Shown: one piece after another, positions 1 through 64,000 of the stretch | Position numbering within the stretch: position 1 is the first letter of the stretch | How the letters are laid out: each line of letters begins with the position of its first letter | Assembly (NCBI GenBank): GCA_021773835.1 | Contig: JAJFJQ010000051.1 | Span: forward strand, 248,001 to 312,000 | Reading direction: 5' to 3' | Origin: Gammaproteobacteria bacterium | GTDB taxonomy: Bacteria > Pseudomonadota > Gammaproteobacteria > Ga0077536 | Length of the DNA stretch: 64,000 nucleotides | The notes under the pieces: generated by a model | Database searches by the model: none | What the model saw: the letters and a program-made list of their open reading frames with translations, nothing else | What the model was told of the DNA's origin: nothing | Translations under genes and position numbers: made by a program

Positions 1-213
1 GCAACCCCAGCCGGCAGCCTCCGCATCAATCACGGTAGTTTGTCGACCTGCGCTCGCAGTTAGCAGCGCACAATGCAAACCGGTGTACCCGGAACCAATC
101 ACTAATACATCTGTTCTCGTGGGTAGCGAGTTATCACCCGTTTCCGATCTTTCCGTCCGATCCCACCAATACGGTTCGGACTTAAAGTCTTCACTGGTAA
201 AAGGATAATTCAT
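1..213 (-). CDS. FAD-dependent oxidoreductase, DAO family (N-terminal fragment)
   Basis: Reading leftwards from the ATG at 213, 71 codons stay open to the window edge, so only the N-terminus is present. After about 33 polar residues comes a dinucleotide-binding strand with the motif VLVIGSGYTGLHCAL (residues about 38-52), followed by a second strand ending VIDAEAAGWGC. The order GxGxxG, about 20 residues, acidic strand end, then A-x-G-x-G is typical of D-amino-acid-oxidase-like flavoproteins, such as the gamma-glutamylputrescine oxidase group, which oxidise amines or amino acids. The substrate cannot be named from this piece. It points the same way as the ketoacyl synthase gene behind it but is separated from it by 268 bp, in which I see no gene or clear signal. 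Confidence 0.75.
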   Translation of the reverse strand, partial: MNYPFTSEDFKSEPYWWDRTERSETGDNSLPTRTDVLVIGSGYTGLHCALLTASAGRQTTVIDAEAAGWGC

Positions 214-481
214 CGAAATCCATACTAATTGCAGATGTTTTCAGGCTACATCAGGGTTGACTGTTTTCAAACAATTGCACTGCTTACGCGCTACGGCAGA
301 CGAACTTCGGCGAACGGCGAGGGTCTCTTATGAAGCTTAGGGAACATCGCCCACATATCCACTTAAGCATGAAAATAAATCGATTAGCAAAAAAACTTTC
401 TGCTTGGACAGAGGAACCAGGGCTCTGCGCTGCCGGCCCGCCGTGTTTGAAGTGCGGACCAAGATGCTTCGAAGGGAGTAC

Positions 482-1720
482 CTACTCCGCGGTCACCACT
501 AGCGATGAGTTCTGACCACCGAATCCGAACGCGTTGACCTGGAGTGCCGCTATGCGGCCCTCGGCGGGCTGCTTTATTACGGCGTGAAGTTTTGCCACCT
601 CCGGCATGAGCTCGCGCTCGTCGTAGGTGCCTGCGGTGGGCATGAGCGCGTTCTCGCGCATGCTATACAAGCCGACGAGTAATCCCAGCGCGCCGGCCGG
701 GCCGTGGGGATGCCCGAAATTACCCTTCGGCGACATTACCCGCATCGGTGTGCTGCGCTCGCCATAGATCCGGTTAAGGGCCGCAAGCTCCGCGATGTCT
801 CCGGCCGGGGTACCGGTTCCGTGCGCGACGACGGCATCGACGTCATCGGCGCCGCCCGGCAGGCTAGCGCTCGCGAGTGCCAATTCCATAACGCGTTGCT
901 CCCATTTTCCCTCGGGCTCCGGCGACGACGGGTGGTAGCCGTCGGCGAGCGTCGCGTATCCGCGCAGCCGCCCATGGATCGTGGCGCCACGCTTGCGTGC
1001 ACGGTCGGCGCGTTCCAGCACGAACATTCCAGCACCCTCGCCGAGCATGACCCCAAAGCGCTCGATATTGAAGGGCCGGCAGGTTTTGTAGGGATCGGGT
1101 TGTGGCGTAAACATCTTGTTGTTTCTGGCACCGAAAAATAGCAGGGGGCTGATCGCGCAATCCGTACCCCCGGTGATGGCCACATCTACCTCACCCGATT
1201 CGATCATGCGGGCGGCGATGCCCATGGCGTCGTGGGAGGATGCGCAGGCGGTCGCAATGGACAGTAGCGGTCCATGCAGGCTCCAACGCAACGCAATGTG
1301 TGCGGCCGGCATATTGATCAACGATTTCACCATGAACTTCGAGTCCACCGCCTCCGGCCCATCGCAATCCAATCGACACTGATCCTCGGCATTGGTGTCG
1401 ACGCCGCCGAGTGCGCTGCCGACAACGACAGCAGTGCGGAAGGGATCAAAGGACTCAATGCCGGCGTCGACGACGGCCTGCACCGCGGCGGCAAGCGCGT
1501 ACTGGGAAAACGTCGCCGAGTTGCGGACGACCCGCTCCTCGGTCCATTTCAAAGGATCGAAGCCCTCGATGAGAGACATCCAGATATTTTCGTGCCCCTC
1601 ATCCTCCCAACGGACCGGTCCGGCTACGACCTTGCCTTGTGCAAGGTTACGGTTGAACGCTTCGATCTCCTGACCGATCGAAGAGATCACGCCGAGTCCC
1701 GTGATAGCTACGTTGTCCAA
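482..1720 (-). CDS. beta-ketoacyl synthase (FabF/KAS II-like), stand-alone
   Basis: The 412-residue protein has the thiolase-fold condensing-enzyme signature throughout: nucleophile Cys159 in TACASS, His300 in VVAHGTGT and His337 in KGNFGHPHGPAG, the Cys-His-His triad of FabF-type ketoacyl-ACP synthases. Length matches FabF. The start is TTG: an AGGAG lies 7 nt upstream and the N-terminus MDNVAITGLG fits the family exactly. No acyl carrier protein, ketoreductase or malonyl transferase lies beside it; the neighbours are catabolic enzymes. It is therefore more likely an accessory synthase (a special lipid, or a polyketide-like step) than the housekeeping FabF. Class is firm, substrate unknown. 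Confidence 0.88.
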   Translation of the reverse strand: MDNVAITGLGVISSIGQEIEAFNRNLAQGKVVAGPVRWEDEGHENIWMSLIEGFDPLKWTEERVVRNSATFSQYALAAAVQAVVDAGIESFDPFRTAVVVGSALGGVDTNAEDQCRLDCDGPEAVDSKFMVKSLINMPAAHIALRWSLHGPLLSIATACASSHDAMGIAARMIESGEVDVAITGGTDCAISPLLFFGARNNKMFTPQPDPYKTCRPFNIERFGVMLGEGAGMFVLERADRARKRGATIHGRLRGYATLADGYHPSSPEPEGKWEQRVMELALASASLPGGADDVDAVVAHGTGTPAGDIAELAALNRIYGERSTPMRVMSPKGNFGHPHGPAGALGLLVGLYSMRENALMPTAGTYDERELMPEVAKLHAVIKQPAEGRIAALQVNAFGFGGQNSSLVVTAE

Positions 1721-1804
1721 GTTGTCGCTCCTGATTAAGAGTTGCTCTGAGTATCTTGCGCCCGGTCGGTGCTTGATTCAAACGCGGCTAGGCCGCAGCT
1801 GCAA

Positions 1805-2482
1805 TTAAATGATCTGGCGCCAGGTATCTAAATCCTTAACGTTTAGATACGGGTTTTGGGCTTTCGTATCGGCCATGCTCGCAGTTGGGCTAGGTCCGTA
1901 GTTATGGCCCGGCAGCAGCAGCGTGTCGTCTGGTAAATTCCTCAGTTTTTCCATGCTGTGATACATGTCATCTTTGTTCGAGCCGGGCAAGTCAACCCGA
2001 CCGCAACCGTTGATGAATAGTGTGTCACCCGAAACCAAGGTGTTCTTTACACGAAAACACTGTGATCCAGGGGTGTGTCCCGGTGTATGCAGGAACTCAA
2101 TCTCAACCTCTCCGACCTTAAGTGTGTCACCCGATCCAACCTGGACGATATCCGACACGGATATCCCCGTGACTTTTTGAACTCCAGCGGCTTCATGTTT
2201 GTTGGCGTAGATCCGCACCGGTTCCAGCTCAAGTAAATCCGGCAGACCAGCGACAGTATTACTGCCGAAGCTGCCGCCAATATGGTCGGGGTGATAATGA
2301 GTGACGAGCGCACCGGTTAACCTGTATTCCAATTCATTGATGCGCCCGAGTAGCGCTTCAATGTCCCAGGCCGGGTCAACTATGACCACCTCTCGGGTAC
2401 TACGAGAACCGAGTAGATAGGAGAAGTTTTGCATCGGACCAATCGCGATTTGTTCGACGATCAATTCGTTTTCTATATCCAT
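1805..2482 (-). CDS. metallo-beta-lactamase-fold hydrolase (glyoxalase II-like)
   Basis: A 225-residue MBL-fold protein. The metal-binding motif THYHPDH gives His62, His64, Asp66 and His67, followed by further expected ligands in LHTPGHTPGS, SGDTLF and LLPGHNYG. The order matches glyoxalase II-type thioesterases and persulfide dioxygenase relatives, which act on glutathione thioesters or similar compounds with two metal ions. The frame extends upstream to a TTG at 2554, but the extra 24 residues do not look like the family; ATG at 2482 puts the first strand at the usual distance. The next gene upstream encodes an extradiol-type dioxygenase on the same strand, 91 bp away, so a shared transcript is possible. 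Exact substrate not assignable. Confidence 0.85.
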   Translation of the reverse strand: MDIENELIVEQIAIGPMQNFSYLLGSRSTREVVIVDPAWDIEALLGRINELEYRLTGALVTHYHPDHIGGSFGSNTVAGLPDLLELEPVRIYANKHEAAGVQKVTGISVSDIVQVGSGDTLKVGEVEIEFLHTPGHTPGSQCFRVKNTLVSGDTLFINGCGRVDLPGSNKDDMYHSMEKLRNLPDDTLLLPGHNYGPSPTASMADTKAQNPYLNVKDLDTWRQII

Positions 2483-2573
2483 TTCTGTAGTGAAACCTCG
2501 GTTAGGGAAAATGGTGACGTGCTCATGGTAGATTCCAGCGTAGCGCAACGACAACCGTCATGATGTTGATTTC

Positions 2574-3461
2574 TCACGGCCATGTTGGCGACGGCGCTGG
2601 GTGAAACGCGTGTCCCCAGTTGCTATACGATTTGAGTTCGACCACCTCCCAGTCGTCGTCAACCTGAAAACCCTCGGTGCCGATCTCAAAATCAAAGCCG
2701 GATGGTGTTTGGGCGTAGAAGGATAGTGCCCCATCGGTGTGTCGGCCGAGCTCGTTGGTCACGTGGAGACCATCCTCGCGTACCCGGTCATAGGTCAGTC
2801 CGACTCCGTCAACAGTTTTGCGTTCGAGCATGAAGTGCCCAACGAGTTGCGGTAGACGCTGACCGACCGTCGCCGGCGCCAAGGAATGATGCCGCGCATT
2901 GCAGTTCAGAAAATCGACTTCGGCGTCCTCCACCCCATTCCACGGTCCCTTACCGGTGTTGCTGTAGCGGAAGCCGAAGCAATCGACTAGAAACCGTGAC
3001 ATCACCGCTTTGTCTGGGACAAGCAGGAGTATGTGGCCGATCCCAAGATCGCCAATCAACCACTCCTCGCCAGGGTAGCGCGGCGTGAACGGCGTCTTCG
3101 CTGCTTGCAGTGGCGTCGCAAGTTCAATCGGTACGCCGTAGGGCCCGCTTAATTGGACCAAACGCTCAACGCCGCGGGCGTTCGCAGCCGTTGCGTCCAT
3201 GATTTCAAATTCAACGTTGTTCGTCGTTAGCCGCGCAAGTGTTGCTGCATACTCTTCGGTACCGTCGGCACAGAGCCCAATCGCGCACACGTCTTCGGCT
3301 TGACCTTCGCGCAAAAAGAGACGCTGGGTGCGCTCATCCATACGGAAGCCGACGGAGCCGTCGGCATTCTCGCCGGCAGGCATCAATCCGATCACCTCGG
3401 TGAAAAGCCGCCTCCAGGCATCGACGTCACCAACCTCGAACCCGATGTAACCTAATTGCAT
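2574..3461 (-). CDS. extradiol ring-cleavage dioxygenase of the VOC family (BphC/HsaC-like)
   Basis: A 295-residue two-domain vicinal-oxygen-chelate protein. The C-terminal domain carries the type I extradiol Fe(II) ligands: His143 (GIGHILLLV), His209 (LVGHFMLE) and Glu259 (GFDFEIGTEG), with the usual catalytic His and Tyr in the LGRHTDGALSFYAQTPSG segment. Such enzymes open catechols next to the hydroxyl groups, as in biphenyl (BphC) or steroid A-ring (HsaC) breakdown. Two ATGs lie close together (3467 and 3461). AGGAG directly abuts the first and sits 6 nt before the second, so 3461 is preferred. It lies between the MBL hydrolase and a beta-hydroxyacid dehydrogenase on one strand. The ring substrate is inference only. 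Confidence 0.85.
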   Translation of the reverse strand: MQLGYIGFEVGDVDAWRRLFTEVIGLMPAGENADGSVGFRMDERTQRLFLREGQAEDVCAIGLCADGTEEYAATLARLTTNNVEFEIMDATAANARGVERLVQLSGPYGVPIELATPLQAAKTPFTPRYPGEEWLIGDLGIGHILLLVPDKAVMSRFLVDCFGFRYSNTGKGPWNGVEDAEVDFLNCNARHHSLAPATVGQRLPQLVGHFMLERKTVDGVGLTYDRVREDGLHVTNELGRHTDGALSFYAQTPSGFDFEIGTEGFQVDDDWEVVELKSYSNWGHAFHPAPSPTWP

Positions 3462-3576
3462 GGACATCTCCTATTCCTGTTGCCGACCTTGCCGAGAGAA
3501 GCGGACGGATCGCCAGCCTCGGCAGGAACACGCGGTGTGCGCAAAACTGGCCGCTATCCGCTCCAGATTGTCTGGT

Positions 3577-4455
3577 TTACGGATCCCCCTGTCTACGAAT
3601 AAGCTCGATCAAACTAGAGGTGTCCCAGCGATTGCCACCCATTTCCTGAATCCGCGAATAGGCATCATCGATTTGACGGGTGATCGGTAGATCGATGCCG
3701 AGTTGGCTCGCCTCATCGTTAACGATCGCTAAATCTTTTCGCATCCAGTCAACGGCAAAGCCAAAATCGAAGCGACCTTCGCACATTGTCGGGCCTCGAT
3801 TCTCCATTTGCCAGGATTGCGCGGCACCTTGGGAGATGACATTAAGCACGAGATCCATATCTAAACCGGCACGCTGCCCGAAATAGAGCCCCTCGGCGAG
3901 CCCTTGAAGCACCCCGCCAATGCAGATCTGGTTGACCATTTTAGTCAGTTGCCCGCTGCCAACCGAACCCATCAATTCACACGCGCGTGCGTATGCGTCG
4001 ATCACTGGGCGCGCACGATCGAACGTACTCTCGGAGCCGCCGCACATAACGCTTAACAGACCGTTTTCCGCGCCGGCTTGACCGCCAGATACCGGGGCAT
4101 CGATATAGTCCGCACCGAGATCCGACACCAGCGTGCTGAGTTCCCGTGCAACCGTGGCCGAGGTTGTCGTGTGGTCGATATAAATGCTGCCTTGTTGCAT
4201 GCCATTGAGTGCGCCGTGTTCACCAAGTGCGACTTCGCGTAGGTCATCGTCATTACCAACACAAGACAATACGAATTCAGCGCCGTCGGCTGCCTGCGCC
4301 GGCGATGGGGCAGCGCGGCCTTGAAATTCTGCAAGCCAACGGGTGGCCGTGGTCGATGTGCGGTTGTAAACCGTAACATCGTGACCCGCCGTGCTCAGAT
4401 GTCCGGCCATCGGATAGCCCATGACGCCGAGTCCGATAAAAGCGATCTTACTCAT
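3577..4455 (-). CDS. 3-hydroxyisobutyrate dehydrogenase-family oxidoreductase
   Basis: The 292-residue protein starts with an NAD(P)-binding Rossmann motif (IGLGVMGYPMAGHL, residues 8-20), followed by the substrate-binding DAPVSGGQAGAENG segment (about 119-132) and the catalytic Lys172 in GQLTKMVNQ. This is the complete beta-hydroxyacid dehydrogenase pattern (3-hydroxyisobutyrate, tartronate semialdehyde and similar substrates). The ATG has GGAGGAG about 10 nt upstream. It is the first gene of a leftward run of catabolic enzymes. The family is certain. The substrate cannot be chosen among the short 3-hydroxy acids or imines that these enzymes reduce or oxidise. Confidence 0.9.
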   Translation of the reverse strand: MSKIAFIGLGVMGYPMAGHLSTAGHDVTVYNRTSTTATRWLAEFQGRAAPSPAQAADGAEFVLSCVGNDDDLREVALGEHGALNGMQQGSIYIDHTTTSATVARELSTLVSDLGADYIDAPVSGGQAGAENGLLSVMCGGSESTFDRARPVIDAYARACELMGSVGSGQLTKMVNQICIGGVLQGLAEGLYFGQRAGLDMDLVLNVISQGAAQSWQMENRGPTMCEGRFDFGFAVDWMRKDLAIVNDEASQLGIDLPITRQIDDAYSRIQEMGGNRWDTSSLIELIRRQGDP

Positions 4456-4559
4456 TTTCCACTACTCCTCCGGAAGTCGTATGCTGACGGAACGCTATCA
4501 TTTCCACCTCACTAATCGTTGTGCAGTTGCGCGGCAATTCAGATCTAGGACGATACGCA

Positions 4560-4988
4560 ATGAATCACGTTGATGGTCGCTACGCAGCCTATGGCCTATT
4601 GCTGGTATTGCACGTCACGTCCGCAGAAGCCTTAGAAGTTGCTGCCGGTTCCTATGCAATTGAATCACAAATGGTGTTGCCGCACATGGAGGAGATGCGA
4701 CGGACCTCGAAGTATGTGCAGGTATGCATCGATGGTGGCAATGTGGTTGGCATGTTTCCGATCTTCAGCCACCCCGCGCTCAAGGACTGTACCCTGCAAG
4801 CGCGGAACAAAGCTCTGGGGGCTGTCGATTTCCTGCTGAGTTGCCCGGGCATCAACGGTGCTCGCGGCACGGCCCAATTAGTGCGCGATGGCGATAAATT
4901 TAAGGGTGAATTGCACGCCAAATTGGGTGGTAAGAACATGACGTTCGTTCAATACGTCGAAGCGAGGCGCAGTGGACCCTGTGAGTAA
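4560..4988 (+). CDS. exported DUF3617-like protein
   Basis: 142 residues from the ATG at 4560, which has AGGA about 8 nt upstream; an in-frame GTG at 4521 exists but lacks a good site. The N-terminus (RYAAYGLLLVLHVTSAEA) is a signal peptide. The mature part keeps the DUF3617 layout: a G-x-Y-x-I-E start, a conserved Cys after about 45 residues (VCIDGG), further Cys residues in KDCTL and LLSCPG, and a C-terminal Arg-x-Gly-x-Cys (RRSGPCE). These small periplasmic proteins have no assigned function. It is an isolated rightward gene, convergent with the monooxygenase at 5061. Confidence 0.7.
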   Translation: MNHVDGRYAAYGLLLVLHVTSAEALEVAAGSYAIESQMVLPHMEEMRRTSKYVQVCIDGGNVVGMFPIFSHPALKDCTLQARNKALGAVDFLLSCPGINGARGTAQLVRDGDKFKGELHAKLGGKNMTFVQYVEARRSGPCE

Positions 4989-5060
4989 TGCCCAGTCGCT
5001 CACTACTCGCGTAGCAATGCCGATGCCTACGAACGCTTGGCGGGTTTCCGCAGACTGTCG

Positions 5061-6572
5061 CTAGGCGTCGAAGTCATACACCCCACGCGGGTTGGACGGC
5101 GGATGTTCGAGTACTTCGGCGATGATGCCGGTGTAATCGGTGCCGCCATAGCGCGCAAAGCATTCGGCAATAAGGTTCGGCATTTTGCGATACGGCGAGA
5201 TACGCAATTCCAATAACAGCGCATCGATATATTGCTGGAACCGCGTACTTACCGCGCAACTCCGAGATGGCTCGTACTGGACGTGTTTTCGTTTCCAGGC
5301 AAGTATCGTAGCGATACTCGATTCCTGCACTTGTGGACTCGGTAATTCAATATCGCCGCGTAGTACGGCGCATAACCATAATGCGCCGAGTTCAGCCGCC
5401 GGCACGTGCATAAAACCGTGATTGAATCCCGCAAATGCGAGATTCGGGATCCGCGGATGGAGGATATGACGGTAAAGTTGAACGCCGTCATTTTTGTCCT
5501 CAAGCAACTTGCGATAGTGCTCGGGCAGGAATGGAAACACCGGCGTACCGGATCCTACTGACAGCACAACGATGTCCGCTTCAATCTTCTGCCCGCCGAC
5601 AAGATCCAAGGTGCTCGCCGAAAAACCGCCGACTTCGCCGCAATAGGGCTGGATTCGCCCGTCTGCGACCATCGCGTAGTAGTGTTGTGGCGCCATCGCC
5701 GTTGCTGAACGTAGGTCCGAAACAAAACCATGCCGGGGCGTGACAGCGTTAAGACGATTTGTGGCATCGGGGTCGTCGCGGCGCGAATGATCACGAATGT
5801 GTTTCTCAACGATCGCACGGATCATCTTCCAAAATCCGGTGACGACTACTTTTGCGTAGCGGTGGAGTGCACGCTCTAAACGTCCTGCATGAACCCAGCT
5901 CGGCATGAATACCGTCGTAACCCGGGCAAAAAACGCGTAGGTGTAGTGGACACCGAGAATGTTAAACGGTATGAGCCAGCGCGGGGTGCGGAACACATGC
6001 GCGACCGAATGCGCAAACGGTACGGTAAACGAAGCCATATCAACGGCGCTCTTGCCGAATCCAACGACCGCAACTTTCTTGTCACGAAAGTCCTCGAGCG
6101 ACGTCACCTCCCGCTCGGTGATAACGCGTCCATTGAACTCGGCCTCGCCTGGATACGTAGGCCTGTTTTTCCCTTCGGCGTATTGGCCAATAGATAGCAC
6201 GACGTAATCAAATTCAAGGTCTTCCGCGCAACCGTCGTGCTGTACCGTCAATGTCCACCCGGCCGCTGTTTCTGCCATCGTAGTGACCGTATGGCGCAGC
6301 CGGACGTCAAGTCCACAAGACTGCACCGTGGCTTCCAAATAGGCCAGAATTTGCTCGGCGGTGGGATGTTGGTCCGGTTTTTCGGGCCAGGGAAAATCGA
6401 TGAAGGTATATTGCTCGTAGCTATTCTGTAAGCGGACCCGGGGGTAGCTTAGCGCCCAAATGCCGCCGATGCTGTCGGCTTTTTCGAACAACACGCAATC
6501 ATGACCGAAGCGGCGGAATACGCCCGCAAAGGCGATCCCGGAAATACCGGCGCCGACGATCGCTACTCGCAT
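5061..6572 (-). CDS. flavin-containing monooxygenase
   Basis: A 503-residue class B flavoprotein monooxygenase. The FAD motif is VGAGISG (residues 6-12), followed by GGIWALSYPRVRLQNS as in FMO and Baeyer-Villiger enzymes. A second NADPH-binding motif is VGFGKSAVDMA (170-180). Between them lies FNGRVIT, where the classic FMO fingerprint FxGxxxH would have His; here Thr stands in its place, so specificity may differ. The gene begins 15 nt after the stop of the 2OG oxygenase, with AAGGA before the ATG, and so probably belongs to the ada operon. Alkylation-linked or xenobiotic detoxification is an inference from context; the family itself is clear. Confidence 0.85.
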   Translation of the reverse strand: MRVAIVGAGISGIAFAGVFRRFGHDCVLFEKADSIGGIWALSYPRVRLQNSYEQYTFIDFPWPEKPDQHPTAEQILAYLEATVQSCGLDVRLRHTVTTMAETAAGWTLTVQHDGCAEDLEFDYVVLSIGQYAEGKNRPTYPGEAEFNGRVITEREVTSLEDFRDKKVAVVGFGKSAVDMASFTVPFAHSVAHVFRTPRWLIPFNILGVHYTYAFFARVTTVFMPSWVHAGRLERALHRYAKVVVTGFWKMIRAIVEKHIRDHSRRDDPDATNRLNAVTPRHGFVSDLRSATAMAPQHYYAMVADGRIQPYCGEVGGFSASTLDLVGGQKIEADIVVLSVGSGTPVFPFLPEHYRKLLEDKNDGVQLYRHILHPRIPNLAFAGFNHGFMHVPAAELGALWLCAVLRGDIELPSPQVQESSIATILAWKRKHVQYEPSRSCAVSTRFQQYIDALLLELRISPYRKMPNLIAECFARYGGTDYTGIIAEVLEHPPSNPRGVYDFDA

Positions 6573-6587
6573 CGATTCCTTTTCAAT

Positions 6588-7280
6588 CTATTTAGCATCG
6601 TGAAAAATGACGCCCAATACATAACGTTCGCCACGACTTACCCGACTGACTCCGTGGCGCATGTTCACACGATAGGTGCTACGGGCGCCTTGTTTCGGTC
6701 GATAACGTACGGGGAAAATCACGCCATCGCCCTTGCTTAAGGGGACAACGATCGGTCGTGACTGCATGCGCGGACGTTGTTCGGTAAGGATAAACTCACC
6801 ACCATCGAAATCTCCCGCTGGATTCGACAGCAATACTGCTAATTGCAGCGGAAAAACATGATCGCCGTATAAGTCTTGGTGTAGACAATTGTAGTCGTCC
6901 TTGCCGTATTTCAGCATCAGCGGCGTTGCGCGCGTCTGCCCGGCGTTTTGACATTGCTTGAGATAGTGGCTGTGAGAAGGAGGGAATTCACCGTCAAGCT
7001 TCATTGTTGCGTGCCACTGATTGGCAATCGGATACAACGCCGCATAGCACGCAACGCGTAAGTCTTCGACGAGGTCGGGCAGCGGATAGTCGAAGTATTG
7101 GTACTCGCCTTGGCCGAAATTGTGTTGTGCCATGACGATGCGTTTTCGAAATAACGAAGTATCTGAATAACTGTGCTTTAAAGCCTCGCAGCCATCACCA
7201 CTCAGTAAATTTGGCACAATCGAAAAGCCATCGTCATTGAGGTCGACTTGAATGTTCTTTTGATCAAACGCCTTGAACAT
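6588..7280 (-). CDS. 2OG-Fe(II) oxygenase, Oxygenase-NA type (predicted DNA/RNA demethylase)
   Basis: About 230 residues. The Fe(II) ligands are visible as the H-x-D pair in LHQDLYGDH and the distal His in NMRHGVS, followed by an Arg-rich 2-oxoglutarate-binding end (VSRGERYVLGVIFHD). The motif set fits the bacterial Oxygenase-NA (PF09859) group, predicted to demethylate damaged nucleobases much as AlkB does. The coding frame overlaps the 3' end of ada; an in-frame TTG at 7310 is possible, but ATG at 7280 gives a 17-nt overlap and is preferred. The overlap with ada indicates translational coupling and supports a role in alkylation repair. Activity is predicted, not shown by the sequence alone. 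Confidence 0.78.
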   Translation of the reverse strand: MFKAFDQKNIQVDLNDDGFSIVPNLLSGDGCEALKHSYSDTSLFRKRIVMAQHNFGQGEYQYFDYPLPDLVEDLRVACYAALYPIANQWHATMKLDGEFPPSHSHYLKQCQNAGQTRATPLMLKYGKDDYNCLHQDLYGDHVFPLQLAVLLSNPAGDFDGGEFILTEQRPRMQSRPIVVPLSKGDGVIFPVRYRPKQGARSTYRVNMRHGVSRVSRGERYVLGVIFHDAK

Positions 7281-8373
7281 TTGTTTTGCCGATATGTTTT
7301 TCGCGCTCAATTAAGGCCCGCTTGCGTTCAACGCCCCAGCGATAACCCGACATGGCCCCGTCGCTCCTGACGACGCGATGGCAGGGAATGACGATAGCAA
7401 GTTGATTTGCGCCGCAGGCTTGGGCAACGGCTCTGAATGATTTCGGTGCCCCGATCTGTTTTGCAATATCTGCATAGCTTGCGGTTTCACCGATCGGTAT
7501 CTTTCTTAAGGCTTGCCAAACACGCTGCTGAAATGCCGTGCCACGGATGTCTAAGGGTAGATCCGGTGCGCTACCGGTAGCCTCAACCACCGCTAAGACG
7601 TCGGCAACCCAGCCGTCAAACGTAGCGTCTCCGCCAATGAGCTCGGCCATCGGGAATTGATCTTGAAATGTCGTTATCAGTGAATCTGCCGAGTCGCCAA
7701 GTAGAATCGCACACACGCCGCGCTCGGTCGCACCAACTAGGACCGAACCGAGCGAGCACTCCGCGATCGCGAAGCGGATGTTCTCTCCGGTGCCGCCGGC
7801 GCGTAATTTTTTTGGTTTCATCCCTAATGATTCAGTAGCGTTCGCATAAAAACGTCCACTCGAGTTAAATCCCGCAGCGTAGATGACGTCCGTCACCGAT
7901 TGTTTAGACGTCAATCCGTCGCGTACTTTTCGGTCCCTGCACGCATCGGCGTAGGCTTTGGGTGTCACCCCGGTGGCCTTTTTGAAAACTCGATGGAAAT
8001 GATATTTGCTCAAGCCTACTTCGACGGCCAGGTCTTCGAGACTGGGTTGGACATCGGATTTCTCGATGATCCGACAGGCACGCGTTACTAATGTTGAATG
8101 CGGATCGTTCGTGGTGATTTTATCTGAGTGACAGCGCTTGCATGGGCGGAAGCCCGCGCTTTCTGCCTCCTGTGGGGTGGCATAAAACGCCACGTTCTTG
8201 CGCAGTGCGGACCGGGACGGACAAGAGGGTCGACAGTAGATCCCGGTCGTGCGCACTGAATAGTAGAAATAACCATCTGCGTCCGAAGCGCGAGCTACAA
8301 CCGCTGCCCATCGTTCATCGTCGCTGACGTAGTACTGGTGTTTTAGTGCTGTATCGACGCGGCTGGTAGACAT
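7264..8373 (-). CDS. ada: Ada: methylphosphotriester/O6-methylguanine methyltransferase and activator
   Basis: The 369-residue protein has the full Ada order. An N-terminal zinc module with Cys47, Cys51, Cys78 and Cys81 (YCRPSC and PCKRC) includes the methyl-accepting Cys. An AraC-type HTH spans about 95-190 (LSKYHFHRVFKKATGVTPKAY region). A C-terminal O6-alkylguanine methyltransferase domain has the active-site Cys331 in IPCHRV and the usual SGYRWG end. It removes methyl groups from DNA and, once methylated on the N-terminal Cys, activates its own regulon. It heads an apparent operon with the 2OG oxygenase and monooxygenase. An inverted repeat 36-56 nt upstream of the ATG is a candidate control site. 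Confidence 0.96.
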   Translation of the reverse strand: MSTSRVDTALKHQYYVSDDERWAAVVARASDADGYFYYSVRTTGIYCRPSCPSRSALRKNVAFYATPQEAESAGFRPCKRCHSDKITTNDPHSTLVTRACRIIEKSDVQPSLEDLAVEVGLSKYHFHRVFKKATGVTPKAYADACRDRKVRDGLTSKQSVTDVIYAAGFNSSGRFYANATESLGMKPKKLRAGGTGENIRFAIAECSLGSVLVGATERGVCAILLGDSADSLITTFQDQFPMAELIGGDATFDGWVADVLAVVEATGSAPDLPLDIRGTAFQQRVWQALRKIPIGETASYADIAKQIGAPKSFRAVAQACGANQLAIVIPCHRVVRSDGAMSGYRWGVERKRALIEREKHIGKTNVQGV

Positions 8374-8408
8374 AGCGATACTCTCCCTGGCGGCTTGAAA
8401 ACAATGTA

Positions 8409-8429
8409 GAGGCGCGAATATTACGCCTC
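8409..8429. promoter_or_regulatory. inverted repeat upstream of ada
   Basis: GAGGCG and CGCCTC form perfect 6-bp arms around the AT-rich centre CGAATATTA. It lies 36 to 56 nt before the ada start codon, in the 300-bp divergent region between ada and the haem-binding-like gene. Position and symmetry suit an operator or a hairpin in the ada leader. I do not see a convincing copy of the E. coli Ada box. Function is inferred from position only. Confidence 0.35.
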
Positions 8430-8673
8430 GGGTGGTAGAGAAAAACTCCGGCTATTGCTTTCAAATTCGGTGCTGATGGACATAGTAGCAGGCGTAGGGC
8501 CAAATGCCGCCAGTCGACCAGTTTCATTAACCATTGGCCTGATCATATGGTCAAGTTGGCACTAAAAAAATACCGCTCCCGTGGGGAACCATGCGATGCC
8601 TTTGAAGCACTGCCGCCGTTGCAATACGATTGTCGCGTACTTCGGTCACATCAACAAAATGAGATGGAAAAAT

Positions 8674-9249
8674 ATGAGCCAACAATCAACCATCATCGAT
8701 GGCATTGACTATGGGCCGCTGGCGCTACTGCCTGGGGTTTGGGATGGGGGAAACGGGATGGATCTCGCGCCTGAGCCCGACGGCCAGGAATCGAACCCTT
8801 TCTACGAGCGCATTGTGTTCGAGGCGATCGGCGATGTGACGAATGCGGAGCGGCAACAGCTAGCGGGATTGCGCTATCACCAGGTCGTACGACGCAAATC
8901 TAACGACAAGGTATTCCACAATGAGACCGGATATTGGCTGTGGGATGCGGCCGAAGGTTTGGTAATGCAGACGCTGACGATCCCACGCGGGGTCAGTCTT
9001 GTTGCAGGCGGTTCCTATGAGATCGGCACGCAAGGCGAAGCAACCGTTCTAACGGTCAGCGCCGCTATCGACGATGCCGACTGGACAATCGCGCAGTCAC
9101 CGTTCATGCGCGATAACGCAAAAACGATAGCGTTTTCACACACCATTTCGGTCGACGCAAAGACGCTCGTCTATTCCGAGAAGACCGTAGTTGATATCTA
9201 CGATAAGCGATTCGACCATACTGATGAGAATACACTCCAGCGCAGCTAA
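8674..9249 (+). CDS. haem-binding beta-barrel (nitrobindin/FABP-like) domain protein
   Basis: 191 residues from ATG 8674; an in-frame GTG at 8581 would add 31 unlike residues. The N-terminal LLPGVWDGGNGMDL corresponds to the G-x-W-x-G-x-G strand that opens nitrobindin-like ten-stranded barrels. It is followed by YERIVFEAIG, LRYHQVVRR and TGYWLWDAAEG, the strand order of the haem-binding beta-barrel family. Such cytosolic barrels bind haem or hydrophobic ligands; many lack a proven role. It stands alone, divergent from ada and convergent with the TauD-type gene. Family moderately sure; ligand unknown. Confidence 0.68.
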   Translation: MSQQSTIIDGIDYGPLALLPGVWDGGNGMDLAPEPDGQESNPFYERIVFEAIGDVTNAERQQLAGLRYHQVVRRKSNDKVFHNETGYWLWDAAEGLVMQTLTIPRGVSLVAGGSYEIGTQGEATVLTVSAAIDDADWTIAQSPFMRDNAKTIAFSHTISVDAKTLVYSEKTVVDIYDKRFDHTDENTLQRS

Positions 9250-9298
9250 CCTTCCCTAAGTTCGCATTGCTGGAATACACACTGTATTTTCACCTGCG

Positions 9299-10222
9299 TT
9301 ACTGAGGAACTTCACCCTCGACGATCGAGCGTAGCATCTCGCGGCGAAAACCGTCGTGATCGTTGAACGCATGGTGCAGACAACTTCGGTTATCCCATAT
9401 CACGAAGGTGTACTTCTCCCAACGTAATCGGCAGGTAAATATTGGTTGTGTTATGTGGCTACACAAGAAACGTACCAGTGGCGCAGCTTCGTACTCGGAC
9501 ATGCCTTTAATACCAACGGTGTAGCTCTCGTCGACGTAGAGCCCCTTTTCACCAGTAACTGGGTGGGTCCTAACCAACGGGTGATAGGCACCGTCGAATA
9601 GAATGCGTTCCTTTGCATCGATCTCCATCGAGGCGAAGCTTGCTGACGCGCTAGCGGTATCTGCTTGTTTCATTGCCGCGAGGATCCGGCGGCCGGACAT
9701 GTGCACCTGTAAGGGCGCCAACATCGTTTTCATTGTGTCGCTGAGCGCGGCATAGGCGCGAACCGTATTTGCCCATAGTGTATCGCCACCGAACGGGGGA
9801 ATATCGACGCCATAGAGCAGACTGATTGCGGGCGGCCGCGCAAGAAACGGTGAATCTGTGTGCCAACTGCCGCCGAAAATTATTTGTGCTTTATCTTCCG
9901 CCTCCTTAACCACACGTTGGATCTGCGGGTGACTTTCGACACCCGTGGTATACGCATCGACCCCGAATTCGCCGAAGCGACGAGTGAGATTCTCTTGGTC
10001 ATCTAACGTTAGGGACTGGTCGCGAAGGTAAACCATCTTGTGGCGGTAGAGCGCGTCGGCAAGTTCATCGAATTCAGCGTCTGTAATGTTGGTGAGATTA
10101 ACGTCCTTGATTTCGGCGCCCATCGCGCTGGCAAGTGGTTGCACTTCAATATGGGTATAAGACTTAGCGTGATTGTCAGACACGCCGGATGGTTGGATAT
10201 AGTCGCTCGTTAGTTCACCCAT
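9299..10222 (-). CDS. TauD/TfdA-family 2OG-dependent dioxygenase
   Basis: The 307-residue protein carries the facial triad His121-Asp123 (WHTDSPF) and His283 (WDNRSCLHHAFND), with the 2-oxoglutarate-binding Arg in GFRREMLR. The segment YHPLVRTHPVTGEKGLYV is nearly diagnostic of the taurine/2,4-D dioxygenase family. These enzymes hydroxylate a substrate carbon next to a leaving group (sulfonate, aryl ether, carnitine-like amine), using Fe(II) and 2-oxoglutarate. It is divergent from the thioesterase gene at 10342. No sulfonate transporter is adjacent, so taurine as substrate is not supported. Confidence 0.88.
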   Translation of the reverse strand: MGELTSDYIQPSGVSDNHAKSYTHIEVQPLASAMGAEIKDVNLTNITDAEFDELADALYRHKMVYLRDQSLTLDDQENLTRRFGEFGVDAYTTGVESHPQIQRVVKEAEDKAQIIFGGSWHTDSPFLARPPAISLLYGVDIPPFGGDTLWANTVRAYAALSDTMKTMLAPLQVHMSGRRILAAMKQADTASASASFASMEIDAKERILFDGAYHPLVRTHPVTGEKGLYVDESYTVGIKGMSEYEAAPLVRFLCSHITQPIFTCRLRWEKYTFVIWDNRSCLHHAFNDHDGFRREMLRSIVEGEVPQ

Positions 10223-10341
10223 ACTTGATTCGTCGATGCCTCGATGCGTTACAGTATAGGGTCAGGCGGAATGCCGCACCATGCCCTGCACGGTGCCTCC
10301 CAATCCGCAAGTCAATCAAAAACATCCGCAGAGGAAACGGA

Positions 10342-11208
10342 ATGTCGAAGGCACTTGATGACCTGATCGAAATTTTGCGCCCGATCCGAAAAGAGGAAGA
10401 TTTTTATCGTGGAGCGGCGTCGAGCGGCGATGGCGCAGACGGGACCTATGGCGGACATTTTCTCGGTCAGGCGACGGCTGCGGCATTGGCAACAGTGGAC
10501 GACGATAGGTCCGTGCATTCGATCCACGCCTATTTTTTGCGGGCGGGCCAGCCCGGACAGCCAATCGATTATGCGGTAGACCGACTACGCGACGGACGCA
10601 GCTTTAGCGCCCGCCGGGTCACGGCTAGCCAGCACGGAAAGACCGCCTTTGAAATGATTGCGTCCATCACCGCTGATACCGTCGGTGAGGTCATCGAGGC
10701 GGTAATCCCAGCCGATTTTGACCAACTGCCTAATCCGGAGTCGCTACCGCGCTACCTCGAGCTGATGGCTGCACAAGATCCCCTACCATTCTCAGCGGAA
10801 TGGGCCTTACGTCCACACGGCATCGATGTCCGCGTGGTCAATGCGCCGTGGTCGCCAAACGGACCATCAGCGGAGCAGGGGATCCGTATGTGGATCCGAG
10901 CCGATGGGAATGTACCCGAAGATCCGAAGTTGCATGCCGCCATGCTTGCCTATCAAAGTGACGAATCGGTAGCGGATAATGTACTGATACCATTTGGCCT
11001 AACCTGGAGCTCGCCCGGCGTGTTTTTTGTTAGCCTCGATCACGCGATGTGGTTCCATCGGCCGATCGATATGAATCAATGGCACTTCGTCGAACAGCGG
11101 CCGCTAGTGGCCGCGAGAGGCCGTGGCGTTGCGTGTGGGTACGTCTGGTCGCAAGATCGAAAACTCGTTGCATCGTTTAACCAAGAGGCATTGATGCGAT
11201 TCGAATGA
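10342..11208 (+). CDS. acyl-CoA thioesterase, TesB-like double hotdog
   Basis: 288 residues from ATG 10342, with GAGG about 8 nt upstream; the open frame runs back to 10189, but that part overlaps the divergent gene's leader. Two fused hotdog domains are recognisable: [14 protein letters not shown] in the first and [11 protein letters not shown] in the second, which supplies the catalytic Asp of the Asp-Thr/Ser-Gln set of thioesterase II. It hydrolyses acyl-CoAs to free acid and CoA. It is followed 28 nt later by a carboxymuconolactone-decarboxylase-like gene. Chain length preference is unknown. Confidence 0.87.
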
Positions 11209-11236
11209 CAACCTATTCCATCGAGAGGACAACACC

Positions 11237-11707
11237 ATGATCAAGGCATCCATGTTCTTCGCTATGGCGATGTTGAGCTTAAGCATAACGACGCAAGCAA
11301 CCGCTGATGTTACCGGCAACCGCGCGCGCGGCATGGCGACATTGGATGTCATCACTGGGGGTGATACTAAACGTAGACTCGATACGCTTACGGATATTGC
11401 GCCAGAGTTGGGTGAATGGATTGTCGACTTTGCCTATGGTGATGTGGTTTCAAGACCGGGACTTGATTTAAGGTCACGCGAATTGGCGACTGTTGCGGCA
11501 TTAACGGCGCTTGGTAATGCGCAACCGCAACTTAAATCACATATCGGCGGTGCGCTAAACGCCGGGTGTACACCGCAAGAAATCCTTGAGGTGATCATAC
11601 AGATGGCCGTCTACGCGGGTTTTCCGGCGAGTTTGAATGGCATAAGCGCAGCCCGTGAAGTGTTTAATGCGCGTGGTATCAATGCGGCAAGTCAGACTGA
11701 TGACTGA
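11237..11707 (+). CDS. exported carboxymuconolactone decarboxylase-like protein
   Basis: 156 residues with a signal peptide ([23 protein letters not shown]). The mature domain shows the CMD/AhpD fold: [15 protein letters not shown], then [25 protein letters not shown] and [11 protein letters not shown], which matches the gamma-carboxymuconolactone decarboxylase group, with one Cys rather than the AhpD CxxC pair. Periplasmic members are often found with oxidoreductases; the substrate is unknown. It follows the thioesterase closely with GAGG-type spacing and may be cotranscribed. It ends 7 bp before the convergent PEP-CTERM gene. Confidence 0.8.
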
Positions 11708-11713
11708 GGACGG

Positions 11714-12400
11714 CTAAAAAACACGCTGCGTTATGCGACGACGCCACGATCCAAACGACAATATCCCGACGGCGACTATCATTAACGCGACAATTGATGG
11801 CTCCGGGATGGTCTCGCGTACGACCACCTCTATAGATGTAAAGCGCCCATTGACCCCGGACGCAGGTCCTGCAGCTGATGATCCAAAACTCAAGCCCAAG
11901 GACTGCTCAGGGAATCCGGTTAGATCTGAGGCACTCAGGGGTAAGGCCGTGCTGTTAATTGCCATCGCCGTTGGGTCATGAAAAATCATTCCCGCGAAAT
12001 CAAGTGAAAGACCTCCCACGTCGGCCCCCATCGCTAATGCACGGAATTGGATGCCATCGAAGAGTGTCGTGTGATTGTTTTGAACGCTAATAATGCCGAC
12101 AGAAATTGACCCAGAATAAATCCCGACAGTAAAACTGCCGTCCGTGATCGCGCCCAAGTATTGTGCTTGCGTAGGGTCCAACGTGGAGCCCGGCAGCGCG
12201 TCCGAATCGTACGTGATCGTCATCGACATGCTTTGCCCGAGGCTAAATTCACTTAGCAGTAGTGCGTTGGTAATTTCAGTGACTTCGCCGGTTGCGATTA
12301 CGTCGATTAGTACGGCGTTTGCTGCTTTAGGCAAAACGCCGGCGGACAACAGCGTTGCCATTACCGCGATTCGGATTCGGTTGTAACTCTTGTGTGTCAT
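11714..12400 (-). CDS. PEP-CTERM sorting-domain exported protein
   Basis: 228 residues. The N-terminal signal peptide (VMATLLSAGVLPKAANA) is followed by a Ser/Gly/Thr-rich beta domain without recognisable catalytic motifs. The C-terminus has the tripartite exosortase signal: IPEP, a hydrophobic stretch (SIVALMIVAVGILSFG) and a basic tail (WRRRITQR). Exosortase/EpsH systems process such tails during export to the surface or biofilm matrix. The body of the protein is of unknown function. A sigma-54-like site ends about 38 nt upstream of the start, as seen for another such gene in this window. Confidence 0.85.
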   Translation of the reverse strand: MTHKSYNRIRIAVMATLLSAGVLPKAANAVLIDVIATGEVTEITNALLLSEFSLGQSMSMTITYDSDALPGSTLDPTQAQYLGAITDGSFTVGIYSGSISVGIISVQNNHTTLFDGIQFRALAMGADVGGLSLDFAGMIFHDPTAMAINSTALPLSASDLTGFPEQSLGLSFGSSAAGPASGVNGRFTSIEVVVRETIPEPSIVALMIVAVGILSFGSWRRRITQRVF

Positions 12401-12437
12401 GTTGGTTATTCTCTTTCTCCGAGGCGCCTAGATCCGA

Positions 12438-12453
12438 TGCAATAATCGTTCCC
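12438..12453 (-). promoter_or_regulatory. candidate sigma-54 (-24/-12) promoter of the PEP-CTERM gene
   Basis: On the minus strand the bases read GGGAACGATTATTGCA. The GG and GC dinucleotides are exactly 10 nt apart and TTGC is complete, as required for sigma-54. It differs from the TGGCACG-N4-TTGC consensus in the T before GG and in one further position of the -24 element. It shares GGAACG-N4-TTGCA with the site at 27310. Transcription would begin near 12428, giving a leader of about 28 nt. Confidence 0.6.
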
Positions 12454-12685
12454 AAAGGGATGAACTTCAATGATTTCGCGCAGTTAACATCACGACTTCA
12501 CTAGACGCCAGGCGAGATCACTGTATTTTGTAAAGTACCTTGACATTTGAATCCATCAATTCGGAGCCCATCTAGAATAGTGGCGTGGCGAAGCCACCGT
12601 AAACACGTTACAAATCAATAGCCTGGCTAATCCGTGCGAGAAACCGCGGCTGTAAAGATCTTTGACAATTGGGCCAACTGGGCAG

Positions 12686-13633
12686 TTAGCGATGTCGAGC
12701 GTGCGGTGCGTCGAGATCGATTAATGGCCCCTTCGGCACGATCCCACCGCGCGAGAGGATCCCATAGTACCCGGCCTTGATCCGATCCATATCCACTGTG
12801 CATGCGACGCCTGGGATCTGATACAGGTCGCGGGTGTAATCCCACAAATTTGGGTAATCGACGATCCGCCTCAGGTTACATTTGTATAGCGAATAATAGA
12901 TCGCGTCGAAACGTACGAGACAGGCGAACAGGCGCCAGTCCGGCTCGGTTGGGTTCGGGCCGAGTAGATAGCGCTGCCGCGACAGTTGGCCATCTAGGAA
13001 ATCGAGCGCCTCAAACAATCGATCGAATGCGGCTTCGTAGTCCATTTGGCTCTTTGCCAATAAGCAACGATAGACGCCGTCGTTTAAGCGGTCGCCGACA
13101 TAGTCGTTGAGCTCGTCGATCTCAGCGCGAAGTGGCTCCGGACAAAAATCCGCCTGGGGAAATTCGGCCAAGTCGTTAAATTCCGAATTAAACATGCGGG
13201 CGAGTGCCCCTGAGTCGTTATTCACAATCCGTTCTAATTTCTTGTCCCATAGGATTGGCACACTGACTCGGCCGGTAAACGTCGGATCCGATACTGTATA
13301 AAGCTCGTGCAAATGGGTCGCCCCGATCGCCGGATCGACGTACTCACCCGAATCACCAAACCACCAACTTTGCTCGCCCATTGCCGGTTCGAGTAATACC
13401 TCGTCGATAACGTTTGATAGTCCTTTGAGTTCACGCGTCACCGCCGCGCGATGCGACCAAGGACAAGTTCGATTTAGGTATAAGGCGTAGCGCGACGCTT
13501 CGGGTACGAATTCAGTAGTACCATCGTTCCTAACCCAATCGTGAAACCCGCTCGAGAAACGCACGTTCTTACCATCGCGGACGAATCCACTGGCATCGTC
13601 ATTTTGCCAAACCCCGTTGACGAGCATGCCCAT
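12686..13633 (-). CDS. glutathionyl-hydroquinone reductase-like glutathione transferase
   Basis: A 315-residue Xi-class transferase (YqjG/ECM4 type). The thioredoxin-like N-terminal domain carries the nucleophilic Cys57 in TCPWSHRAA, the family's CPWxHR motif. The C-terminal helical domain has the expected LLGPNPTEPDWRLFACLVRFD and YPNLWDYTRDLYQ. These enzymes remove glutathione from glutathionyl-hydroquinones formed during quinone or chloro-aromatic metabolism. AGGAG lies 7 nt before the ATG. The nitroreductase gene just upstream (18 nt) is on the same strand, suggesting a small redox-detoxification operon. Confidence 0.9.
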   Translation of the reverse strand: MGMLVNGVWQNDDASGFVRDGKNVRFSSGFHDWVRNDGTTEFVPEASRYALYLNRTCPWSHRAAVTRELKGLSNVIDEVLLEPAMGEQSWWFGDSGEYVDPAIGATHLHELYTVSDPTFTGRVSVPILWDKKLERIVNNDSGALARMFNSEFNDLAEFPQADFCPEPLRAEIDELNDYVGDRLNDGVYRCLLAKSQMDYEAAFDRLFEALDFLDGQLSRQRYLLGPNPTEPDWRLFACLVRFDAIYYSLYKCNLRRIVDYPNLWDYTRDLYQIPGVACTVDMDRIKAGYYGILSRGGIVPKGPLIDLDAPHARHR

Positions 13634-13650
13634 CGATATACTCCTAACGC

Positions 13651-14301
13651 TTAATTTCCTGGCGCGTCGCCCCAGCGATCCAAGTAAGTCAATTCTGTTG
13701 ACGGTTTGCGGGTAAGTGGTCCGAAATTCCCTTCCGGATAACCAATTGGCAATACCGCGACGATCCCGAATGTCTCCGGGATCCCAAGCAGTTCGCAGAG
13801 TTCAGCTTCGAATAGCTGATGCATGGTGGTGAGACTCGAACCGAGACCTTTGGCACGGCAGCCAAGCAAGATATTCTGCACGCATGGGAACACCGATCCA
13901 TAGCTGGGTGGCGCTAAGCCCTGGCGCTCAGACTCTGGCACAGCCATTGGCCAGTCACGCCTGCCACAAATGAACAGTAGTACTGGTACGTCTTTCAGGC
14001 GCTTGCCGAGCGCGAGTGCCGTGCGTACGTTGCGTGCAGTCGGCGATTTGTCGTTTGGGTCCGCCACCAGCGGTCCGAACCTGGGTTGCATGGCCGCGTC
14101 ATAGCGCTCGCCGAAAAAGGCCTTGCTGGCAGGGTCGCGTACCACCAAAAACCGATACGGTTGGGAATTCAGGCTATTCGGCGCGCAGCTCGCGGCATCG
14201 AGGATCTCTTCGAGTAGCGCCTGTGGTACGGGATCGGGTTTGAGCCGGCGCATCGGTCGCGCTGTCTTCATGATATGGAATACGTCTAACTCATCGCTCA
14301 T
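13651..14301 (-). CDS. nitroreductase-family flavoprotein
   Basis: The 216-residue protein has the FMN-binding nitroreductase pattern: an N-terminal MRRLKPDPVP basic segment, ASCAPNSLNSQPYRFLVV for FMN contacts, and a C-terminal ILLGCRAKGLGSS plus IVAVLPIGYPEG. Members reduce nitro-aromatics, quinones or enones with NAD(P)H. It precedes the glutathionyl-hydroquinone reductase-like gene by 18 nt, so the two probably act on related quinone-like compounds. It is divergent from the MaoC-like gene across a 143-bp region. Confidence 0.88.
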   Translation of the reverse strand: MSDELDVFHIMKTARPMRRLKPDPVPQALLEEILDAASCAPNSLNSQPYRFLVVRDPASKAFFGERYDAAMQPRFGPLVADPNDKSPTARNVRTALALGKRLKDVPVLLFICGRRDWPMAVPESERQGLAPPSYGSVFPCVQNILLGCRAKGLGSSLTTMHQLFEAELCELLGIPETFGIVAVLPIGYPEGNFGPLTRKPSTELTYLDRWGDAPGN

Positions 14302-14444
14302 AATCGCGGCCCCAGGTCTTGGATCGTTGTGTCGGTAAAATCTAGACTAGCACGAGTACGGTCCCGTTCTACACATCGACCACGGACCCAGAAAGGCTTT
14401 AAAGTCAGCCTATCGAAGCGGAGATATTGAAGGAGTCGTCAACC

Positions 14445-15278
14445 ATGCAGCTGCAAAGCTCCCCCGCAACGCGGGTGGTGATCGCCTACAACGATGCCGA
14501 GGATAGCGGCAATCCGATGCACGATGATGCGGCGGCGCGGGCGATGAACTACAAGGGCGCGTTGGTGCCAGGGGTCACGGTTTTTGGGTTTGTCACACAT
14601 GCCTTTGTCACGCATTTTGGCGACAAGTGGCTTGAGAGCGGGTCGCTGCAGGTGCGATTCCGTAAACCGGTGTATGCGGGCGAATCACTCTCGGTCGAAA
14701 GTGGACACAAAGACGACGACTTGGACGAAGAGATCCTTCACGTTGAGGTGCATAACGCCGACGGCGAACCTTGTGTTATTGCATGTGGCTCTATGGCGCC
14801 ACAATCAAGCACCGTGTCGTCAATACCGAACCGCCCAATCGCGCCGCATCGGGCGTTGCCGGATCCCAAATGGCCGGCAGAACGTGAGCGTTTTGTGAAC
14901 GAGCGCGTCTTTGGCAGTATCACCCCGATTTTCACGTCCGCGGAGTCAGACGGTTTCCTTGACCTACTGCAAGATAACCTCGGGATCTACCGTCGCGGTG
15001 TTACCCATCCGGCGTGGCTACTGCGCCAAGCGAACATTATCGTCGACCAAAACTTTGCCATAGGCCCGTGGATCCACGTCGCCAGCGAGATCCGAAATCA
15101 TGGGTTGGCAACCAACGATGAACCGATTGAAGTGCGCGCCCAAGTGATCGATCTGTTTGAAAGAAAGGGTCATGAATACTTTGATATTGATGTCGCTATG
15201 CTTGCCAATGGCGACCCGGAGCGTTTAGTGATGCGTGTTTTGCATCGTGCAATTTATAAGATGGGCGTTGCGTCCTGA
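14445..15278 (+). CDS. MaoC-like hotdog hydratase/thioesterase-fold protein
   Basis: 277 residues from ATG 14445, 9 nt after AGGAG; the frame also has a TTG at 14427. The first domain reads NPMHDDAAARAMNYKGALVP, then GVTVFGFVTHAF, a MaoC-type hot-dog region with the usual Asp and His near the hydratase site and the GxxVPGxx loop. The second half is less conserved but ends like a second hotdog (VRAQVIDLFERKGHEYFDIDV). These proteins hydrate enoyl-CoAs or bind acyl-CoAs. Substrate unknown; the surrounding genes concern acyl and aromatic catabolism. Confidence 0.7.
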   Translation: MQLQSSPATRVVIAYNDAEDSGNPMHDDAAARAMNYKGALVPGVTVFGFVTHAFVTHFGDKWLESGSLQVRFRKPVYAGESLSVESGHKDDDLDEEILHVEVHNADGEPCVIACGSMAPQSSTVSSIPNRPIAPHRALPDPKWPAERERFVNERVFGSITPIFTSAESDGFLDLLQDNLGIYRRGVTHPAWLLRQANIIVDQNFAIGPWIHVASEIRNHGLATNDEPIEVRAQVIDLFERKGHEYFDIDVAMLANGDPERLVMRVLHRAIYKMGVAS

Positions 15279-15316
15279 CAGACCTTAGTCGGCTTAGGCC
15301 CGGCAGGTTTCCACCA

Positions 15317-16297
15317 TTAGCTTTGTCTGACGATTGCCATCATCGCGGGCGCGTAACGGTCGCCGACGATCTGTCCTGGCGCGAATAAGGTTTCAAGGTA
15401 TTCCAGATCGGCTCGCTCCAGGGTGAGATCGACTGCTACAACATCCTCTTCAAGATAGCTGACCCGCTTGGTCCCGGGGATCGGTGCGATCCCGTCGCCT
15501 CGTGCCAACAACCAGGCCAAGGCGAGTTGTGCGGCGGTGCAGCCTTTCTGTTCGGCGAAAGCGACAAATTTCTGCACTACGGCAAAGTTCGTAGCGAAAT
15601 TATCCCCTTGGAATCTCGGCATCGTCAGGCGCAGATCGTTTTCGCTCAACAGTGCTGGGTCACGCAAGCGGCCGGTCAGCATCGCTCGACCGAGTGGGCT
15701 GAAGGGCACGAACCCTACCCCAAGTTCCGCGCAGGCGGATAACAATTCTGATTCCGGATCACGTGTCCACAAGGAGTATTCCGACTGCACCGCCGTGATC
15801 GGGTGCACCGCGTGCGCGCGGCGCAGGGTCTTTGCGGAAATTTCAGAGAGCCCAAGGTAGCGGACCTTACCTGCGCTAACGAGATCCGCCATAGCCCCGA
15901 CGGTGTCTTCAACCGGCACGTTGGGATCGAGTCGGTGGAGGTAATACAAATCGATAAGGTCCGTGTTCAAGCGGCGCAGACTGGCTTCACAATGTTGCGC
16001 AACTCGATCTGGTTGGCCGTCGACACTGCGCGAGCCGTCGGCGTGGCGGACCAGGCCGAACTTGGAGGCCAACACGTATTCACTGCGCCGCGCCGGTAAC
16101 ACCCGACCGATGAGCTCTTCGTTATGTCCGCCACCATAGGCATTTGCCGTATCTAAGAACGTGATCCCAAGATCGAGTGCACGATGCAGTGTGCGTTCGG
16201 ATTCGGCGAGATCTGCTTCTCCGTAGGCCTGCGACATGCCCATACAACCGAGTCCAATGGCAGAAACGGACAGTTCGCCAAGTTTCACTTTTCTCAT
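15317..16297 (-). CDS. aldo/keto reductase
   Basis: A 326-residue (beta/alpha)8 NADPH oxidoreductase. The tetrad is visible: Asp and Tyr in [11 protein letters not shown], Lys in VLASKFG and His in [10 protein letters not shown]. The C-terminal IAPIPGTKR is the NADP phosphate-binding loop. It most resembles the AKR13/YakC-like group that reduces aldehydes and ketones. It lies downstream of the amidohydrolase on the same strand, separated by 36 bp. Physiological substrate is not identifiable. Confidence 0.92.
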
Positions 16298-16333
16298 TAG
16301 TAAGGTCTCGTACTCCGTTGCGCCCGATGTCGC

Positions 16334-18013
16334 TCAGGCACGCGCGGAGTGCAGTACCTGACCGCTACGCGCGCCAGTGTCATTGCCATGTTCGAACAGC
16401 ACCTCGCCATTGACGATGGTGTATTCGATACCGCGGGCCGGTACGACAAGACGGCGGCCGCCGCCAGGGAGATCGTTGCGCATGATGCCTGTTTTGTCGG
16501 AGCCGACGGTCGCCATATCGAAGACGGCGAAGTCTGCCGCGAGGCCCGGTGCAATGCGGCCCCGGTGGGTGATCCCAAATAATGCCGCCGGCTCCGTGGT
16601 AATACGCTGGACAGCGCGCTCCAAGGTCATTACCGGATTGTCTCGAACCCAGGTGCCGAGTAGGTAGGTACAATACCCAGCGTCACACAAGCTATCGACA
16701 TGCGCACCACCATCAGATAGTCCGATCATCGTTCGCGGATCGGTGATCAACTCCGGGATGCGACTTTCATCGGCGTTGAATAATTCATAATTAAATTGCA
16801 TTCGCAGTTGATCCTCGATTGCCAGGTCGAGAAAGGTGTCAACCGGATCGGCATTACGCTCCACTGCGATGTCGGCTACCGTGCGACCGACGTATTTTGC
16901 CATCGCCGGATCCGTCGCCTCGAGCACGGTGGCAACTTCCCAACGTGAACTAAAGATGAGTGGTCGCTTTAAGGCTTGTTTGAATTCGGCTCGGAATTTC
17001 GCATCGCTCAACACAGAGATCTGTTCTTCCACCGGACGATTTAACACCGGGTTCCAGCACGCCATGTTGGCGAAGATAAATGGGGTTCGGAGATCTAGTT
17101 GGACGATAAACGGCCGGCAGGTACTTTGCGGTACGGCGCCGCGCTCGAGGAGATCGGCAACTTCAATCAGCGTTTCCTGGCACGCGTTGGGATTATCGTC
17201 CCGATTCAAAAGCGCCAGCCACGTAACCGGGCGTCCGCTTTCGGACAGTAGCAAATCGAGCAACTCACGTTCTGATTCGTCGACTTTCGATACTTCGTTG
17301 GTTAGCGCGATCTCTATCGTGCCGCGCCCTAAGTCGCGTAATACATTCGAGTAAGCGCGCAATTCCGTCGCATCGGCCAGACGACAGGCAAGTGGACGAC
17401 CTTCGAAGCCGACGTGCTGACCGGCGTTGGTGGTAGTAAAGCCGAAGGCGCCGGCGGTCATTGCCTCGCGCAGCAGGCTTGCGATCTCGGAGCGCTCGGC
17501 GTCATTGGCAGCACGCTCCATTGACTCATCACCCATTACGTAATGACGAAACGGGGTCAGGGGCGCCGAGAATCCCAGATTCAGGCCGGACTGACGCGCG
17601 GCGGCAGCGTCGATGTACTCGGGAAATGTCTCCCAATCCCAGGTCACGCCCTGGTTCAACACATCAAACGGAATAGCCTCGACGTTGACGAGATCCCATG
17701 CGGCGATCTCACGTGCTTGCGGGCGGCACGGCGCTATCCCAACCCCGCAGTTGCCCATCATGACCGTCGTCACCCCGTGCCAACAAGACGGGGTGGTGAT
17801 GTCGTCCCAGCAGATTTGCGCGTCGTAATGGGTGTGGGGATCAACAAAACCTGGTGCAACAATGAGGTCTTCGGCGTCAATCGTGTGATTGGCGCGTCCA
17901 TCGATTTTGCCGACTTCAACAATTAACCCATCGGTGACCGCGATATCGGCCTGTACACGCGGTGCCCCGGTGCCATCGACGACGGTGCCGTTTCGTATGA
18001 CAAGGTCGAACAT
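16334..18013 (-). CDS. N-acyl-D-amino-acid deacylase-like amidohydrolase
   Basis: The 559-residue protein has the composite amidohydrolase layout: a small beta-sandwich start (DLVIRNGTVVDGTG), metal motif DPHTHYDAQ, then a TIM barrel and MIGLSDGGAHVDSL, with a beta-sandwich end (GRIAPGLAADFAVFD). GNCGVGIAPC contains the Cys that bridges or binds zinc in D-aminoacylases. Members release D-amino acids from N-acyl forms, although many annotated ones act on other amides. The ATG is preceded by AGGAGACAGGACATC. A second member lies at 41629. The aldo/keto reductase follows on the same strand. Confidence 0.85.
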   Translation of the reverse strand: MFDLVIRNGTVVDGTGAPRVQADIAVTDGLIVEVGKIDGRANHTIDAEDLIVAPGFVDPHTHYDAQICWDDITTPSCWHGVTTVMMGNCGVGIAPCRPQAREIAAWDLVNVEAIPFDVLNQGVTWDWETFPEYIDAAAARQSGLNLGFSAPLTPFRHYVMGDESMERAANDAERSEIASLLREAMTAGAFGFTTTNAGQHVGFEGRPLACRLADATELRAYSNVLRDLGRGTIEIALTNEVSKVDESERELLDLLLSESGRPVTWLALLNRDDNPNACQETLIEVADLLERGAVPQSTCRPFIVQLDLRTPFIFANMACWNPVLNRPVEEQISVLSDAKFRAEFKQALKRPLIFSSRWEVATVLEATDPAMAKYVGRTVADIAVERNADPVDTFLDLAIEDQLRMQFNYELFNADESRIPELITDPRTMIGLSDGGAHVDSLCDAGYCTYLLGTWVRDNPVMTLERAVQRITTEPAALFGITHRGRIAPGLAADFAVFDMATVGSDKTGIMRNDLPGGGRRLVVPARGIEYTIVNGEVLFEHGNDTGARSGQVLHSARA

Positions 18014-18106
18014 GATGTCCTGTCTCCTCGCTAAATTAGTTTATCTAAACTCAGCCTTACGATATTTGGACGTGCTTTGGTGCGGTAGGGCAGTCCACGC
18101 ATAGCA

Positions 18107-19084
18107 TCACGGTAAGCCAACGCCCGGTTCCATGCCTTTCAAAAATTTAAACAAATCGCTGTCCGTCGACAGCACTAAAGTGGTGTTTTGCGAAATAATC
18201 GATTTGTATGACTGCATCGTCCGGGTAAATTCATAGAACGCCACGGCTTCTCGACTTTGGTTGTAGGCTTGCGCGTAGATCTCAGTCGCCTTCGCATCTG
18301 CGATGCCGCGGATCTCCTCAACTTCGCGATAGGCCTCCGATTGGATCTTATTGAGCTCGCGTACGCGGTTGCCCCGGATCCGCGCTGCTTCACCATTGCC
18401 CTCGGATAAGAATCGCTCTGCAATCTGCCGACGTTCACTGATCATGCGGTCATAGATCTTCGGGCGGACACTTTCGTTGTAATTTATTCGCTTAAATCGA
18501 ATGTCGAGTAATTCGATGCCAAACACCCGCACCTTCTCCGCAGCCGCGGTAAAGATTTGCTCCTCGACGAGTTCCCGCCCTTTGTGAATTGGGACCAGGG
18601 TGCCCATTTTCAGCTCACGCTCAGCATCACTGAGCAAGGCGTCGCGCAGCGGCTCACGATCCTTGGTCGTCCGGATGAGCTCGATCAACTCATGCTTGGC
18701 GACTGCATTGCGGGTTTCACTGCCGAGAATATCGTCGAGTCGAGATTGCGCACTGCGTTCGTCGCGCAAGCGCAGGAAGTATTGCAATGGATCGGTGATC
18801 CGCCAGCGAGCGAACATGTCGACCGCGATATAGAGTTTGTCTTTTGTCGGCATGTCAGACGGGTTGCCGTCCCATTCGAGTACCCGCTTTTCGATTGGGT
18901 TTACCTCTTGGATAAACGGCAATTTTAGCTTGAGTCCTGCGGTTGTGACGGGTTCCCCAACGGGCTTGCCGAATTGTGTGATGATCATCTGCTCGACTTC
19001 GCTGACCGTATAGATCGAACTTGCGGCGGCGGCTACCGCTATGGCGACGATCACTAAACCTGTCATTTGAATAATCCGGTTCAT
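18107..19084 (-). CDS. hflC: HflC, SPFH-domain modulator of FtsH
   Basis: 325 residues. One N-terminal membrane segment (MTGLVIVAIAVAAAASSIYTV) precedes a Band 7/SPFH domain with the HflC-typical EVEQMIITQFGKPVG and FGIELLDIRFKRINY, and a helical end rich in Arg and Glu (GEAARIRGNRVRELNKIQSEA). With HflK it forms a large cage around the FtsH protease in the inner membrane and tunes degradation of membrane proteins. The start ATG overlaps the hflK stop by 4 nt, showing a coupled operon. The usual upstream hfq-hflX genes are not present here. Confidence 0.95.
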   Translation of the reverse strand: MNRIIQMTGLVIVAIAVAAAASSIYTVSEVEQMIITQFGKPVGEPVTTAGLKLKLPFIQEVNPIEKRVLEWDGNPSDMPTKDKLYIAVDMFARWRITDPLQYFLRLRDERSAQSRLDDILGSETRNAVAKHELIELIRTTKDREPLRDALLSDAERELKMGTLVPIHKGRELVEEQIFTAAAEKVRVFGIELLDIRFKRINYNESVRPKIYDRMISERRQIAERFLSEGNGEAARIRGNRVRELNKIQSEAYREVEEIRGIADAKATEIYAQAYNQSREAVAFYEFTRTMQSYKSIISQNTTLVLSTDSDLFKFLKGMEPGVGLP

Positions 19085-20136
19085 GGCAGCTCTCCCCGAC
19101 GGCCATCGAGGTTGAGCAACGGTAGGATCCCCTGTGACTGTTCGTCAACGATGACCTTCGAGCGCAGGTACGGCATGACTTCTTGTAGGGTCTCGAGGTA
19201 AATACGGCGCCGAGTAACCTCCGGGGCTTTGGTGTATTCCGCGAGTAGGGCGTTGAAGCGCGACACATCGCCTTCGGCTTCGTTGATGCGTTTTATACGG
19301 TAACCATCGGCTTCGCGAATGCGTTGATCTTTCTCACCTTCGGCAAGTGGGATCACCTTGTTGTAATCACGACGCGCTTCGTTGATCAGCTTTTCCTTTT
19401 CTTGCTGTGCTTGGTTGACCTCATTGAAAGACTCTTGCACGGGTCCTGGGGGGTTAATGTTTTTCAATTGCACCTGATCGATGCTGATCCCCATGTCGTA
19501 TTTTGTCGATAGTGATTCCATTTTTGCCAGCGCTTCTGATTCGATCTCTTGGCGGCCAATCGTGATGACTTCATCGACGGTTCGGTCGCCCACGACCTCG
19601 CGCATGACGGACTCGGATACATCTCGGAGGGTCGCTGCAGGTTCGCGTACTTCGAATAGGAATTTTGCGGGTTCTGAGATGCGATATTGCACTACCCATT
19701 CGACTAGTGCTGCATTGAGATCACCGGTTACCATTTCCGTTTCGCGTTTGCCGTCGCGTGGGCTTTGATACGGATCGGTTGCGCCTGGGGTTGAGAATCC
19801 AAACTCCTGTTTCAGCTGGCGCTTCACCGGCACGATGGTCGCGACATCGATCCCGAGCGGGATCTTGAAGTGCAGGCCCGGAGACACCTCTTTGAGGTAT
19901 TTTCCGAATCGTTGGACAACCGCAACCGAGTCGCTCGGGACGGTGTAGTAGGCGGTCCATATTCCGAATACGAGGAGTGCGACTAGCAGAAACCCCTTCA
20001 AGCCTCGCGGTCCCCCTGTGGGCAATACGTTTCTAAGTTGATTGCGCCCGCTGCGAAAAAGATCCTCTACGTCTGGCGGCAGTGATCCGCCGTCGCCCCA
20101 GGGATTACCCCGATCGCCACCGTTACTGCGTGCCAT
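19081..20136 (-). CDS. hflK: HflK, SPFH-domain modulator of FtsH
   Basis: 351 residues. A Gly/Asn-rich start (GGDRGNPWGDGGSLPPDVED) is the usual HflK N-terminus, then one membrane segment (GFLLVALLVFGIWTAYYTV) and a Band 7 domain with GLHFKIPLGID, MVTGDLNAALVEWVVQY and the long helix EVNQAQQEKEKLINEARRDY. Partner of HflC in the FtsH-regulating complex. First gene of the pair; the 199-bp region before it is shared with the divergent frameshifted gene at 20336. Confidence 0.95.
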   Translation of the reverse strand: MARSNGGDRGNPWGDGGSLPPDVEDLFRSGRNQLRNVLPTGGPRGLKGFLLVALLVFGIWTAYYTVPSDSVAVVQRFGKYLKEVSPGLHFKIPLGIDVATIVPVKRQLKQEFGFSTPGATDPYQSPRDGKRETEMVTGDLNAALVEWVVQYRISEPAKFLFEVREPAATLRDVSESVMREVVGDRTVDEVITIGRQEIESEALAKMESLSTKYDMGISIDQVQLKNINPPGPVQESFNEVNQAQQEKEKLINEARRDYNKVIPLAEGEKDQRIREADGYRIKRINEAEGDVSRFNALLAEYTKAPEVTRRRIYLETLQEVMPYLRSKVIVDEQSQGILPLLNLDGRRGELP

Positions 20137-20335
20137 TTGAATATCCTTTGTCGCTTGGGAATGAGGTCATGGTGGGTTTCCGTAAACTGTACCGTTCGGC
20201 TTTCGCGTTCTGCATCTGGGAGGCCCAGGAGAACACACCGGGTCATGATATCGCTTCTAGCGCTTGGGCGTTCAACCGATTTTCAATCGGCAATTTATTT
20301 CTGCTAGGCTCGCAGCATCGCCGATAGCGTGCCTT

Positions 20336-21267
20336 ATGACTGATCATACCTTCACTCCGCGAGACGATTACTTTCATTTCGAGGAGATGGGCACAGACTG
20401 GTGGGCAACCGAAACCGCGTGGTATTCATTTCACCGGCCGGACCGTGGGCTAGGTGGCTGGCTGTATACAATGGTACGCCCAAACATCGGCACCGTCGCT
20501 GGTGGTGCATGGGTGTGGGATGCCAGCGCCCATTTACCGTGGGAGGCATTATATTCGGCCAATTACACGGCGCTTCGGCTATCCCCTGATACGGATCTGA
20601 CCGATTGTCACCTACCAACAGGGGTTTCGATGCGGGTACTTGAACCGTGTACGCCATCGGTTGTGATGATGGCGAGCGCCTGCAGGCAGACCTCGTGTTT
20701 GATGGGCTTATGCCGCCGGAGCCGTTAACTGCGGTGGGTTCGACCTTCGGTAGTGCCCATCATTATGACCAGCTAGGTCGCGTGACGGGTAAACTCGTCG
20801 TCCATGGCGAACGGATCGCGATCGATTGTATCGGCATGCGTGATAGAACCTGGGGACGACGCCCAGAGAACCGTCCGCGTCAGGCCGCCTATGTGACCGG
20901 TGCGGCAGATGCGTCGAATGGCTTTTTGGCAGTCACGAACACTCGACCCGAAGGCGATATGATTGCCTACGGATTCCTGCGACGTGATGGGGAAACCGTC
21001 GGTCTCGACAGTGGTGAACGTCACCTCGAGCGCGACCCAGAACATGGATGGGTCACCAAAGTCCGGCTCCGTGGACGAGATAATCAAGGCCGCGAGTTGA
21101 ACGCCATTGGGACACCGGTAAGCCGGCTTATCATTAATCGGCATACCTTTATCGATATCAACAGCCTGATGCGCTGGGACCTTGATGGGGTGCCTGCCTG
21201 GGGTGAAGATCAAGATATGTGGCCCGTACATCGCTGGGCGCGGAAACGACGTGAGCGCACCGCGTGA
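20336..21267 (+). pseudogene. frameshifted gene, AttH/CrtC-like or uncharacterised lipocalin-type protein
   Basis: Two frames form one protein. From ATG 20336 the first runs RDDYFHFEEMGTDWWATETA and on to SMRVLEP, then drifts into unlike sequence and stops at 20728. The second frame opens at 20644 and continues YAIGCDDGERLQADLVFDG to a natural end at 21267. The join falls near 20646, where one missing base in GAACCGTG would restore MRVLEP-x-YAIG. The joined product (about 310 residues) has the ETAWYSFH, GGWLYTMVRP and RDRTWGRRP elements of an uncharacterised family related to AttH/CrtC-type hydratases. It may be a true pseudogene or a sequencing slip. It precedes the acyl-CoA ligase gene by 55 bp. 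Confidence 0.7.
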
Positions 21268-21322
21268 GTTCGTCTGCCGCGCTCGCTTTGGTTATCGGAT
21301 GAACTAGGAGAGTCTTGCAGCG

Positions 21323-22984
21323 ATGGATTATTCCCCAATTCTGTCTCAACAACGGATCACGGCGATGACCGACGCCGGTCTATGGTCTAACCGTCTGGTG
21401 GTGGATCATTTGGATGAGATAGCCGCCGGGGATCCAACCGCGACGGCCGTGGTCGACAACAACAGTATGACTGGTGAGAGTACGCGCCTGAGTTATGCCG
21501 AGCTACAGGCGCATTCGGTTCGCATCGCTTGTGCGCTGTACGAACTCGGGGTTGAGCAAGGTGATGTAGTCGCCGTGCAATTGCCGAACTGGTGGCACTA
21601 TGCCGCAATCTACAGTGCCTGCGTTCGCATCGGCGCCGTGATTAATCCCTTGATGCCAATTTTTCGCGAGCGTGAACTTGAATTTATGCTCGGCCTTGCC
21701 GAGGCCCGTGTGTTGATCGTGCCGCGAGAATTCCGTGGTTTCGACTATCTGCCGATGGCCAATGGCTTAAAAGAAAAACTGCCGAGTCTTAAGCAGGTAT
21801 TGGTAGTTGGTGGCGCCGATCCGCACAGCGCCTTCGAGCGCATAGTGTTGGAACACCCATGGGAGACCACGGTGAACCACGAGGCGCTTTTTCAATCCCG
21901 TCGCCCAGATGCAAATGATGTTACCGAGATCATGTATACATCCGGCACCACGGGAGAGCCGAAGGGCGTTATGCACACCGCAAATACGCTGCTGTGCAAG
22001 GCACGGCTCGCGAGTGAGCTATTCGCATTTGATGACCATGATGCGGTCTTTATGGGCTCGCCACTGGCGCACCAGACCGGGTTTATGTACGCGTGTATTT
22101 TGTCGATATTCAATGGCAGCAAGTGCGTCCTACAAGATGTGTGGGAGGCCGAGGCGGCCACCCGTTTGATCGCTCAGGAACAGTGCACGATCACAATGGC
22201 ATCAACCCCATTCCTGAGCGACCTCGTCGGTGTTGCCGAGAGCAACAAGTTCGACATGTCGTCGTTGCGTTTGTTCTTGTGTGCCGGCGCACCAATTCCC
22301 CGGGTGTTGGTAGAGAAGGCCGCTGAAATCTACCCAAACCTTTATGTTATGAGTGCGTGGGGAATGACCGAGATGGGTTTGGCGACCGCCACCTACCCTG
22401 GCGATCCACCGGAAAAGGTCCTTGATACGGATGGGCGTGCAATGCCGCATCAGGCGGTACGAGTGGTCGACGATGCCGGCGCAATTGTGCCACCTGGGAC
22501 GGAGGGACGACTGCAATCGCGCTGCGCGACGGATTTTGTCGGATATTTAAAGCGCCCTGATGCCTACGAAGTTGACCGGGATTCGTGGCTTGAGACAGGT
22601 GACAATGCGCGCATGGATGCCGATGGTTATATTCGCATTACGGGCCGTTCGAAGGACATCATTATCCGTGGTGGTGAGAATATTCCAGTGGTCGAAGTAG
22701 AGGAGATGTTGTATCGGCATCCCGGAATTCAAGATGCGGCAATTGTCGCGATGTTGGACCCACGTCTCGGTGAGCGTGGCTGCGCTTATGTATCGCTACG
22801 AGCAGGAGTCGAACTCAATTTTTCAACGATGATTGAGTACCTAACCGCCGGTGGCATTATCAAACAATATCTGCCCGAACGACTTGAAATCATCGACGAG
22901 TTTCCGCGCACCCCGAGCGGCAAGATCCAGAAATTTAAACTCCGTGAGCGGGCCAAGAACTTACGGCCGGAAAACGATCGATGA
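21323..22984 (+). CDS. AMP-forming acyl-CoA synthetase
   Basis: The 553-residue protein carries all core motifs of the adenylate-forming family: the P-loop YTSGTTGEPKGV (about 206-217), SAWGMTEMG, the hinge DGYIRITGRSKDIIIRGGEN and the C-terminal catalytic Lys in PRTPSGKIQKFKLR. It activates a carboxylic acid to acyl-AMP and then acyl-CoA; the closest recognisable type is the medium-chain/cyclohexanecarboxylate-CoA ligase group. AGGAG lies about 10 nt before the ATG. Its stop overlaps the next start by ATGA, and that gene overlaps the third, so the three genes form one translationally coupled operon. Confidence 0.92.
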   Translation: MDYSPILSQQRITAMTDAGLWSNRLVVDHLDEIAAGDPTATAVVDNNSMTGESTRLSYAELQAHSVRIACALYELGVEQGDVVAVQLPNWWHYAAIYSACVRIGAVINPLMPIFRERELEFMLGLAEARVLIVPREFRGFDYLPMANGLKEKLPSLKQVLVVGGADPHSAFERIVLEHPWETTVNHEALFQSRRPDANDVTEIMYTSGTTGEPKGVMHTANTLLCKARLASELFAFDDHDAVFMGSPLAHQTGFMYACILSIFNGSKCVLQDVWEAEAATRLIAQEQCTITMASTPFLSDLVGVAESNKFDMSSLRLFLCAGAPIPRVLVEKAAEIYPNLYVMSAWGMTEMGLATATYPGDPPEKVLDTDGRAMPHQAVRVVDDAGAIVPPGTEGRLQSRCATDFVGYLKRPDAYEVDRDSWLETGDNARMDADGYIRITGRSKDIIIRGGENIPVVEVEEMLYRHPGIQDAAIVAMLDPRLGERGCAYVSLRAGVELNFSTMIEYLTAGGIIKQYLPERLEIIDEFPRTPSGKIQKFKLRERAKNLRPENDR

Positions 22985-23394
22985 CCGACGGCGAATTACT
23001 CCAGCGCTTATCGCGAACATTGAAACAGAAAATTGGTCCGGCTATCGAGGACGAATACCCAAAAACCCAAGCCTTTATGGCTGCCGTCGTCACGGAGAAA
23101 CTTGGCCGTCAAATTGCGCTTGCGCCGGCCCACGAAGTAGCCCAGCGTGCCGAATTTAGTGCGCTGCTCGGCGATTTAGATGATTTGCTGGATTTCAAAT
23201 CAGCCCCGCCGGCCTTACGCGACGCGCTTGTGGATTTTGGAGAAAACCCGGATAAGCCAACCTTATGCCGTGTCATTGAAGCGGCGTATGCGTCACGGCA
23301 AATTCTCGATGAGATGCGCTTTCGGAAACTGATGGCGCGCATCAGAGTGACGCTACGCGCCGATATCGATCGGCAGATGGAATACGCGGCTTGA
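22981..23394 (+). CDS. small helical protein of the acyl-CoA operon (DUF6285-like)
   Basis: 137 residues, no membrane segment or signal, rich in charged helices. I do not recognise a catalytic motif. Its place between an acyl-CoA synthetase and a phosphotransferase-like protein, with overlapping start and stop codons on both sides (ATGA and TTGA), matches the small DUF6285-type proteins often coded beside phosphotransferase-family and acyl-CoA dehydrogenase genes. A partner or stabilising role for the next protein is an inference from synteny only. Confidence 0.55.
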   Translation: MTDGELLQRLSRTLKQKIGPAIEDEYPKTQAFMAAVVTEKLGRQIALAPAHEVAQRAEFSALLGDLDDLLDFKSAPPALRDALVDFGENPDKPTLCRVIEAAYASRQILDEMRFRKLMARIRVTLRADIDRQMEYAA

Positions 23395-24434
23395 GTACGG
23401 CGGAAGACGTCGCGCAAATTCCTACGCGCATTCGCGATTACTTGCAGACTCGCTTAACCGACGCAAGCGATCTCAAGATGGAAAATGTCGAGCGCATCGC
23501 GGTCGGCTGGTCGCATGAAACCTGGTTATTCGATCTCCATTATCGAGACCGCAGTGGGCCGCAGCAAATGGGCTTATGTGTGCGGCGGGATCCCGGCAAC
23601 GCGTTGCTACGGCACTTGTCCGACCTCGAACAACAGTTTCGCGTGCTCGAATGTCTTGAGGCCACGGCGCTGCAAACGCCGAAGGCCTACTGGTTTGAAA
23701 GTGACACCGAAATACTCGGTGGTCCATTTCTGGTGATGGAGAAAGTGCCGGGCACGTGTCGGAATCCATGGGGACGCGAAGGGCGTGCCTACTATCAAGC
23801 TGCGGCCGAACGCGGTACGCTGCCCGCAAGCTTCACGGCGACGCTTGCGACCTTGCATTCTATTGATTGGCGTGACGCTGGGCTGGAATTTCTGGGTACC
23901 CCGGAAAGCGGACAGGGATTCGCGAAACGTGAGATTGCGAAGTGGCGCGAGTTGATCGCCTCGACCGAGCACCAACCAGAGCCGATCCTGATCGATCTAA
24001 TATGCTGGCTTGAAGACAATATTCCATCCACCGATCGGATCACGCTCGTGCATGGTGCCTACCGCACCGGCAATCTGCTCATCGACGACGATCGCATTTC
24101 CGCCGTGCTCGACTGGGAACTGCAGGTGTTAGGCGATCCCATGTACGACGTTGCCTATGTTTTGAGTGATCTCAATCGAGAGGGTACGCACTTGTTGTCC
24201 AACTTGGTCGAGCGTGACGCGTTCTTCTCGGACTACGAGGCGGCCACAAATACAACCATCGATGAATCGGCTTGCCGTTACTACAATGCCTTATACGCGA
24301 TGCGTTCCGCTGCCTTTTGGATGAGCGCTTCAGATCTATATGCGACCGGCAAGAGCGATGACATCCGGCTCGCGCGGACGGCTTGGTCGATCCCGGTAGT
24401 CCTGGAGCGGGCGGCGAGAGACCTCGGTTATTAA
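23391..24434 (+). CDS. phosphotransferase (APH/ACAD10-like) family protein with altered catalytic loop
   Basis: 347 residues starting at TTG 23391, overlapping the previous stop. The kinase-like fold is evident: an N-lobe with LGGPFLVMEKVPGT, the Brenner-type loop LVHGAYRTGNLLID and the metal-binding AVLDWELQVLGDPMYDVAY. In this family the loop reads HGDxxxxN, where Asp is the catalytic base; here the codon is GCC, so Ala replaces Asp, while Asn and the later Asp are kept. ACAD10-type relatives phosphorylate hydroxyacyl-CoAs (4-hydroxy acids) before beta-oxidation. The substitution suggests weak or lost kinase activity, or a binding role. Confidence 0.8.
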   Translation: MSTAEDVAQIPTRIRDYLQTRLTDASDLKMENVERIAVGWSHETWLFDLHYRDRSGPQQMGLCVRRDPGNALLRHLSDLEQQFRVLECLEATALQTPKAYWFESDTEILGGPFLVMEKVPGTCRNPWGREGRAYYQAAAERGTLPASFTATLATLHSIDWRDAGLEFLGTPESGQGFAKREIAKWRELIASTEHQPEPILIDLICWLEDNIPSTDRITLVHGAYRTGNLLIDDDRISAVLDWELQVLGDPMYDVAYVLSDLNREGTHLLSNLVERDAFFSDYEAATNTTIDESACRYYNALYAMRSAAFWMSASDLYATGKSDDIRLARTAWSIPVVLERAARDLGY

Positions 24435-24530
24435 TTCGAACAGGATCCGCGGGACCGACCGTCCCGATCGCATATGGCCATCTCGAACGAGGCAGGAATC
24501 TACTATTGAGCTGCCGGGCAGTGGTAACAA

Positions 24531-24743
24531 ATGAAAGACATAGCGCTATCAAAACAACAAGTCGAACTCTATAAAATACTCAAGTTCGAAGGCATCGCCC
24601 ATAGTGGCGGGGCAGCCAAATCAGCTATCTCGGAGGGTCTGGTGTCGGTTAATGGAGCGGTCGAGACGAGAAAGCGCCGCAAGATAGTCGCAGGCGATAT
24701 CATCGAGATTGGAGGACACAAATTCGGCATCCGACTTAAGTAG
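24531..24743 (+). CDS. S4-domain RNA-binding protein (YbcJ-like)
   Basis: A 70-residue protein that is little more than one S4 domain: QQVELYKILKFEGIAHSGGAAK followed by ISEGLVSVNGAVETRKRRKI and VAGDIIEIGG. S4 domains bind structured RNA, and single-domain forms such as E. coli YbcJ are thought to contact rRNA or tRNA. It stands alone 97 bp after the phosphotransferase-like gene and 68 bp before the DUF5062 gene. No strong ribosome-binding site is visible. Confidence 0.82.
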   Translation: MKDIALSKQQVELYKILKFEGIAHSGGAAKSAISEGLVSVNGAVETRKRRKIVAGDIIEIGGHKFGIRLK

Positions 24744-24810
24744 ACACATAGGCCGGTGTTGCAGGAGATGAGACCGAACAAAGCTCTCACAGGATCAGCT
24801 AGAGGTGGTT

Positions 24811-25047
24811 ATGAAGAAACTAAAAAATGAGAACCAGCTGGTAAAAAAAGCCATCGCCGATGGAATGAAATACGGAGAAGAACGTGGGGTTGTTGAGTTT
24901 GAACCAACTGACTCAGCCGCCGAGAAGATCGAGTACATCTACCGGCTGTTGGTCCACGACAAGATCATCCAACCGCTGCCCGAACTCGATGTTTCGCAAA
25001 AATCGATGCGTCATCGACTCGCGATCTGGGCTTCAAAGACGAAATAA
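24811..25047 (+). CDS. DUF5062 family protein
   Basis: 78 residues from ATG 24811, with GAGGTGG about 5 nt upstream; an in-frame GTG at 24805 lies within the ribosome-binding site. The start MKKLKNENQLVKKAI, the middle KIEYIYRLLVHDKIIQPL and the end MRHRLAIWASK follow the DUF5062 pattern known from Vibrio, Pseudomonas and relatives. Soluble and helical, function unknown. Its presence supports a gammaproteobacterial host. Confidence 0.82.
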   Translation: MKKLKNENQLVKKAIADGMKYGEERGVVEFEPTDSAAEKIEYIYRLLVHDKIIQPLPELDVSQKSMRHRLAIWASKTK

Positions 25048-25237
25048 GCGCTTCGGTAACGCCAAATTTTTCAGCGCCGTTTGACCATGTCGCCCCGCGG
25101 CGGCGTTAATTCTGGTACACTTCGCGCGCCCGCACGGGGTCATCAACCACACGTTCCCCACCAAACATAACCCTTATCGATTGCAGGTCGACAATTACGG
25201 GCGCTCGATTCAATCTTTAATCATCTGGTAGATACTC

Positions 25238-26848
25238 TTGATTACTACAGCAAACCTGTCGATTCAATTCGGCGCTAAACCTCTGTTCGAAAATGTTTCT
25301 GTCAAATTCGGTAACGGTAATCGTTACGGTCTGATTGGCGCAAACGGATGCGGTAAGTCAACGTTCATGAAAATACTGGCGGGTGAGTTAGAGCCAACTG
25401 CCGGTAATGTCTCGACTGATCCACATGTGCGAGTTGGGCAACTGCGCCAGGATCAATTCGCCTTCGAGGACTGTCGCGTGATCGATACAGTGATCATGGG
25501 GCACGCGAAACTGTGGGAGCTTACGCAAGAACGCGATCGTTTGTATTCGCTCCCGGAGATGAGCGATGAAGAGGGTGTTCGCGTCGCCGACGTTGAAGCC
25601 GAATTTGCCGAGATGGATGGCTACACCGCCGAGGCGCGTGCGGGCGAACTACTCGAGGGCATCGGCATTTTGGCCGATCAGCACGACGGCCCCATGAGTG
25701 CCATCGCGCCGGGTTGGAAGCTACGCGTGTTGCTGGCGCAGGCCTTGTTTTCTGACCCTGATATTTTGTTGCTCGATGAGCCGACCAATAATCTCGATAT
25801 CAACACGGTGCGCTGGTTAGAGCACTACCTCAACGGAAGTAAATCCACGATGGTGATCATTTCGCATGACCGTCATTTTCTAAACAGCGTTTGTACCCAC
25901 ATGGCGGATCTGGATTATCGCAAGCTGCACGTATTCCCAGGCAACTACGACGACTACATGACAGCCGCGACGCAAGCGCGGGAACGTATGTACTCGGACA
26001 ATGCGAAAAAGAAGGCCAAAATGGCGGACCTACAAGCCTTTGTTAGCCGCTTCTCCGCCAACGCGTCGAAGGCACGGCAGGCAACCTCCCGTGCACGCCA
26101 ACTTGAGAATATCGAACTTGAAGAAATCAAACCATCTAGCCGGGTCAGCCCGTTTATAAGATTCGAGCAAGCTAAACCCTTACGTCGACTTGCCGTCGAG
26201 GCGGTTGGCTTGAGCAAGGGATTCGATGACGGCCCCTTGTTTGAGAATTTGGACCTGGTGATTGAGGCAGGTTCTCGTGTTGCCATTATCGGTCCCAACG
26301 GCATTGGCAAAACGACCTTGGTGCGTTGCCTAATTGAAAATATCGAGATCGATCGAGGCGATATCAAATGGTCTGAGAACGCCCAAATCGGATATTTCGG
26401 GCAGGACCACGCCGAAGATTTCACTGAGGATATGACGCTCTACGAATGGGTTGCGCAGTGGCAGCCGCCGGGTGCCGATGAGCAACTGATCCGCGGCACT
26501 TTGGGGCGAATGTTGTTCTCGAAGGATGACAGCGAAAAGTCAGTCAAGATTGTCTCGGGCGGAGAAGAAGCTCGATTGTTATTCGGAAAGCTTATCCTGC
26601 AACAGCCGAATGTCATGGTGATGGACGAACCGACTAATCATTTGGATATGGAATCGATCGAAGCGCTTAATCTAGCGCTCGAAAATTATGCCGGCACATT
26701 GATCTTTATCAGTCACGACCGCGAGTTTGTCTCGTCTCTGGCCACTCGTATTATCGAACTCACTCCAGACGGTGTGATAGATTACAGCGGTACTTACGAT
26801 GAGTACTTAACGTCGCGTGTTGGTGGAGAGAATACGAAAGTAGCCTGA
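25238..26848 (+). CDS. ybiT: ABC-F ATPase YbiT
   Basis: 536 residues with two ABC cassettes and no membrane part. Cassette 1 has Walker [10 protein letters not shown] and [11 protein letters not shown]; its signature is [16 protein letters not shown] instead of LSGGQ, a feature of YbiT. The interdomain linker has [20 protein letters not shown]. Cassette 2 has [21 protein letters not shown] and [15 protein letters not shown] proteins act at the ribosome E site during translation. The start codon is [22 protein letters not shown] aligns residue by residue with the start of YbiT, and no other start fits. Confidence 0.95.
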
Positions 26849-27244
26849 GCAACGGAGACAGCGTTTCATCGACGCAGGTCTTTGATTTCGCCGGCAGGCC
26901 ATCTGTCCGGATCGCTGGCCTTCCGTAGAACGCTGAAAATCATTCGTGATCAAGGTGACGCACGCCTGGATCAGTCGTCACTAGCGTCGCGTTGAGATCG
27001 TCATTCGGATTCAACTTCGCGCACGGTTGTGCGTTATTGCGATCACTGCTGCCCGGCGTGGCAAAAATGTTGAAATCAAAATATGATGTTTTCTACCCCG
27101 CTAGCATAAAGGCTCTCAAGATTCATTGATCTGCATCCACAGGTAAGCCGAAATCACGTGCTCTGGTTCACATTTTGTCAATAATTTTTACAAAACTGAG
27201 GCCAAAATTGGGTGCATTTTCTTAGATTCTTTACAACCGACATT

Positions 27245-27271
27245 ACGTCGTCTCGACGTTACTGCTGTAAC
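27245..27271. promoter_or_regulatory. two adjacent dyads, possible enhancer-binding sites
   Basis: ACGTCG-TCT-CGACGT (27245-27259) has perfect 6-bp arms. GTTAC-TGCT-GTAAC (27258-27271) has perfect 5-bp arms and abuts it. They end about 40 bp before the -24 element of the sigma-54 promoter, a little close but acceptable for binding of an NtrC-type activator. Assignment is by position and symmetry only. Confidence 0.35.
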
Positions 27272-27309
27272 TGTATGAAGTAGACGCAGAAGCGTTGGTT
27301 TGTTGATTG

Positions 27310-27325
27310 TGGAACGTAAATTGCA
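27310..27325 (+). promoter_or_regulatory. sigma-54 (-24/-12) promoter of the large PEP-CTERM gene
   Basis: The bases are TGGAACGTAAATTGCA. Compared with TGGCACG-N4-TTGCA only one position of the -24 element differs; GG and GC are exactly 10 nt apart. Transcription should start near 27336, leaving a leader of about 135 nt. In several exosortase-carrying bacteria PEP-CTERM genes belong to a sigma-54 (PrsK/PrsR) regulon, which agrees with this position. Confidence 0.75.
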
Positions 27326-27327
27326 GG

Positions 27328-27344
27328 GTAGTCCGACGGACTAC
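27328..27344. repeat. 17-bp perfect palindrome at the predicted transcription start
   Basis: GTAGTCCG-A-CGGACTAC has 8-bp perfect arms around one base. It covers the predicted start of transcription from the sigma-54 promoter, so it could be a repressor operator or a 5' hairpin in the leader. No second copy was found in the window. Confidence 0.4.
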
Positions 27345-27470
27345 TGACTAATTTGATCAAATACCGTTGGCAGATCCTAAGGTAGTTTCGGCAGGCTAAT
27401 AGTTCGCCAGAGCGGACATTGGGCGGTCGGGACCGACGCATAATCAGACTCACAAAATACGGAGATACTC

Positions 27471-30400
27471 ATGTCAGATTGTTACCGAAAGGCGAAATTG
27501 ATCCTATTTTCGCTTTGCCTGTTCATTTTTGTCGGCGTGGCCATGGCGCATGACAATGACTTGATTAGTATCTCTGGAGATTTGGCGCCAAGTGGTGACG
27601 GGACCTTTGCCTCGTTTGAGCTGCCGCGATTGTCGACCTCAGGGCGTGTTGCTTTCATTGCTGATCTAATCGGTTCGTCGAGTACGCAGGGTATATTTGG
27701 CGAGGAGTTCGTTGGCACCCCGGCCTCCTTCTTTGGTTCTTCGTTCACGAAATCATTGATCGAGTTCGCGCGAACGAATCAGGCGAGCCCAGATGGTGAC
27801 GGGAGTTATGCGGGGTTTTCGTCGCTGAGCTTTTCCGATACTAATTCTTCCGCGGGATTCGATAGCTCAACGACTGCGTTTAACGCCACGTTTGCCGGGT
27901 CGTCCAGCACTCAAGGAATTTTACATCGGAATCAAGCACCAATCATGGTCGTGGCCCGCGAAAACGCTCCAGTCCCAGACGATTTTGAAGGGCGAACTTT
28001 TACCGGTTTCAGCGCACCGGTAACGAATGATAGTGGGTTTCTTCCGACAATCTTCCAAGGGGACTCCATCGCCGCGATCCCCCCGGCTCGGACTGCGATT
28101 TATCAGGCTGACAATTTCAGTAGTTTTGAATTTGTAGGTGACAACTTTTTTACATCTTCTGGATTGAGTGGAACGCTGACGAATATCGGTCAACCGGCTG
28201 TTGGTTATAGTGCAACAGAGTTCCGAGTGGACACTGCATTCACAGCGGACATCGTAGCACCCGTTCCCGATGGCGGTGAAACGCACGGCGTGTTTTTGAA
28301 CGGCACGTCCGGCTTGCAGCTGATCGCATTCAACAATCCAACCGGAACAACTATCTTCGGGCAACCAACGGTGAGCGACACGGGTGGTAGCTTCAAACGG
28401 ACGGTTATCGATGGCGGCACAACGCATTCAATCGATTTTTGGTTGAATCTTGGTGGGTTTCCCACCTATCTGGGAGCACTTGTTTCTACTGGAGTCGCCG
28501 CCGCGGATGGTAATGGTGTGTACGAGGATTTTGGCGATCCTTCCATCAGTAATGCCACCGAGACGCAGCAATTCGGTACAAGTGCTTTTCACGCGACTCT
28601 GAGTGGTACTGCGATGGGTGCGATTGACGATCAAGGTATCTTTCAAGCACTCGACTCGGCCTTCCGAACCATCGTCCGCACCGGCGATAATGTCCCCGGA
28701 ACAGCCGTAACGTTCGAGGATTTGGGTAATCCTGTTGTGAATGACCCCGGGGCGGTGCTGTTCTCTGCGGCGATTGGGAATGGTTCCGGTGGTCAGCTAC
28801 AAGGCGCGTTTATTTCTGACGGCAATGCGTTTGCAACGGTCGCGTTACAGGGAGAGGCGCGTGACGGTTCTGTTATCACCAATATTTCTTTTATCGATTC
28901 GCCGGATATTGGCGGCGTGCAGGCGTTCAATGATTTTGGACAGGTAGCCTACCGTGCGGACCTAGCGGACGGACGCCAAGGGGTATACCTATTTACGCCG
29001 ACGCTGGAGTTCGCACAAATCGGCAGTGGCGAATGGGGCGACGTGGGAAACTGGTCGTTTGGACTGCCGCCCGGCAGGCCCCATTCGGTGTTTATCATTC
29101 CGGACAGCGGTACTGGGGCATCGGTAGTCGATCACAATATGGAAGGGTTTGAAGATTTCACCACGGTAAGAAATTTATCGCTTGAACCAACGGGGGGAGC
29201 GACTGCGGAACTCAATCTTAATAAAGTCGATGCACCGCTTTTTACTGGAGATAATGTGCATTTCACGGTAACCGACGCAATGACTATTGGCACGAATGCG
29301 ACCGTCAATGTTAACGGGGGTGTCCAAGCCTTCGTTGGGTCTTTGAATATGCAAGGTGGCACGATTAACGGGGTCGCGGGATTAGCTTCAGGTACCGGTG
29401 GAACGATTTTCGTTAATGCCATACATGGGTTTGGGACCGCGCATCATGTCGATATAGCGGACTCGTTCTTCTTCGGACTGGCAGGAGGAACGATTGAGTC
29501 AGCGGGTGGGGTGCTGGATGTTAAATTGGCCAGAAGTGGCATTGAAGGACTAAATCTAACGGTCAATCCTGGTTCGACCCTGATGCTTCGGGAGAGTAGT
29601 GGCGGACGGGTAGACATTGAAGACGCATCGAGCGTGGAGTTGCTCGGCGGTACGCTGGACGTACCGGACGGTATTGGTGTTGACGGTGATAGCACGCTGC
29701 ATGGATTCGGTACGGTGCATGGGAGTTTCGTGGGCGGCTTCGATTCAACGATTGATGCCGATGGTGGCACTTTGACGATCGGCGACAATACCGATTTCAA
29801 CGGCTTTAACACCCAAGGCGACATCATTGTCCGATCTGGAGCGGAACTAGCCTTAGAAAATAAGATTGGCCCCGCGGCATTGGGTCGTCTGACGCAATTG
29901 GAAGGTGGCGACCTGAGTTCCGCTACGGGTGTATTTCTCGCTGGAGGAAAAACCCTTGTTGGGCACGGTAACGTCAACGCAGCGGTTGCTGCGCAAATTG
30001 GGTCAACCATTGTTGCAGAAGGTGCGCTGAGTCTCGGCGATGCGAGCGCGGTCGATGGCTTTTTTAGCGACGGTGGCCTGCATACGGACACGCACACCGT
30101 GACGATTCACGACGCAAATACGGCCGTACTGGGATCGGTGACACACTTGGGAGATGGGGTAAGCGGCGGAACTTTGGCCGCTGGTGGTGCGATTCCGGGT
30201 GATAGCCTCGCCCATTTCTTCATCGAAGAAGGCAAGAATCTACTCGGTCGCGGTAACGTAAGCGGAAATGTAAAGAACAACGGCGACGTTAGCGGCGATG
30301 GGGTTGCGCTTGACGAGCGGTTGATCTTTGATGCGGGCTGGAAAGTATCGGGTAAGGGGACGTTTGAGAATACGCTTGTACTCGGCATCTTTGCGCCGGG

Positions 30401-30830
30401 GGAGAGTCCTGGAATTACGAGCGGTACGAATCAGGCTTTCGGCGGGACCGTCCAGTTTGAACTCGGCGGTCTGCTACCGGGCTCGGGCTCAGACAATCAC
30501 GATCAGATCAACGATTCTGCAAGCATTCTGTTGGTTGGCGATCCGATCTTGTCGATATTGTCGTTCGATGGATTTATCCCAGAGGTCGGCGACATGTTTA
30601 CGGTGATGACTTGGGAGCTTGGTTTGATCGGTAGCTTTGGGGATATTGTGATCGATCCGATATTTGCGGCCAGCGGTCTGAAGTTTGACTTGATATTCAC
30701 AGATATTGCCGGTAGTGGCAGTCTAAGCTTAGTAGCGGCGCCCGTCCCGATTCCGGCGGCGGGGTGGCTGTTTGGCATTGCTATCGCTAGCTTGTTTGCC
30801 CGTCGTGGCCGCTGGAAAGGAAGGCGATAA
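27471..30830 (+). CDS. large exported PEP-CTERM/VPIPA-type surface protein
   Basis: 1119 residues. A signal peptide (LILFSLCLFIFVGVAMA) precedes residues about 25-500 made of divergent repeats of about 75 residues, each with a DGxGxYxxF element, a GxxAFxA strand and SSTQGIF-like ends; these resemble the tandem beta-propeller-like repeats of PEP-CTERM proteins. A GEWGDVGNWSFGLPPGRP segment then opens a long right-handed beta-helix-like region (T-x-x-G-x-GNVN repeats) to about 1010. The C-terminus is VPIPAAGWLFG, a hydrophobic stretch and RRGRWKGRR, the exosortase sorting tail. Probably a secreted or surface structural protein; it has no enzymatic motif. It sits behind a sigma-54 promoter and ends before a terminator at 30971. 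Confidence 0.85.
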   Translation: MSDCYRKAKLILFSLCLFIFVGVAMAHDNDLISISGDLAPSGDGTFASFELPRLSTSGRVAFIADLIGSSSTQGIFGEEFVGTPASFFGSSFTKSLIEFARTNQASPDGDGSYAGFSSLSFSDTNSSAGFDSSTTAFNATFAGSSSTQGILHRNQAPIMVVARENAPVPDDFEGRTFTGFSAPVTNDSGFLPTIFQGDSIAAIPPARTAIYQADNFSSFEFVGDNFFTSSGLSGTLTNIGQPAVGYSATEFRVDTAFTADIVAPVPDGGETHGVFLNGTSGLQLIAFNNPTGTTIFGQPTVSDTGGSFKRTVIDGGTTHSIDFWLNLGGFPTYLGALVSTGVAAADGNGVYEDFGDPSISNATETQQFGTSAFHATLSGTAMGAIDDQGIFQALDSAFRTIVRTGDNVPGTAVTFEDLGNPVVNDPGAVLFSAAIGNGSGGQLQGAFISDGNAFATVALQGEARDGSVITNISFIDSPDIGGVQAFNDFGQVAYRADLADGRQGVYLFTPTLEFAQIGSGEWGDVGNWSFGLPPGRPHSVFIIPDSGTGASVVDHNMEGFEDFTTVRNLSLEPTGGATAELNLNKVDAPLFTGDNVHFTVTDAMTIGTNATVNVNGGVQAFVGSLNMQGGTINGVAGLASGTGGTIFVNAIHGFGTAHHVDIADSFFFGLAGGTIESAGGVLDVKLARSGIEGLNLTVNPGSTLMLRESSGGRVDIEDASSVELLGGTLDVPDGIGVDGDSTLHGFGTVHGSFVGGFDSTIDADGGTLTIGDNTDFNGFNTQGDIIVRSGAELALENKIGPAALGRLTQLEGGDLSSATGVFLAGGKTLVGHGNVNAAVAAQIGSTIVAEGALSLGDASAVDGFFSDGGLHTDTHTVTIHDANTAVLGSVTHLGDGVSGGTLAAGGAIPGDSLAHFFIEEGKNLLGRGNVSGNVKNNGDVSGDGVALDERLIFDAGWKVSGKGTFENTLVLGIFAPGESPGITSGTNQAFGGTVQFELGGLLPGSGSDNHDQINDSASILLVGDPILSILSFDGFIPEVGDMFTVMTWELGLIGSFGDIVIDPIFAASGLKFDLIFTDIAGSGSLSLVAAPVPIPAAGWLFGIAIASLFARRGRWKGRR

Positions 30831-30970
30831 ACAGGCAGAACCATCGCCGTTCGACTACCCGGGTATGTAGAGCTACCTACGCCAAATATACGCCCACGGT
30901 GGTCAAACATCGGATGGATTTTACGTCTCTAAGTGAGGACGACTAGTTAGCGAAATCAATCCAGCTTGAT

Positions 30971-31000
30971 AAAAAGGGGCCGCGTCGCGGCCTTTTATTT
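30971..31000 (+). terminator. rho-independent terminator after the large PEP-CTERM gene
   Basis: A GC-rich hairpin (GGCCGCG-T-CGCGGCC) flanked by an A-run upstream and TTTTATTT downstream, about 140 bp after the stop at 30830. It lies inside the long open frame that reaches back from the MFS gene, which argues that the MFS start is the ATG at 31152 and not the TTG at 30966. The rest of the 321-bp interval 30831-31151 shows nothing else recognisable. Confidence 0.8.
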
Positions 31001-31151
31001 ACCGATACGGTTTCCATCGCGCCGAGCGTTCATTCATCTGGCGTTGGATTCTGCACTGTTAGTGCCAACTCGGTATCATGTGGCTACCGTATCGGTGCAA
31101 CACGTGCCAACAGGACAATACGCGAGCCAAGCACTTTACTTTATACCGTCC

Positions 31152-32435
31152 ATGCGATTTCCTTCATTGCTGCGTCCGCTCGGCTTCGTTCGCCGATCGT
31201 TGAGTCTCGGCGTCATTGCCACAACCTTGGGCTTGGCCTATGGGATCTGGTATTCCTATAGCGTTATTTTAGTTGCGTTGCTCGCCGAGTTCGGTTGGAG
31301 CCGTTCACTGTTGGCCGGCGCCTTTAGTACGTTTGCAATTGTGCATGGCATCGCCAACCCCTTTGTCGGTATGTTGTGCGATAAAGTTCGGCCGCCACTA
31401 CTTGTGGGGATCGGCGGTGTATCGCTCGGCTCAGCATTGTGGTTTAACAGCCTAATTCAGCAGCCTTGGCAGCTATATGCAGGCTTTGGGGTGCTGACCG
31501 CGATATCGGTTGCGCTATGCGGTTGGTTACCAGCGCTGGTGATGGTCGAGCGGCGTTACCAACATCGCCTTGGACTCGCGATGGGCATAGTCAGCTCTGG
31601 TATCGGTGTCGGGATGCTGACGGTCGTGCCCCTGTGTCAACTTTTGATCGATGCCTATGGTTGGCGCATCGCGTTTCGTGTACTCGGCTGCATTTGTGCT
31701 TTTTGGGTTGTGCCGGCTGCGATTTACTTGTCGGCTAGCAGTCCGCGCCCAGTATCGCGTACGCCGGCCGACGAATTTGTCCATGACCTCGGAGAGTCGG
31801 TTGCACCGTCTAATGCCATTGCAGAGCCGGTCGACACGTCGATCACGCTGCGAGCGGCGGTGCGGACAATTCCGTTTTGGCTAATGGTCACGGCGTTCTT
31901 TTTCGGTAGTACCTGTTCGCAAACCCTGCATGTCCATCAAGTGGCGTATCTTGTTGACCACGGTCATACGGCTATCGTCGCCGCATCCGTCGTGGGCGTC
32001 GTCGGGCTGGCCAGCGTGTTCGGCAAAACCGGTGGCGGTTGGCTTTCGGATCGGATTGACCGTGAAGTCGTTTTTGTTGGCGGGATCACGATCCTGGTGG
32101 CCAGTTTCGGAATGTTGGCGCTGCTCGGATCCGTTCCATCTGCGTTTGGTGTTTATATCTATGCCATCATGCTCGGGGTTGGTTATTCGGCTACAGCCTC
32201 GTTGGTGCCGGCGATGATGAGTGACCGCTTCAGTGGGCTTTATTTTGGTTCGATTGTCGGCATTGGACTTTTTGGCAGCGCCGCCGGCAGCGCAACCGGC
32301 CCTTGGTTGGCCGGGTACGTTTTCGATGTTACCGGGAGCTATGACGTGGCATTCGCTATCGCGGCAGTGTGTGGCGTGGTCGCAGGATGCGCTGGATGGA
32401 TGGCGCGCTCGATTCGCTTGCGTCAGGGTCGATGA
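31152..32435 (+). CDS. MFS transporter (monocarboxylate-porter-like)
   Basis: 427 residues from ATG 31152, with twelve hydrophobic segments. The first helices (SLGVIATTLGLAYGIWYSYS) and the LLAEFGWSRSLLAGAF loop are characteristic of the oxalate/formate antiporter and monocarboxylate-type MFS group, and GKTGGGWLSDRIDRE is the second-half MFS loop. It probably moves an organic acid across the inner membrane. It is followed by an alpha/beta hydrolase gene on the same strand 67 bp downstream. Substrate unknown. Confidence 0.83.
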   Translation: MRFPSLLRPLGFVRRSLSLGVIATTLGLAYGIWYSYSVILVALLAEFGWSRSLLAGAFSTFAIVHGIANPFVGMLCDKVRPPLLVGIGGVSLGSALWFNSLIQQPWQLYAGFGVLTAISVALCGWLPALVMVERRYQHRLGLAMGIVSSGIGVGMLTVVPLCQLLIDAYGWRIAFRVLGCICAFWVVPAAIYLSASSPRPVSRTPADEFVHDLGESVAPSNAIAEPVDTSITLRAAVRTIPFWLMVTAFFFGSTCSQTLHVHQVAYLVDHGHTAIVAASVVGVVGLASVFGKTGGGWLSDRIDREVVFVGGITILVASFGMLALLGSVPSAFGVYIYAIMLGVGYSATASLVPAMMSDRFSGLYFGSIVGIGLFGSAAGSATGPWLAGYVFDVTGSYDVAFAIAAVCGVVAGCAGWMARSIRLRQGR

Positions 32436-32502
32436 TCGCTAATTCTGATATTACGAAGTCAGCTGGATGGGACCTGCGGGCCTCATGGCGAAGGAAATTT
32501 TA

Positions 32503-33360
32503 GTGGACAAGCAGGATATTGTTTTTGTAAGTGAAGGCATCGAGTTAGTCGGCTGGATGGCGCAGCCAAGCGCCGACCCGCGACACCCGTTGATCATTCT
32601 TACGCATGGCTTAAGCGGCATCATCGACCTTGACCTCGAACGCTACGCGGAGGTTTTTGCAGACGCGGGATTTGCATGCCTTGCTTATGACCATCGAAAT
32701 TGGGGGCGGAGCGCCGGGTGGCCGCGGGGAGAATCCGATCCGTGGCGACAAGTGGCAGATCTGCGCGAGGCGATATCGTACGCGCGCACGCTGCCGGAAA
32801 TTGACCCTGAGCGGATCGCCTTATGGGGCACGAGCTATGCGGGCGGCCACGTGCTTACCGTCAGCGCGTTGGATGGTCGGGTACGCTGCGCGGTATCGCA
32901 AGTCCCATTGGTAAGTGGTTCGCGAACCTTTGACGCGTGGGTGCCGACCGAAAAGCGCGAAAAGTTTCGCACTCGCTTAGATATCGATCGTGATGCACGA
33001 CGCAGTGGCAAACCGCCGGCGACGATTCCTGCGGCGCTACCAGATTCTGAAACCGAACAATGGATCAAACGTAACGACGTTAATGGTCGCTATCACAATG
33101 CGTTAACAGTCCGGTCGTTTGATCTCCTGCGAAGCTACGAGCCGATAAGTTTCGTTGATCAGATCTCACCGACTCCGCTGCTGATGATCGTGGCGACAAA
33201 CGACCTACAGACGCCGACCGCTTGGCAGCTCGAGGCGTTTGAGCAGATCGGTGAGCCGAAGCAATTAGTTGAGCTCGATTGTCGCCACTACGATGTTTAC
33301 ATGGACGATTTTGATGCGGCCGCTGGTCATGCGCTCGATTGGTATCGGAAGCATCTTTGA
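32503..33360 (+). CDS. alpha/beta hydrolase (FrsA/dienelactone-hydrolase-like), intact triad
   Basis: 285 residues if started at GTG 32503, which has AAGGA 7 nt upstream; ATGs at 32467 and 32485 lack a site. With this start the nucleophile Ser111 (LWGTSYAGG) takes the same number as in the paralogue at 37125. The triad continues with Asp234 (VATNDLQTP) and His262 (DCRHYDVY). HGLSGIIDLDL supplies the oxyanion region. Cytosolic esterase or peptidase-like hydrolase, substrate unknown. It ends just before a terminator-like hairpin. Confidence 0.85.
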   Translation: MDKQDIVFVSEGIELVGWMAQPSADPRHPLIILTHGLSGIIDLDLERYAEVFADAGFACLAYDHRNWGRSAGWPRGESDPWRQVADLREAISYARTLPEIDPERIALWGTSYAGGHVLTVSALDGRVRCAVSQVPLVSGSRTFDAWVPTEKREKFRTRLDIDRDARRSGKPPATIPAALPDSETEQWIKRNDVNGRYHNALTVRSFDLLRSYEPISFVDQISPTPLLMIVATNDLQTPTAWQLEAFEQIGEPKQLVELDCRHYDVYMDDFDAAAGHALDWYRKHL

Positions 33361-33376
33361 TGGTTCGTGCGCGCTT

Positions 33377-33401
33377 GCTCCGGAATTTCCGGGCTTTTAT
33401 T
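33377..33401 (+). terminator. terminator after the alpha/beta hydrolase
   Basis: The hairpin GC-T-CCGG-AATTT-CCGG-GC is followed directly by TTTTATT, 17 bp after the stop codon. The short stem with one bulge and the T-run fit a rho-independent terminator of the MFS-hydrolase unit. Confidence 0.7.
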
Positions 33402-33443
33402 AATGCGACTCTAGCTGGCCGCAGGCGCGAGCCGTAGATTCAA

Positions 33444-34334
33444 TTGGATCAAGATCGAGACCAATTCCTCGGGCTTGTGGCCGTGATGCTTTGCGCGGTC
33501 TTCCTCGGTGCCGCGGTGGCGGTGTCCCGCTTCGCCTTCGATGGTGGCGCGAGCGGAATCGTCGTTTCAGTGTTCCGTTCGGGCTTTATCGTACTCGTGC
33601 TGGTGACTGGAATCAGGCTGGCTGGGCGCACGATGAAAATCCCCACCAAATTGTTGCCGATGGTGGCGCTCAATGGGGTGCTAATGGGCTTGATGGCGTA
33701 TGGCAACATCGGCTCGGTGGAATTCATCTCGATCGGCCTTGCGTCGCTACTGTTTTTCACTTTTCCAATCATCATCGCTGTACTGGTGATGGCTCTTCGC
33801 ATCGAGCATGTATCGATGCCGAAAATTTTTGCGGTAACGGTCGCCTTTATTGGCCTCGCCATTATGCTCGGCGTGTCACTTGGAAGTATCGATGGTCGGG
33901 GCGCGGCATTGGCCTTGATGGGATCGGTCGCAACCGCCGTGAACGCGATCTTGGTCGCCCGCCACTTTCGGCAAGTCGACGTGTTAGCGTTGACGCTGTA
34001 CTTCAGCGTCGCCGCGACAGTTACGTTGACGGTGATCGCAATATTTATTACCGAAGTCAATTTGCCCGTCACCTCTGGTGGATGGGGCGGCATGGTTGGG
34101 GTTGCTGTCTTCCAGGCGATTGGCACGCCGCTATATTTTTATGCCATTACTAAAATTGGTGCACTTAAGGCCGGCATGGTGGTAAATATTCAGCCGGTTA
34201 CATCGATCTTTTTGGCCTGGCTGTTATTCGCTGAGGTCTTGAGTGCTCTGCAGGCGCTTGGTGGAGCGATGGTCTTGCTGTCCATCGCGTTCATGCAATG
34301 GGCTGATTTGCGCAAGCTGCCTACGAAAACGTGA
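33444..34334 (+). CDS. EamA (DMT) family transporter
   Basis: 296 residues with ten predicted membrane segments in two EamA repeats (first: LVAVMLCAVFLGAAVAVSRF, second from GGAALALMGSVATAVNA). GMVVNIQPVTSIFLAWLLF is the conserved end of the second repeat. The start is probably TTG 33444, since the N-terminal acidic MDQDRDQ and first helix would be cut otherwise. DMT carriers export or import amino acids, sugars or other metabolites. Monocistronic between a terminator and the fadJ-like gene. Confidence 0.85.
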   Translation: MDQDRDQFLGLVAVMLCAVFLGAAVAVSRFAFDGGASGIVVSVFRSGFIVLVLVTGIRLAGRTMKIPTKLLPMVALNGVLMGLMAYGNIGSVEFISIGLASLLFFTFPIIIAVLVMALRIEHVSMPKIFAVTVAFIGLAIMLGVSLGSIDGRGAALALMGSVATAVNAILVARHFRQVDVLALTLYFSVAATVTLTVIAIFITEVNLPVTSGGWGGMVGVAVFQAIGTPLYFYAITKIGALKAGMVVNIQPVTSIFLAWLLFAEVLSALQALGGAMVLLSIAFMQWADLRKLPTKT

Positions 34335-34455
34335 CGCTTTTTCGTGCTTCTAGCGGTCTGCCGCGTTTGCCAGCCGGAGTTGACAACATCATGGCAACTT
34401 TGACGTAGAATAATCGACATAAACCGAACCTAAAACGTAAAAGAAAGGTCTGCCC

Positions 34456-36546
34456 ATGAGTCAATCCGTCTCGTATACCGTTGACGGCGATATCGGTATC
34501 GTCAGGGTTAACAACCCACCGGTTAACGCCTTATCCCACCATGTCCGCCAGGGTCTCTATGATTGCTTCATGGCGGCGGACGCCGACGCTACGGTCGCCA
34601 CAATTCTGATCTGCGATGGCCGCACCTTTATTGCCGGCGCCGATATCACCGAATTTGGTAAACCACCGAAGCCGCCGCATTTTTCGCTACCGCTAAATGC
34701 AATGGAAGACATGTCGAAACCTGTCATCGCCGCGATCCATGGGACCGCGCTCGGCGGGGGACTTGAAACCGCGCTGTGTTGTCACTACAGAGTAGCAGTG
34801 CCCTCGGCGAAGGTTGGATTGCCCGAGGTCCATCTTGGCTTGTTGCCGGGTGCCGGCGGTACCCAACGTCTACCGCGTTTGATTGGCGCGCAGGCCGCGG
34901 TGGACGCGATAGCAGGTGGTGGGCATATCGATGCGCCGACGGCCCACGCGGCCGGGGTGCTCGATGCCTTGGTTGATGAGGGTGATCTCCTGGAAGGTGC
35001 CAAGGCGTTTGCGCGCAAGATTGTCAGCGCGGGTGGAGCCTTAAACAAGGTCCGCGACATAAATGAAAAGGTCACTGGGGTTGACCCGGCGATATTTGAG
35101 ACGGCTCGCGCCAATGCAATTAAGACTCGCCGCGGATTCAAGGCACCGCTAAGTTGCATCGCTTGCGTCGAAGCTGCCTGTACCTTGCCGTTCGACGAGG
35201 GGATGGCGCGAGAACGTGAGCTTTTCCAAGAATTACACGACGACCTCCAATCAGCCGCACAACAGCACATTTTCTTCGCCGAACGTGCGGCAAGCAAAGT
35301 GAACGATATGCCGAAGGACGTGACCGTGCTCGATATCAAGCGGGTTGGGGTGATCGGTGCCGGGACCATGGGCGGCGGTATCGCCATGAATTTTGCCAAT
35401 GTCGGGATCCCGGTAACACTGCTGGAGATGAAACAGGAGTTTCTGGACAAAGGCCTGGGGGTGGTCCGCGCAAATTATGAGCGCACGGCGAAGAAGGGCC
35501 GCCTAAGCGCCGCGCAAGTTGAGGAGCGCATGGGCTTGATCACGCCGACATTGGACTACGCCGATCTCGCAGACGTGGATATGATCATCGAGGCCGTCTA
35601 TGAAAACATGGACGTCAAAAAAGAGGTGTTCGGTAAGCTTGACGAAGTCGCAAAGCCGAGCTGTATCCTCGCGACGAACACCTCGACGCTTGACGTCGAC
35701 GAAATCGCGCGTGTGACCAAGCGTCCCGAGATGGTTATCGGCACGCATTTTTTTAGCCCCGCAAACGTGATGAAACTGCTCGAGATAGTTCGCGGCGAGC
35801 AGACTAGCTTTGAGACATTAGCCACGACCTTGGCGGTAACCAAGGCCATTAAAAAGGTTGGTGTGGTGGTAGGCGTGTGTGACGGCTTCGTCGGCAATCG
35901 GATGATCCATCAATACCTTGCCCAATCGCAATACTTGCTCGAAGAGGGCTGCTTACCGCATGAAGTAGACGCTCCCATATACGACCTTGGTTTCGCCATG
36001 GGACCGCTAACGATGTCGGACCTCGCCGGGCTCGATGTCGGTTGGCGGATCCGGCAAGGCAAGGGATTGCCCGAGAGCCTTGCCGAAGGTGACCGCTATT
36101 GCGAAATCGGGGATCGTATTTGCGAAAAGGGGCGTTTCGGCCAGAAGACCGGTGGCGGCTACTATAAGTACGATCCCAGTGATAGGAGCCGGCAACGGGA
36201 TCCTGAGATCGAGCAATTGATCATCGATTATAGCCGCGAGAAAGGCATCGAGCGTCGCGAAATCGAGGGGAATGAAGTGCTGGAACGCCTGATGTACGCA
36301 CTGATTAACGAGGGCGCGTGGATTTTGGAAGAAGGCATCGCACAACGCGCCAGCGATATCGATGTGATTTACGTTTACGGTTACGGTGTGCCGGCTTATT
36401 TAGGTGGACCGATGTTCTATGCCGACCATATTGGATTGGATAAAGTCTATCAACGCGTATGCGAATTTGCGGAGCGGGATCCTGCGTCGTGGAAACCTGC
36501 ACCGCTGTTAAAGAAGCTCGCTGAATCTGGCGGCACCTTTAATTAA
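34456..36546 (+). CDS. fused enoyl-CoA hydratase / 3-hydroxyacyl-CoA dehydrogenase (FadJ/FadB-like)
   Basis: 696 residues. The crotonase domain (1-185) has the oxyanion segments FIAGADITEF and HGTALGGGLE and both catalytic glutamates (Glu104 and Glu124, the latter in LPEVHLGLLPGAGGTQRLPR). The NAD-binding domain begins near 296 with GVIGAGTMGGGIAMNF, followed by the catalytic His in GTHFFSPANVMKLLEIVRG and the C-terminal dehydrogenase domains. It performs the second and third steps of beta-oxidation. No thiolase is adjacent. Length is close to FadJ (about 714). A downstream SnoaL-like gene and hydrolase may share its transcript. Confidence 0.95.
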   Translation: MSQSVSYTVDGDIGIVRVNNPPVNALSHHVRQGLYDCFMAADADATVATILICDGRTFIAGADITEFGKPPKPPHFSLPLNAMEDMSKPVIAAIHGTALGGGLETALCCHYRVAVPSAKVGLPEVHLGLLPGAGGTQRLPRLIGAQAAVDAIAGGGHIDAPTAHAAGVLDALVDEGDLLEGAKAFARKIVSAGGALNKVRDINEKVTGVDPAIFETARANAIKTRRGFKAPLSCIACVEAACTLPFDEGMARERELFQELHDDLQSAAQQHIFFAERAASKVNDMPKDVTVLDIKRVGVIGAGTMGGGIAMNFANVGIPVTLLEMKQEFLDKGLGVVRANYERTAKKGRLSAAQVEERMGLITPTLDYADLADVDMIIEAVYENMDVKKEVFGKLDEVAKPSCILATNTSTLDVDEIARVTKRPEMVIGTHFFSPANVMKLLEIVRGEQTSFETLATTLAVTKAIKKVGVVVGVCDGFVGNRMIHQYLAQSQYLLEEGCLPHEVDAPIYDLGFAMGPLTMSDLAGLDVGWRIRQGKGLPESLAEGDRYCEIGDRICEKGRFGQKTGGGYYKYDPSDRSRQRDPEIEQLIIDYSREKGIERREIEGNEVLERLMYALINEGAWILEEGIAQRASDIDVIYVYGYGVPAYLGGPMFYADHIGLDKVYQRVCEFAERDPASWKPAPLLKKLAESGGTFN

Positions 36547-36587
36547 CTAGACATTATTGAGAAGTGAATTGATGTAGGAGATTTTGC

Positions 36588-37067
36588 ATGTCGAATGATA
36601 TCGCTGCTATTAAACAGACCCTGGCTAACTATTGCCACTGTGTCGACCGTGGAACCGCGGACGAGGTCGCTGCCCTATTCGCAAAAGATGCGATCTTAAG
36701 CCCAGTTTTTGATGGTGAATATGAAGTCTACGGCCGTGATGCGATCCGTGGATGGTACGCGTTTTACCATCAAACGCTGCGCGCTGGGGTCGACCATCTC
36801 AAGCATTTGATCCATTCGATGTCGATCGATGTCGACGGTGAAGCGGCAAGTTCGGTGTGCTATCTAACCGCCTACTTCGTATCTAAGGAAAATAAAGCCG
36901 CTTATCAAATACTCGGCACCTACCACGATACTTTCGTTAAACAGGACGAACAGTGGTTGTTTCAGACCCGACGCATCGAAGTCGAATTTGTGACGCCGCT
37001 CGGCGACGTCATTGATCGCATGGAGCCAATGGGCTTCCCAGGTACTAAAGGCGAAAATGCAGCATAA
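36588..37067 (+). CDS. SnoaL/NTF2-like protein
   Basis: 159 residues of the cone-shaped NTF2 fold: a helical start IAAIKQTLANYCHCVDRG, ADEVAALFAKDA, then YGRDAIRGWYAFYHQ and the beta strands SSVCYLTAYFV and WLFQTRRIEVEF. The early Tyr-Cys-His-Cys-Val-Asp-Arg string matches the SnoaL_4 group, in which Asp and His can act on steroid-like or hydroxy substrates (isomerase or dehydratase). It follows the fadJ-like gene by 41 bp. A related protein lies at 48377. Confidence 0.8.
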   Translation: MSNDIAAIKQTLANYCHCVDRGTADEVAALFAKDAILSPVFDGEYEVYGRDAIRGWYAFYHQTLRAGVDHLKHLIHSMSIDVDGEAASSVCYLTAYFVSKENKAAYQILGTYHDTFVKQDEQWLFQTRRIEVEFVTPLGDVIDRMEPMGFPGTKGENAA

Positions 37068-37124
37068 ACACACTTGAAGCAAGCGGCGAGCTGAAGGCCG
37101 CTACTCACCAATGAGGAACGAACG

Positions 37125-38033
37125 ATGGAAGAAGTTTATTTTCAAAGTGGCGGCATGCGCTGTGCCGGTGATCTCTACCTCCCAAAAGATCTAAAAAAAG
37201 GTGAGCGCCGGGCCGCGCTTGTTATTGGACACGGTTTTTCATTGGTCAAGTCAATGCTCGCGGAACAAGCGGCATGTTTCCAAGAAGCTGGGTTTATCGT
37301 GCTCGCGATCGATTACCGGAGCTTTGGAAATTCCGAAGGTGAGGTACGCGGAGAGTTGTTCCCGTTGAATCAGGCGGAAGATTTCCGTAATGGGATCAGT
37401 TATCTGCAATCGCGCGATGACGTTGATCCTGATCGCGTTGGCCTGTGGGGCGCAAGTTTCGCTGGCGCTGGGGTGACGTATACCGGTGCGATTGATCGTC
37501 GGGCGAAAGCAGTAGTCGCGGTTGTTCCGGTTTTCGATGGCTTCAGATGGATGAAACTCCTGCGTAGCGAACTTCAGTTCGAAGAATTGCTCGATGCGGT
37601 CGAGGCGGATCGGGTACAACGCGATAAGACCGGGAAAAGCGCGCGCATACCGGTTGTTGCGGGTCCAGGCGAACTATGCGGCATGCCGCTTGGTCAAGAC
37701 ATTATTGATTTTTTCGCCGCGGCTGAAGAATATCATTCGACTTGGGCGGACACGATTACCCTGGAGTCAATTGAACGCATTCTAGAGTACAGCCCATTGT
37801 CTTTCGTACATCGCATTAGCCCACGCCCGTACATGATCATTAGTACGTCCGGCTACGACATCGTGCACCCAGCATGGTCCATAGCAGAGCTTATTGATGC
37901 AGCCCGCGAGCCAAAACGCGTGGAGTTCCTGCCGTTTAATCAGATCGGCTTGTATTCCGAACCCGGCCTCAGCATAGCGAATAATCTCGCCCGTGATTTT
38001 TTCATTGAGAAACTGGGGCCACCGGCAGGATAG
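37125..38033 (+). CDS. alpha/beta hydrolase paralogue lacking the catalytic His
   Basis: 302 residues, paralogous to the protein at 32503. Ser111 (LWGASFAGAG) and Asp245 (TSGYDIVHP) are kept, with the HGFSLVKS oxyanion loop. Where the paralogue has DCRHYDVY, this protein reads PFNQIGLY, so Gln273 replaces the catalytic His, and no other His follows Asp245 except His248 beside it. The codons (AAT CAG) are unambiguous. Either activity is lost or another residue serves. A strong terminator follows 20 bp after the stop. Confidence 0.8.
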   Translation: MEEVYFQSGGMRCAGDLYLPKDLKKGERRAALVIGHGFSLVKSMLAEQAACFQEAGFIVLAIDYRSFGNSEGEVRGELFPLNQAEDFRNGISYLQSRDDVDPDRVGLWGASFAGAGVTYTGAIDRRAKAVVAVVPVFDGFRWMKLLRSELQFEELLDAVEADRVQRDKTGKSARIPVVAGPGELCGMPLGQDIIDFFAAAEEYHSTWADTITLESIERILEYSPLSFVHRISPRPYMIISTSGYDIVHPAWSIAELIDAAREPKRVEFLPFNQIGLYSEPGLSIANNLARDFFIEKLGPPAG

Positions 38034-38052
38034 TTTGACGCTAGCGCAAAAT

Positions 38053-38088
38053 AGTCTCGGCTAGATTCTAGGCCGGGACTGCTTTTTT
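38053..38088 (+). terminator. strong rho-independent terminator
   Basis: A 12-bp stem (AGTCTCGGCTAG against CTAG-G-CCGGGACT, with one bulged G and one wobble pair) closes the loop ATT and is followed by GCTTTTTTCG. It lies 20 bp after the hydrolase stop and ends the unit that begins at the fadJ-like gene. Confidence 0.88.
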
Positions 38089-38115
38089 CGAAAAAAATGT
38101 TACTGAGGACTGGAT

Positions 38116-38409
38116 ATGAGCGTAACCGTACTACTTGAAGTCACGGTGAAACCGGAATGTATCGATGAGTTAATTGCGATGTTCGCCGAGAATTTTAAAG
38201 AGACGCGGGCCTACGACGGTTGCCTTGAGGTCTATATGAACCGCGGTCATGACAATCCCAATGAACTCGTACTGGTTGAACAGTGGGAAACGCGGCCGCA
38301 CTACGAGCGCTACCTCGCTTGGCGGACCGAGACGGGAGTCAGCGAGAAACTCGCTGGAATGCTGTCGGCTCCGGCAGTCTTTCGATACTTTGATCGCTTG
38401 GACGGGTGA
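38116..38409 (+). CDS. ABM-domain (antibiotic biosynthesis monooxygenase-like) protein
   Basis: 97 residues forming one dimeric alpha-beta barrel: VTVLLEVTVKPECIDELIAM, then FKETRAYDGCLEVYM, LVLVEQWETRPHYERYL and a C-terminal APAVFRYFD strand. Proteins of this size act as cofactor-free quinone-forming monooxygenases (YgiN type) or as haem-degrading relatives; without the haem-ligand signature the former or an unknown role is likelier. TACTGAGGA lies upstream of the ATG. An MFS gene follows 30 bp downstream. Confidence 0.82.
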   Translation: MSVTVLLEVTVKPECIDELIAMFAENFKETRAYDGCLEVYMNRGHDNPNELVLVEQWETRPHYERYLAWRTETGVSEKLAGMLSAPAVFRYFDRLDG

Positions 38410-38439
38410 AAAGCTAGTTTTTACTCGCCCGCTTAAGCA

Positions 38440-39663
38440 TTGACCGAGTTCGACCGCTCGCCGCGCACCGTCGCTATCGCGGTGACGGTTACCACTGCTG
38501 TGCAAGCCCTCGTCACGATGGCTTCGTTAACAGTCTCAATCTTTGCACCCCAAGCGGCACGCGATATCGGAATCGGTCCCGAACACATTGGTGTTTACGC
38601 CTCGCTGACCTACGTCGCAGCGATGCTGGGGTCGCTGCTTACCGGTGGGCTGATCCTGCGCTTTGGTGCGATCCGTTTTTCGCAAGGAGCCATGGTTTTG
38701 TGCGCGGTGGGATTGCTGGTTTGCGCCGGCGCGCAATGGTGGTGGTTCCTGCTATCGGCTTGCATTCTCGGATTTGGCTACGGTCCGACGACCCCGGCAA
38801 GCAGTCACCTGCTGTCGCGCCACACGCCGATGCGATCGCTGTCATTGGTTTTTTCAATAAAACAGACCGGTGTGCCGCTTGGCGGCGTTTTCGCTGGGCT
38901 GTTCGTACCATTTCTATTAATTTATTTTGACTGGCGCGCAGTAAGCGTGATCGTCGCGATGGCGGTAATAAGTGGCGCGCTGTGTCTGCAGGCTTGGCGA
39001 AGGCGCTTTGATATCGAATTGATCCCGAGCCAACCATTACTCCGTGGTAATGTGCTTGGGCCGCTACGGCTTATTTTTTCGCGCCCGGCCTTGCGATTGA
39101 TCGCCGTATCAACGTTCTTCTTATCCGGTACGCAACAATGCTACATCTATTTCTTAGTCACTTATTTTGAGATAGCGGTTGGTTGGTCGACACAATTTGC
39201 CGGATTCGCCTTGTCCATAGTCGGAGGGGCCGCTGTCGTTGCACGCATCGGTTGGGGCGCCGTCGCGGACGCGAGTGGGCAGAGCCGCCGGATCTTGGGG
39301 ATCATCGCGCTCAGCATGGCGGCAATGACATTGGTGACGGCGAGCTTCGATGTCAGTTGGCCAGTGTGGACGATTTTCGTTGTTTGCGCCGTGTTTGGTG
39401 CGACTGGGATGGCATGGAATGGTGTCTATCTGGCCGAAATATCCCGCAACGTCGCAGCCGAAGATGTTGGCCGTGCAACGGGTGGCGCACTTTTCGTGAC
39501 GTTTGCTGGGGTCGTAGTTGCGCCGCCGCTATTCGGACTTGCCATTGATCTGAGCGGTGGCTTCACGTTTGGCTACTTATGCCTGGCCACGGTGAGCACC
39601 ATCGCCGGCCTATGCTTGTTGTTTGCGCCGATGCACTCGAGCGGTGCGCGTACGCGGGCCTAG
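38440..39663 (+). CDS. MFS transporter
   Basis: 407 residues with twelve hydrophobic helices. The loop LLTGGLILRFGAIRFS after helix 2 and the GFGYGPTTPASSHLL stretch of helix 4 are MFS hallmarks; SIKQTGVPLGGVFAGL is typical of the CynX/NarK-like branch. The start codon is TTG 38440; no ATG lies before the first helix. It follows the ABM gene by 30 bp and ends 6 bp before the convergent selenoprotein gene. Substrate unknown. Confidence 0.8.
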   Translation: MTEFDRSPRTVAIAVTVTTAVQALVTMASLTVSIFAPQAARDIGIGPEHIGVYASLTYVAAMLGSLLTGGLILRFGAIRFSQGAMVLCAVGLLVCAGAQWWWFLLSACILGFGYGPTTPASSHLLSRHTPMRSLSLVFSIKQTGVPLGGVFAGLFVPFLLIYFDWRAVSVIVAMAVISGALCLQAWRRRFDIELIPSQPLLRGNVLGPLRLIFSRPALRLIAVSTFFLSGTQQCYIYFLVTYFEIAVGWSTQFAGFALSIVGGAAVVARIGWGAVADASGQSRRILGIIALSMAAMTLVTASFDVSWPVWTIFVVCAVFGATGMAWNGVYLAEISRNVAAEDVGRATGGALFVTFAGVVVAPPLFGLAIDLSGGFTFGYLCLATVSTIAGLCLLFAPMHSSGARTRA

Positions 39664-39669
39664 CGGGTC

Positions 39670-40527
39670 CTAGATCTTCCCGCGCTCTTTCATATAACGA
39701 ATGATCGGAGCAGGTTCAGGTGGGTGCCAGCGCGTTTGCTTTGGGTCTTCGTGCCAGACGAAATCAAGGTGGGCGACGTGACCAGGATCTTTAGCCGCAG
39801 CGAAAATCGCTAGCGCCGCGCGCAGAACCGCGGTTTGCGTAGCACGATCCGCAACCTCGCCAAATGGCCGGCCAAATGGGTGTTCAACCGCCGCAACGCG
39901 GGGCATACCGAGTGCGCGTTGGAATTCCCAAATTAAATTAACGGTCACCGTCGGGATCCCGGCATCTTCTATTTTCCTCGCGACCAGTCCAACGGACCGG
40001 CAACAATCGGGTCAGACGGGTGCAAGGATGGCGAGGTCGACCTCGTCGTCGTGCATCGCCTGGGCGATTTCCGGTCCACTCACATTTTCAAGCGTACTAC
40101 TGTCTTCGCCTTGAAAACCCATGATCGAGTAGTGATTCGGCGCCGACGAACCGACAACGCCGGCCGCGACTAAATCCGCGAGTGGTTGCAACGGCAGCGC
40201 AACGTTGATGTCGTTTTTGATGTAGTCCGTATCGATGTGTAAGTGATTGACCGCGACATCCGCACTCGTTGCATCATGTCTAATTTTGCGCCAACTCGGA
40301 TCACCCCAGACTGGATTGTTTCGCTCGGCCTCCATATCGAATGGTGCGTCGTCTAGCATGGATATACCTGCCGTCGTCAGTAAGGCAACGCGTGAATCTG
40401 CAAGCGCTTTAGCGGGAATCGCCCACGGAATTGTTGCAGGCGGCACGGTATTGTCGATCGCCTCTAGGATAATTTTTTTAATCAGCCTGCCGGTGAAGCG
40501 AAAGGCATCAACTTGGTTGTCGCTCAT
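39670..40527 (-). CDS. GrdB-like selenoprotein with in-frame UGA (Sec172)
   Basis: One reading frame of 286 codons from ATG 40527 (GAGG 7 nt upstream) to the stop at 39670, interrupted once by TGA at 40014-40012. Translation before it ends ILAPV and after it goes on PDCCRSVGLVARKIEDAG without change of frame. The U-P-D-C-C context is that of the glycine/sarcosine/betaine reductase selenoprotein B family (GrdB-related oxidoreductases), where Sec lies near Cys residues. A 17-nt hairpin begins exactly 11 nt after the UGA, as in E. coli fdhF. Last gene of an operon with an LLM flavoprotein (12 nt upstream) and an amidohydrolase. Reaction unknown; reductive cleavage is the family's theme. Confidence 0.82.
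39984..40014 (-). promoter_or_regulatory. SECIS-like element with its UGA
   Basis: On the coding strand: UGA, 11 nt, then CCGGUCC-GUU-GGACUGG, a 7-bp stem including one G-U pair and a GUU apical loop. The stem pairs only as RNA of this strand, because the complement would have an A-C mismatch. The 11-nt spacing and 17-nt length equal those of the minimal E. coli fdhF element, which carries G and U in its loop; the bulged U of that element is not evident here. Confidence 0.7.
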
Positions 40528-40539
40528 TGCGGTCCTCAA

Positions 40540-41613
40540 TCAAAGCTTACAAATTATCTCGCTACCGAATTCGCGGATCATCTCGCGCCCATCGGTACCG
40601 CAAACGTTTAGCGCGATATTTGTCACGCCAGCATCTTCGAGCATATGGATGCGATCGATGATCTCGCCAGCGGATCCGGTTAGCGTGGAAATCTTCACCA
40701 ACTCATCGGTAACGTATTTTTCTTCTCCGTCACGCAAAAAGAGCAGGTGACCCAAATGCATTTCTTGGAATCGCTTCTCAAGTGGCGTTTTCATCTTCAT
40801 GATCTGTTCTTCGAAATAACGCTTAGCAAGTGGTGCTACCGCAGGCGGTGCGAAAGGGCCGATCCTCATTTCCTTCGGATCCCAATTCGTATGCAATAGC
40901 AATATTGCATATGGCCCGACCCGGCTCAGCACGCGCGGTGATGTCATCGATTCGCCGGGACGTAGTATGCAGCCCGTGGTGAGGTTGGTTGTGTAGACCG
41001 AATCCATCACACGTCCGGCATCTTTTGCCGCTTGCCCGATCTGATTGATGCTGCTTGAGATGTATTCTCCGTCGAGGCCGATCGTGACCCAGCCGTCGGC
41101 GAGTTCTCCCACCATCTTGAGCGCTTTCGGACCATTCGAGGCCATGTGGATCGGTATCGGATCGGCGACGTTGATGTAGCCGGAATTTGGGTGTAAGAAT
41201 TTGATAGAGCGCTCCAACTCGCCCTCGCGATACGTTGCCTCGCCGCCCGCGAGTAATTCTCTGATAACGCCAATATGCTCACGCATCGTTTTTAACTTGG
41301 CCGGCGGCATACCCATGACGTTGCGGCCGGTAAACCCTGTGCCAACACCCAAAATGACCCGTCCAGGCGCGAGTTCGTTAATCGTCGCGATCGAGTGGGC
41401 TGTCACGGGCGCGATGCGATTGCCGAGAATTGCGACCAGCGGCCCGATCTTGAGATAGCGGGTATGCTCCGCGGCCAATGCCATGCTGGCATAGACGTCG
41501 CTGTAGCACATGTGTGAGTCGTAAAACCATGCGTGCGTGAAGCCGTAGTCTTCGGCCATTTTCGCATCGTGGTAGGCGCGGATATAAGAAGGAAACGTGA
41601 TCCCAAAATCCAT
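40540..41613 (-). CDS. LLM-class flavin-dependent oxidoreductase (operon with selenoprotein)
   Basis: The 357-residue protein is a luciferase-like TIM barrel: DFGITFPSYIRAYHDAKMAED at the start, then THAWFYDSHM, RVILGVGTGFTGRNVMGMPP and IPIHMASNGPKALKMVGELADG. The pattern is that of the coenzyme F420- or FMN-dependent reductases and monooxygenases of the methylenetetrahydromethanopterin-reductase-like group. AGGAG lies before the ATG, 15 nt after the amidohydrolase stop; the selenoprotein start is 12 nt downstream. Which flavin it uses cannot be read from the sequence. Confidence 0.88.
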   Translation of the reverse strand: MDFGITFPSYIRAYHDAKMAEDYGFTHAWFYDSHMCYSDVYASMALAAEHTRYLKIGPLVAILGNRIAPVTAHSIATINELAPGRVILGVGTGFTGRNVMGMPPAKLKTMREHIGVIRELLAGGEATYREGELERSIKFLHPNSGYINVADPIPIHMASNGPKALKMVGELADGWVTIGLDGEYISSSINQIGQAAKDAGRVMDSVYTTNLTTGCILRPGESMTSPRVLSRVGPYAILLLHTNWDPKEMRIGPFAPPAVAPLAKRYFEEQIMKMKTPLEKRFQEMHLGHLLFLRDGEEKYVTDELVKISTLTGSAGEIIDRIHMLEDAGVTNIALNVCGTDGREMIREFGSEIICKL

Positions 41614-41628
41614 TGATGTACTCCTAGT

Positions 41629-43290
41629 CTAGCGTTGCTTTAATAACATCTTCCCAGCGCGAACCCCGTTTGGCTGACCGTCCTCAAGCGCTATTTCGCC
41701 ATTGACGATGACGACGTGTACGCCTTTAGCAGCGACGAAAGGATCGTAGTAGTCTGCCTCGGTTCGATATTCCGCCGGGTCGAAGATTGTGATGTCGGCC
41801 TTATAGCCGATCCCGATCCGCCCCCGGTCACTTAGCCCAAGTCGATTTGCCGGCAAGCTCGTCATCTTGCGAACGGCTTCCTCCACCGAGGTGCCGTAGT
41901 TGATCAGGTTTCTGTAGAACTTTGGAAATGTGCCGTACATCTGCGGCCAGGGAGCGACACTCGGATCGGTAACATCGGTCGGAATATCGAGACAGGGCAT
42001 CGCCATCGGATGATTGCTGGCCTTGGCGATATTGTCCTCACCGCCGAGGAATGGCGCAACGAGGCCAGGCTCGACGTCTTTTGATAACAAGTCCGACCGC
42101 TGTAGGACGATATCGAAGAATAGATCAATAGGGTCGACACCCTTCGCCGCGGCAAGTTCGTTGATCGTTTTGTCTTCAACCTTGTCGTCACCGGTGTTGA
42201 TTAGCCAGATATGGCCCGCGTCGGTGATGTACTCTTCGTAGAAATCACCAACCTTAGGAAAATTCTCTGTTACCGCCTGCTGTACCTCACCCTTAAAGTC
42301 GTCATCGTCGATATTTTTTAAGAAACTTTCGTAATCTTCTGCGCCCTCGAGGTGGGTTTCGTAATAATCGTTATTACACAGAAAATAGAAAAAATGGCGC
42401 ATTGCGTCGTTACGAAAACACCAATCGGAAAACTGCATCACGTCGAACGAGATATCTGCACCACGATTGCGTGCCGCTTCGAGTGCACCGAGTGCGATTG
42501 GTAGATCTTTGAAACGCGACTTACCTGGTGGGTTGATGTGTGGAATGTGCACCGGGATCCGGAATTTCTCGCTAATGGCTCCGAGCTTGCAGATATCGTC
42601 CTCGTCGATTAGGTCGCTGATATGGGCGTAGATGCCGCCTTCGTACTCGGCGACGATCGCCGCGAGTTCAGAGATCTCATCGTAGTCCGCAAACCGACAG
42701 GGTGGATAGCTCAAACCCAGCGATAATCCGAACGCACCCTGGCGCAGACCTTCTCGGGTCAGCGCCTTGATTTGTTCGTACTGAGCTTTGCTTGGTGCTT
42801 CGTCTCGCCGCAAACCAACTTTCCAGCGGATCGTGCCATGCCCAATCAAAGGTACTACGTTGATACCGACCGTGTTCTTGTTTACGGCTGCGGCGTATTC
42901 CGTTAACGACGACCAATCATGGGGAAATTCGCGAACTTTTTCAGAATAGGTGACGAGTTCTACTTCAGGGTTGGTCGCCGTATGCTCAAGCCAGGTGTCC
43001 TTATCTGGGTAGGGCGAGAAGCTACAGTTGCCGCACATGCTGGTCGTGATTCCTTGAGTGATCCAGGGTTGCATGTCAGGTCGAAAAAATACAATGCCGT
43101 CGACGTGATCATGTGGGTTTACGAAACCCGGAGCGACGGTGAGGCCTTCGGCATTGATGACTTTGTCTGCCGCGACAGCGAGGCCGCGACCAATCGATTT
43201 GATTTTGCCATCGGACAAAAGGATATCGCTGTAAAACCACGGGTTGCCGGTTCCGTCGACGATTCGGCCATTTTTGATCAAGATATCCAT
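41629..43290 (-). CDS. amidohydrolase, N-acyl-D-amino-acid deacylase-like (first gene of selenoprotein operon)
   Basis: 553 residues with the D-aminoacylase layout: MDILIKNGRIVDGTGNPWFYSD, metal motif NPHDHVDG, CGNCSFSPYPD containing the zinc-linked Cys, and the end SDRGRIGIGYKADITIFDP. It resembles the protein at 16334 but has HDH in place of HTH and a longer acidic insert (about residues 300-370). GGAGG precedes the ATG by 6 nt. It heads a tight three-gene operon with an LLM flavoprotein and a GrdB-like selenoprotein, suggesting that amide release feeds a redox or reductive step. Substrate unknown. Confidence 0.85.
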   Translation of the reverse strand: MDILIKNGRIVDGTGNPWFYSDILLSDGKIKSIGRGLAVAADKVINAEGLTVAPGFVNPHDHVDGIVFFRPDMQPWITQGITTSMCGNCSFSPYPDKDTWLEHTATNPEVELVTYSEKVREFPHDWSSLTEYAAAVNKNTVGINVVPLIGHGTIRWKVGLRRDEAPSKAQYEQIKALTREGLRQGAFGLSLGLSYPPCRFADYDEISELAAIVAEYEGGIYAHISDLIDEDDICKLGAISEKFRIPVHIPHINPPGKSRFKDLPIALGALEAARNRGADISFDVMQFSDWCFRNDAMRHFFYFLCNNDYYETHLEGAEDYESFLKNIDDDDFKGEVQQAVTENFPKVGDFYEEYITDAGHIWLINTGDDKVEDKTINELAAAKGVDPIDLFFDIVLQRSDLLSKDVEPGLVAPFLGGEDNIAKASNHPMAMPCLDIPTDVTDPSVAPWPQMYGTFPKFYRNLINYGTSVEEAVRKMTSLPANRLGLSDRGRIGIGYKADITIFDPAEYRTEADYYDPFVAAKGVHVVIVNGEIALEDGQPNGVRAGKMLLKQR

Positions 43291-43481
43291 TACCTACCTC
43301 CGTTGGGCGCTAAACGATACCGGAAATAGAGCCGTTCGGGCACTAGCAGAATTTGCCGCTGCACTATTGCGTAATTAAAGAGGTCAATCAGGCGGGGTAC
43401 ATGTGCTGCCAGCATTGCGCCGGTTGCGGGGACGAGCCGCGTGTACCGCGGATGCGGAAGGATAGGACGCGGTAACCTCTT

Positions 43482-43505
43482 GGGGACGGAATTAATTCCA
43501 TCCCC
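43482..43505. repeat. 24-bp near-perfect palindrome (REP-like)
   Basis: GGGGACGGAATT followed by AATTCCATCCCC: a 12-bp dyad with one mismatch, flanked by TT and TTT. This GGGGACxGAATTAATTCxGTCCCC form recurs as a mobile palindrome in many gammaproteobacteria, often near Y1-type transposases. It lies 14 bp after the stop of the spondin-like gene and may serve as its terminator (AAAGGGG stem on that strand). A half copy is at 45896. Confidence 0.6.
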
Positions 43506-43518
43506 TTTGTCGTATTAC

Positions 43519-44373
43519 TTATGTAGGTTCGCGACGGCGGACGAAAGCTAAGAGCCCCGCGATCCCGCTTATCGCGAGCGGCAACGCAGCCGGGATCGGC
43601 ACTGGTGATGGCACCACGCTAATGGTGATCGTGGCGATACCATTGGCGTATTGGTCCAGGTCATTAAAGTTTAGCGCTGATATATCGATCCCAGGAGGGG
43701 TCAAAAACCCAGCGAATGGATCTGCGGCTACAACGTTAGTAATAACGCCACCTTCTACGACACCACCCGGGGCATCTCCGGCAGGGATCCCTGCAATTGG
43801 ATTACCTGGCGAGAATGCAAAATCGTTAACTTCGGTACCAGCATCATTCACCGTCCCGATTGTTCCGATATTGAAGCTGATCGTAGTGGCAGCGCCGCTA
43901 AGTAGCGTGCTTAAGTCATGCGCAAATGGGTTGCCGTTGGCAACGAAGAAATCGTTGCTCGGTAACACCATCGCGGCATATGAGAAATATGTGTTTGCTC
44001 CGCCATCATCGACGTTAAATACTTGAGACGCCGAACCTCCGGCCATAATAGGACCGCCTGCCGCAATTGCGCCCTGGACGCGACCGTCAATTGGGTCGCC
44101 GATCAGTGTCCCAGCAAAGACATCCGAGATTGGTCCCGTCTGTCCCAGTTCGGCGAGCAACTCTAATGAGCCCGCCGCAGGGCTGCCGCCGTCGTAGCTG
44201 TCGAATGTGCCATTGTGAAATCCGACCCATACTGGGGTGAGTGCCACGCCGCCAGCCGGTGAATTGTTCTGGATGGTCACTTCGAGTTGGACGCCTGCGG
44301 CGAGGCTATTATTCGTTGTCAAAGAAAACCCGAGGGCAAATGCAAAACAGGTTACGGTCGATTTAATTTGCAT
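43519..44373 (-). CDS. exported spondin-domain protein with VPIPA sorting tail
   Basis: 284 residues. A signal peptide (CFAFALGFSLTTNNSLAAG) precedes a spondin N-type domain recognised by VTIQNNSPAGGVALTPVWVG, then FHNGTFDSYDGGSPAAGSLE and LAELGQTGPISDVF. The C-terminus is PVPIPAALPL, a hydrophobic stretch and VRRREPT, an exosortase-type (VPIPA) sorting tail. Spondin-domain proteins in bacteria are secreted and of unknown role; an adhesion or matrix function is inference. GAGGAG precedes the ATG. About 95 nt upstream lies a sigma-54-like GGGAAC/TTGC pair, with a spacing one base too long. Confidence 0.85.
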   Translation of the reverse strand: MQIKSTVTCFAFALGFSLTTNNSLAAGVQLEVTIQNNSPAGGVALTPVWVGFHNGTFDSYDGGSPAAGSLELLAELGQTGPISDVFAGTLIGDPIDGRVQGAIAAGGPIMAGGSASQVFNVDDGGANTYFSYAAMVLPSNDFFVANGNPFAHDLSTLLSGAATTISFNIGTIGTVNDAGTEVNDFAFSPGNPIAGIPAGDAPGGVVEGGVITNVVAADPFAGFLTPPGIDISALNFNDLDQYANGIATITISVVPSPVPIPAALPLAISGIAGLLAFVRRREPT

Positions 44374-44537
44374 TAGTTGCTCCTCTTTGCGCCTGCGGCA
44401 GCGTTAAAAAGATAGAATTTTCGAACGGCGCTCGCCGGAGGTGGCGAGGTCGCGACGTAAGAGGCGAGCAAGGTGGTGTTCCCGGACCTTTTTAGTACCG
44501 ACATTACAGATCTCCTAACTTTGGTTGGTATTGTTAT

Positions 44538-44556
44538 CGTCAGGCACCGCCTGACG
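44538..44556. repeat. perfect 8-bp hairpin between nrsF-like and spondin genes
   Basis: CGTCAGGC-ACC-GCCTGACG has perfect arms. It lies in the 244-bp gap after the anti-sigma gene and before the spondin gene. No T-run follows on either strand, so it may stabilise mRNA ends or be a binding site rather than a simple terminator. Confidence 0.45.
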
Positions 44557-44617
44557 GATGCGATTACGCACCTAACCAATACGAACGGAGATCTAAAAAC
44601 GATGCGCTTCGAAGAAT

Positions 44618-45271
44618 TTAGTTTGAACGCAAGAAGAAGTAGCCAACAATGCCGCCGAAACCCGCTAGGGCCAAGCCGGGCAGGATATGAAACATCAGCA
44701 TGTGGGGAACCACATACATACAGGCTAACTGCATGAGCAGCGCAGGAATTGCACCTGCAGCAAGACCAATCATCGCGCCACTCGCCGTGCCTCGCAGTGG
44801 GTAGAGCGCCCGCAGCGCAACTATTCCAGCCAGCAGCGCTGGTAAACCATATAAGAATACTTCGAGATAGCAGTGATCGCGTTTCCCAGCCATCGAAGGC
44901 TCAAGTGCCGGTTCGGATAGGCCATAGACGTAGAAACTGACCCACACGACTGTAATACCGAGCGGTAGCCTAAATAGGTTCCAAAGGCCCTGGTTACTCG
45001 GTATTGCTGACCGATATGCAACCACTCCTACAGCAATAATTGCGATGCAGCCGAGTATGGTTTCAGTGGCGAACTGGGGCACGGACAACAGCTGCTGTGA
45101 AAATCCGGGTCGAAACGGTGCCCTCAGCACCATAAAGATGATCGAAGCAGCGAAAGCAACTAAGAGCCACAGCAAACTCCGGACGAGAGTCTTGCCGGGA
45201 TTCCGAACGGGTTCAAGATCGGATACCAGATCCGTGATCAAATCGCTTCGTTGCTTGCCGTTACCGCTCAT
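44618..45271 (-). CDS. nrsF: NrsF-like (DUF1109) six-helix anti-sigma factor
   Basis: 217 residues with a soluble N-terminal 30 residues (SDLITDLVSDLEPVRNP) followed by six membrane helices. The cysteines in RDHCYLEVFLYG (Cys134) and MQLACMYVVPHM (Cys184) sit where NrsF of Caulobacter has its two sensing cysteines, and the LPALLAGIVALRALYPLRG loop is typical. Such proteins hold their ECF sigma at the membrane until metal or oxidative stress touches the cysteines. Its ATG overlaps the stop of the sigma gene by 4 nt, so the two are made together. Confidence 0.85.
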   Translation of the reverse strand: MSGNGKQRSDLITDLVSDLEPVRNPGKTLVRSLLWLLVAFAASIIFMVLRAPFRPGFSQQLLSVPQFATETILGCIAIIAVGVVAYRSAIPSNQGLWNLFRLPLGITVVWVSFYVYGLSEPALEPSMAGKRDHCYLEVFLYGLPALLAGIVALRALYPLRGTASGAMIGLAAGAIPALLMQLACMYVVPHMLMFHILPGLALAGFGGIVGYFFLRSN

Positions 45272-45840
45272 TGCGGAAGCTCCTCGGCCTCTAGCTGTTT
45301 TCTTATCGCTTGTAAGCCGCGTCGCAAACGCGCTTTTAATGCGCTCTCAGAAATGCCGAGTTGTAATGCAGCCTCTGGTACGGTGTAGCCACCGTAATGG
45401 GTCAGCGCGACTGCGTCGCGGTGATCTGGCGCAATATTTTCCAGTATTTTGATACCGTCGATTAATCGGTGTAAACGCTCCCGGCCAGACCCTTCCACAT
45501 CAGCGGATATCTGCTGTTGCAGCGACGTAGCAAGGTCCGAATCGCGCCGTGACTTACGCAATATGTCGATGGTTTTGTGGCGGATAATCGTAAACATCCA
45601 AGGGCGAAACGGGCGCGCATGGTCATATGTATGGCGCGCACTGTGTAGAGCCATTAAGCACTCTTGCACGCAATCCTCAAGCAATTGGAAGTTGCCAAAC
45701 CGGAGTCGCACATACGCTTCCACTACATCTCCAAGCTCGGTGAGCAACTGCTGATACACCGCTTTATCGCCCTTGTTGGCCGCGGCCATCCATGCAGACC
45801 ACCGTCGTTCATCGTCCTGATAGGAGCTTTCGTCGGGCAT
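45268..45840 (-). CDS. ECF sigma factor (SigF/ECF16-like)
   Basis: 190 residues. Region 2 (YQQLLTELGDVVEAYVRLR to FRPWMFTIIRHKTIDILRKS) contains the RHTYD and RPFxPW elements of the ECF16 group. Region 4 ends with a helix-turn-helix (GGYTVPEAALQLGISESALK). There is no additional domain. It is coupled by ATGA overlap to an NrsF-like anti-sigma factor. In Caulobacter the SigF/NrsF pair controls bufferin operons and responds to metals; here the bufferin operon is 12.5 kb away with a different promoter type. No matching ECF promoter was found in front of this gene. Confidence 0.88.
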   Translation of the reverse strand: MPDESSYQDDERRWSAWMAAANKGDKAVYQQLLTELGDVVEAYVRLRFGNFQLLEDCVQECLMALHSARHTYDHARPFRPWMFTIIRHKTIDILRKSRRDSDLATSLQQQISADVEGSGRERLHRLIDGIKILENIAPDHRDAVALTHYGGYTVPEAALQLGISESALKARLRRGLQAIRKQLEAEELPQ

Positions 45841-45895
45841 GTGTCTCGAAACCGTTGAACCCTTATGGCGCGGAAAATTCTCAAACCGAGTGCAG

Positions 45896-45911
45896 AGTTA
45901 ATTCTGTCCCC
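45896..45911. repeat. half copy of the GGGGACAGAATTAA palindrome
   Basis: AGTTAATTCTGTCCCC corresponds to one arm and the centre of the palindrome at 43482 with small changes. It lies in the 231-bp interval between the ECF sigma gene and the AmiS/UreI-like gene. It is probably a degraded copy of the same repetitive element. Confidence 0.45.
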
Positions 45912-46071
45912 TGTGTCCATCCTAGATAATCCGATAGGCATTTAGTTCCCACTACGCGTGGCGCAGAGAATTCGATGCTGTTCGGCGCGGGCACAATTTC
46001 GAGAGTCATCTATGTGACGACCAAGTCACACAAACAAACCGGATGAGCGGATTTTGTTGTGCGTCGATTGT

Positions 46072-46566
46072 CTACCAGTGGTCGGTCAGCATCATCAGCC
46101 CTGGTATCCAGCAAGTACCGATACCAATTGTAATCACTGAATAGGGCAAAAACTTACCGAGATCCTTTTTCGGAACGTTAGCCAGATAAAACATAAACCA
46201 CATAGAGCCCCAGATAAGCCAAAAGACCCCGAATCTCACGTCACCACTTTGAAAACTCATGAGTGAGTAGGGAACAGTAGTACAGGCGACAAAAAAGCAA
46301 TACCAGCCGAACGCCCGCATATCCAAGTCGAGCCAAATGCAGATCGCCACGTAGATGTAAGTAAATGTAAATAGCAGGTAGGCTGCGATGCCGAAAAAAT
46401 CAGCCGGCGTTTCTGCTCGCAGTAACTGAATTAGTGTAATGACTACGCCTAATCCACCGATCAAAAAATTCATGACGGCCATCGACTTTGGTTCAACCTT
46501 ACCCAAACCGCCCATGCCGTTGATGAATAGTACGCTTCCGACAAAGACAAGCATTACTCCGAGCAT
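46072..46566 (-). CDS. AmiS/UreI-family amide or urea channel
   Basis: 164 residues from ATG 46566, with AGGGGAA 6 nt upstream; the longer frame to 46653 adds a basic, non-homologous piece. Six or seven hydrophobic helices begin with MLGVMLVFVGSVLFINGMG. The second half has LLFTFTYIYVAICIWLDLD and AFGWYCFFVA, the AmiS/UreI signature. These channels let urea or short aliphatic amides through the inner membrane. It is divergent from an amidase gene 310 bp away, a pairing that suggests uptake and hydrolysis of the same amide. Confidence 0.83.
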   Translation of the reverse strand: MLGVMLVFVGSVLFINGMGGLGKVEPKSMAVMNFLIGGLGVVITLIQLLRAETPADFFGIAAYLLFTFTYIYVAICIWLDLDMRAFGWYCFFVACTTVPYSLMSFQSGDVRFGVFWLIWGSMWFMFYLANVPKKDLGKFLPYSVITIGIGTCWIPGLMMLTDHW

Positions 46567-46876
46567 GAGTATTCCCCTAGGGTTTGACGATCGCGATGGT
46601 CCATATTGGTTTTTTTTCGAGTTTTTCGGGTCGTGCGCGCGACCGTACAACACCCTATCACGGTTTTTCGTCGGTCACGACCCGTGGGCTGTTGCGTCGT
46701 TCACCCGACGCTTTGCCGCAGGTGATGTCCGCAGGGCTAGGCTCGTCCTATAATGACGTGGCGCTTGAATCTACTATGCGCGTATAAAAGCGAACCACAA
46801 TGAGTTCGCCGTTGGTCTATCCATTGGCCGTGATTGAACAGGTTCTAGCCGCGGCAAAGAAGAACCGGAGAACGCA
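46567..46876. other. 310-bp divergent region between the amide channel and the amidase
   Basis: No coding sequence. The left third has T-runs (GGTTTTTTTTCGAGTTTTTCGGG). A perfect TATAAT lies at 46749-46754, a likely -10 box for the rightward amidase, although the -35 position (TGTCCG at 17 bp) is poor. A possible sigma-54 GG/GC pair near 46577 was judged too weak. The amidase ribosome-binding site is CGGAG, 7 nt before its ATG. Confidence 0.5.
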
Positions 46877-48361
46877 ATGACATTTAAACTAGAAGAAACC
46901 ACGATTTCAAATATCCACGCGGCTATCCGTGCAGGCGAGGTAACCGCAGTCGATATAGTGGACGGTTATCTCGCGCGTATTGCGGCGTACGATCAAGCCG
47001 GTCCTGCGCTGAATTCGATCATCACAGTGAATGCTGCTGCGCGTGACGACGCGGCGCGCCTCGACGCCGAGTACGCGCGCACTGGCGAGTTGAGTGGTGC
47101 GTTGCACGGGATCCCGATAGTGGTAAAGGACCAAGCGGAAACAGCAGGGCTAATGACGACCTTTGGCTCCATTGCGATGGATGGTTACGTGCCCGAGAAG
47201 GACGCTACTGCAATCGCGAAATTACGCGACGCCGGAGCAATCATTTTGGCCAAGACCGCGATGCCCGATTTCGCCACTTGTTGGTTCGGTTATTCGTCGA
47301 AAGCCGGAGAGACGAAGAACCCCTATGATATCGCGCATGATCCGGGTGGCTCGAGCGGCGGGACCGGTGCGGCTGTGGCCGCAAACTTGGGGGCAATTGG
47401 GCTTGGCGAAGACACCGGTGGTTCCATACGTTTGCCGTCGTCGTTCGATAACCTGGTTGGATTGAAGGTCACACCGGGTCTTATTAGCCGCGACGGTATG
47501 TCGCCGCTCGTCGTCTTTCAGGATTCCGCGGGGCCCATGTGCCGTACAGTCGAAGATCTCGCCCGTCTACTCAACGTGCTGGTGGGATTTGATGCGGCTG
47601 ATCCGTTTACCGCAACTGCCGTTATAGCCGGCTCGGTAGATTACCAAGAGCGATTAAACGCAGATGAACTCAACGGGCGAACGATCGGCGTGTTACGTCA
47701 GTCATTCGGCGATCCGTCGGACCCCGAAGCGGCCGAGGTCAATGCGCTGATGGAACAAGCATTGGAAGTGATGCGCGGCGCAGGTGCGAAAACGGTCGAC
47801 GTCGTGATACCGGACCTCGACTATTATGTGGAGTTCTCCTCGTTGTACATCACTCGCTCACGGCACGACATCGATGCCTTTCTTGCGTCGCGACCAGTGC
47901 CGATGAAAAAGGTCAAAGACATCTATGATGCCGGTAAGTATCATCCGTCGATCGAATTATTTGAGATGTTAGTCGAAGGCCCTGAGGATCCATTGTCCGA
48001 TCCGGAATACTACCAACGCTACACAACGCGGGAGATATTCCAGCGCAAAATCATCAACGAGATGGGTAAGGTGGGTGCATCGGCACTGGTGTTTCCGACC
48101 ACGCAAATCCCGTCGCCGAGTCGGGCGGACCTTGACGCCGGTAAATGGACAACCTTCACCTACCCGACGAACACCTTGATTGCTGCGCAAAGTTGGTTGC
48201 CTGCGATCAGCGTGCCGGCGGGGTTTAGCAATGCCGGATTGCCGGTCGGGATCGAAATGATGGGTCTCCCGTATCGTGAAGCAGATCTAGTCTCGCTGGC
48301 CTATGCCTTTGAGCAGCTGACGCACCATCGTCGTGCACCTGCGAGTACTCCGGAAATCTAA
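46877..48361 (+). CDS. amidase (amidase-signature family)
   Basis: 494 residues of the amidase-signature fold. The Ser-cisSer-Lys triad is complete: Lys84 (PIVVKDQ), Ser159/160 (DPGGSSGGTGAAVAAN) and the nucleophile Ser183 (GEDTGGSIRLPS). It is close to GatA and to enantioselective amidases, but the lack of gatB/gatC neighbours argues for a catabolic amidase. It hydrolyses an amide to acid and ammonia. The divergent AmiS/UreI channel and the downstream SnoaL-like gene (16 bp later, own ribosome-binding site) are its context. Confidence 0.92.
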   Translation: MTFKLEETTISNIHAAIRAGEVTAVDIVDGYLARIAAYDQAGPALNSIITVNAAARDDAARLDAEYARTGELSGALHGIPIVVKDQAETAGLMTTFGSIAMDGYVPEKDATAIAKLRDAGAIILAKTAMPDFATCWFGYSSKAGETKNPYDIAHDPGGSSGGTGAAVAANLGAIGLGEDTGGSIRLPSSFDNLVGLKVTPGLISRDGMSPLVVFQDSAGPMCRTVEDLARLLNVLVGFDAADPFTATAVIAGSVDYQERLNADELNGRTIGVLRQSFGDPSDPEAAEVNALMEQALEVMRGAGAKTVDVVIPDLDYYVEFSSLYITRSRHDIDAFLASRPVPMKKVKDIYDAGKYHPSIELFEMLVEGPEDPLSDPEYYQRYTTREIFQRKIINEMGKVGASALVFPTTQIPSPSRADLDAGKWTTFTYPTNTLIAAQSWLPAISVPAGFSNAGLPVGIEMMGLPYREADLVSLAYAFEQLTHHRRAPASTPEI

Positions 48362-48376
48362 CAGAAGGAAAACAGC

Positions 48377-48835
48377 ATGACCCACGAAGAGATGGTGGAA
48401 GAACTTTGGAACCGAGAGATGATCAAGGAGCTAACCTACGAGTATGGGCTCGCGATCGAAGCGCAAGACATCGATCGTTTGGTGGGCTTATTTACCAAAA
48501 ATGGTTCGGTCGATTTCAGCTCGCTGGGGAAAGGGGTCATCGAAGGCCATGACGCGTTGAAGGACTTTTATGTCGCGACTTGGCCGCTTGAAGTTAAACC
48601 ATTCTTTACCAACCACATGATCCGCGTCGATGGGGATCGTGCTAGTGGCTTTTGCTCGCTCGAAAATCGCGGATCTCGCGATGGTGAAAGTCTCATCGGC
48701 GCGGGGCGACTCCATGACGCCTACGAAAAGGTCGATGGCGTATGGAAGTTCGCCTCGCGGCGAGTTGAGATGTTTTATTTCGTGCCGTTATCCGAAGGCT
48801 GGGCAAAATCCGATGGACCAGGCCGTCTTTTGTAA
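48377..48835 (+). CDS. SnoaL/NTF2-like protein
   Basis: 152 residues with the NTF2 fold: REMIKELTYEYGLAIEAQDI and DRLVGLFTKNGSVDFS, then GHDALKDFYV and the strands FCSLENRGS and WKFASRRVEMFYF. It shares the general plan of the protein at 36588. Directly follows the amidase (16 bp) with AGAAGGAA before the ATG, so it is probably cotranscribed. Small-molecule binding or isomerase-type activity is usual for the fold; no function can be fixed. Confidence 0.78.
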   Translation: MTHEEMVEELWNREMIKELTYEYGLAIEAQDIDRLVGLFTKNGSVDFSSLGKGVIEGHDALKDFYVATWPLEVKPFFTNHMIRVDGDRASGFCSLENRGSRDGESLIGAGRLHDAYEKVDGVWKFASRRVEMFYFVPLSEGWAKSDGPGRLL

Positions 48836-48847
48836 GTCGCCGCCAAA

Positions 48848-49387
48848 TTAAACGGGAGTCGCGTCGCTTAGGACAAACATGACCGTAGCATTCTTGTCCG
48901 TTTTATTTGCCCACGCATGGTTGGTGCCGCGTTGAATCAGTACGTCTCCGGTCTTCATTAACCGTTCGTCGGTATCCATAACAGCCCATATTTCGCCGTC
49001 GAGGACTAAGGCGTAATCGACCGTATTCGTCTTATGCATGCCCGGGTCGCCACTGGACCCCTCGGTATCGGCGACATGGCTCGCCTGCATTTGCGCAAAC
49101 GCTGCCGCGCCGTCGGCACCGGTCTTCCAATTCGCATCTGGTGGAAATTCGACAATGCGGAAAATACTGCCGCGTGGCCCGGGTTCCAAATGGACGGGAC
49201 GGTCGGCGTTATCTGCGGTGCCGGTGTTATCGGCAGGAGAATCGTAGGTCTCCCACAGGTCCGTGACCGTTGTGCCACCCATGGCTTCCATGATTTGTAC
49301 GTTTGGTGCATCACCGTCCATGGTGAAAACCGATTTACCGTTGGCGTCGTGGCCCGTGACGAGCCGGCGTATTTTTTTTGCAGCCAT
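48848..49387 (-). CDS. cupin-domain protein
   Basis: 179 residues. The C-terminal half is a cupin barrel: KTNTVDYALVLDGEIWAVMD and then LMKTGDVLIQRGTNHAWANK, with the motif-2 G(X)5PxGxxHxW-like end giving a metal-binding His. The N-terminal half (RRLVTGHDANGKSVFTMDGD) resembles that of small cupins coded with catabolic dehydrogenases. Function unknown. It ends convergently with the SnoaL-like gene, and the large hydrolase gene lies downstream on the same strand. Confidence 0.82.
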   Translation of the reverse strand: MAAKKIRRLVTGHDANGKSVFTMDGDAPNVQIMEAMGGTTVTDLWETYDSPADNTGTADNADRPVHLEPGPRGSIFRIVEFPPDANWKTGADGAAAFAQMQASHVADTEGSSGDPGMHKTNTVDYALVLDGEIWAVMDTDERLMKTGDVLIQRGTNHAWANKTDKNATVMFVLSDATPV

Positions 49388-49468
49388 TGTTTTTTCCTCT
49401 CAAGGTTTGCCGCTTATTCTTTAGCTGTTAGCGGTTGGATCATAATTTGCGTAAAAATTGATTCCCGA

Positions 49469-51409
49469 TTACTTACGGATCTGCGATTGTTCAGCAATCG
49501 CAACATAGCGTTCAACATCTTCATCCACCAATAGCCGCTCGTCGTTAAGCTCCTTGGCGGCGTTACGTACGGCCTCAACATAGTGCGCGTGGTCTGGATA
49601 TCGTTCTTCGAGTGACGGCCGCGGGTCGCCAGTCTTTTTGCGTTCGGCGGTTGTTGCGGCGAATGGAATAAATGAGCCGACGATCATGAGCGCGCCTTCG
49701 GCGTAGTTTGGCCCGCGGTAATTCCAACCGGTGTAGGTACCGATTGGCGCGCGGATGTCTGGCGATCGGATCCCGGTGATCTCATTGCCGTCACTATCGA
49801 CGGTTGGAACCAGTAGTGGGTAATCCCGACCAGGAATAGCGCTCGGCGGTTGGGTCGTGTAGTCGCGATCGCTGAGACCATTGATCGCTCCGGTATAGGC
49901 AGCGCCGGGGATGTCCGGAAAACCTAGGGCGTCTGGTGGCACTAAGGTGCCGTCACTAACGCTTGGGTAGTGGCTCGGCGGCGGATCAATACCTTTGGTC
50001 GCCCATGCATCGAGCGCGACGATCAATGCGCGCACCAGCGCACAATAGTCGAGTTCATTGACGGGGTTTTGCGACGGACTCCAGTACATCGGTGCGTGCG
50101 CCAGCATCTGCGGTCCAGCGTGACCGCTTCCTGACAGCAGATAGTTGCGCACTTCGTCAGGTTGCTCAATTTCATTTCCCTTCTCGTCGGTCACAAGCAG
50201 AGAACTTCGGCCCTGCCAAAATTCGGTACTCGAATCGACGTGCATCACTTTCGGGCAGGTATTGCTCGCGAGGTTGCGGGTGAGGATACCGCCCGTCTTA
50301 CCGCTGAATGAGTCGGTTCGATTCGCGTAGGCGAAAGGAAACTGGTCGCCGGGATAGACGTGGTCCTCATGGTGTCGCGGAAAGCGGCCGGGTTGCGAAA
50401 ATGGCTGGTTCAGAAACATGCCCCGCGATCCGGTGAGCGTCGTGTATAGACCATCAAAGACCGGCCGGCCGGACATATCTTCATTGAAGCCGAAACGAAG
50501 AAACTCACGCAAGAAGCGTCCGGGTTGCGAGCGCCCATGGGCGATGCTGTAGTCAACCCCGGGGCGTCCGTCAACATTTAGCGGATTAGGCGTACCTTCA
50601 CTGTCTGCGTCCGAGTAGCGCAGCAGCCCTAAAAGATCCCGCACACCGACCATGCCCAGCCCCATGACAATCGGGTCGCAAGCTGAATAAATCAATTCGT
50701 AGATCGCACCGGCGTCAAAGCCGTCGACCAGGTCGACTTCAATTTCGCGGTTTGATACAAACCGCCATTGGTCGCTCGGTACCGGCACTCTGCTATCGGG
50801 TTCGTGTTGGCGCACGGTTAGCGTCGCCTTGTCCCGGTCGGGCTCATGTGCGGGATAGGCCAAGGGCGAGCGGGCAGGACTATCGTTGTGCGCAAAGATA
50901 ATCTCTTCACGACAAGCCTCTACAATCGGTGCGCCATTGTTCGTTGCGATTGGAAAATCGGCAAGCATATGTCCGCTCGCGTGTTCTACATAACCAACAC
51001 CGGGTGCGACGGCGCCGTCCCACGCGCTAAACACAATCACATAACCTTGGCGCATGAGAAAGCCGTTGCCGGCGTCTTCAGCACCGCTTAGTGCGTTCGA
51101 GCCTAGACCTTTTACCGATTCGTTGAGATCAACTAGCGCAAGTTTGTCACCGCGGTTTGGCGCATCGTATAAGATGCGTCGATTCGACTTCGACATATCG
51201 ACTGGCTTGAGCACACAAAAGTCGACCGCGTATTCGACTAAGCCATCTGCATTTTGCGGTGCTTTGTCCAGGTTAATGATGTCAGCGTTTAGTCGATGGG
51301 TTGGGTCAACTTTCCCGTGGGCGCGGCCGACTACTTGTTCGTAGGGCCCGAATTCACCGAAAGACATGCCTTCGAACGCGCTTTCTACGCGTTGGATATC
51401 CAATTTCAT
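49469..51409 (-). CDS. alpha/beta hydrolase domain protein (Abhydrolase_10-like)
   Basis: 646 residues from ATG 51409, 7 nt after GGAGG; six more codons upstream are in frame. It matches the large uncharacterised hydrolase family with SFGEFGPYEQVVGRAHGKVD at the start, RRILYDAPNRGDKLALVDLN, SAWDGAVAPGVG and HGRSQPGRFLREFL, where Ser in GRSQPG is the presumed nucleophile, and a C-terminal YTGWNYRGPNYAEGALMIVG. No signal peptide is evident. Members occur in steroid- and ester-degrading bacteria, substrate unknown. It is divergent from an LLM flavoprotein gene. Confidence 0.8.
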   Translation of the reverse strand: MKLDIQRVESAFEGMSFGEFGPYEQVVGRAHGKVDPTHRLNADIINLDKAPQNADGLVEYAVDFCVLKPVDMSKSNRRILYDAPNRGDKLALVDLNESVKGLGSNALSGAEDAGNGFLMRQGYVIVFSAWDGAVAPGVGYVEHASGHMLADFPIATNNGAPIVEACREEIIFAHNDSPARSPLAYPAHEPDRDKATLTVRQHEPDSRVPVPSDQWRFVSNREIEVDLVDGFDAGAIYELIYSACDPIVMGLGMVGVRDLLGLLRYSDADSEGTPNPLNVDGRPGVDYSIAHGRSQPGRFLREFLRFGFNEDMSGRPVFDGLYTTLTGSRGMFLNQPFSQPGRFPRHHEDHVYPGDQFPFAYANRTDSFSGKTGGILTRNLASNTCPKVMHVDSSTEFWQGRSSLLVTDEKGNEIEQPDEVRNYLLSGSGHAGPQMLAHAPMYWSPSQNPVNELDYCALVRALIVALDAWATKGIDPPPSHYPSVSDGTLVPPDALGFPDIPGAAYTGAINGLSDRDYTTQPPSAIPGRDYPLLVPTVDSDGNEITGIRSPDIRAPIGTYTGWNYRGPNYAEGALMIVGSFIPFAATTAERKKTGDPRPSLEERYPDHAHYVEAVRNAAKELNDERLLVDEDVERYVAIAEQSQIRK

Positions 51410-51593
51410 GCCGATTCCTCCCGCCAATTGACGACGGTTTTATTGTTTTAGATTGGCGTCAGTCGTAAGCGGAAGTGTGGTTTTCCGCATCGATTCCCCC
51501 CGGGCGTATTGGCCACGACAGCTTGACAGATTTCAAGCTCCATGCTCATATCGAACTTGAACGCAGCGTTTCGCAATGCGGAGGAATGACACA

Positions 51594-52838
51594 ATGGCAA
51601 AGCCCAAGGTAATTGTCCAGATTTACCCAATGTTGCCGGCAAAAGACCGCGCGGACCGCGAGGCGAAACGTCCGCTGGGCCGTAACCGTGACGTCTATCA
51701 ACAAGTCCTCCATGAGACATTCGACATCGTGCGCGAACTCGATGAGATGGGTGTGTGGGGAATCAGTACGATCGAACACCATATGCATTCCGAGGGTTAT
51801 GAAGTTGGACCTGATCCGGGTGTACTAAACGCTTGGTGGGCGAGCCAAGTTAAAAACGCCTACGTCGGCGCACTCGGTTACGTGATGGCAACCCGGGATC
51901 CGATCCGAGTCGCAGAAGAAACCGCTATCCTCGATCACATGACGCAGGGCCGCCTTTTCGTCGGCCTCACGCGCGGCTACCAGAAGCGTTGGATGAGTAC
52001 GCTTGGTCAACATGTCGATGCGGTCGCCACCGTTTCCGATGGCAGCGATGAAGACCTCAAGAATCGTAAGATTTTCGAAGAGCGCGTAAAAATGCTCATC
52101 GATTGTTGGACGCAGGAATCGGTTTCGATCGACATGCCGCACTATCAGATACCGTATCCACATAACACCGGCGTCGCCGGGTACCCGGCGCGCGATAGTA
52201 TCCACAAGGCCGGTGCCCACGGCGAAATCGACGCCGACGGCAACATCCAACGGCTGTGCGTCGTCCCGAGTACCTATACGAGACCGCATCCCCCAATCTT
52301 TATGCCGATGAGTGGCAGCGCGGCGTCCATCCCATTCATGGCGAAAAACGGCTTTCGTCCGGTCTATTTCACACCGTTGAAAGTATTGAAAGAGTTCTCG
52401 CACTTGTACGTAGAAGAGGGTAAGAAGGTCGGAATCGACTATACGCTTGGAGAGCGCCAGACCATTGCCCGCTGGATCCATCTTGGTGATAAGAAGCAAT
52501 TTCGCCAGAGAGTCCGGGACTACGATCAAGAAATGTATTACCATCATTACTCAACGTTCTTCGATAGCCTACCTCGATCTGACAACATCGAAGAAAACGT
52601 CGACGCCATGATCGGTAGCGGTATCTTTCTGGGCGGGACGGTCTCCGAATTGAAGGACCAATGGCATCATATCTATGAAGAGTTACCGGCCGAATACATC
52701 ACCTTAATTTGGCACTATGCCCAATGCCCGAAGGAAGTGATGATGGAAGAGTTGAACGTGTTTCTTACAGAGGTACTACCCGAACTCGACGCTCCGTCGT
52801 CGGACGGTGTCGTGATACAAGGCATGGCGGCTTCGTAG
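51594..52838 (+). CDS. LLM-class flavin-dependent oxidoreductase
   Basis: 414 residues from ATG 51594, with GGAGG 10 nt upstream; the in-frame ATG at 51576 precedes that site and is less likely. The luciferase-like barrel is shown by VWGISTIEHHMHSEGYEVG, DHMTQGRLFVGLTRGYQ, HPPIFMPMSGSAASIPFMA and GTVSELKDQWHHIYEELP. FMN-dependent monooxygenases of this type act with a separate flavin reductase on diverse substrates. It has no close operon partner; a strong hairpin lies 12 bp after its stop. Confidence 0.87.
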   Translation: MAKPKVIVQIYPMLPAKDRADREAKRPLGRNRDVYQQVLHETFDIVRELDEMGVWGISTIEHHMHSEGYEVGPDPGVLNAWWASQVKNAYVGALGYVMATRDPIRVAEETAILDHMTQGRLFVGLTRGYQKRWMSTLGQHVDAVATVSDGSDEDLKNRKIFEERVKMLIDCWTQESVSIDMPHYQIPYPHNTGVAGYPARDSIHKAGAHGEIDADGNIQRLCVVPSTYTRPHPPIFMPMSGSAASIPFMAKNGFRPVYFTPLKVLKEFSHLYVEEGKKVGIDYTLGERQTIARWIHLGDKKQFRQRVRDYDQEMYYHHYSTFFDSLPRSDNIEENVDAMIGSGIFLGGTVSELKDQWHHIYEELPAEYITLIWHYAQCPKEVMMEELNVFLTEVLPELDAPSSDGVVIQGMAAS

Positions 52839-52849
52839 TCAATGTGTGG

Positions 52850-52873
52850 CGCTCCCGCGGAATCGCGGGGGCG
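52850..52873 (+). terminator. GC-rich hairpin after the LLM gene
   Basis: CGCTCCCGCG-GAAT-CGCGGGGGCG pairs over 10 bp with one wobble and a four-base loop, 11 bp after the stop. Only TT follows, so it may end transcription weakly or protect the mRNA end. Confidence 0.55.
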
Positions 52874-52978
52874 TTGGCCTGATCGTACGTAATCACTTTG
52901 CTGCACGGTCGCTTCTGTTCCCGCCACCATTGTCGTGATTGCGACACGCATTCCCTGAAATCGTTTGCTTAGACGCCA

Positions 52979-53725
52979 ATGCGTATTGGACCCTACGAGA
53001 TTGAGGAAGGCGCCCTCTACTTAATCGGATTTCTCGTCGTTGCGGCGATTTTGCTGATCCATACCTGGTTCGCCAATTACCGTCTGAACAATGAATGGAA
53101 AGCGATCGCCAAACAGAACGGGTGGACCTGGTATGGCACGGCGCCACCCGAGTTACGTGCAGAGCTAGAAAAACTTCAAGACAGCAGCTACGGCTGGCGT
53201 GCGACCAAAGTAATGGGTGCACCGGGAGCCGGAGGCGAAATTTTTATGTTCTTTTATCAGCGGCACCGGTCCTCCGATTGGATAATCGATGGCATCGGTT
53301 GTCTAGTCGCTGGAAACGCCGGCCCGAATGCGCCGATAGTCACGTTCGAGCGAAAGCCGCTTGCAGCGGTAGATTCCCTATCGAAGTTGTCCAGTGAGCG
53401 AATTGAAAAACTTGGAGGTGCGACATTCCGAGAACGCATCATCGTCAATAATCTCGGCTGGGCCTACCACGGTAACCAAGGCGGGTATTTCGGCAACGAT
53501 CCAAAAGCTGTAATGGACATAATCGAGCTGCCACAAGCGTTCGAGCAGGAATTACTTCAGTGGCATCGGCCACTCGGAGAAACCCAGGCGTGGTCTACGG
53601 TACGCCGACGCGAAGACGTGATTCTGGTTACTAATAAGAAGAGTCTGTACCGAGTCGTAGCGGATGATTGGCGAGTGCTGGCGGAAATGACCGATCGCCT
53701 GGGTCGAACTAGGGACTCGAAGTGA
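52979..53725 (+). CDS. membrane-anchored protein of unknown function
   Basis: 248 residues. One N-terminal membrane helix (LYLIGFLVVAAILLIHTWF) puts a soluble domain most likely in the cytoplasm. The domain has WKAIAKQNGWTWYG, then GGEIFMFFYQRHRSSDWIID and paired strands, without a known catalytic pattern. It is the first of three rightward small genes (next at 53754 and 54226) that may form one unit. I do not recognise the family. Confidence 0.6.
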   Translation: MRIGPYEIEEGALYLIGFLVVAAILLIHTWFANYRLNNEWKAIAKQNGWTWYGTAPPELRAELEKLQDSSYGWRATKVMGAPGAGGEIFMFFYQRHRSSDWIIDGIGCLVAGNAGPNAPIVTFERKPLAAVDSLSKLSSERIEKLGGATFRERIIVNNLGWAYHGNQGGYFGNDPKAVMDIIELPQAFEQELLQWHRPLGETQAWSTVRRREDVILVTNKKSLYRVVADDWRVLAEMTDRLGRTRDSK

Positions 53726-53753
53726 AATTGAATTCCGCCTGCGAGTTCTAAGG

Positions 53754-54185
53754 GTGTCATTCGAGCCAAGATACATGAGTCAACTCGAGGTCTACTATCG
53801 CGAGGCGAGCGAGCTAGAAACCCCGGATGACTGGCAGGCGTTTGCAATTAAGTGGTTCGATCAAACCGAGTGGCCAATGCGCCAGCCCCAAGGTTCCAAT
53901 TCTTCGGCCCCAGAAATGCCCCGAACATTGGCTGCAGATGGCCGACGCTGGTCACGTAGTTCGTGGGTTTACGATCTTAGCCCGGAAGCACGTTACCATT
54001 ACTTTGCCGTATTACTCGGTACCGGCATGGCGATTCGCTTTCCGCATTTGTTCTTCGCCAAAGATAAGTCGGCCAGCGGATGGACACAGTTTTGCCCGTT
54101 TTGTGAAATCACAACTCATGACCGCGGAGGCAAGAACTGCCCCGTTTGTAGTCGGATCCTGCTTGACGACTACATCGAAGATTAA
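53754..54185 (+). CDS. small protein with C-terminal zinc ribbon
   Basis: 143 residues from GTG 53754, or 136 from ATG 53775; neither start has a clearly spaced ribosome-binding site. The N-terminal part is acidic and helical. The end has FCPFCEITTHDRGGKNCPVC, two CxxC knuckles that would bind one zinc ion. No known family is recognised. It lies 28 bp after the membrane-anchored protein gene and 40 bp before the next, so joint transcription is likely. Confidence 0.55.
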   Translation: MSFEPRYMSQLEVYYREASELETPDDWQAFAIKWFDQTEWPMRQPQGSNSSAPEMPRTLAADGRRWSRSSWVYDLSPEARYHYFAVLLGTGMAIRFPHLFFAKDKSASGWTQFCPFCEITTHDRGGKNCPVCSRILLDDYIED

Positions 54186-54225
54186 CGCGGCGATGGATTG
54201 GGCTTCCCGACCTCAGAGGTTCACG

Positions 54226-54747
54226 ATGAAAATGTACTGGCTGGTGGTGACGATTCCGTTAGCGCTTATCTGTTTGGCCATCGCGATTGCCATGGTCCAG
54301 CAACTGCTCAAGCAGCATCGCACGGGTGACCTAGTTTCTGTCCCGTTAGTCGCCGAGCAGGAGTTAGATATCGATGGTAGCGGTGCCATGTTGTTGCATG
54401 GTGAAGGTCCCCGTCTCACGACGGCATTTGCTAAGCTGGACTACCATCTTGTCGATCTTGCCGACGGTAACGTCGTGCCGCTATCGAATATTTTGCTTAA
54501 GTCCTCGGCTTCCGGCGTGTCCCGTTCCCGCTTATCGTTGCGCTACTTCACCGTCGATAGACCAGGACGGTACCGACTTGTAGTGCTCGGATTGGATGGC
54601 TTATCACTGTCCGAACCCCACAATATTGTTTTTACTCACGACACCCGACGTAAGCTTGTTGTAAACATCGTATCGTTGGTATTTTCAGCTATCGGGTTTT
54701 TCGCCGGCTTGGGGATGAGCGTTTTCGTCTATCTCATCAATCAGTAA
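54226..54747 (+). CDS. small protein with two membrane segments and beta domain
   Basis: 173 residues from ATG 54226, with AGAGG 6 nt upstream; the same frame stays open far upstream but overlaps the zinc-ribbon gene. It has an N-terminal membrane helix (YWLVVTIPLALICLAIAIAM), a beta-rich domain of about 100 residues (ELDIDGSGAMLLHGEGPRL, LSLRYFTVDRPGRYRLVV) and a C-terminal membrane helix (SAIGFFAGLGMSVFVYLI). The domain would face the periplasm if both ends are cytoplasmic. Function unknown. Confidence 0.6.
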   Translation: MKMYWLVVTIPLALICLAIAIAMVQQLLKQHRTGDLVSVPLVAEQELDIDGSGAMLLHGEGPRLTTAFAKLDYHLVDLADGNVVPLSNILLKSSASGVSRSRLSLRYFTVDRPGRYRLVVLGLDGLSLSEPHNIVFTHDTRRKLVVNIVSLVFSAIGFFAGLGMSVFVYLINQ

Positions 54748-54781
54748 TCGAATCGTGTAGCAGACCCCCTACGGTTACGTT

Positions 54782-56446
54782 TTAACCTGACACGGGAGAA
54801 GGTTGCGCTAACTCGCCAAGGCGTTCATTTAGTAGCATGTTTTCTCGATAGTCGACGGGCACGACGACGAGACTAGGACCGGATTCGTCGAAGGCGGTTG
54901 CGAGCACCGCTGCAAAATCGCGACTTCGATTAACGATATGACCATGCCACCCAAACGCACCGGCAAGCTGCAGCCAGTCAGGATTTGTAAACGACAAATC
55001 GGTATGCCGCCCGAATTGTGACTCCTGTTTCCAGGCGATCAGGCCATATTCTCGATCTTCCCATACCAGCATTACCAGATTTGTGTTGAGCCGTTTGGCA
55101 GTCTCCATTTCCTGGACATTCATCATGAAGCCGGCATCTCCGGCGATACCCAAAACCTTACGATCCGGATAGACCATGCTGGCTGCAATTGCGCCGGGCA
55201 AAGCAAAACCCATAGAGCAAAAGCCATTCGGTATGAGGCAGGTATTCGGTTCGTGACATTGATAGTGCCGCGCGATCCACATTTTGTGTGCGCCTACGTC
55301 CGACAAAAGAATGTCCTCGGGTCCCATCACCGAGCGCGCGTCCCACAACATTTTCTGTGGGCGTGTGCGCCCCTCCGTGTCATCGTCTGCATGTAGCGCG
55401 AGTTCTTCGCTCATTCGCCGGCGCACCCCGTCGCGGGGCGCAGGATCGAACGATGGACCACTATGCCGGCTCAGGCGTTCGTTAAGCATCCATAAGGTAT
55501 GCGCCAGATCCCCAATGATCTCAACTTCCGGGTGGTAGTACTCATCGATCTCCGCCGCTAGAAAATCTGCATGGATGATTGTTTTGGCCGCGCTCGGATT
55601 CCACAAGCGTGGGTGGTATTCGACCATGTCGAAGCCAAGCGTAATGACGAGGTCGGCGGCATCCACCGCTAGCGTTGGAATGTCTTTAGCGCCGAGCCCG
55701 ATTGTGTACAAACAATAATCGGCGTCCATGTCGACCGCACCCTTGGCCATGAAGGTGCTGAGCACACCAATTCCAGTTGAATCGCACAGTCGCCTCAATT
55801 GTTTCGACGCACGTCTTCGGATCGTTCCGTTGCCCGCAAGGATCACGGGATTCTTTGCTGCGGTGATGAGCTCATATGCGCGGTCGACGATTTTATCGTC
55901 TGCAACCGGGCGCCGAAATCGGCGCGGGACCATGGGATGTGCCTCGACCTCGTGTTTCGCGATGTCTTCGGGTAATTCGATATGAACGGCGCCCGGCTTC
56001 TCACTGCGCGCGACTCGCACTGCCTTGCGCACTATCTCGGGGATCGTGCTCGCGTTGTAGATTGTCGTCGCCCATTTTGTAACCGGCTCAAACATACCAA
56101 CGACGTCCATGATTTGGTGGGACTCTTTATGTAGGCGAGCGGTAGATCCCTGGCCCGTTAAGACCAACATCGGCGCGCGGTCCATATTCGAATCGGCGAC
56201 ACCCGTGATCAGGTTTGTCGCGCCCGGCCCCAGCGTACCGAGGCAGCCGGCGACGTGACCCGTTAGCCGCCCATAGGCTTCCGCCATGAAGGCCGCGCCC
56301 TGCTCGTGGCGAGTCAAAATAAATTTGATCTGCTTCGATGATTCGAGCGACAACATAAAGTCTGCATTTTCTTCGCCGGGAACGCCGAAGATGTATTCGA
56401 CCCCTTCGGCTTCGAGGCATTGCACAAATAGATCAGATGCTTTCAT
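54782..56446 (-). CDS. ThDP-dependent enzyme, catabolic acetolactate synthase-like
   Basis: 554 residues from ATG 56446; the frame extends 16 codons further but overlaps the upstream gene. The ThDP-activating Glu48 lies in TRHEQGAAFMAEAYGR, and the ThDP/Mg motif is GIAGDAGFMMNVQE to LNTNLVMLVWED. The pattern TLGPGATNLITGVADSNMDR is acetolactate-synthase-like, while the size and lack of a regulatory subunit gene fit AlsS or a related carboligase. It condenses or decarboxylates pyruvate-type 2-oxo acids. The gene starts 31 nt after the glutamate-synthase-like gene, same strand. Confidence 0.87.
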   Translation of the reverse strand: MKASDLFVQCLEAEGVEYIFGVPGEENADFMLSLESSKQIKFILTRHEQGAAFMAEAYGRLTGHVAGCLGTLGPGATNLITGVADSNMDRAPMLVLTGQGSTARLHKESHQIMDVVGMFEPVTKWATTIYNASTIPEIVRKAVRVARSEKPGAVHIELPEDIAKHEVEAHPMVPRRFRRPVADDKIVDRAYELITAAKNPVILAGNGTIRRRASKQLRRLCDSTGIGVLSTFMAKGAVDMDADYCLYTIGLGAKDIPTLAVDAADLVITLGFDMVEYHPRLWNPSAAKTIIHADFLAAEIDEYYHPEVEIIGDLAHTLWMLNERLSRHSGPSFDPAPRDGVRRRMSEELALHADDDTEGRTRPQKMLWDARSVMGPEDILLSDVGAHKMWIARHYQCHEPNTCLIPNGFCSMGFALPGAIAASMVYPDRKVLGIAGDAGFMMNVQEMETAKRLNTNLVMLVWEDREYGLIAWKQESQFGRHTDLSFTNPDWLQLAGAFGWHGHIVNRSRDFAAVLATAFDESGPSLVVVPVDYRENMLLNERLGELAQPSPVSG

Positions 56447-56477
56447 GTTTTTTCCCTTTTGAAGGCGCCAGTATCGG

Positions 56478-57995
56478 CTACGCGCTGAGAGCAATATTTT
56501 GATCTATGACAGTCTTAGCAGGAGGATAGATCTCGTCAAGCGGCCGTGATCTAGCGCCCTCGGTCACGATACGGCAGTGCATGCGATTTAGGCGACGCGG
56601 TTCTCTAACGCCACAAGAATGCGCAATGACTCCAATCTCATAATGCATTTGCTTAGCGTACCGATAAACCCGCTCAGCCTTGTCGATCGGATCGAGGCCC
56701 TTTTGCAGGCGCTTTTTATGCGTGGTGATGCCGGTCGGGCAAGTATTCTTATTGCACTGTAGTGCCTGGATGCACCCAAGCCCAAACATGAACCCACGTG
56801 CCGAGACGATGAAGTCCGCGCCGGCGCACAAGGCCCAAGCGGCTTCGGCTGGGGACGCTAATTTACCGCTCGCAATGACCTTGATGCGATCACGCAGACT
56901 ATGTTTGTCTAATAGATCGACTACTAGCGGCAGGCTTTCCTTGACTGGCAGGCCCATGTAATCGATGAGGCTCATCGGGGCGGCACCGGTACCGCCGTCG
57001 GCACTATCGACAGTAATAAAGTCTGGCGCGCTGTCGATTCCACGACGGTGGATTTCTACGAACAATCTTTCGAGCCAGCCATAGGCACCGATCACGGTTT
57101 TGAAACCGACGGGTTTGCCTGTGACCTCGCGGACATGGGCGATCGAATCGAGCAGTTCGCTTTCGTTGTTGATATCAGTATGCCGGTTCGGGCTGATTGA
57201 ATCTGAACCTAGGGGGATCCCTCGGGTTGCCGCTATCTCGGCGGTTACTTTGCCCCCTGGAAGTATGCCACCTTTACCGGGTTTGGCCCCTTGGGCAAGT
57301 TTAATCTCAAACATACGCACCTTTTCGTGCGCCGCTACTTCGGCCAATTTATCATCGGACAGCCCACCATCCTCCGTTCGCACGCCATATTTCGCGGTAC
57401 CGATCTGAAATACGATGTCGGCACCTCCCTCGAGGTGGTATGGGGACAAACCGCCTTCGCCGGTGTTCATCCAGATCCCGGCCTTACGGGCGCCGTTTGA
57501 TAGCGCAAGCACGGCAGGTTTTGAAATTGCCCCAAAGCTCATCCCCGAAATGTTGAAAATGGAATCCGTCGTATAAGGCGTCCGGGCGTAGGGCCCTATT
57601 TCTACATCGCTAGCTGGGGTCGCGTCTTCATCGAGTGTTGGGTACGGACAATTAACAAACAGTACCGATCCAACCGGCCGCAAATCGCGCGAGGATCCGA
57701 ATGCGACTGTGGTATCTACGCCTTTGGCCGCTCGATAAACCCAGGACCGTTCCGCACGGTTGAACGGCATCTCTTCACGGTCCATCGCAAAAAAATACTG
57801 TCGAAAGAATTCACCTAAATGTTCAAACCAATAACGCAGGCGTCCGATAACGGGAAAGTTTCGACGTATGGCTTGTTTTGTTTGCGTGATATCAATGACA
57901 AATATTACCGCGATTGCAACGACGAAAAGTCCGGTGACGAATATGAATAGTCCGGACAATACTTGGATGAACGAATTAATCTGGCTTAAATCCAC
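56478..57995 (-). CDS. FMN-binding glutamate synthase-like protein
   Basis: 505 residues. An N-terminal membrane segment (LSGLFIFVTGLFVVAIAVIF) precedes a GltB-type FMN barrel: MSFGAISKPAVLALSNGARKAG, then KGGILPGGKVTAEIAATRGI, DSADGGTGAAP and KVIASGKLASPAEAAWAL. The Cys cluster GCIQALQCNKNTCPTGI matches the [3Fe-4S] site of glutamate synthases. These stand-alone domains are annotated as glutamate-synthase-like, but lack the amidotransferase domain and often the known activity. With the ThDP enzyme downstream (31 nt) it forms a two-gene unit. Confidence 0.9.
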   Translation of the reverse strand: MDLSQINSFIQVLSGLFIFVTGLFVVAIAVIFVIDITQTKQAIRRNFPVIGRLRYWFEHLGEFFRQYFFAMDREEMPFNRAERSWVYRAAKGVDTTVAFGSSRDLRPVGSVLFVNCPYPTLDEDATPASDVEIGPYARTPYTTDSIFNISGMSFGAISKPAVLALSNGARKAGIWMNTGEGGLSPYHLEGGADIVFQIGTAKYGVRTEDGGLSDDKLAEVAAHEKVRMFEIKLAQGAKPGKGGILPGGKVTAEIAATRGIPLGSDSISPNRHTDINNESELLDSIAHVREVTGKPVGFKTVIGAYGWLERLFVEIHRRGIDSAPDFITVDSADGGTGAAPMSLIDYMGLPVKESLPLVVDLLDKHSLRDRIKVIASGKLASPAEAAWALCAGADFIVSARGFMFGLGCIQALQCNKNTCPTGITTHKKRLQKGLDPIDKAERVYRYAKQMHYEIGVIAHSCGVREPRRLNRMHCRIVTEGARSRPLDEIYPPAKTVIDQNIALSA

Positions 57996-58062
57996 AAGTG
58001 CGTCTCCCTGGTAGCGCTATATAACTGGGAAGAGCAAGGACTGTGCCAACCTTGAGTCAACC

Positions 58063-58081
58063 TGACGCGGCGCTAGTGTCA
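58063..58081. promoter_or_regulatory. dyad, possible enhancer site for the sigma-54 activator
   Basis: TGACGC-GGCGCTA-GTGTCA: arms match at 5 of 6 positions. It lies about 195 bp before the -24 element of the bufferin promoter, a usual distance for binding of an NtrC-type activator. No second copy was seen, so this is tentative. Confidence 0.3.
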
Positions 58082-58275
58082 GCGTTGTTTTGCAACTCAG
58101 CTGGCGTTCTGATCTGCCAAGCGAGAATTCGTAAATGGCGAAATCTCGTGCCATCAAATCACGAAATGTCGCGTTTGAATTGGATTCAGCCGGCCCCACA
58201 CCGTTTGTTCGAACTCCTATCTAAGGTGCTGATAGTTATCGATTTCGCACTCAATCCTAGGCAACCGCGCGGAAC

Positions 58276-58291
58276 TGGCACGGGACTTGCG
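58276..58291 (+). promoter_or_regulatory. consensus sigma-54 promoter of the bufferin operon
   Basis: The bases TGGCACGGGACTTGCG match TGGCACG-N4-TTGC at every defined position, with GG and GC 10 nt apart; only the last, weakly preferred A/T is G. Transcription should begin near 58302, with a leader of about 94 nt to the precursor gene. The gene for a sigma-54 activator lies at the far end of the operon. Confidence 0.85.
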
Positions 58292-58395
58292 ATGCATCTG
58301 CTTGTACGGCAGCAACCTTATGGTCTCACACACGTGGATCGCGAGGTCGCCGACCTTAACCGCAAAATCGTAATCAAGTTAACTAGGAGAGCATC

Positions 58396-58668
58396 ATGGG
58401 TTCAAAAAGACACATCATTGAAACCGCAATCGCTGGGGTCATCGCAATGGCCGGCGCGAGCGCGGCGACGCAGGTCGTCGCTGCCGAGGATGGCGCGAAA
58501 GAAAAATGTTACGGCGTGGTCAAAGCAGCGAAAAACGATTGTGCTGCAAATGGTCACGCGTGTGCAGCACATGCGTCAGCCGACGGTGACGGCAGCGAAT
58601 GGTTGTACGTACCAGCAGGCACGTGCGAGCGTCTCGTTGGCGGTAGTACCGCGCCGAAGGATAGCTGA
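58396..58668 (+). CDS. bufA: bufferin-type RiPP precursor (DUF2282)
   Basis: 90 residues. A cleavable N-terminus (IIETAIAGVIAMAGASAATQ) leads to a mature peptide with four cysteines: Cys38 (EKCYGV), Cys49 (KNDCAAN), Cys56 (GHACAAH) and Cys77 (AGTCERL). The order KCYG-x-x-KAxKNDC, HxCA, VPxGTC, GG is that of DUF2282 peptides. In Caulobacter such bufferins have their two central cysteines turned into thiooxazoles by the MNIO enzyme and chelate copper in the periplasm. AGGAGA precedes the ATG. The stop overlaps the start of bufB. Confidence 0.9.
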   Translation: MGSKRHIIETAIAGVIAMAGASAATQVVAAEDGAKEKCYGVVKAAKNDCAANGHACAAHASADGDGSEWLYVPAGTCERLVGGSTAPKDS

Positions 58669-59531
58669 TGACACCGCTAACCGATATCGGTTGGCAATCT
58701 GTTGGATCGATCCCGGTGCACGCCGGGATCGGTCTGCGGTCCGTTCATCAGGACGAGATAATCGAGCAGCGGCCATGTATTGAATGGTTCGAGGCACATA
58801 CAGAAAATTATTTCGCCGCCGGCGGGGCGCAACTCGAAGCGCTGCACGCGATCCGGCAGGACTACCCAATAGCACTACACGGGGTCGGCTTATCGCTCGG
58901 TTCTGCAGATCCACTAAACGATGCACATCTCAGGGCGACAAAAAAACTGATCGATCGCTTCGAGCCCGGTTTGATATCCGAGCATTTGTGTTGGAGTTCT
59001 ATCGACGGGCAGTATCTCAACGATTTGCTACCACTACCGCGTAGCGTCGAATCGCTACGCCATGTAGTCGAGCAAATTGGGCAGTGTCAGGACGTCCTTG
59101 GTCAGCGGATCTTGATTGAGAATGTATCGAGTTACCTCGAGTTCGCCGATGCCGAGATGTCGGAATGCGAATTTGTGGCGAATGTGGCGGACGGCGCGGA
59201 CTGCGACATCTTGCTCGATGTGAATAATATTTACGTCAACGCGCGTAATCACCAGTTTGACCCTTTCGAGTACGTCGATCGTATGCCTGCGATGCGGGTC
59301 GCCGAGATTCATTTGGCCGGACATCGAATCAATCATTTTGAAGATCAGGAAATTTTGATCGATACACATGACGCCAAAGTCGTGGACGAGGTCTGGGGCT
59401 TGTACAAATATACCGTCGAGCGCTTGGGTCCACGTCCAACACTGATCGAGTGGGATACGAATATCCCGTCCCTCGACCTGCTTATCGAAGAGGCAGCTAA
59501 AGCCGAATCGATCCTGGTTGCACATCGGTGA
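58668..59531 (+). CDS. bufB: MNIO (DUF692) enzyme modifying the bufferin precursor
   Basis: 287 residues, a TIM-barrel multinuclear non-haem iron oxidase. Expected metal ligands are in place: His71 (ALHGVGLSLG), Glu105/His106 (LISEHLCWS), Glu151/Asn152 (LIENVSSYLEF), Asp184 and Asn186 (LLDVNNIYVN), His215 (EIHLAGHR), Asp232/His234 (IDTHD) and Glu261 (IEWDTNIPS). The family oxidises cysteines in peptide substrates, as in methanobactin and bufferins. Start ATG overlaps the bufA stop (TGATG), and its own stop overlaps the GTG of bufC, so expression is tightly coupled. Confidence 0.93.
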   Translation: MTPLTDIGWQSVGSIPVHAGIGLRSVHQDEIIEQRPCIEWFEAHTENYFAAGGAQLEALHAIRQDYPIALHGVGLSLGSADPLNDAHLRATKKLIDRFEPGLISEHLCWSSIDGQYLNDLLPLPRSVESLRHVVEQIGQCQDVLGQRILIENVSSYLEFADAEMSECEFVANVADGADCDILLDVNNIYVNARNHQFDPFEYVDRMPAMRVAEIHLAGHRINHFEDQEILIDTHDAKVVDEVWGLYKYTVERLGPRPTLIEWDTNIPSLDLLIEEAAKAESILVAHR

Positions 59532-60313
59532 ACGAGCTAATTGAATTGCAACGGCAGTTTCTCCGCGCGATTGTCGCCGGCGACGAGGCGGCGATCCTGC
59601 CCAAGATCCAAGGTGGCCGTATCGGCGCCGCCGAGCGGCTAAGGATCTATCGCAATAATTCCTACGAAGGTTTTCGTCTGAGCCTGGCAAGCGCTTTCCC
59701 AGTGGTCGAGCGATTGGTTGGACAAGGATGCTTCCGCGGACTCGCGCTGGATTATTTTCACTCCTTTCCATCGCAAAGCGGCGATCTCGGAACCTACGGT
59801 CAACACTTTGCCGAATCGTTACGTAGACGCTACGAGCGCTCCAGCTTTGATTATCTAACCGACGTCGCACGCCTGGAATGGGCGTACCAGGAAGTGATGA
59901 TGGAAGCTGACGCGGAAACGCTATGTGCGCGAGACCTGGCGAGTGTGACGCCGGAGCAATTCGAACGCTTGCGCTTGCATTTGCACCCGGCCGTGCGATT
60001 CGTCGCTTCGCGCTACCCGGTGCTTGGTATTTGGCTGGCCAATCGCGATGACGCGCAAGACTGCCCGGCAATGAACGTTCATAGCGGTGGCGAGAGCGTA
60101 TTACTGCATCGAACGTTCTCTTCAGTGGAACTTCAGATCTTGGATCCCGCGGAACTGCTCATGCTGCAAGCATGCACTGCTGGACGCTCGTTAGCGGAGG
60201 CGTTTGAACAAGCCGCTGCGGTAGACCCAAATCTCGATTTACAACGCGTATTGGCGCGCGGATTCACGTTTGGGATCTTTTGTGGCTACTCGTTCTCGAA
60301 CGGGCCGGGATGA
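59528..60313 (+). CDS. bufC: DUF2063 partner protein of the MNIO enzyme
   Basis: 261 residues from GTG 59528, overlapping the bufB stop as GTGA. The N-terminal half is the DUF2063 domain: LQRQFLRAIVAGDE, ERLRIYRNNSYEGFRLSLAS, AFPVVERLVG and LDYFHSFPSQSGDLGTYGQH. The C-terminal half is a smaller alpha-beta part thought to recognise the precursor, as the RiPP recognition element does. It forms a complex with the DUF692 enzyme in the characterised systems. No ATG alternative fits the overlap. Confidence 0.9.
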   Translation: MNELIELQRQFLRAIVAGDEAAILPKIQGGRIGAAERLRIYRNNSYEGFRLSLASAFPVVERLVGQGCFRGLALDYFHSFPSQSGDLGTYGQHFAESLRRRYERSSFDYLTDVARLEWAYQEVMMEADAETLCARDLASVTPEQFERLRLHLHPAVRFVASRYPVLGIWLANRDDAQDCPAMNVHSGGESVLLHRTFSSVELQILDPAELLMLQACTAGRSLAEAFEQAAAVDPNLDLQRVLARGFTFGIFCGYSFSNGPG

Positions 60314-60349
60314 TCACAATCAACTAAACCTCAAAAGGAGGATCTCGAT

Positions 60350-60850
60350 ATGTTATTGAAAAATATTCAAACATGGCTAATTACGATACCCGCCGATATG
60401 TTTAACCGCATACAATCGGGATTAATCCTCGGGGTTCGCTTGTGGGTCGCATGGCAGTTTCTGCCATCCGGGTGGTTAAAGCTCAACTCCTGGGACTCCA
60501 CATTGTTTCTATTTAAAGAGGAATATCGCGTGCCCTTGGTGCCACCGGAGCTTGCGGCTATCGCCGGTACCGGCGGTGAGTTGATTTTCTCGATTCTAAT
60601 TGTTGTTGGGTTATTCGGCCGTTTGAGCGCAGTTGGCTTGTCAGCAGTAAACGCGATGGCGGTTTACGCCTATGCACATGTTCTACTAAGCAAAGGTTTC
60701 GAGGCAGCGTTGGGGCAGCACATTCTGTGGGGTTTCATGTTGCTTGTTGTTGCGGTTTACGGACCAGGCAAGATTTCACTTGATCATCTGTTCAGCCGCC
60801 GCCGCATGACGCCACCGCAAGTAGGTGATACACACGCAATAGCCGTTTGA
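60350..60850 (+). CDS. DoxX-family membrane protein of the bufferin operon
   Basis: 166 residues with four membrane helices. LILGVRLWVAWQFLPSGWLKL and YRVPLVPPELAAIAGTGGELIF are typical of DoxX, the latter with the conserved GE motif in helix 2. DoxX members accompany many DUF2282/DUF692/DUF2063 operons; a role in electron transfer to or from quinone is suspected. AAAGGAGGATC precedes the ATG, 36 nt after bufC. A strong hairpin follows the stop. Confidence 0.87.
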   Translation: MLLKNIQTWLITIPADMFNRIQSGLILGVRLWVAWQFLPSGWLKLNSWDSTLFLFKEEYRVPLVPPELAAIAGTGGELIFSILIVVGLFGRLSAVGLSAVNAMAVYAYAHVLLSKGFEAALGQHILWGFMLLVVAVYGPGKISLDHLFSRRRMTPPQVGDTHAIAV

Positions 60851-60858
60851 GAAAGGTT

Positions 60859-60884
60859 GCGCCCGATTCGTTCGAGTCGGGCGC
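60859..60884. terminator. hairpin between the bufferin operon and the convergent activator gene
   Basis: GCGCCCGA-TTCGTTCGAG-TCGGGCGC has 8-bp perfect outer arms and a further TCG/CGA pair inside. It lies 9 bp after the DoxX stop and 19 bp after the end of the convergent gene. No long T-run follows on either strand; it probably works for both transcripts. Confidence 0.6.
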
Positions 60885-60902
60885 AGGTCACCCTGTTGGG
60901 TT

Positions 60903-62861
60903 CTAAGTACGCCTCAGCCCTAGTGATTTAACGCGCGAGCTCAAGGTAGAAGGCTTCATGCCAAGCAACTCTGCCGCGCCTCCAGAACCAGCGATGCGCC
61001 AATCGGTTTTTTGTAACGCCGATTTGATGTTGTCGCGTTCGAGAGATTGGATTTGCTCGTGGGTCATGATTTCGCTGATTGGGTTTACATCGCCGTCCCT
61101 GTCTACAACGCTGGATAGCCCATTTAGGCTTGGGTCCGGCAGCGCGCGCCCTAAATTTGCACGCCCACCAACAGCGGTAATGACCGCGCGTTCGATGACG
61201 TTTTCTAATTCCCGGACATTGCCTGGCCACTGGTAACGCGTCAACAATCGAATATCGTCGGCTGCGAGCGGGGCGAGTGTACGACCCGACCGTTGGGCAA
61301 AACGGTCAAGAAACGATTGGGCAATTGTAGCAACGTCATCACTGCGGTCGCGTAGCGGTGGGATCGTGATCGGAAATACGTTGATCCGATAATACAAATC
61401 TTCGCGGAACTCGCCGTTGGCTACAGCCTGCCCGAGGTCGCGATTTGTCGCAGCCACGATACGTACGTCAACGCCGAAGGTCTGGGAACTCCCTACCGGT
61501 TCGAATTCGCCTTCTTGCAGTACGCGCAATAGCTTTGACTGGAGTTCGAGCGGCAGTTCGCCAATTTCATCGAGAAACATCGTGCCGCCGTCAGCCAGTG
61601 AAAATCGGCCGATCCGCTTGCCAGTGGCCCCAGTAAAAGCACCTTTTTCGTGACCAAACAACTCGCTTTCGATTAAGGCAGCAGGCAATGCAGCACAATT
61701 CACTTTGACTAGCGGGTGATCCGCACGCGTACTTGTCTCGTGGATTGCGCGGGCGAATAACTCCTTACCGGTGCCGGTCTCGCCGAGGATAAGTACTGAC
61801 GCATCAGTACCGGCAACCTGGCGGACATCTTCCAGCGCGCGCTGTATTGGGGCGCTGCTGCCTATAATGCCGTCCGAGTTTTGCAGCGCACGAATTTCTT
61901 CTTCGAGATACTGCGCACGTTCGTCCAATGCTTGGATCTGCGCATCGGCCGCCAGTCGCGGCGCAATATCGCGAAGAATAATGGTGAAGTGCGGGTGGCC
62001 GGCTAGCTCGCAACGCGACAAGGTTGCCTCAGCCGGAAATTGTCGACCGGACTGACATTTAACGGTGAGCTTGCCCGGTACCCATAAATAAGGAGCGGGT
62101 TGCGCATCAACACTGAGATCGCCGATTAACCCGCGTAAGCGTGTTGGATCTTCATCGGCAAGAAATGTCCCCAATTCATGGTTTAGTAAATCGCTCTCCT
62201 GGCAGTCAAATAATCGTTCTGCCGCTACGTTAATGAGTACGATCTCGAGATTGCTATTTACCGTGACTATCGCGTCCAAGGCGCAGTTAAAGACAGAGGT
62301 GAGTTGTTGTTCGATCTCACGGTGCGCTGCTTCCGCCCGCATTCGTTTGAGCTCAGCGGCGGCCCGGGCAGCAAATATATTAAATAACGCGACGCCTCGT
62401 GGTTCTTTCGGGGCTGGCGCGTTATTAATCATCGCGAGATGGCCGATCACTTGGCCATTGTCGTCGCTCAGTGGTATCCCCAGATAACTTCTAGCGTGAA
62501 ATACTTCGAGCCCAACATCCGCCGGAAACAATGTCTGGACGTTGTCCGAGAAGTGGACGAGGGTATGGTCTCGGATCGAGATCTCACACGGCGTACCAGC
62601 AAGCGGATACTCGATGTTAGGGTGTATTTTGTCGTCGCTCCAAAACGCTAGCGTGCGCAATGAGGCCCGCTCGGGTAGGTATTCGGACACCCAAGAATCC
62701 CGCCACATCGTTGCGAGTGAAAGGTTTTTTACGAGCGCATCGAAGAACGGTGCGCCAGTTTCGACCGCCGTGCCTTCGAGTATCGCGCGTAAGGCGCGAT
62801 CCTCGTTCCAGTCCGGTAAAGGCGATTGAGTTGTCGTGGCGGTAGCCTCAAGTTCCTTCAT
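60903..62861 (-). CDS. sigma-54 activator with GAF and PAS domains
   Basis: 652 residues. A GAF-like sensor (about 25-175), PAS domain (about 185-300; [20 protein letters not shown]), coiled linker (305-330), AAA+ domain with Walker A GETGTGKE (360-367), sigma-54 loop GAFTGA (407-412), Walker [10 protein letters not shown] and arginine finger region, and a Fis-type HTH at the end ([20 protein letters not shown]). No receiver domain, so the signal acts directly on GAF or PAS. It is convergent with the bufferin operon, which has a consensus sigma-54 promoter, and is the likely activator. Confidence 0.93.
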
Positions 62862-63247
62862 GTTCTACTTTGTACGCCGATTTTCGCGTAGCGGCCAGTC
62901 AATACTGATGGTGATCTTCCCAGTGCGGGGATAGCAAATGGAATCGGTAGGCGCCATGAGGCGGATCGATTTCAATTCGGAAGTCAAAAGACCTCGATCC
63001 GATGGAGTCCAAATTTTGACCCAATTCAGGGCAAATCGATATCGTTTATCGTCAGCACAGTGAACAGACCGCGATCGCGCGGCCGACTTGTCCGGCGCGT
63101 TTCGCTGTAATAGTGCCATTTTCCCGATCTTGCCACTTGCGCAATATCGACGCCCGGGGCGATACTTCCGATCGTGCTAGGGACAGCCAGGGTAGTAGTA
63201 GAAAAACAAAATAGCCTAGCGCGCTGGTAACTACTTGGATGTAATTC
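62862..63247. other. 386-bp divergent region between the activator and cytochrome genes
   Basis: I see no gene. A TGGCAC element with GC at the correct distance (minus strand, 63105-63119) resembles a sigma-54 site for the activator gene, but the TT before GC is CA, so it is weak. The right end has A-rich sequence (GTAGAAAAACAAAATAG) before the GTG start of the cytochrome gene. No ribosome-binding site is obvious. Confidence 0.45.
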
Positions 63248-64000
63248 GTGCTTTTTTACCGCCCGGGAGTCCAGCCGTTCCGTGTTTCATGGTACGGCGC
63301 GCAGTTTCTCCGCCTATGCCGTTTCCTAGCGGTAACGCCGCTATGCGTCGCCAATGCATTGGCGGTCGAACCCTTGTCTATCCACCTTGGGGTCGCAACC
63401 TGCGCGGGAAGTAACTGCCACGGCGCAAGTAGTCCGCAGGACGGCAGCATCGTGCTGCAGAACGAGTTTCTCACTTGGCATAGAAGAGATAAGCATGCCA
63501 AAGCCTACCAAGTCTTGCACGACGAAGCGGCACAAAGAATCGCTCGCAATCTTGGTATTAGCAACGCTCACGAAGCAGCAACATGCCTGAGCTGCCATAC
63601 GGATTTCGTTGCACCGTCCGCTCGCGGGAGACGTTTCCAAATTAGTGACGGCGTTGGCTGTGAAGCTTGCCATGGCGGGGCGGAAAAATGGCTCGGCACG
63701 CATGTATCGGGCAAGGCTTCGCATGCCGATAACCTTGCCCTCGGAATGTACCCGACGAGCAGCCCCAGGCACCGGGCGAAACTGTGTCTTGGGTGCCATC
63801 TGGGCGACGCGGACCATGAAATGACCCATCGCATCATGGGTGCGGGGCACCCAAGATTGGGTTTCGAGTTAGACACGTTTACTGAAATTCAGCCGGCCCA
63901 TTTTATTCGCGATGAGGACTATCAAAAGCGTAAACCCACACCTAGACATGCCTTAATTTGGGCAACCGGACAAACGACGGTGGCGCGAAATTTACTTGAG
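63248..64000 (+). CDS. exported multihaem cytochrome c (N-terminal part)
   Basis: 251 codons open to the window end, starting at GTG 63248; a stop codon lies close upstream. A signal segment (LCRFLAVTPLCVANALA) precedes at least four haem sites in the visible part: CAGSNCH (a rare CX4CH form), CLSCH, CEACH and CLGCH, plus other His residues for axial ligation. The plan resembles the cytochrome c554-type family of periplasmic electron carriers or reductases. The gene continues beyond the window, so the total number of haems is unknown. It is divergent from the sigma-54 activator. Confidence 0.85.
   Translation, partial: MLFYRPGVQPFRVSWYGAQFLRLCRFLAVTPLCVANALAVEPLSIHLGVATCAGSNCHGASSPQDGSIVLQNEFLTWHRRDKHAKAYQVLHDEAAQRIARNLGISNAHEAATCLSCHTDFVAPSARGRRFQISDGVGCEACHGGAEKWLGTHVSGKASHADNLALGMYPTSSPRHRAKLCLGCHLGDADHEMTHRIMGAGHPRLGFELDTFTEIQPAHFIRDEDYQKRKPTPRHALIWATGQTTVARNLLE

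Follow-up and report, generated by a model that had tools for sequence, protein, structure and literature searches.

A PrdB-like gene with an in-frame UGA, predicted to encode a selenoprotein, next to a luciferase-like oxidoreductase gene in a gammaproteobacterium

The analysed window, a stretch of 64,000 nucleotides from a gammaproteobacterial genome, carries on its minus strand a PrdB/GrdB-like selenoprotein gene (39670–40527) comprising 285 codons and a stop, with the predicted selenocysteine (Sec) at residue 172. The frame running from 40527 to 39670, stop included, has a sole interruption, a TGA at codon 172 (40012–40014, minus strand) within the motif UPDCC, where the translated residues read ILAPV-U-PDCCRSVGLVARK, and the sequence GAGGA is found 5 nt ahead of the ATG. 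Family homology is present on either side of this TGA, and the description in the earlier note of one frame continuing through a single TGA with family-like sequence on both sides was borne out when the frame was re-read. Directly upstream on the same strand, after a gap of 12 nt, is a gene for a luciferase-like (LLM class) oxidoreductase (40540–41613; PF00296, 133 bits), whose best NCBIfam match is TIGR03842 at 140 bits, below the cut-off of 295. A further 15 nt upstream lies an amidohydrolase gene (41629–43290, minus strand; PF07969, 84 bits; NF006560, 132 bits, below the cut-off of 340). Both upstream genes run in the direction of the selenoprotein gene with gaps this short, so that the predicted operon is plausible. 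Elsewhere on the minus strand of the window, at 43519–45271, a spondin-domain protein is encoded next to an NrsF-type anti-sigma factor.

A 17-nt hairpin of 7 bp begins 11 nt after the UGA, at 40000–39984 on the minus strand, with the loop GUU at 39991–39993 and an eighth pair, G-U, at its base; it is assigned as the core of the SECIS element from its fold and from covariation, and confirms the hairpin described from the letters alone. The minimum free energy structure predicts an extended stem-loop spanning 39976–40010 on the same strand, the lower stem of which is less conserved. The 42 nt following the UGA fold with −16.6 kcal/mol (z = −2.64), a value equalled by 2 of 200 shuffles, and when each of the 1880 TGA triplets in the window was scanned permissively, 35 had a stem of at least 8 pairs and 2.6% folded as well. 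Open frames of at least 100 codons flank a TGA on both sides at seven places in the window, and among these a stem of at least 8 pairs is found only at the selenoprotein TGA. Another of the seven, at 30109 on the minus strand, is flanked by open stretches of 107 and 220 codons and is followed by a hairpin of 7 bp; it is antisense to a 1119-aa ORF (27471–30830) and probably reflects chance. By itself, the hairpin is weak evidence, and it is conservation across homologues, not the hairpin alone, that lifts the Sec site above chance.

Homologues were sought in 58 genomes, consisting of the source genome and its relatives, and were found in 29 of them at 59 places. Exactly one TGA is present at 53 of the 59 places and none at the other six; no place contains more than one TGA or any TAA or TAG, and the frame is thus intact at other positions throughout. 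The Sec site itself could be read in 37 distinct sequences, where the codon is TGA in 33 and a Cys codon (TGC/TGT) in four. Of these sequences, 34 belong to the 59 places (30 TGA, four Cys), while for the remaining places the TGA count comes from the stop tally, the site itself being unread; one sequence that ends before the Sec site (L062) was dropped. TGA at the site also occurs in members from Pseudomonadales, another gammaproteobacterium and Myxococcales, and four further Cys members were found in other families of the class. Across 369 genomes drawn from the class, including the source genome, eight have a family match at E 1e-20.

The UGA could instead be an ordinary stop, with the downstream frame belonging to another gene or to a pseudogene in decay; in favour of this, hairpins of equal quality follow roughly 2–3% of window TGAs by chance. 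In comparison with the 82%-identical orthologue of genome G003, however, pN/pS is 0.118/0.583 before the TGA and 0.068/0.705 after it, indicating purifying selection on both sides, and amino-acid changes are rarer in the part beyond the TGA than in the part preceding it. The close pair G021/G015 is the one comparison that leans toward an ordinary stop: pN/pS is 0.013/0.145 before the TGA and 0.030/0.079 after it, so that the post-TGA part is less constrained than the pre-TGA part, on few changes. Against this stand the distribution of TGA and Cys codons at the site and a complete set of Sec machinery in the genome (see below), and an ordinary stop is left with a vanishingly small probability.

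Conservation of the hairpin was evaluated in an alignment (A2) of 26 of the 33 Sec sequences, from which near-copies were mostly omitted. In the core helix, 87% of the alignment cells are paired, compared with 17–41% when the helix is slid by 1–3 columns and 65% for the lower helix. Double-changed cells number 15 versus 3.4 (sd 1.5) in shuffles, none of 500 shuffles reaching 15, a cell count that is inflated by shared ancestry; counted by pairs, a double change is seen in three, which is not above the shuffles (226/500). There is one clear covariation, at column pair 19/27 (AU in 20, UA in four, GC in one and other in one of the 26 sequences), in which a change at position 1 of a Ser/Thr codon is matched by a position 3 change at the Gly/Ser/Cys codon three codons' start later. 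In 18 of the 26 sequences the two bases next to the loop do not pair, indicating that many relatives have a 5-nt loop, and in three loci (L059–L061) the core helix is poor, with 4–5 of 8 pairs kept. Of the 8 core pairs, seven are retained in two of the four Cys genes and five in the other two, with pair 19/27 broken in three of these few sequences. A stem-loop directly after the UGA with a G in a small apical loop, the SECIS definition in the wording of PMC1088965, is present at the locus. Rfam produced no match in the window at gathering scores; the model RF00031 gave no hit either, a negative of no weight given that it hit none of the controls.

The source genome (98% complete, 74 contigs) encodes the machinery for Sec insertion. 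The genes selA (599 bits), selB (421 bits) and, downstream of both, tRNA-Sec (63 bits, UCA anticodon) form one locus on the contig of the selenoprotein gene, approximately 145 kb from it, and selD (295 bits) is on a different contig. All four genes that the earlier note proposed looking for are therefore present, and its suggestion that the organism makes selenocysteine is supported. Downstream of selC, L046:9073–10278 presumably encodes an IS110-type transposase. The selD gene (L010, C55:135839–136750) lies inside an 804-aa open frame, a length that would agree with the fusions of Ndh and SelD reported in PMC2398784. Three UGSC-family selenoprotein genes are also present (L046:2367–2894, which is the same as L080, together with L079 and L081; contigs C47 and C68), with a single TGA in each, located at the UGSC motif; the family cut-off is reached by only one of them, and selA has one of the three some 1.9 kb upstream of it.

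A single UGA per gene would fit recoding of any kind, including readout as another amino acid such as Trp or general readthrough. Such a reading is at odds with the tRNA-Sec with UCA anticodon that follows selA and selB, with the alignment of the site to the TGA of clostridial prdB and to Cys codons in four relatives, and with conservation of the SECIS-type hairpin, and it is extremely improbable. Taken together, these sequence data indicate that the UGA of this gene is almost certainly read as selenocysteine. From the anatomy of the site and its conservation, SelB charged with Sec-tRNA(Sec) would bind the hairpin just past the UGA, and the ribosome would then insert Sec172 in place of stopping.

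The protein had been named GrdB-like, and it does match PF07355 (GRDB) at 32.8 bits (gathering cut-off 22), in the C-terminal part of the profile. The nearest name, on the other hand, is PrdB: the best NCBIfam match is TIGR04483 (PrdB) at 137.2 bits, below the equivalog cut-off of 300 and more than twice the 46–52 bits of the Grd models (TIGR01917, 46.8 against a cut-off of 602). GrdB as the closest name was consequently rejected (rounded, 137 versus 47–52 bits). In an alignment (A3) of 26 of the 37 distinct sequences, all 26 members match TIGR04483, and no other family has a better E-value among these members. A profile comparison (hhalign) with PrdB of Terrisporobacter aligned 224 columns at 34% identity (probability 100%, E 5e-42), spanning PrdB residues 14–237 of 241, and the Terrisporobacter prdB gene has a TGA at the position aligned with that of the window gene. 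The AlphaFold model, which is of high confidence (pLDDT 93.9, pTM 0.93), places Sec172 between a strand (165–169) and a helix (173–188). A sequence search of the PDB gave no clear relative, the best of its 10 distinct matches below E 1 standing at 0.08, and Foldseek gave nothing at E 0.001 or better. The VIA rows consist of generic Rossmann-like and periplasmic-binding folds with a best Z of 8.0; structure comparison thus linked the protein to no fold of known function. A racemase-like fold, an idea taken from the motif, had no Foldseek match and there was no racemase among the 50 matches listed, which does not count against such a fold. The protein is a single-domain, Sec-containing homologue of PrdB.

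In a tree of 43 rows, from which L073 was omitted as it gave no usable row, the window protein groups with those of genomes G003, G007, G015 and G021 (support 98/92). A trio from Myxococcales and Pseudomonadales adjoins this subclade, and all eight proteins are Sec forms. The deep joins of the tree are on long branches and its root is arbitrary; the distribution of Sec and Cys on it requires two changes. The source genome has five family members spread across the tree, four with Sec and one with Cys, the paralogues of the window gene being L042, L043, L045 and L044 (contigs C47, C25 and C7; three TGA, one Cys). The presence of five diverged members in one genome suggests substrate specialisation. 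Members with the motif UPLDH (L018, L021 and L041) have no Cys at the UxxC position.

An LLM gene is found within 0.3 kb at all five subclade loci (L012–L016) and at one of 25 other family loci (L017–L041), as judged from flanks of up to 1.5 kb, several of them shorter; at L013 the LLM gene is represented by its truncated end alone. The corresponding Fisher p of 4e-5 is too small, given the relatedness of the loci and the truncation of several flanks. At the loci of G007, G015 and G021, the adjacent LLM gene is divergently transcribed and its product has approximately 24–25% identity to the window LLM; those of G021 and G007 pass the F420-LLM model TIGR03619 (235.6 and 231.0 bits, cut-off 166.9), while the window LLM stays below its cut-off (140 against 295 bits). 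The LLM neighbour thus recurs in the subclade, with the subfamily differing between loci. Among other members, L061 has an LLM gene about 1 kb away, and the flanks covered for L059 and L060 contain none. Outside the 30 counted loci, an LLM gene adjoins each of the Cys paralogues L044 and L053, and no LLM gene was found within about 6 kb on each side of L042, L043, L045, L051 and L052. In the source genome, all 103 candidates that were evaluated scored as LLM genes, so that their number is at least 103; with so many LLM genes, related loci and differing subfamilies, the link may be incidental.

The genome also encodes a bifunctional CofGH of the FbiC type (L082:208–2664; 1147 bits, cut-off 1018), making synthesis of the F420 precursor probable. 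With CofGH and at least 103 LLM genes, this gammaproteobacterial genome probably represents an F420-producing lineage. A role of the amidohydrolase as a conserved partner is not supported: the window gene is unmatched in the orthologue flanks covered for G021, G015 (a 4-kb contig) and G007, and the G003 contig stops within the LLM gene. Of the operon originally proposed with both neighbours, the arrangement in the window stands as plausible, and the amidohydrolase is not seen in the flanks covered at the orthologues. A different amidohydrolase (PF04909) is encoded just before the paralogue at L042.

D-Proline reductase is known from anaerobic amino-acid fermenters. PF09338 is the family to which the pyruvoyl subunits PrdA and those of GrdE type belong, and none of nine genomes yielded a match to it, a search that a very divergent form could escape. 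As PF09338 matched none of the 14 standard controls, a prdA-bearing record was added, and the Terrisporobacter prd plasmid gave three matches. Haem-copper oxidase subunit I (COX1) is encoded in four of the five genomes that carry the window subclade and is absent from the search result for the fifth, G015 (72% complete). Its presence makes oxygen respiration likely and a Stickland setting unlikely, and the host is probably an oxygen-respiring gammaproteobacterium. The original observation that the context is unlike that of the anaerobic glycine reductase is supported by both results.

These findings bear on whether the protein is a classical subunit of D-proline (or glycine/betaine) reductase with its pyruvoyl partner encoded elsewhere. 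The homology to clostridial PrdB over 224 columns with the Sec aligned, and the match of every A3 member to TIGR04483, which has the best E-value across these members, agree with a classical subunit. Yet PF09338 was detected in the control plasmid and in none of the nine genomes, the score is less than half of the PrdB cut-off, and haem-copper oxidases in four of five genomes do not suggest Stickland fermenters, so that a classical subunit is highly unlikely. The orphan, pyruvoyl-free, LLM-linked setting argues against the D-proline reductase label, and the core reading, insertion of Sec into an orphan PrdB homologue, is likely to be correct.

In glycine and sarcosine reduction, as described in PMC10838667, the pyruvoyl carbonyl forms a Schiff base with the substrate, which is then attacked by Sec. 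The pyruvoyl subunit is what activates the substrate in D-proline reductase as well as in glycine reductase; with no such subunit, the substrate must either already be an activated compound or receive its activation from a different enzyme. Sec172 could then be the nucleophile on an already activated substrate, the Se-substrate adduct being resolved by Cys175 or Cys176 (of U-P-D-C-C) to give a Se-S bond that cellular thiols would re-reduce, and the neighbouring LLM flavoprotein, perhaps F420-dependent, might act on the same compound. This chemistry, with Sec as nucleophile, resolution by Cys and the LLM acting on the same compound, is put forward tentatively. Resolution by a nearby Cys would not be family-wide and must differ in the UPLDH members, which have no Cys at the UxxC position.

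The same motif raises the question of whether the protein is instead a thiol-disulfide or peroxide-type redox protein, serving general redox balance with no bond cleavage. UxxC is typical of redox selenoproteins according to PMC1088965, and UPDC fits it; the UPLDH members without that Cys and the five diverged members in one genome, suggestive of substrate specialisation, point the other way, and a general redox role appears unlikely. Returning to bond cleavage, a broader proposal, speculative and on balance doubtful, is that pyruvoyl-free PrdB-like selenoenzymes of marine Pseudomonadota, mislabelled as proline reductase, work with F420-dependent LLMs in oxygen-respiring cells to cleave or reduce a natural product or osmolyte, and that the five members in the source genome (four Sec, one Cys) serve different substrates. 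If oxygen-respiring gammaproteobacterial members do work with no pyruvoyl partner, the D-proline reductase reading of marine selenium use would be wrong for them, and a common marine selenoenzyme family would be left without an assigned reaction, for which the LLM/F420 context would be a concrete starting point.

Sec-containing 'PrdB' in marine metagenomes is itself already known and has been reported since 2005. The Sargasso Sea set includes 42 Sec-containing PrdB sequences (PMC1088965), the GOS data contain 235 Sec and 110 Cys forms (PMC2398784), PrdB-type genes make up 6.4% of selenoprotein genes in an updated GOS set (PMC9402790), and D-proline reductase appears among the selenoprotein families of a 2026 review (PMC13188914). 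The apparent novelty lies in the setting of an orphan protein with no pyruvoyl partner and a link to LLM genes; in the titles and abstract openings of one open-licence library, there was no orphan PrdB in Proteobacteria and no F420 or LLM together with a selenoprotein. The passages on PrdB in PMC1088965, PMC2398784 and PMC13188914 likewise describe neither a missing PrdA nor an LLM link for these bacteria. The metagenomic proteins (PMC1088965, PMC2398784) are likewise PrdB (pfam07355 in PMC2398784) with UxxC from marine bacteria; the passages on them take them as proline reductase by homology, with the pyruvoyl subunit and an LLM neighbour undiscussed.

Clostridial PrdB (TIGR04483) shares with the window protein the 224-column homology at 34% identity and the aligned TGA. 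Terrisporobacter prdB sits with prdA, prdC and prdD, whereas no PF09338 protein was found here, and the window protein has additional residues before and after the PrdB-like part. GrdB (PF07355, TIGR01917) has the Sec region in common with it; its match to the GrdB profiles is confined to their C-terminal part, and no GrdE-type PF09338 subunit was found in the nine genomes. The UGSC family (NF041046) also has Sec, and three copies in the source genome; kinship through a shared fold is not supported, a profile comparison giving only 17% probability over 52 columns. FarB, proposed to cleave C-F in fluoroacetate dehalorespiration, differs in having a FarE partner and a radical-SAM neighbour and in belonging to an anaerobic synergistete (PMC10838667). 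It is nevertheless a GrdB-like Sec protein proposed to act on another substrate, and its partner FarE, which is described as being without the cysteines for pyruvoyl formation, provides a precedent (PMC10838667).
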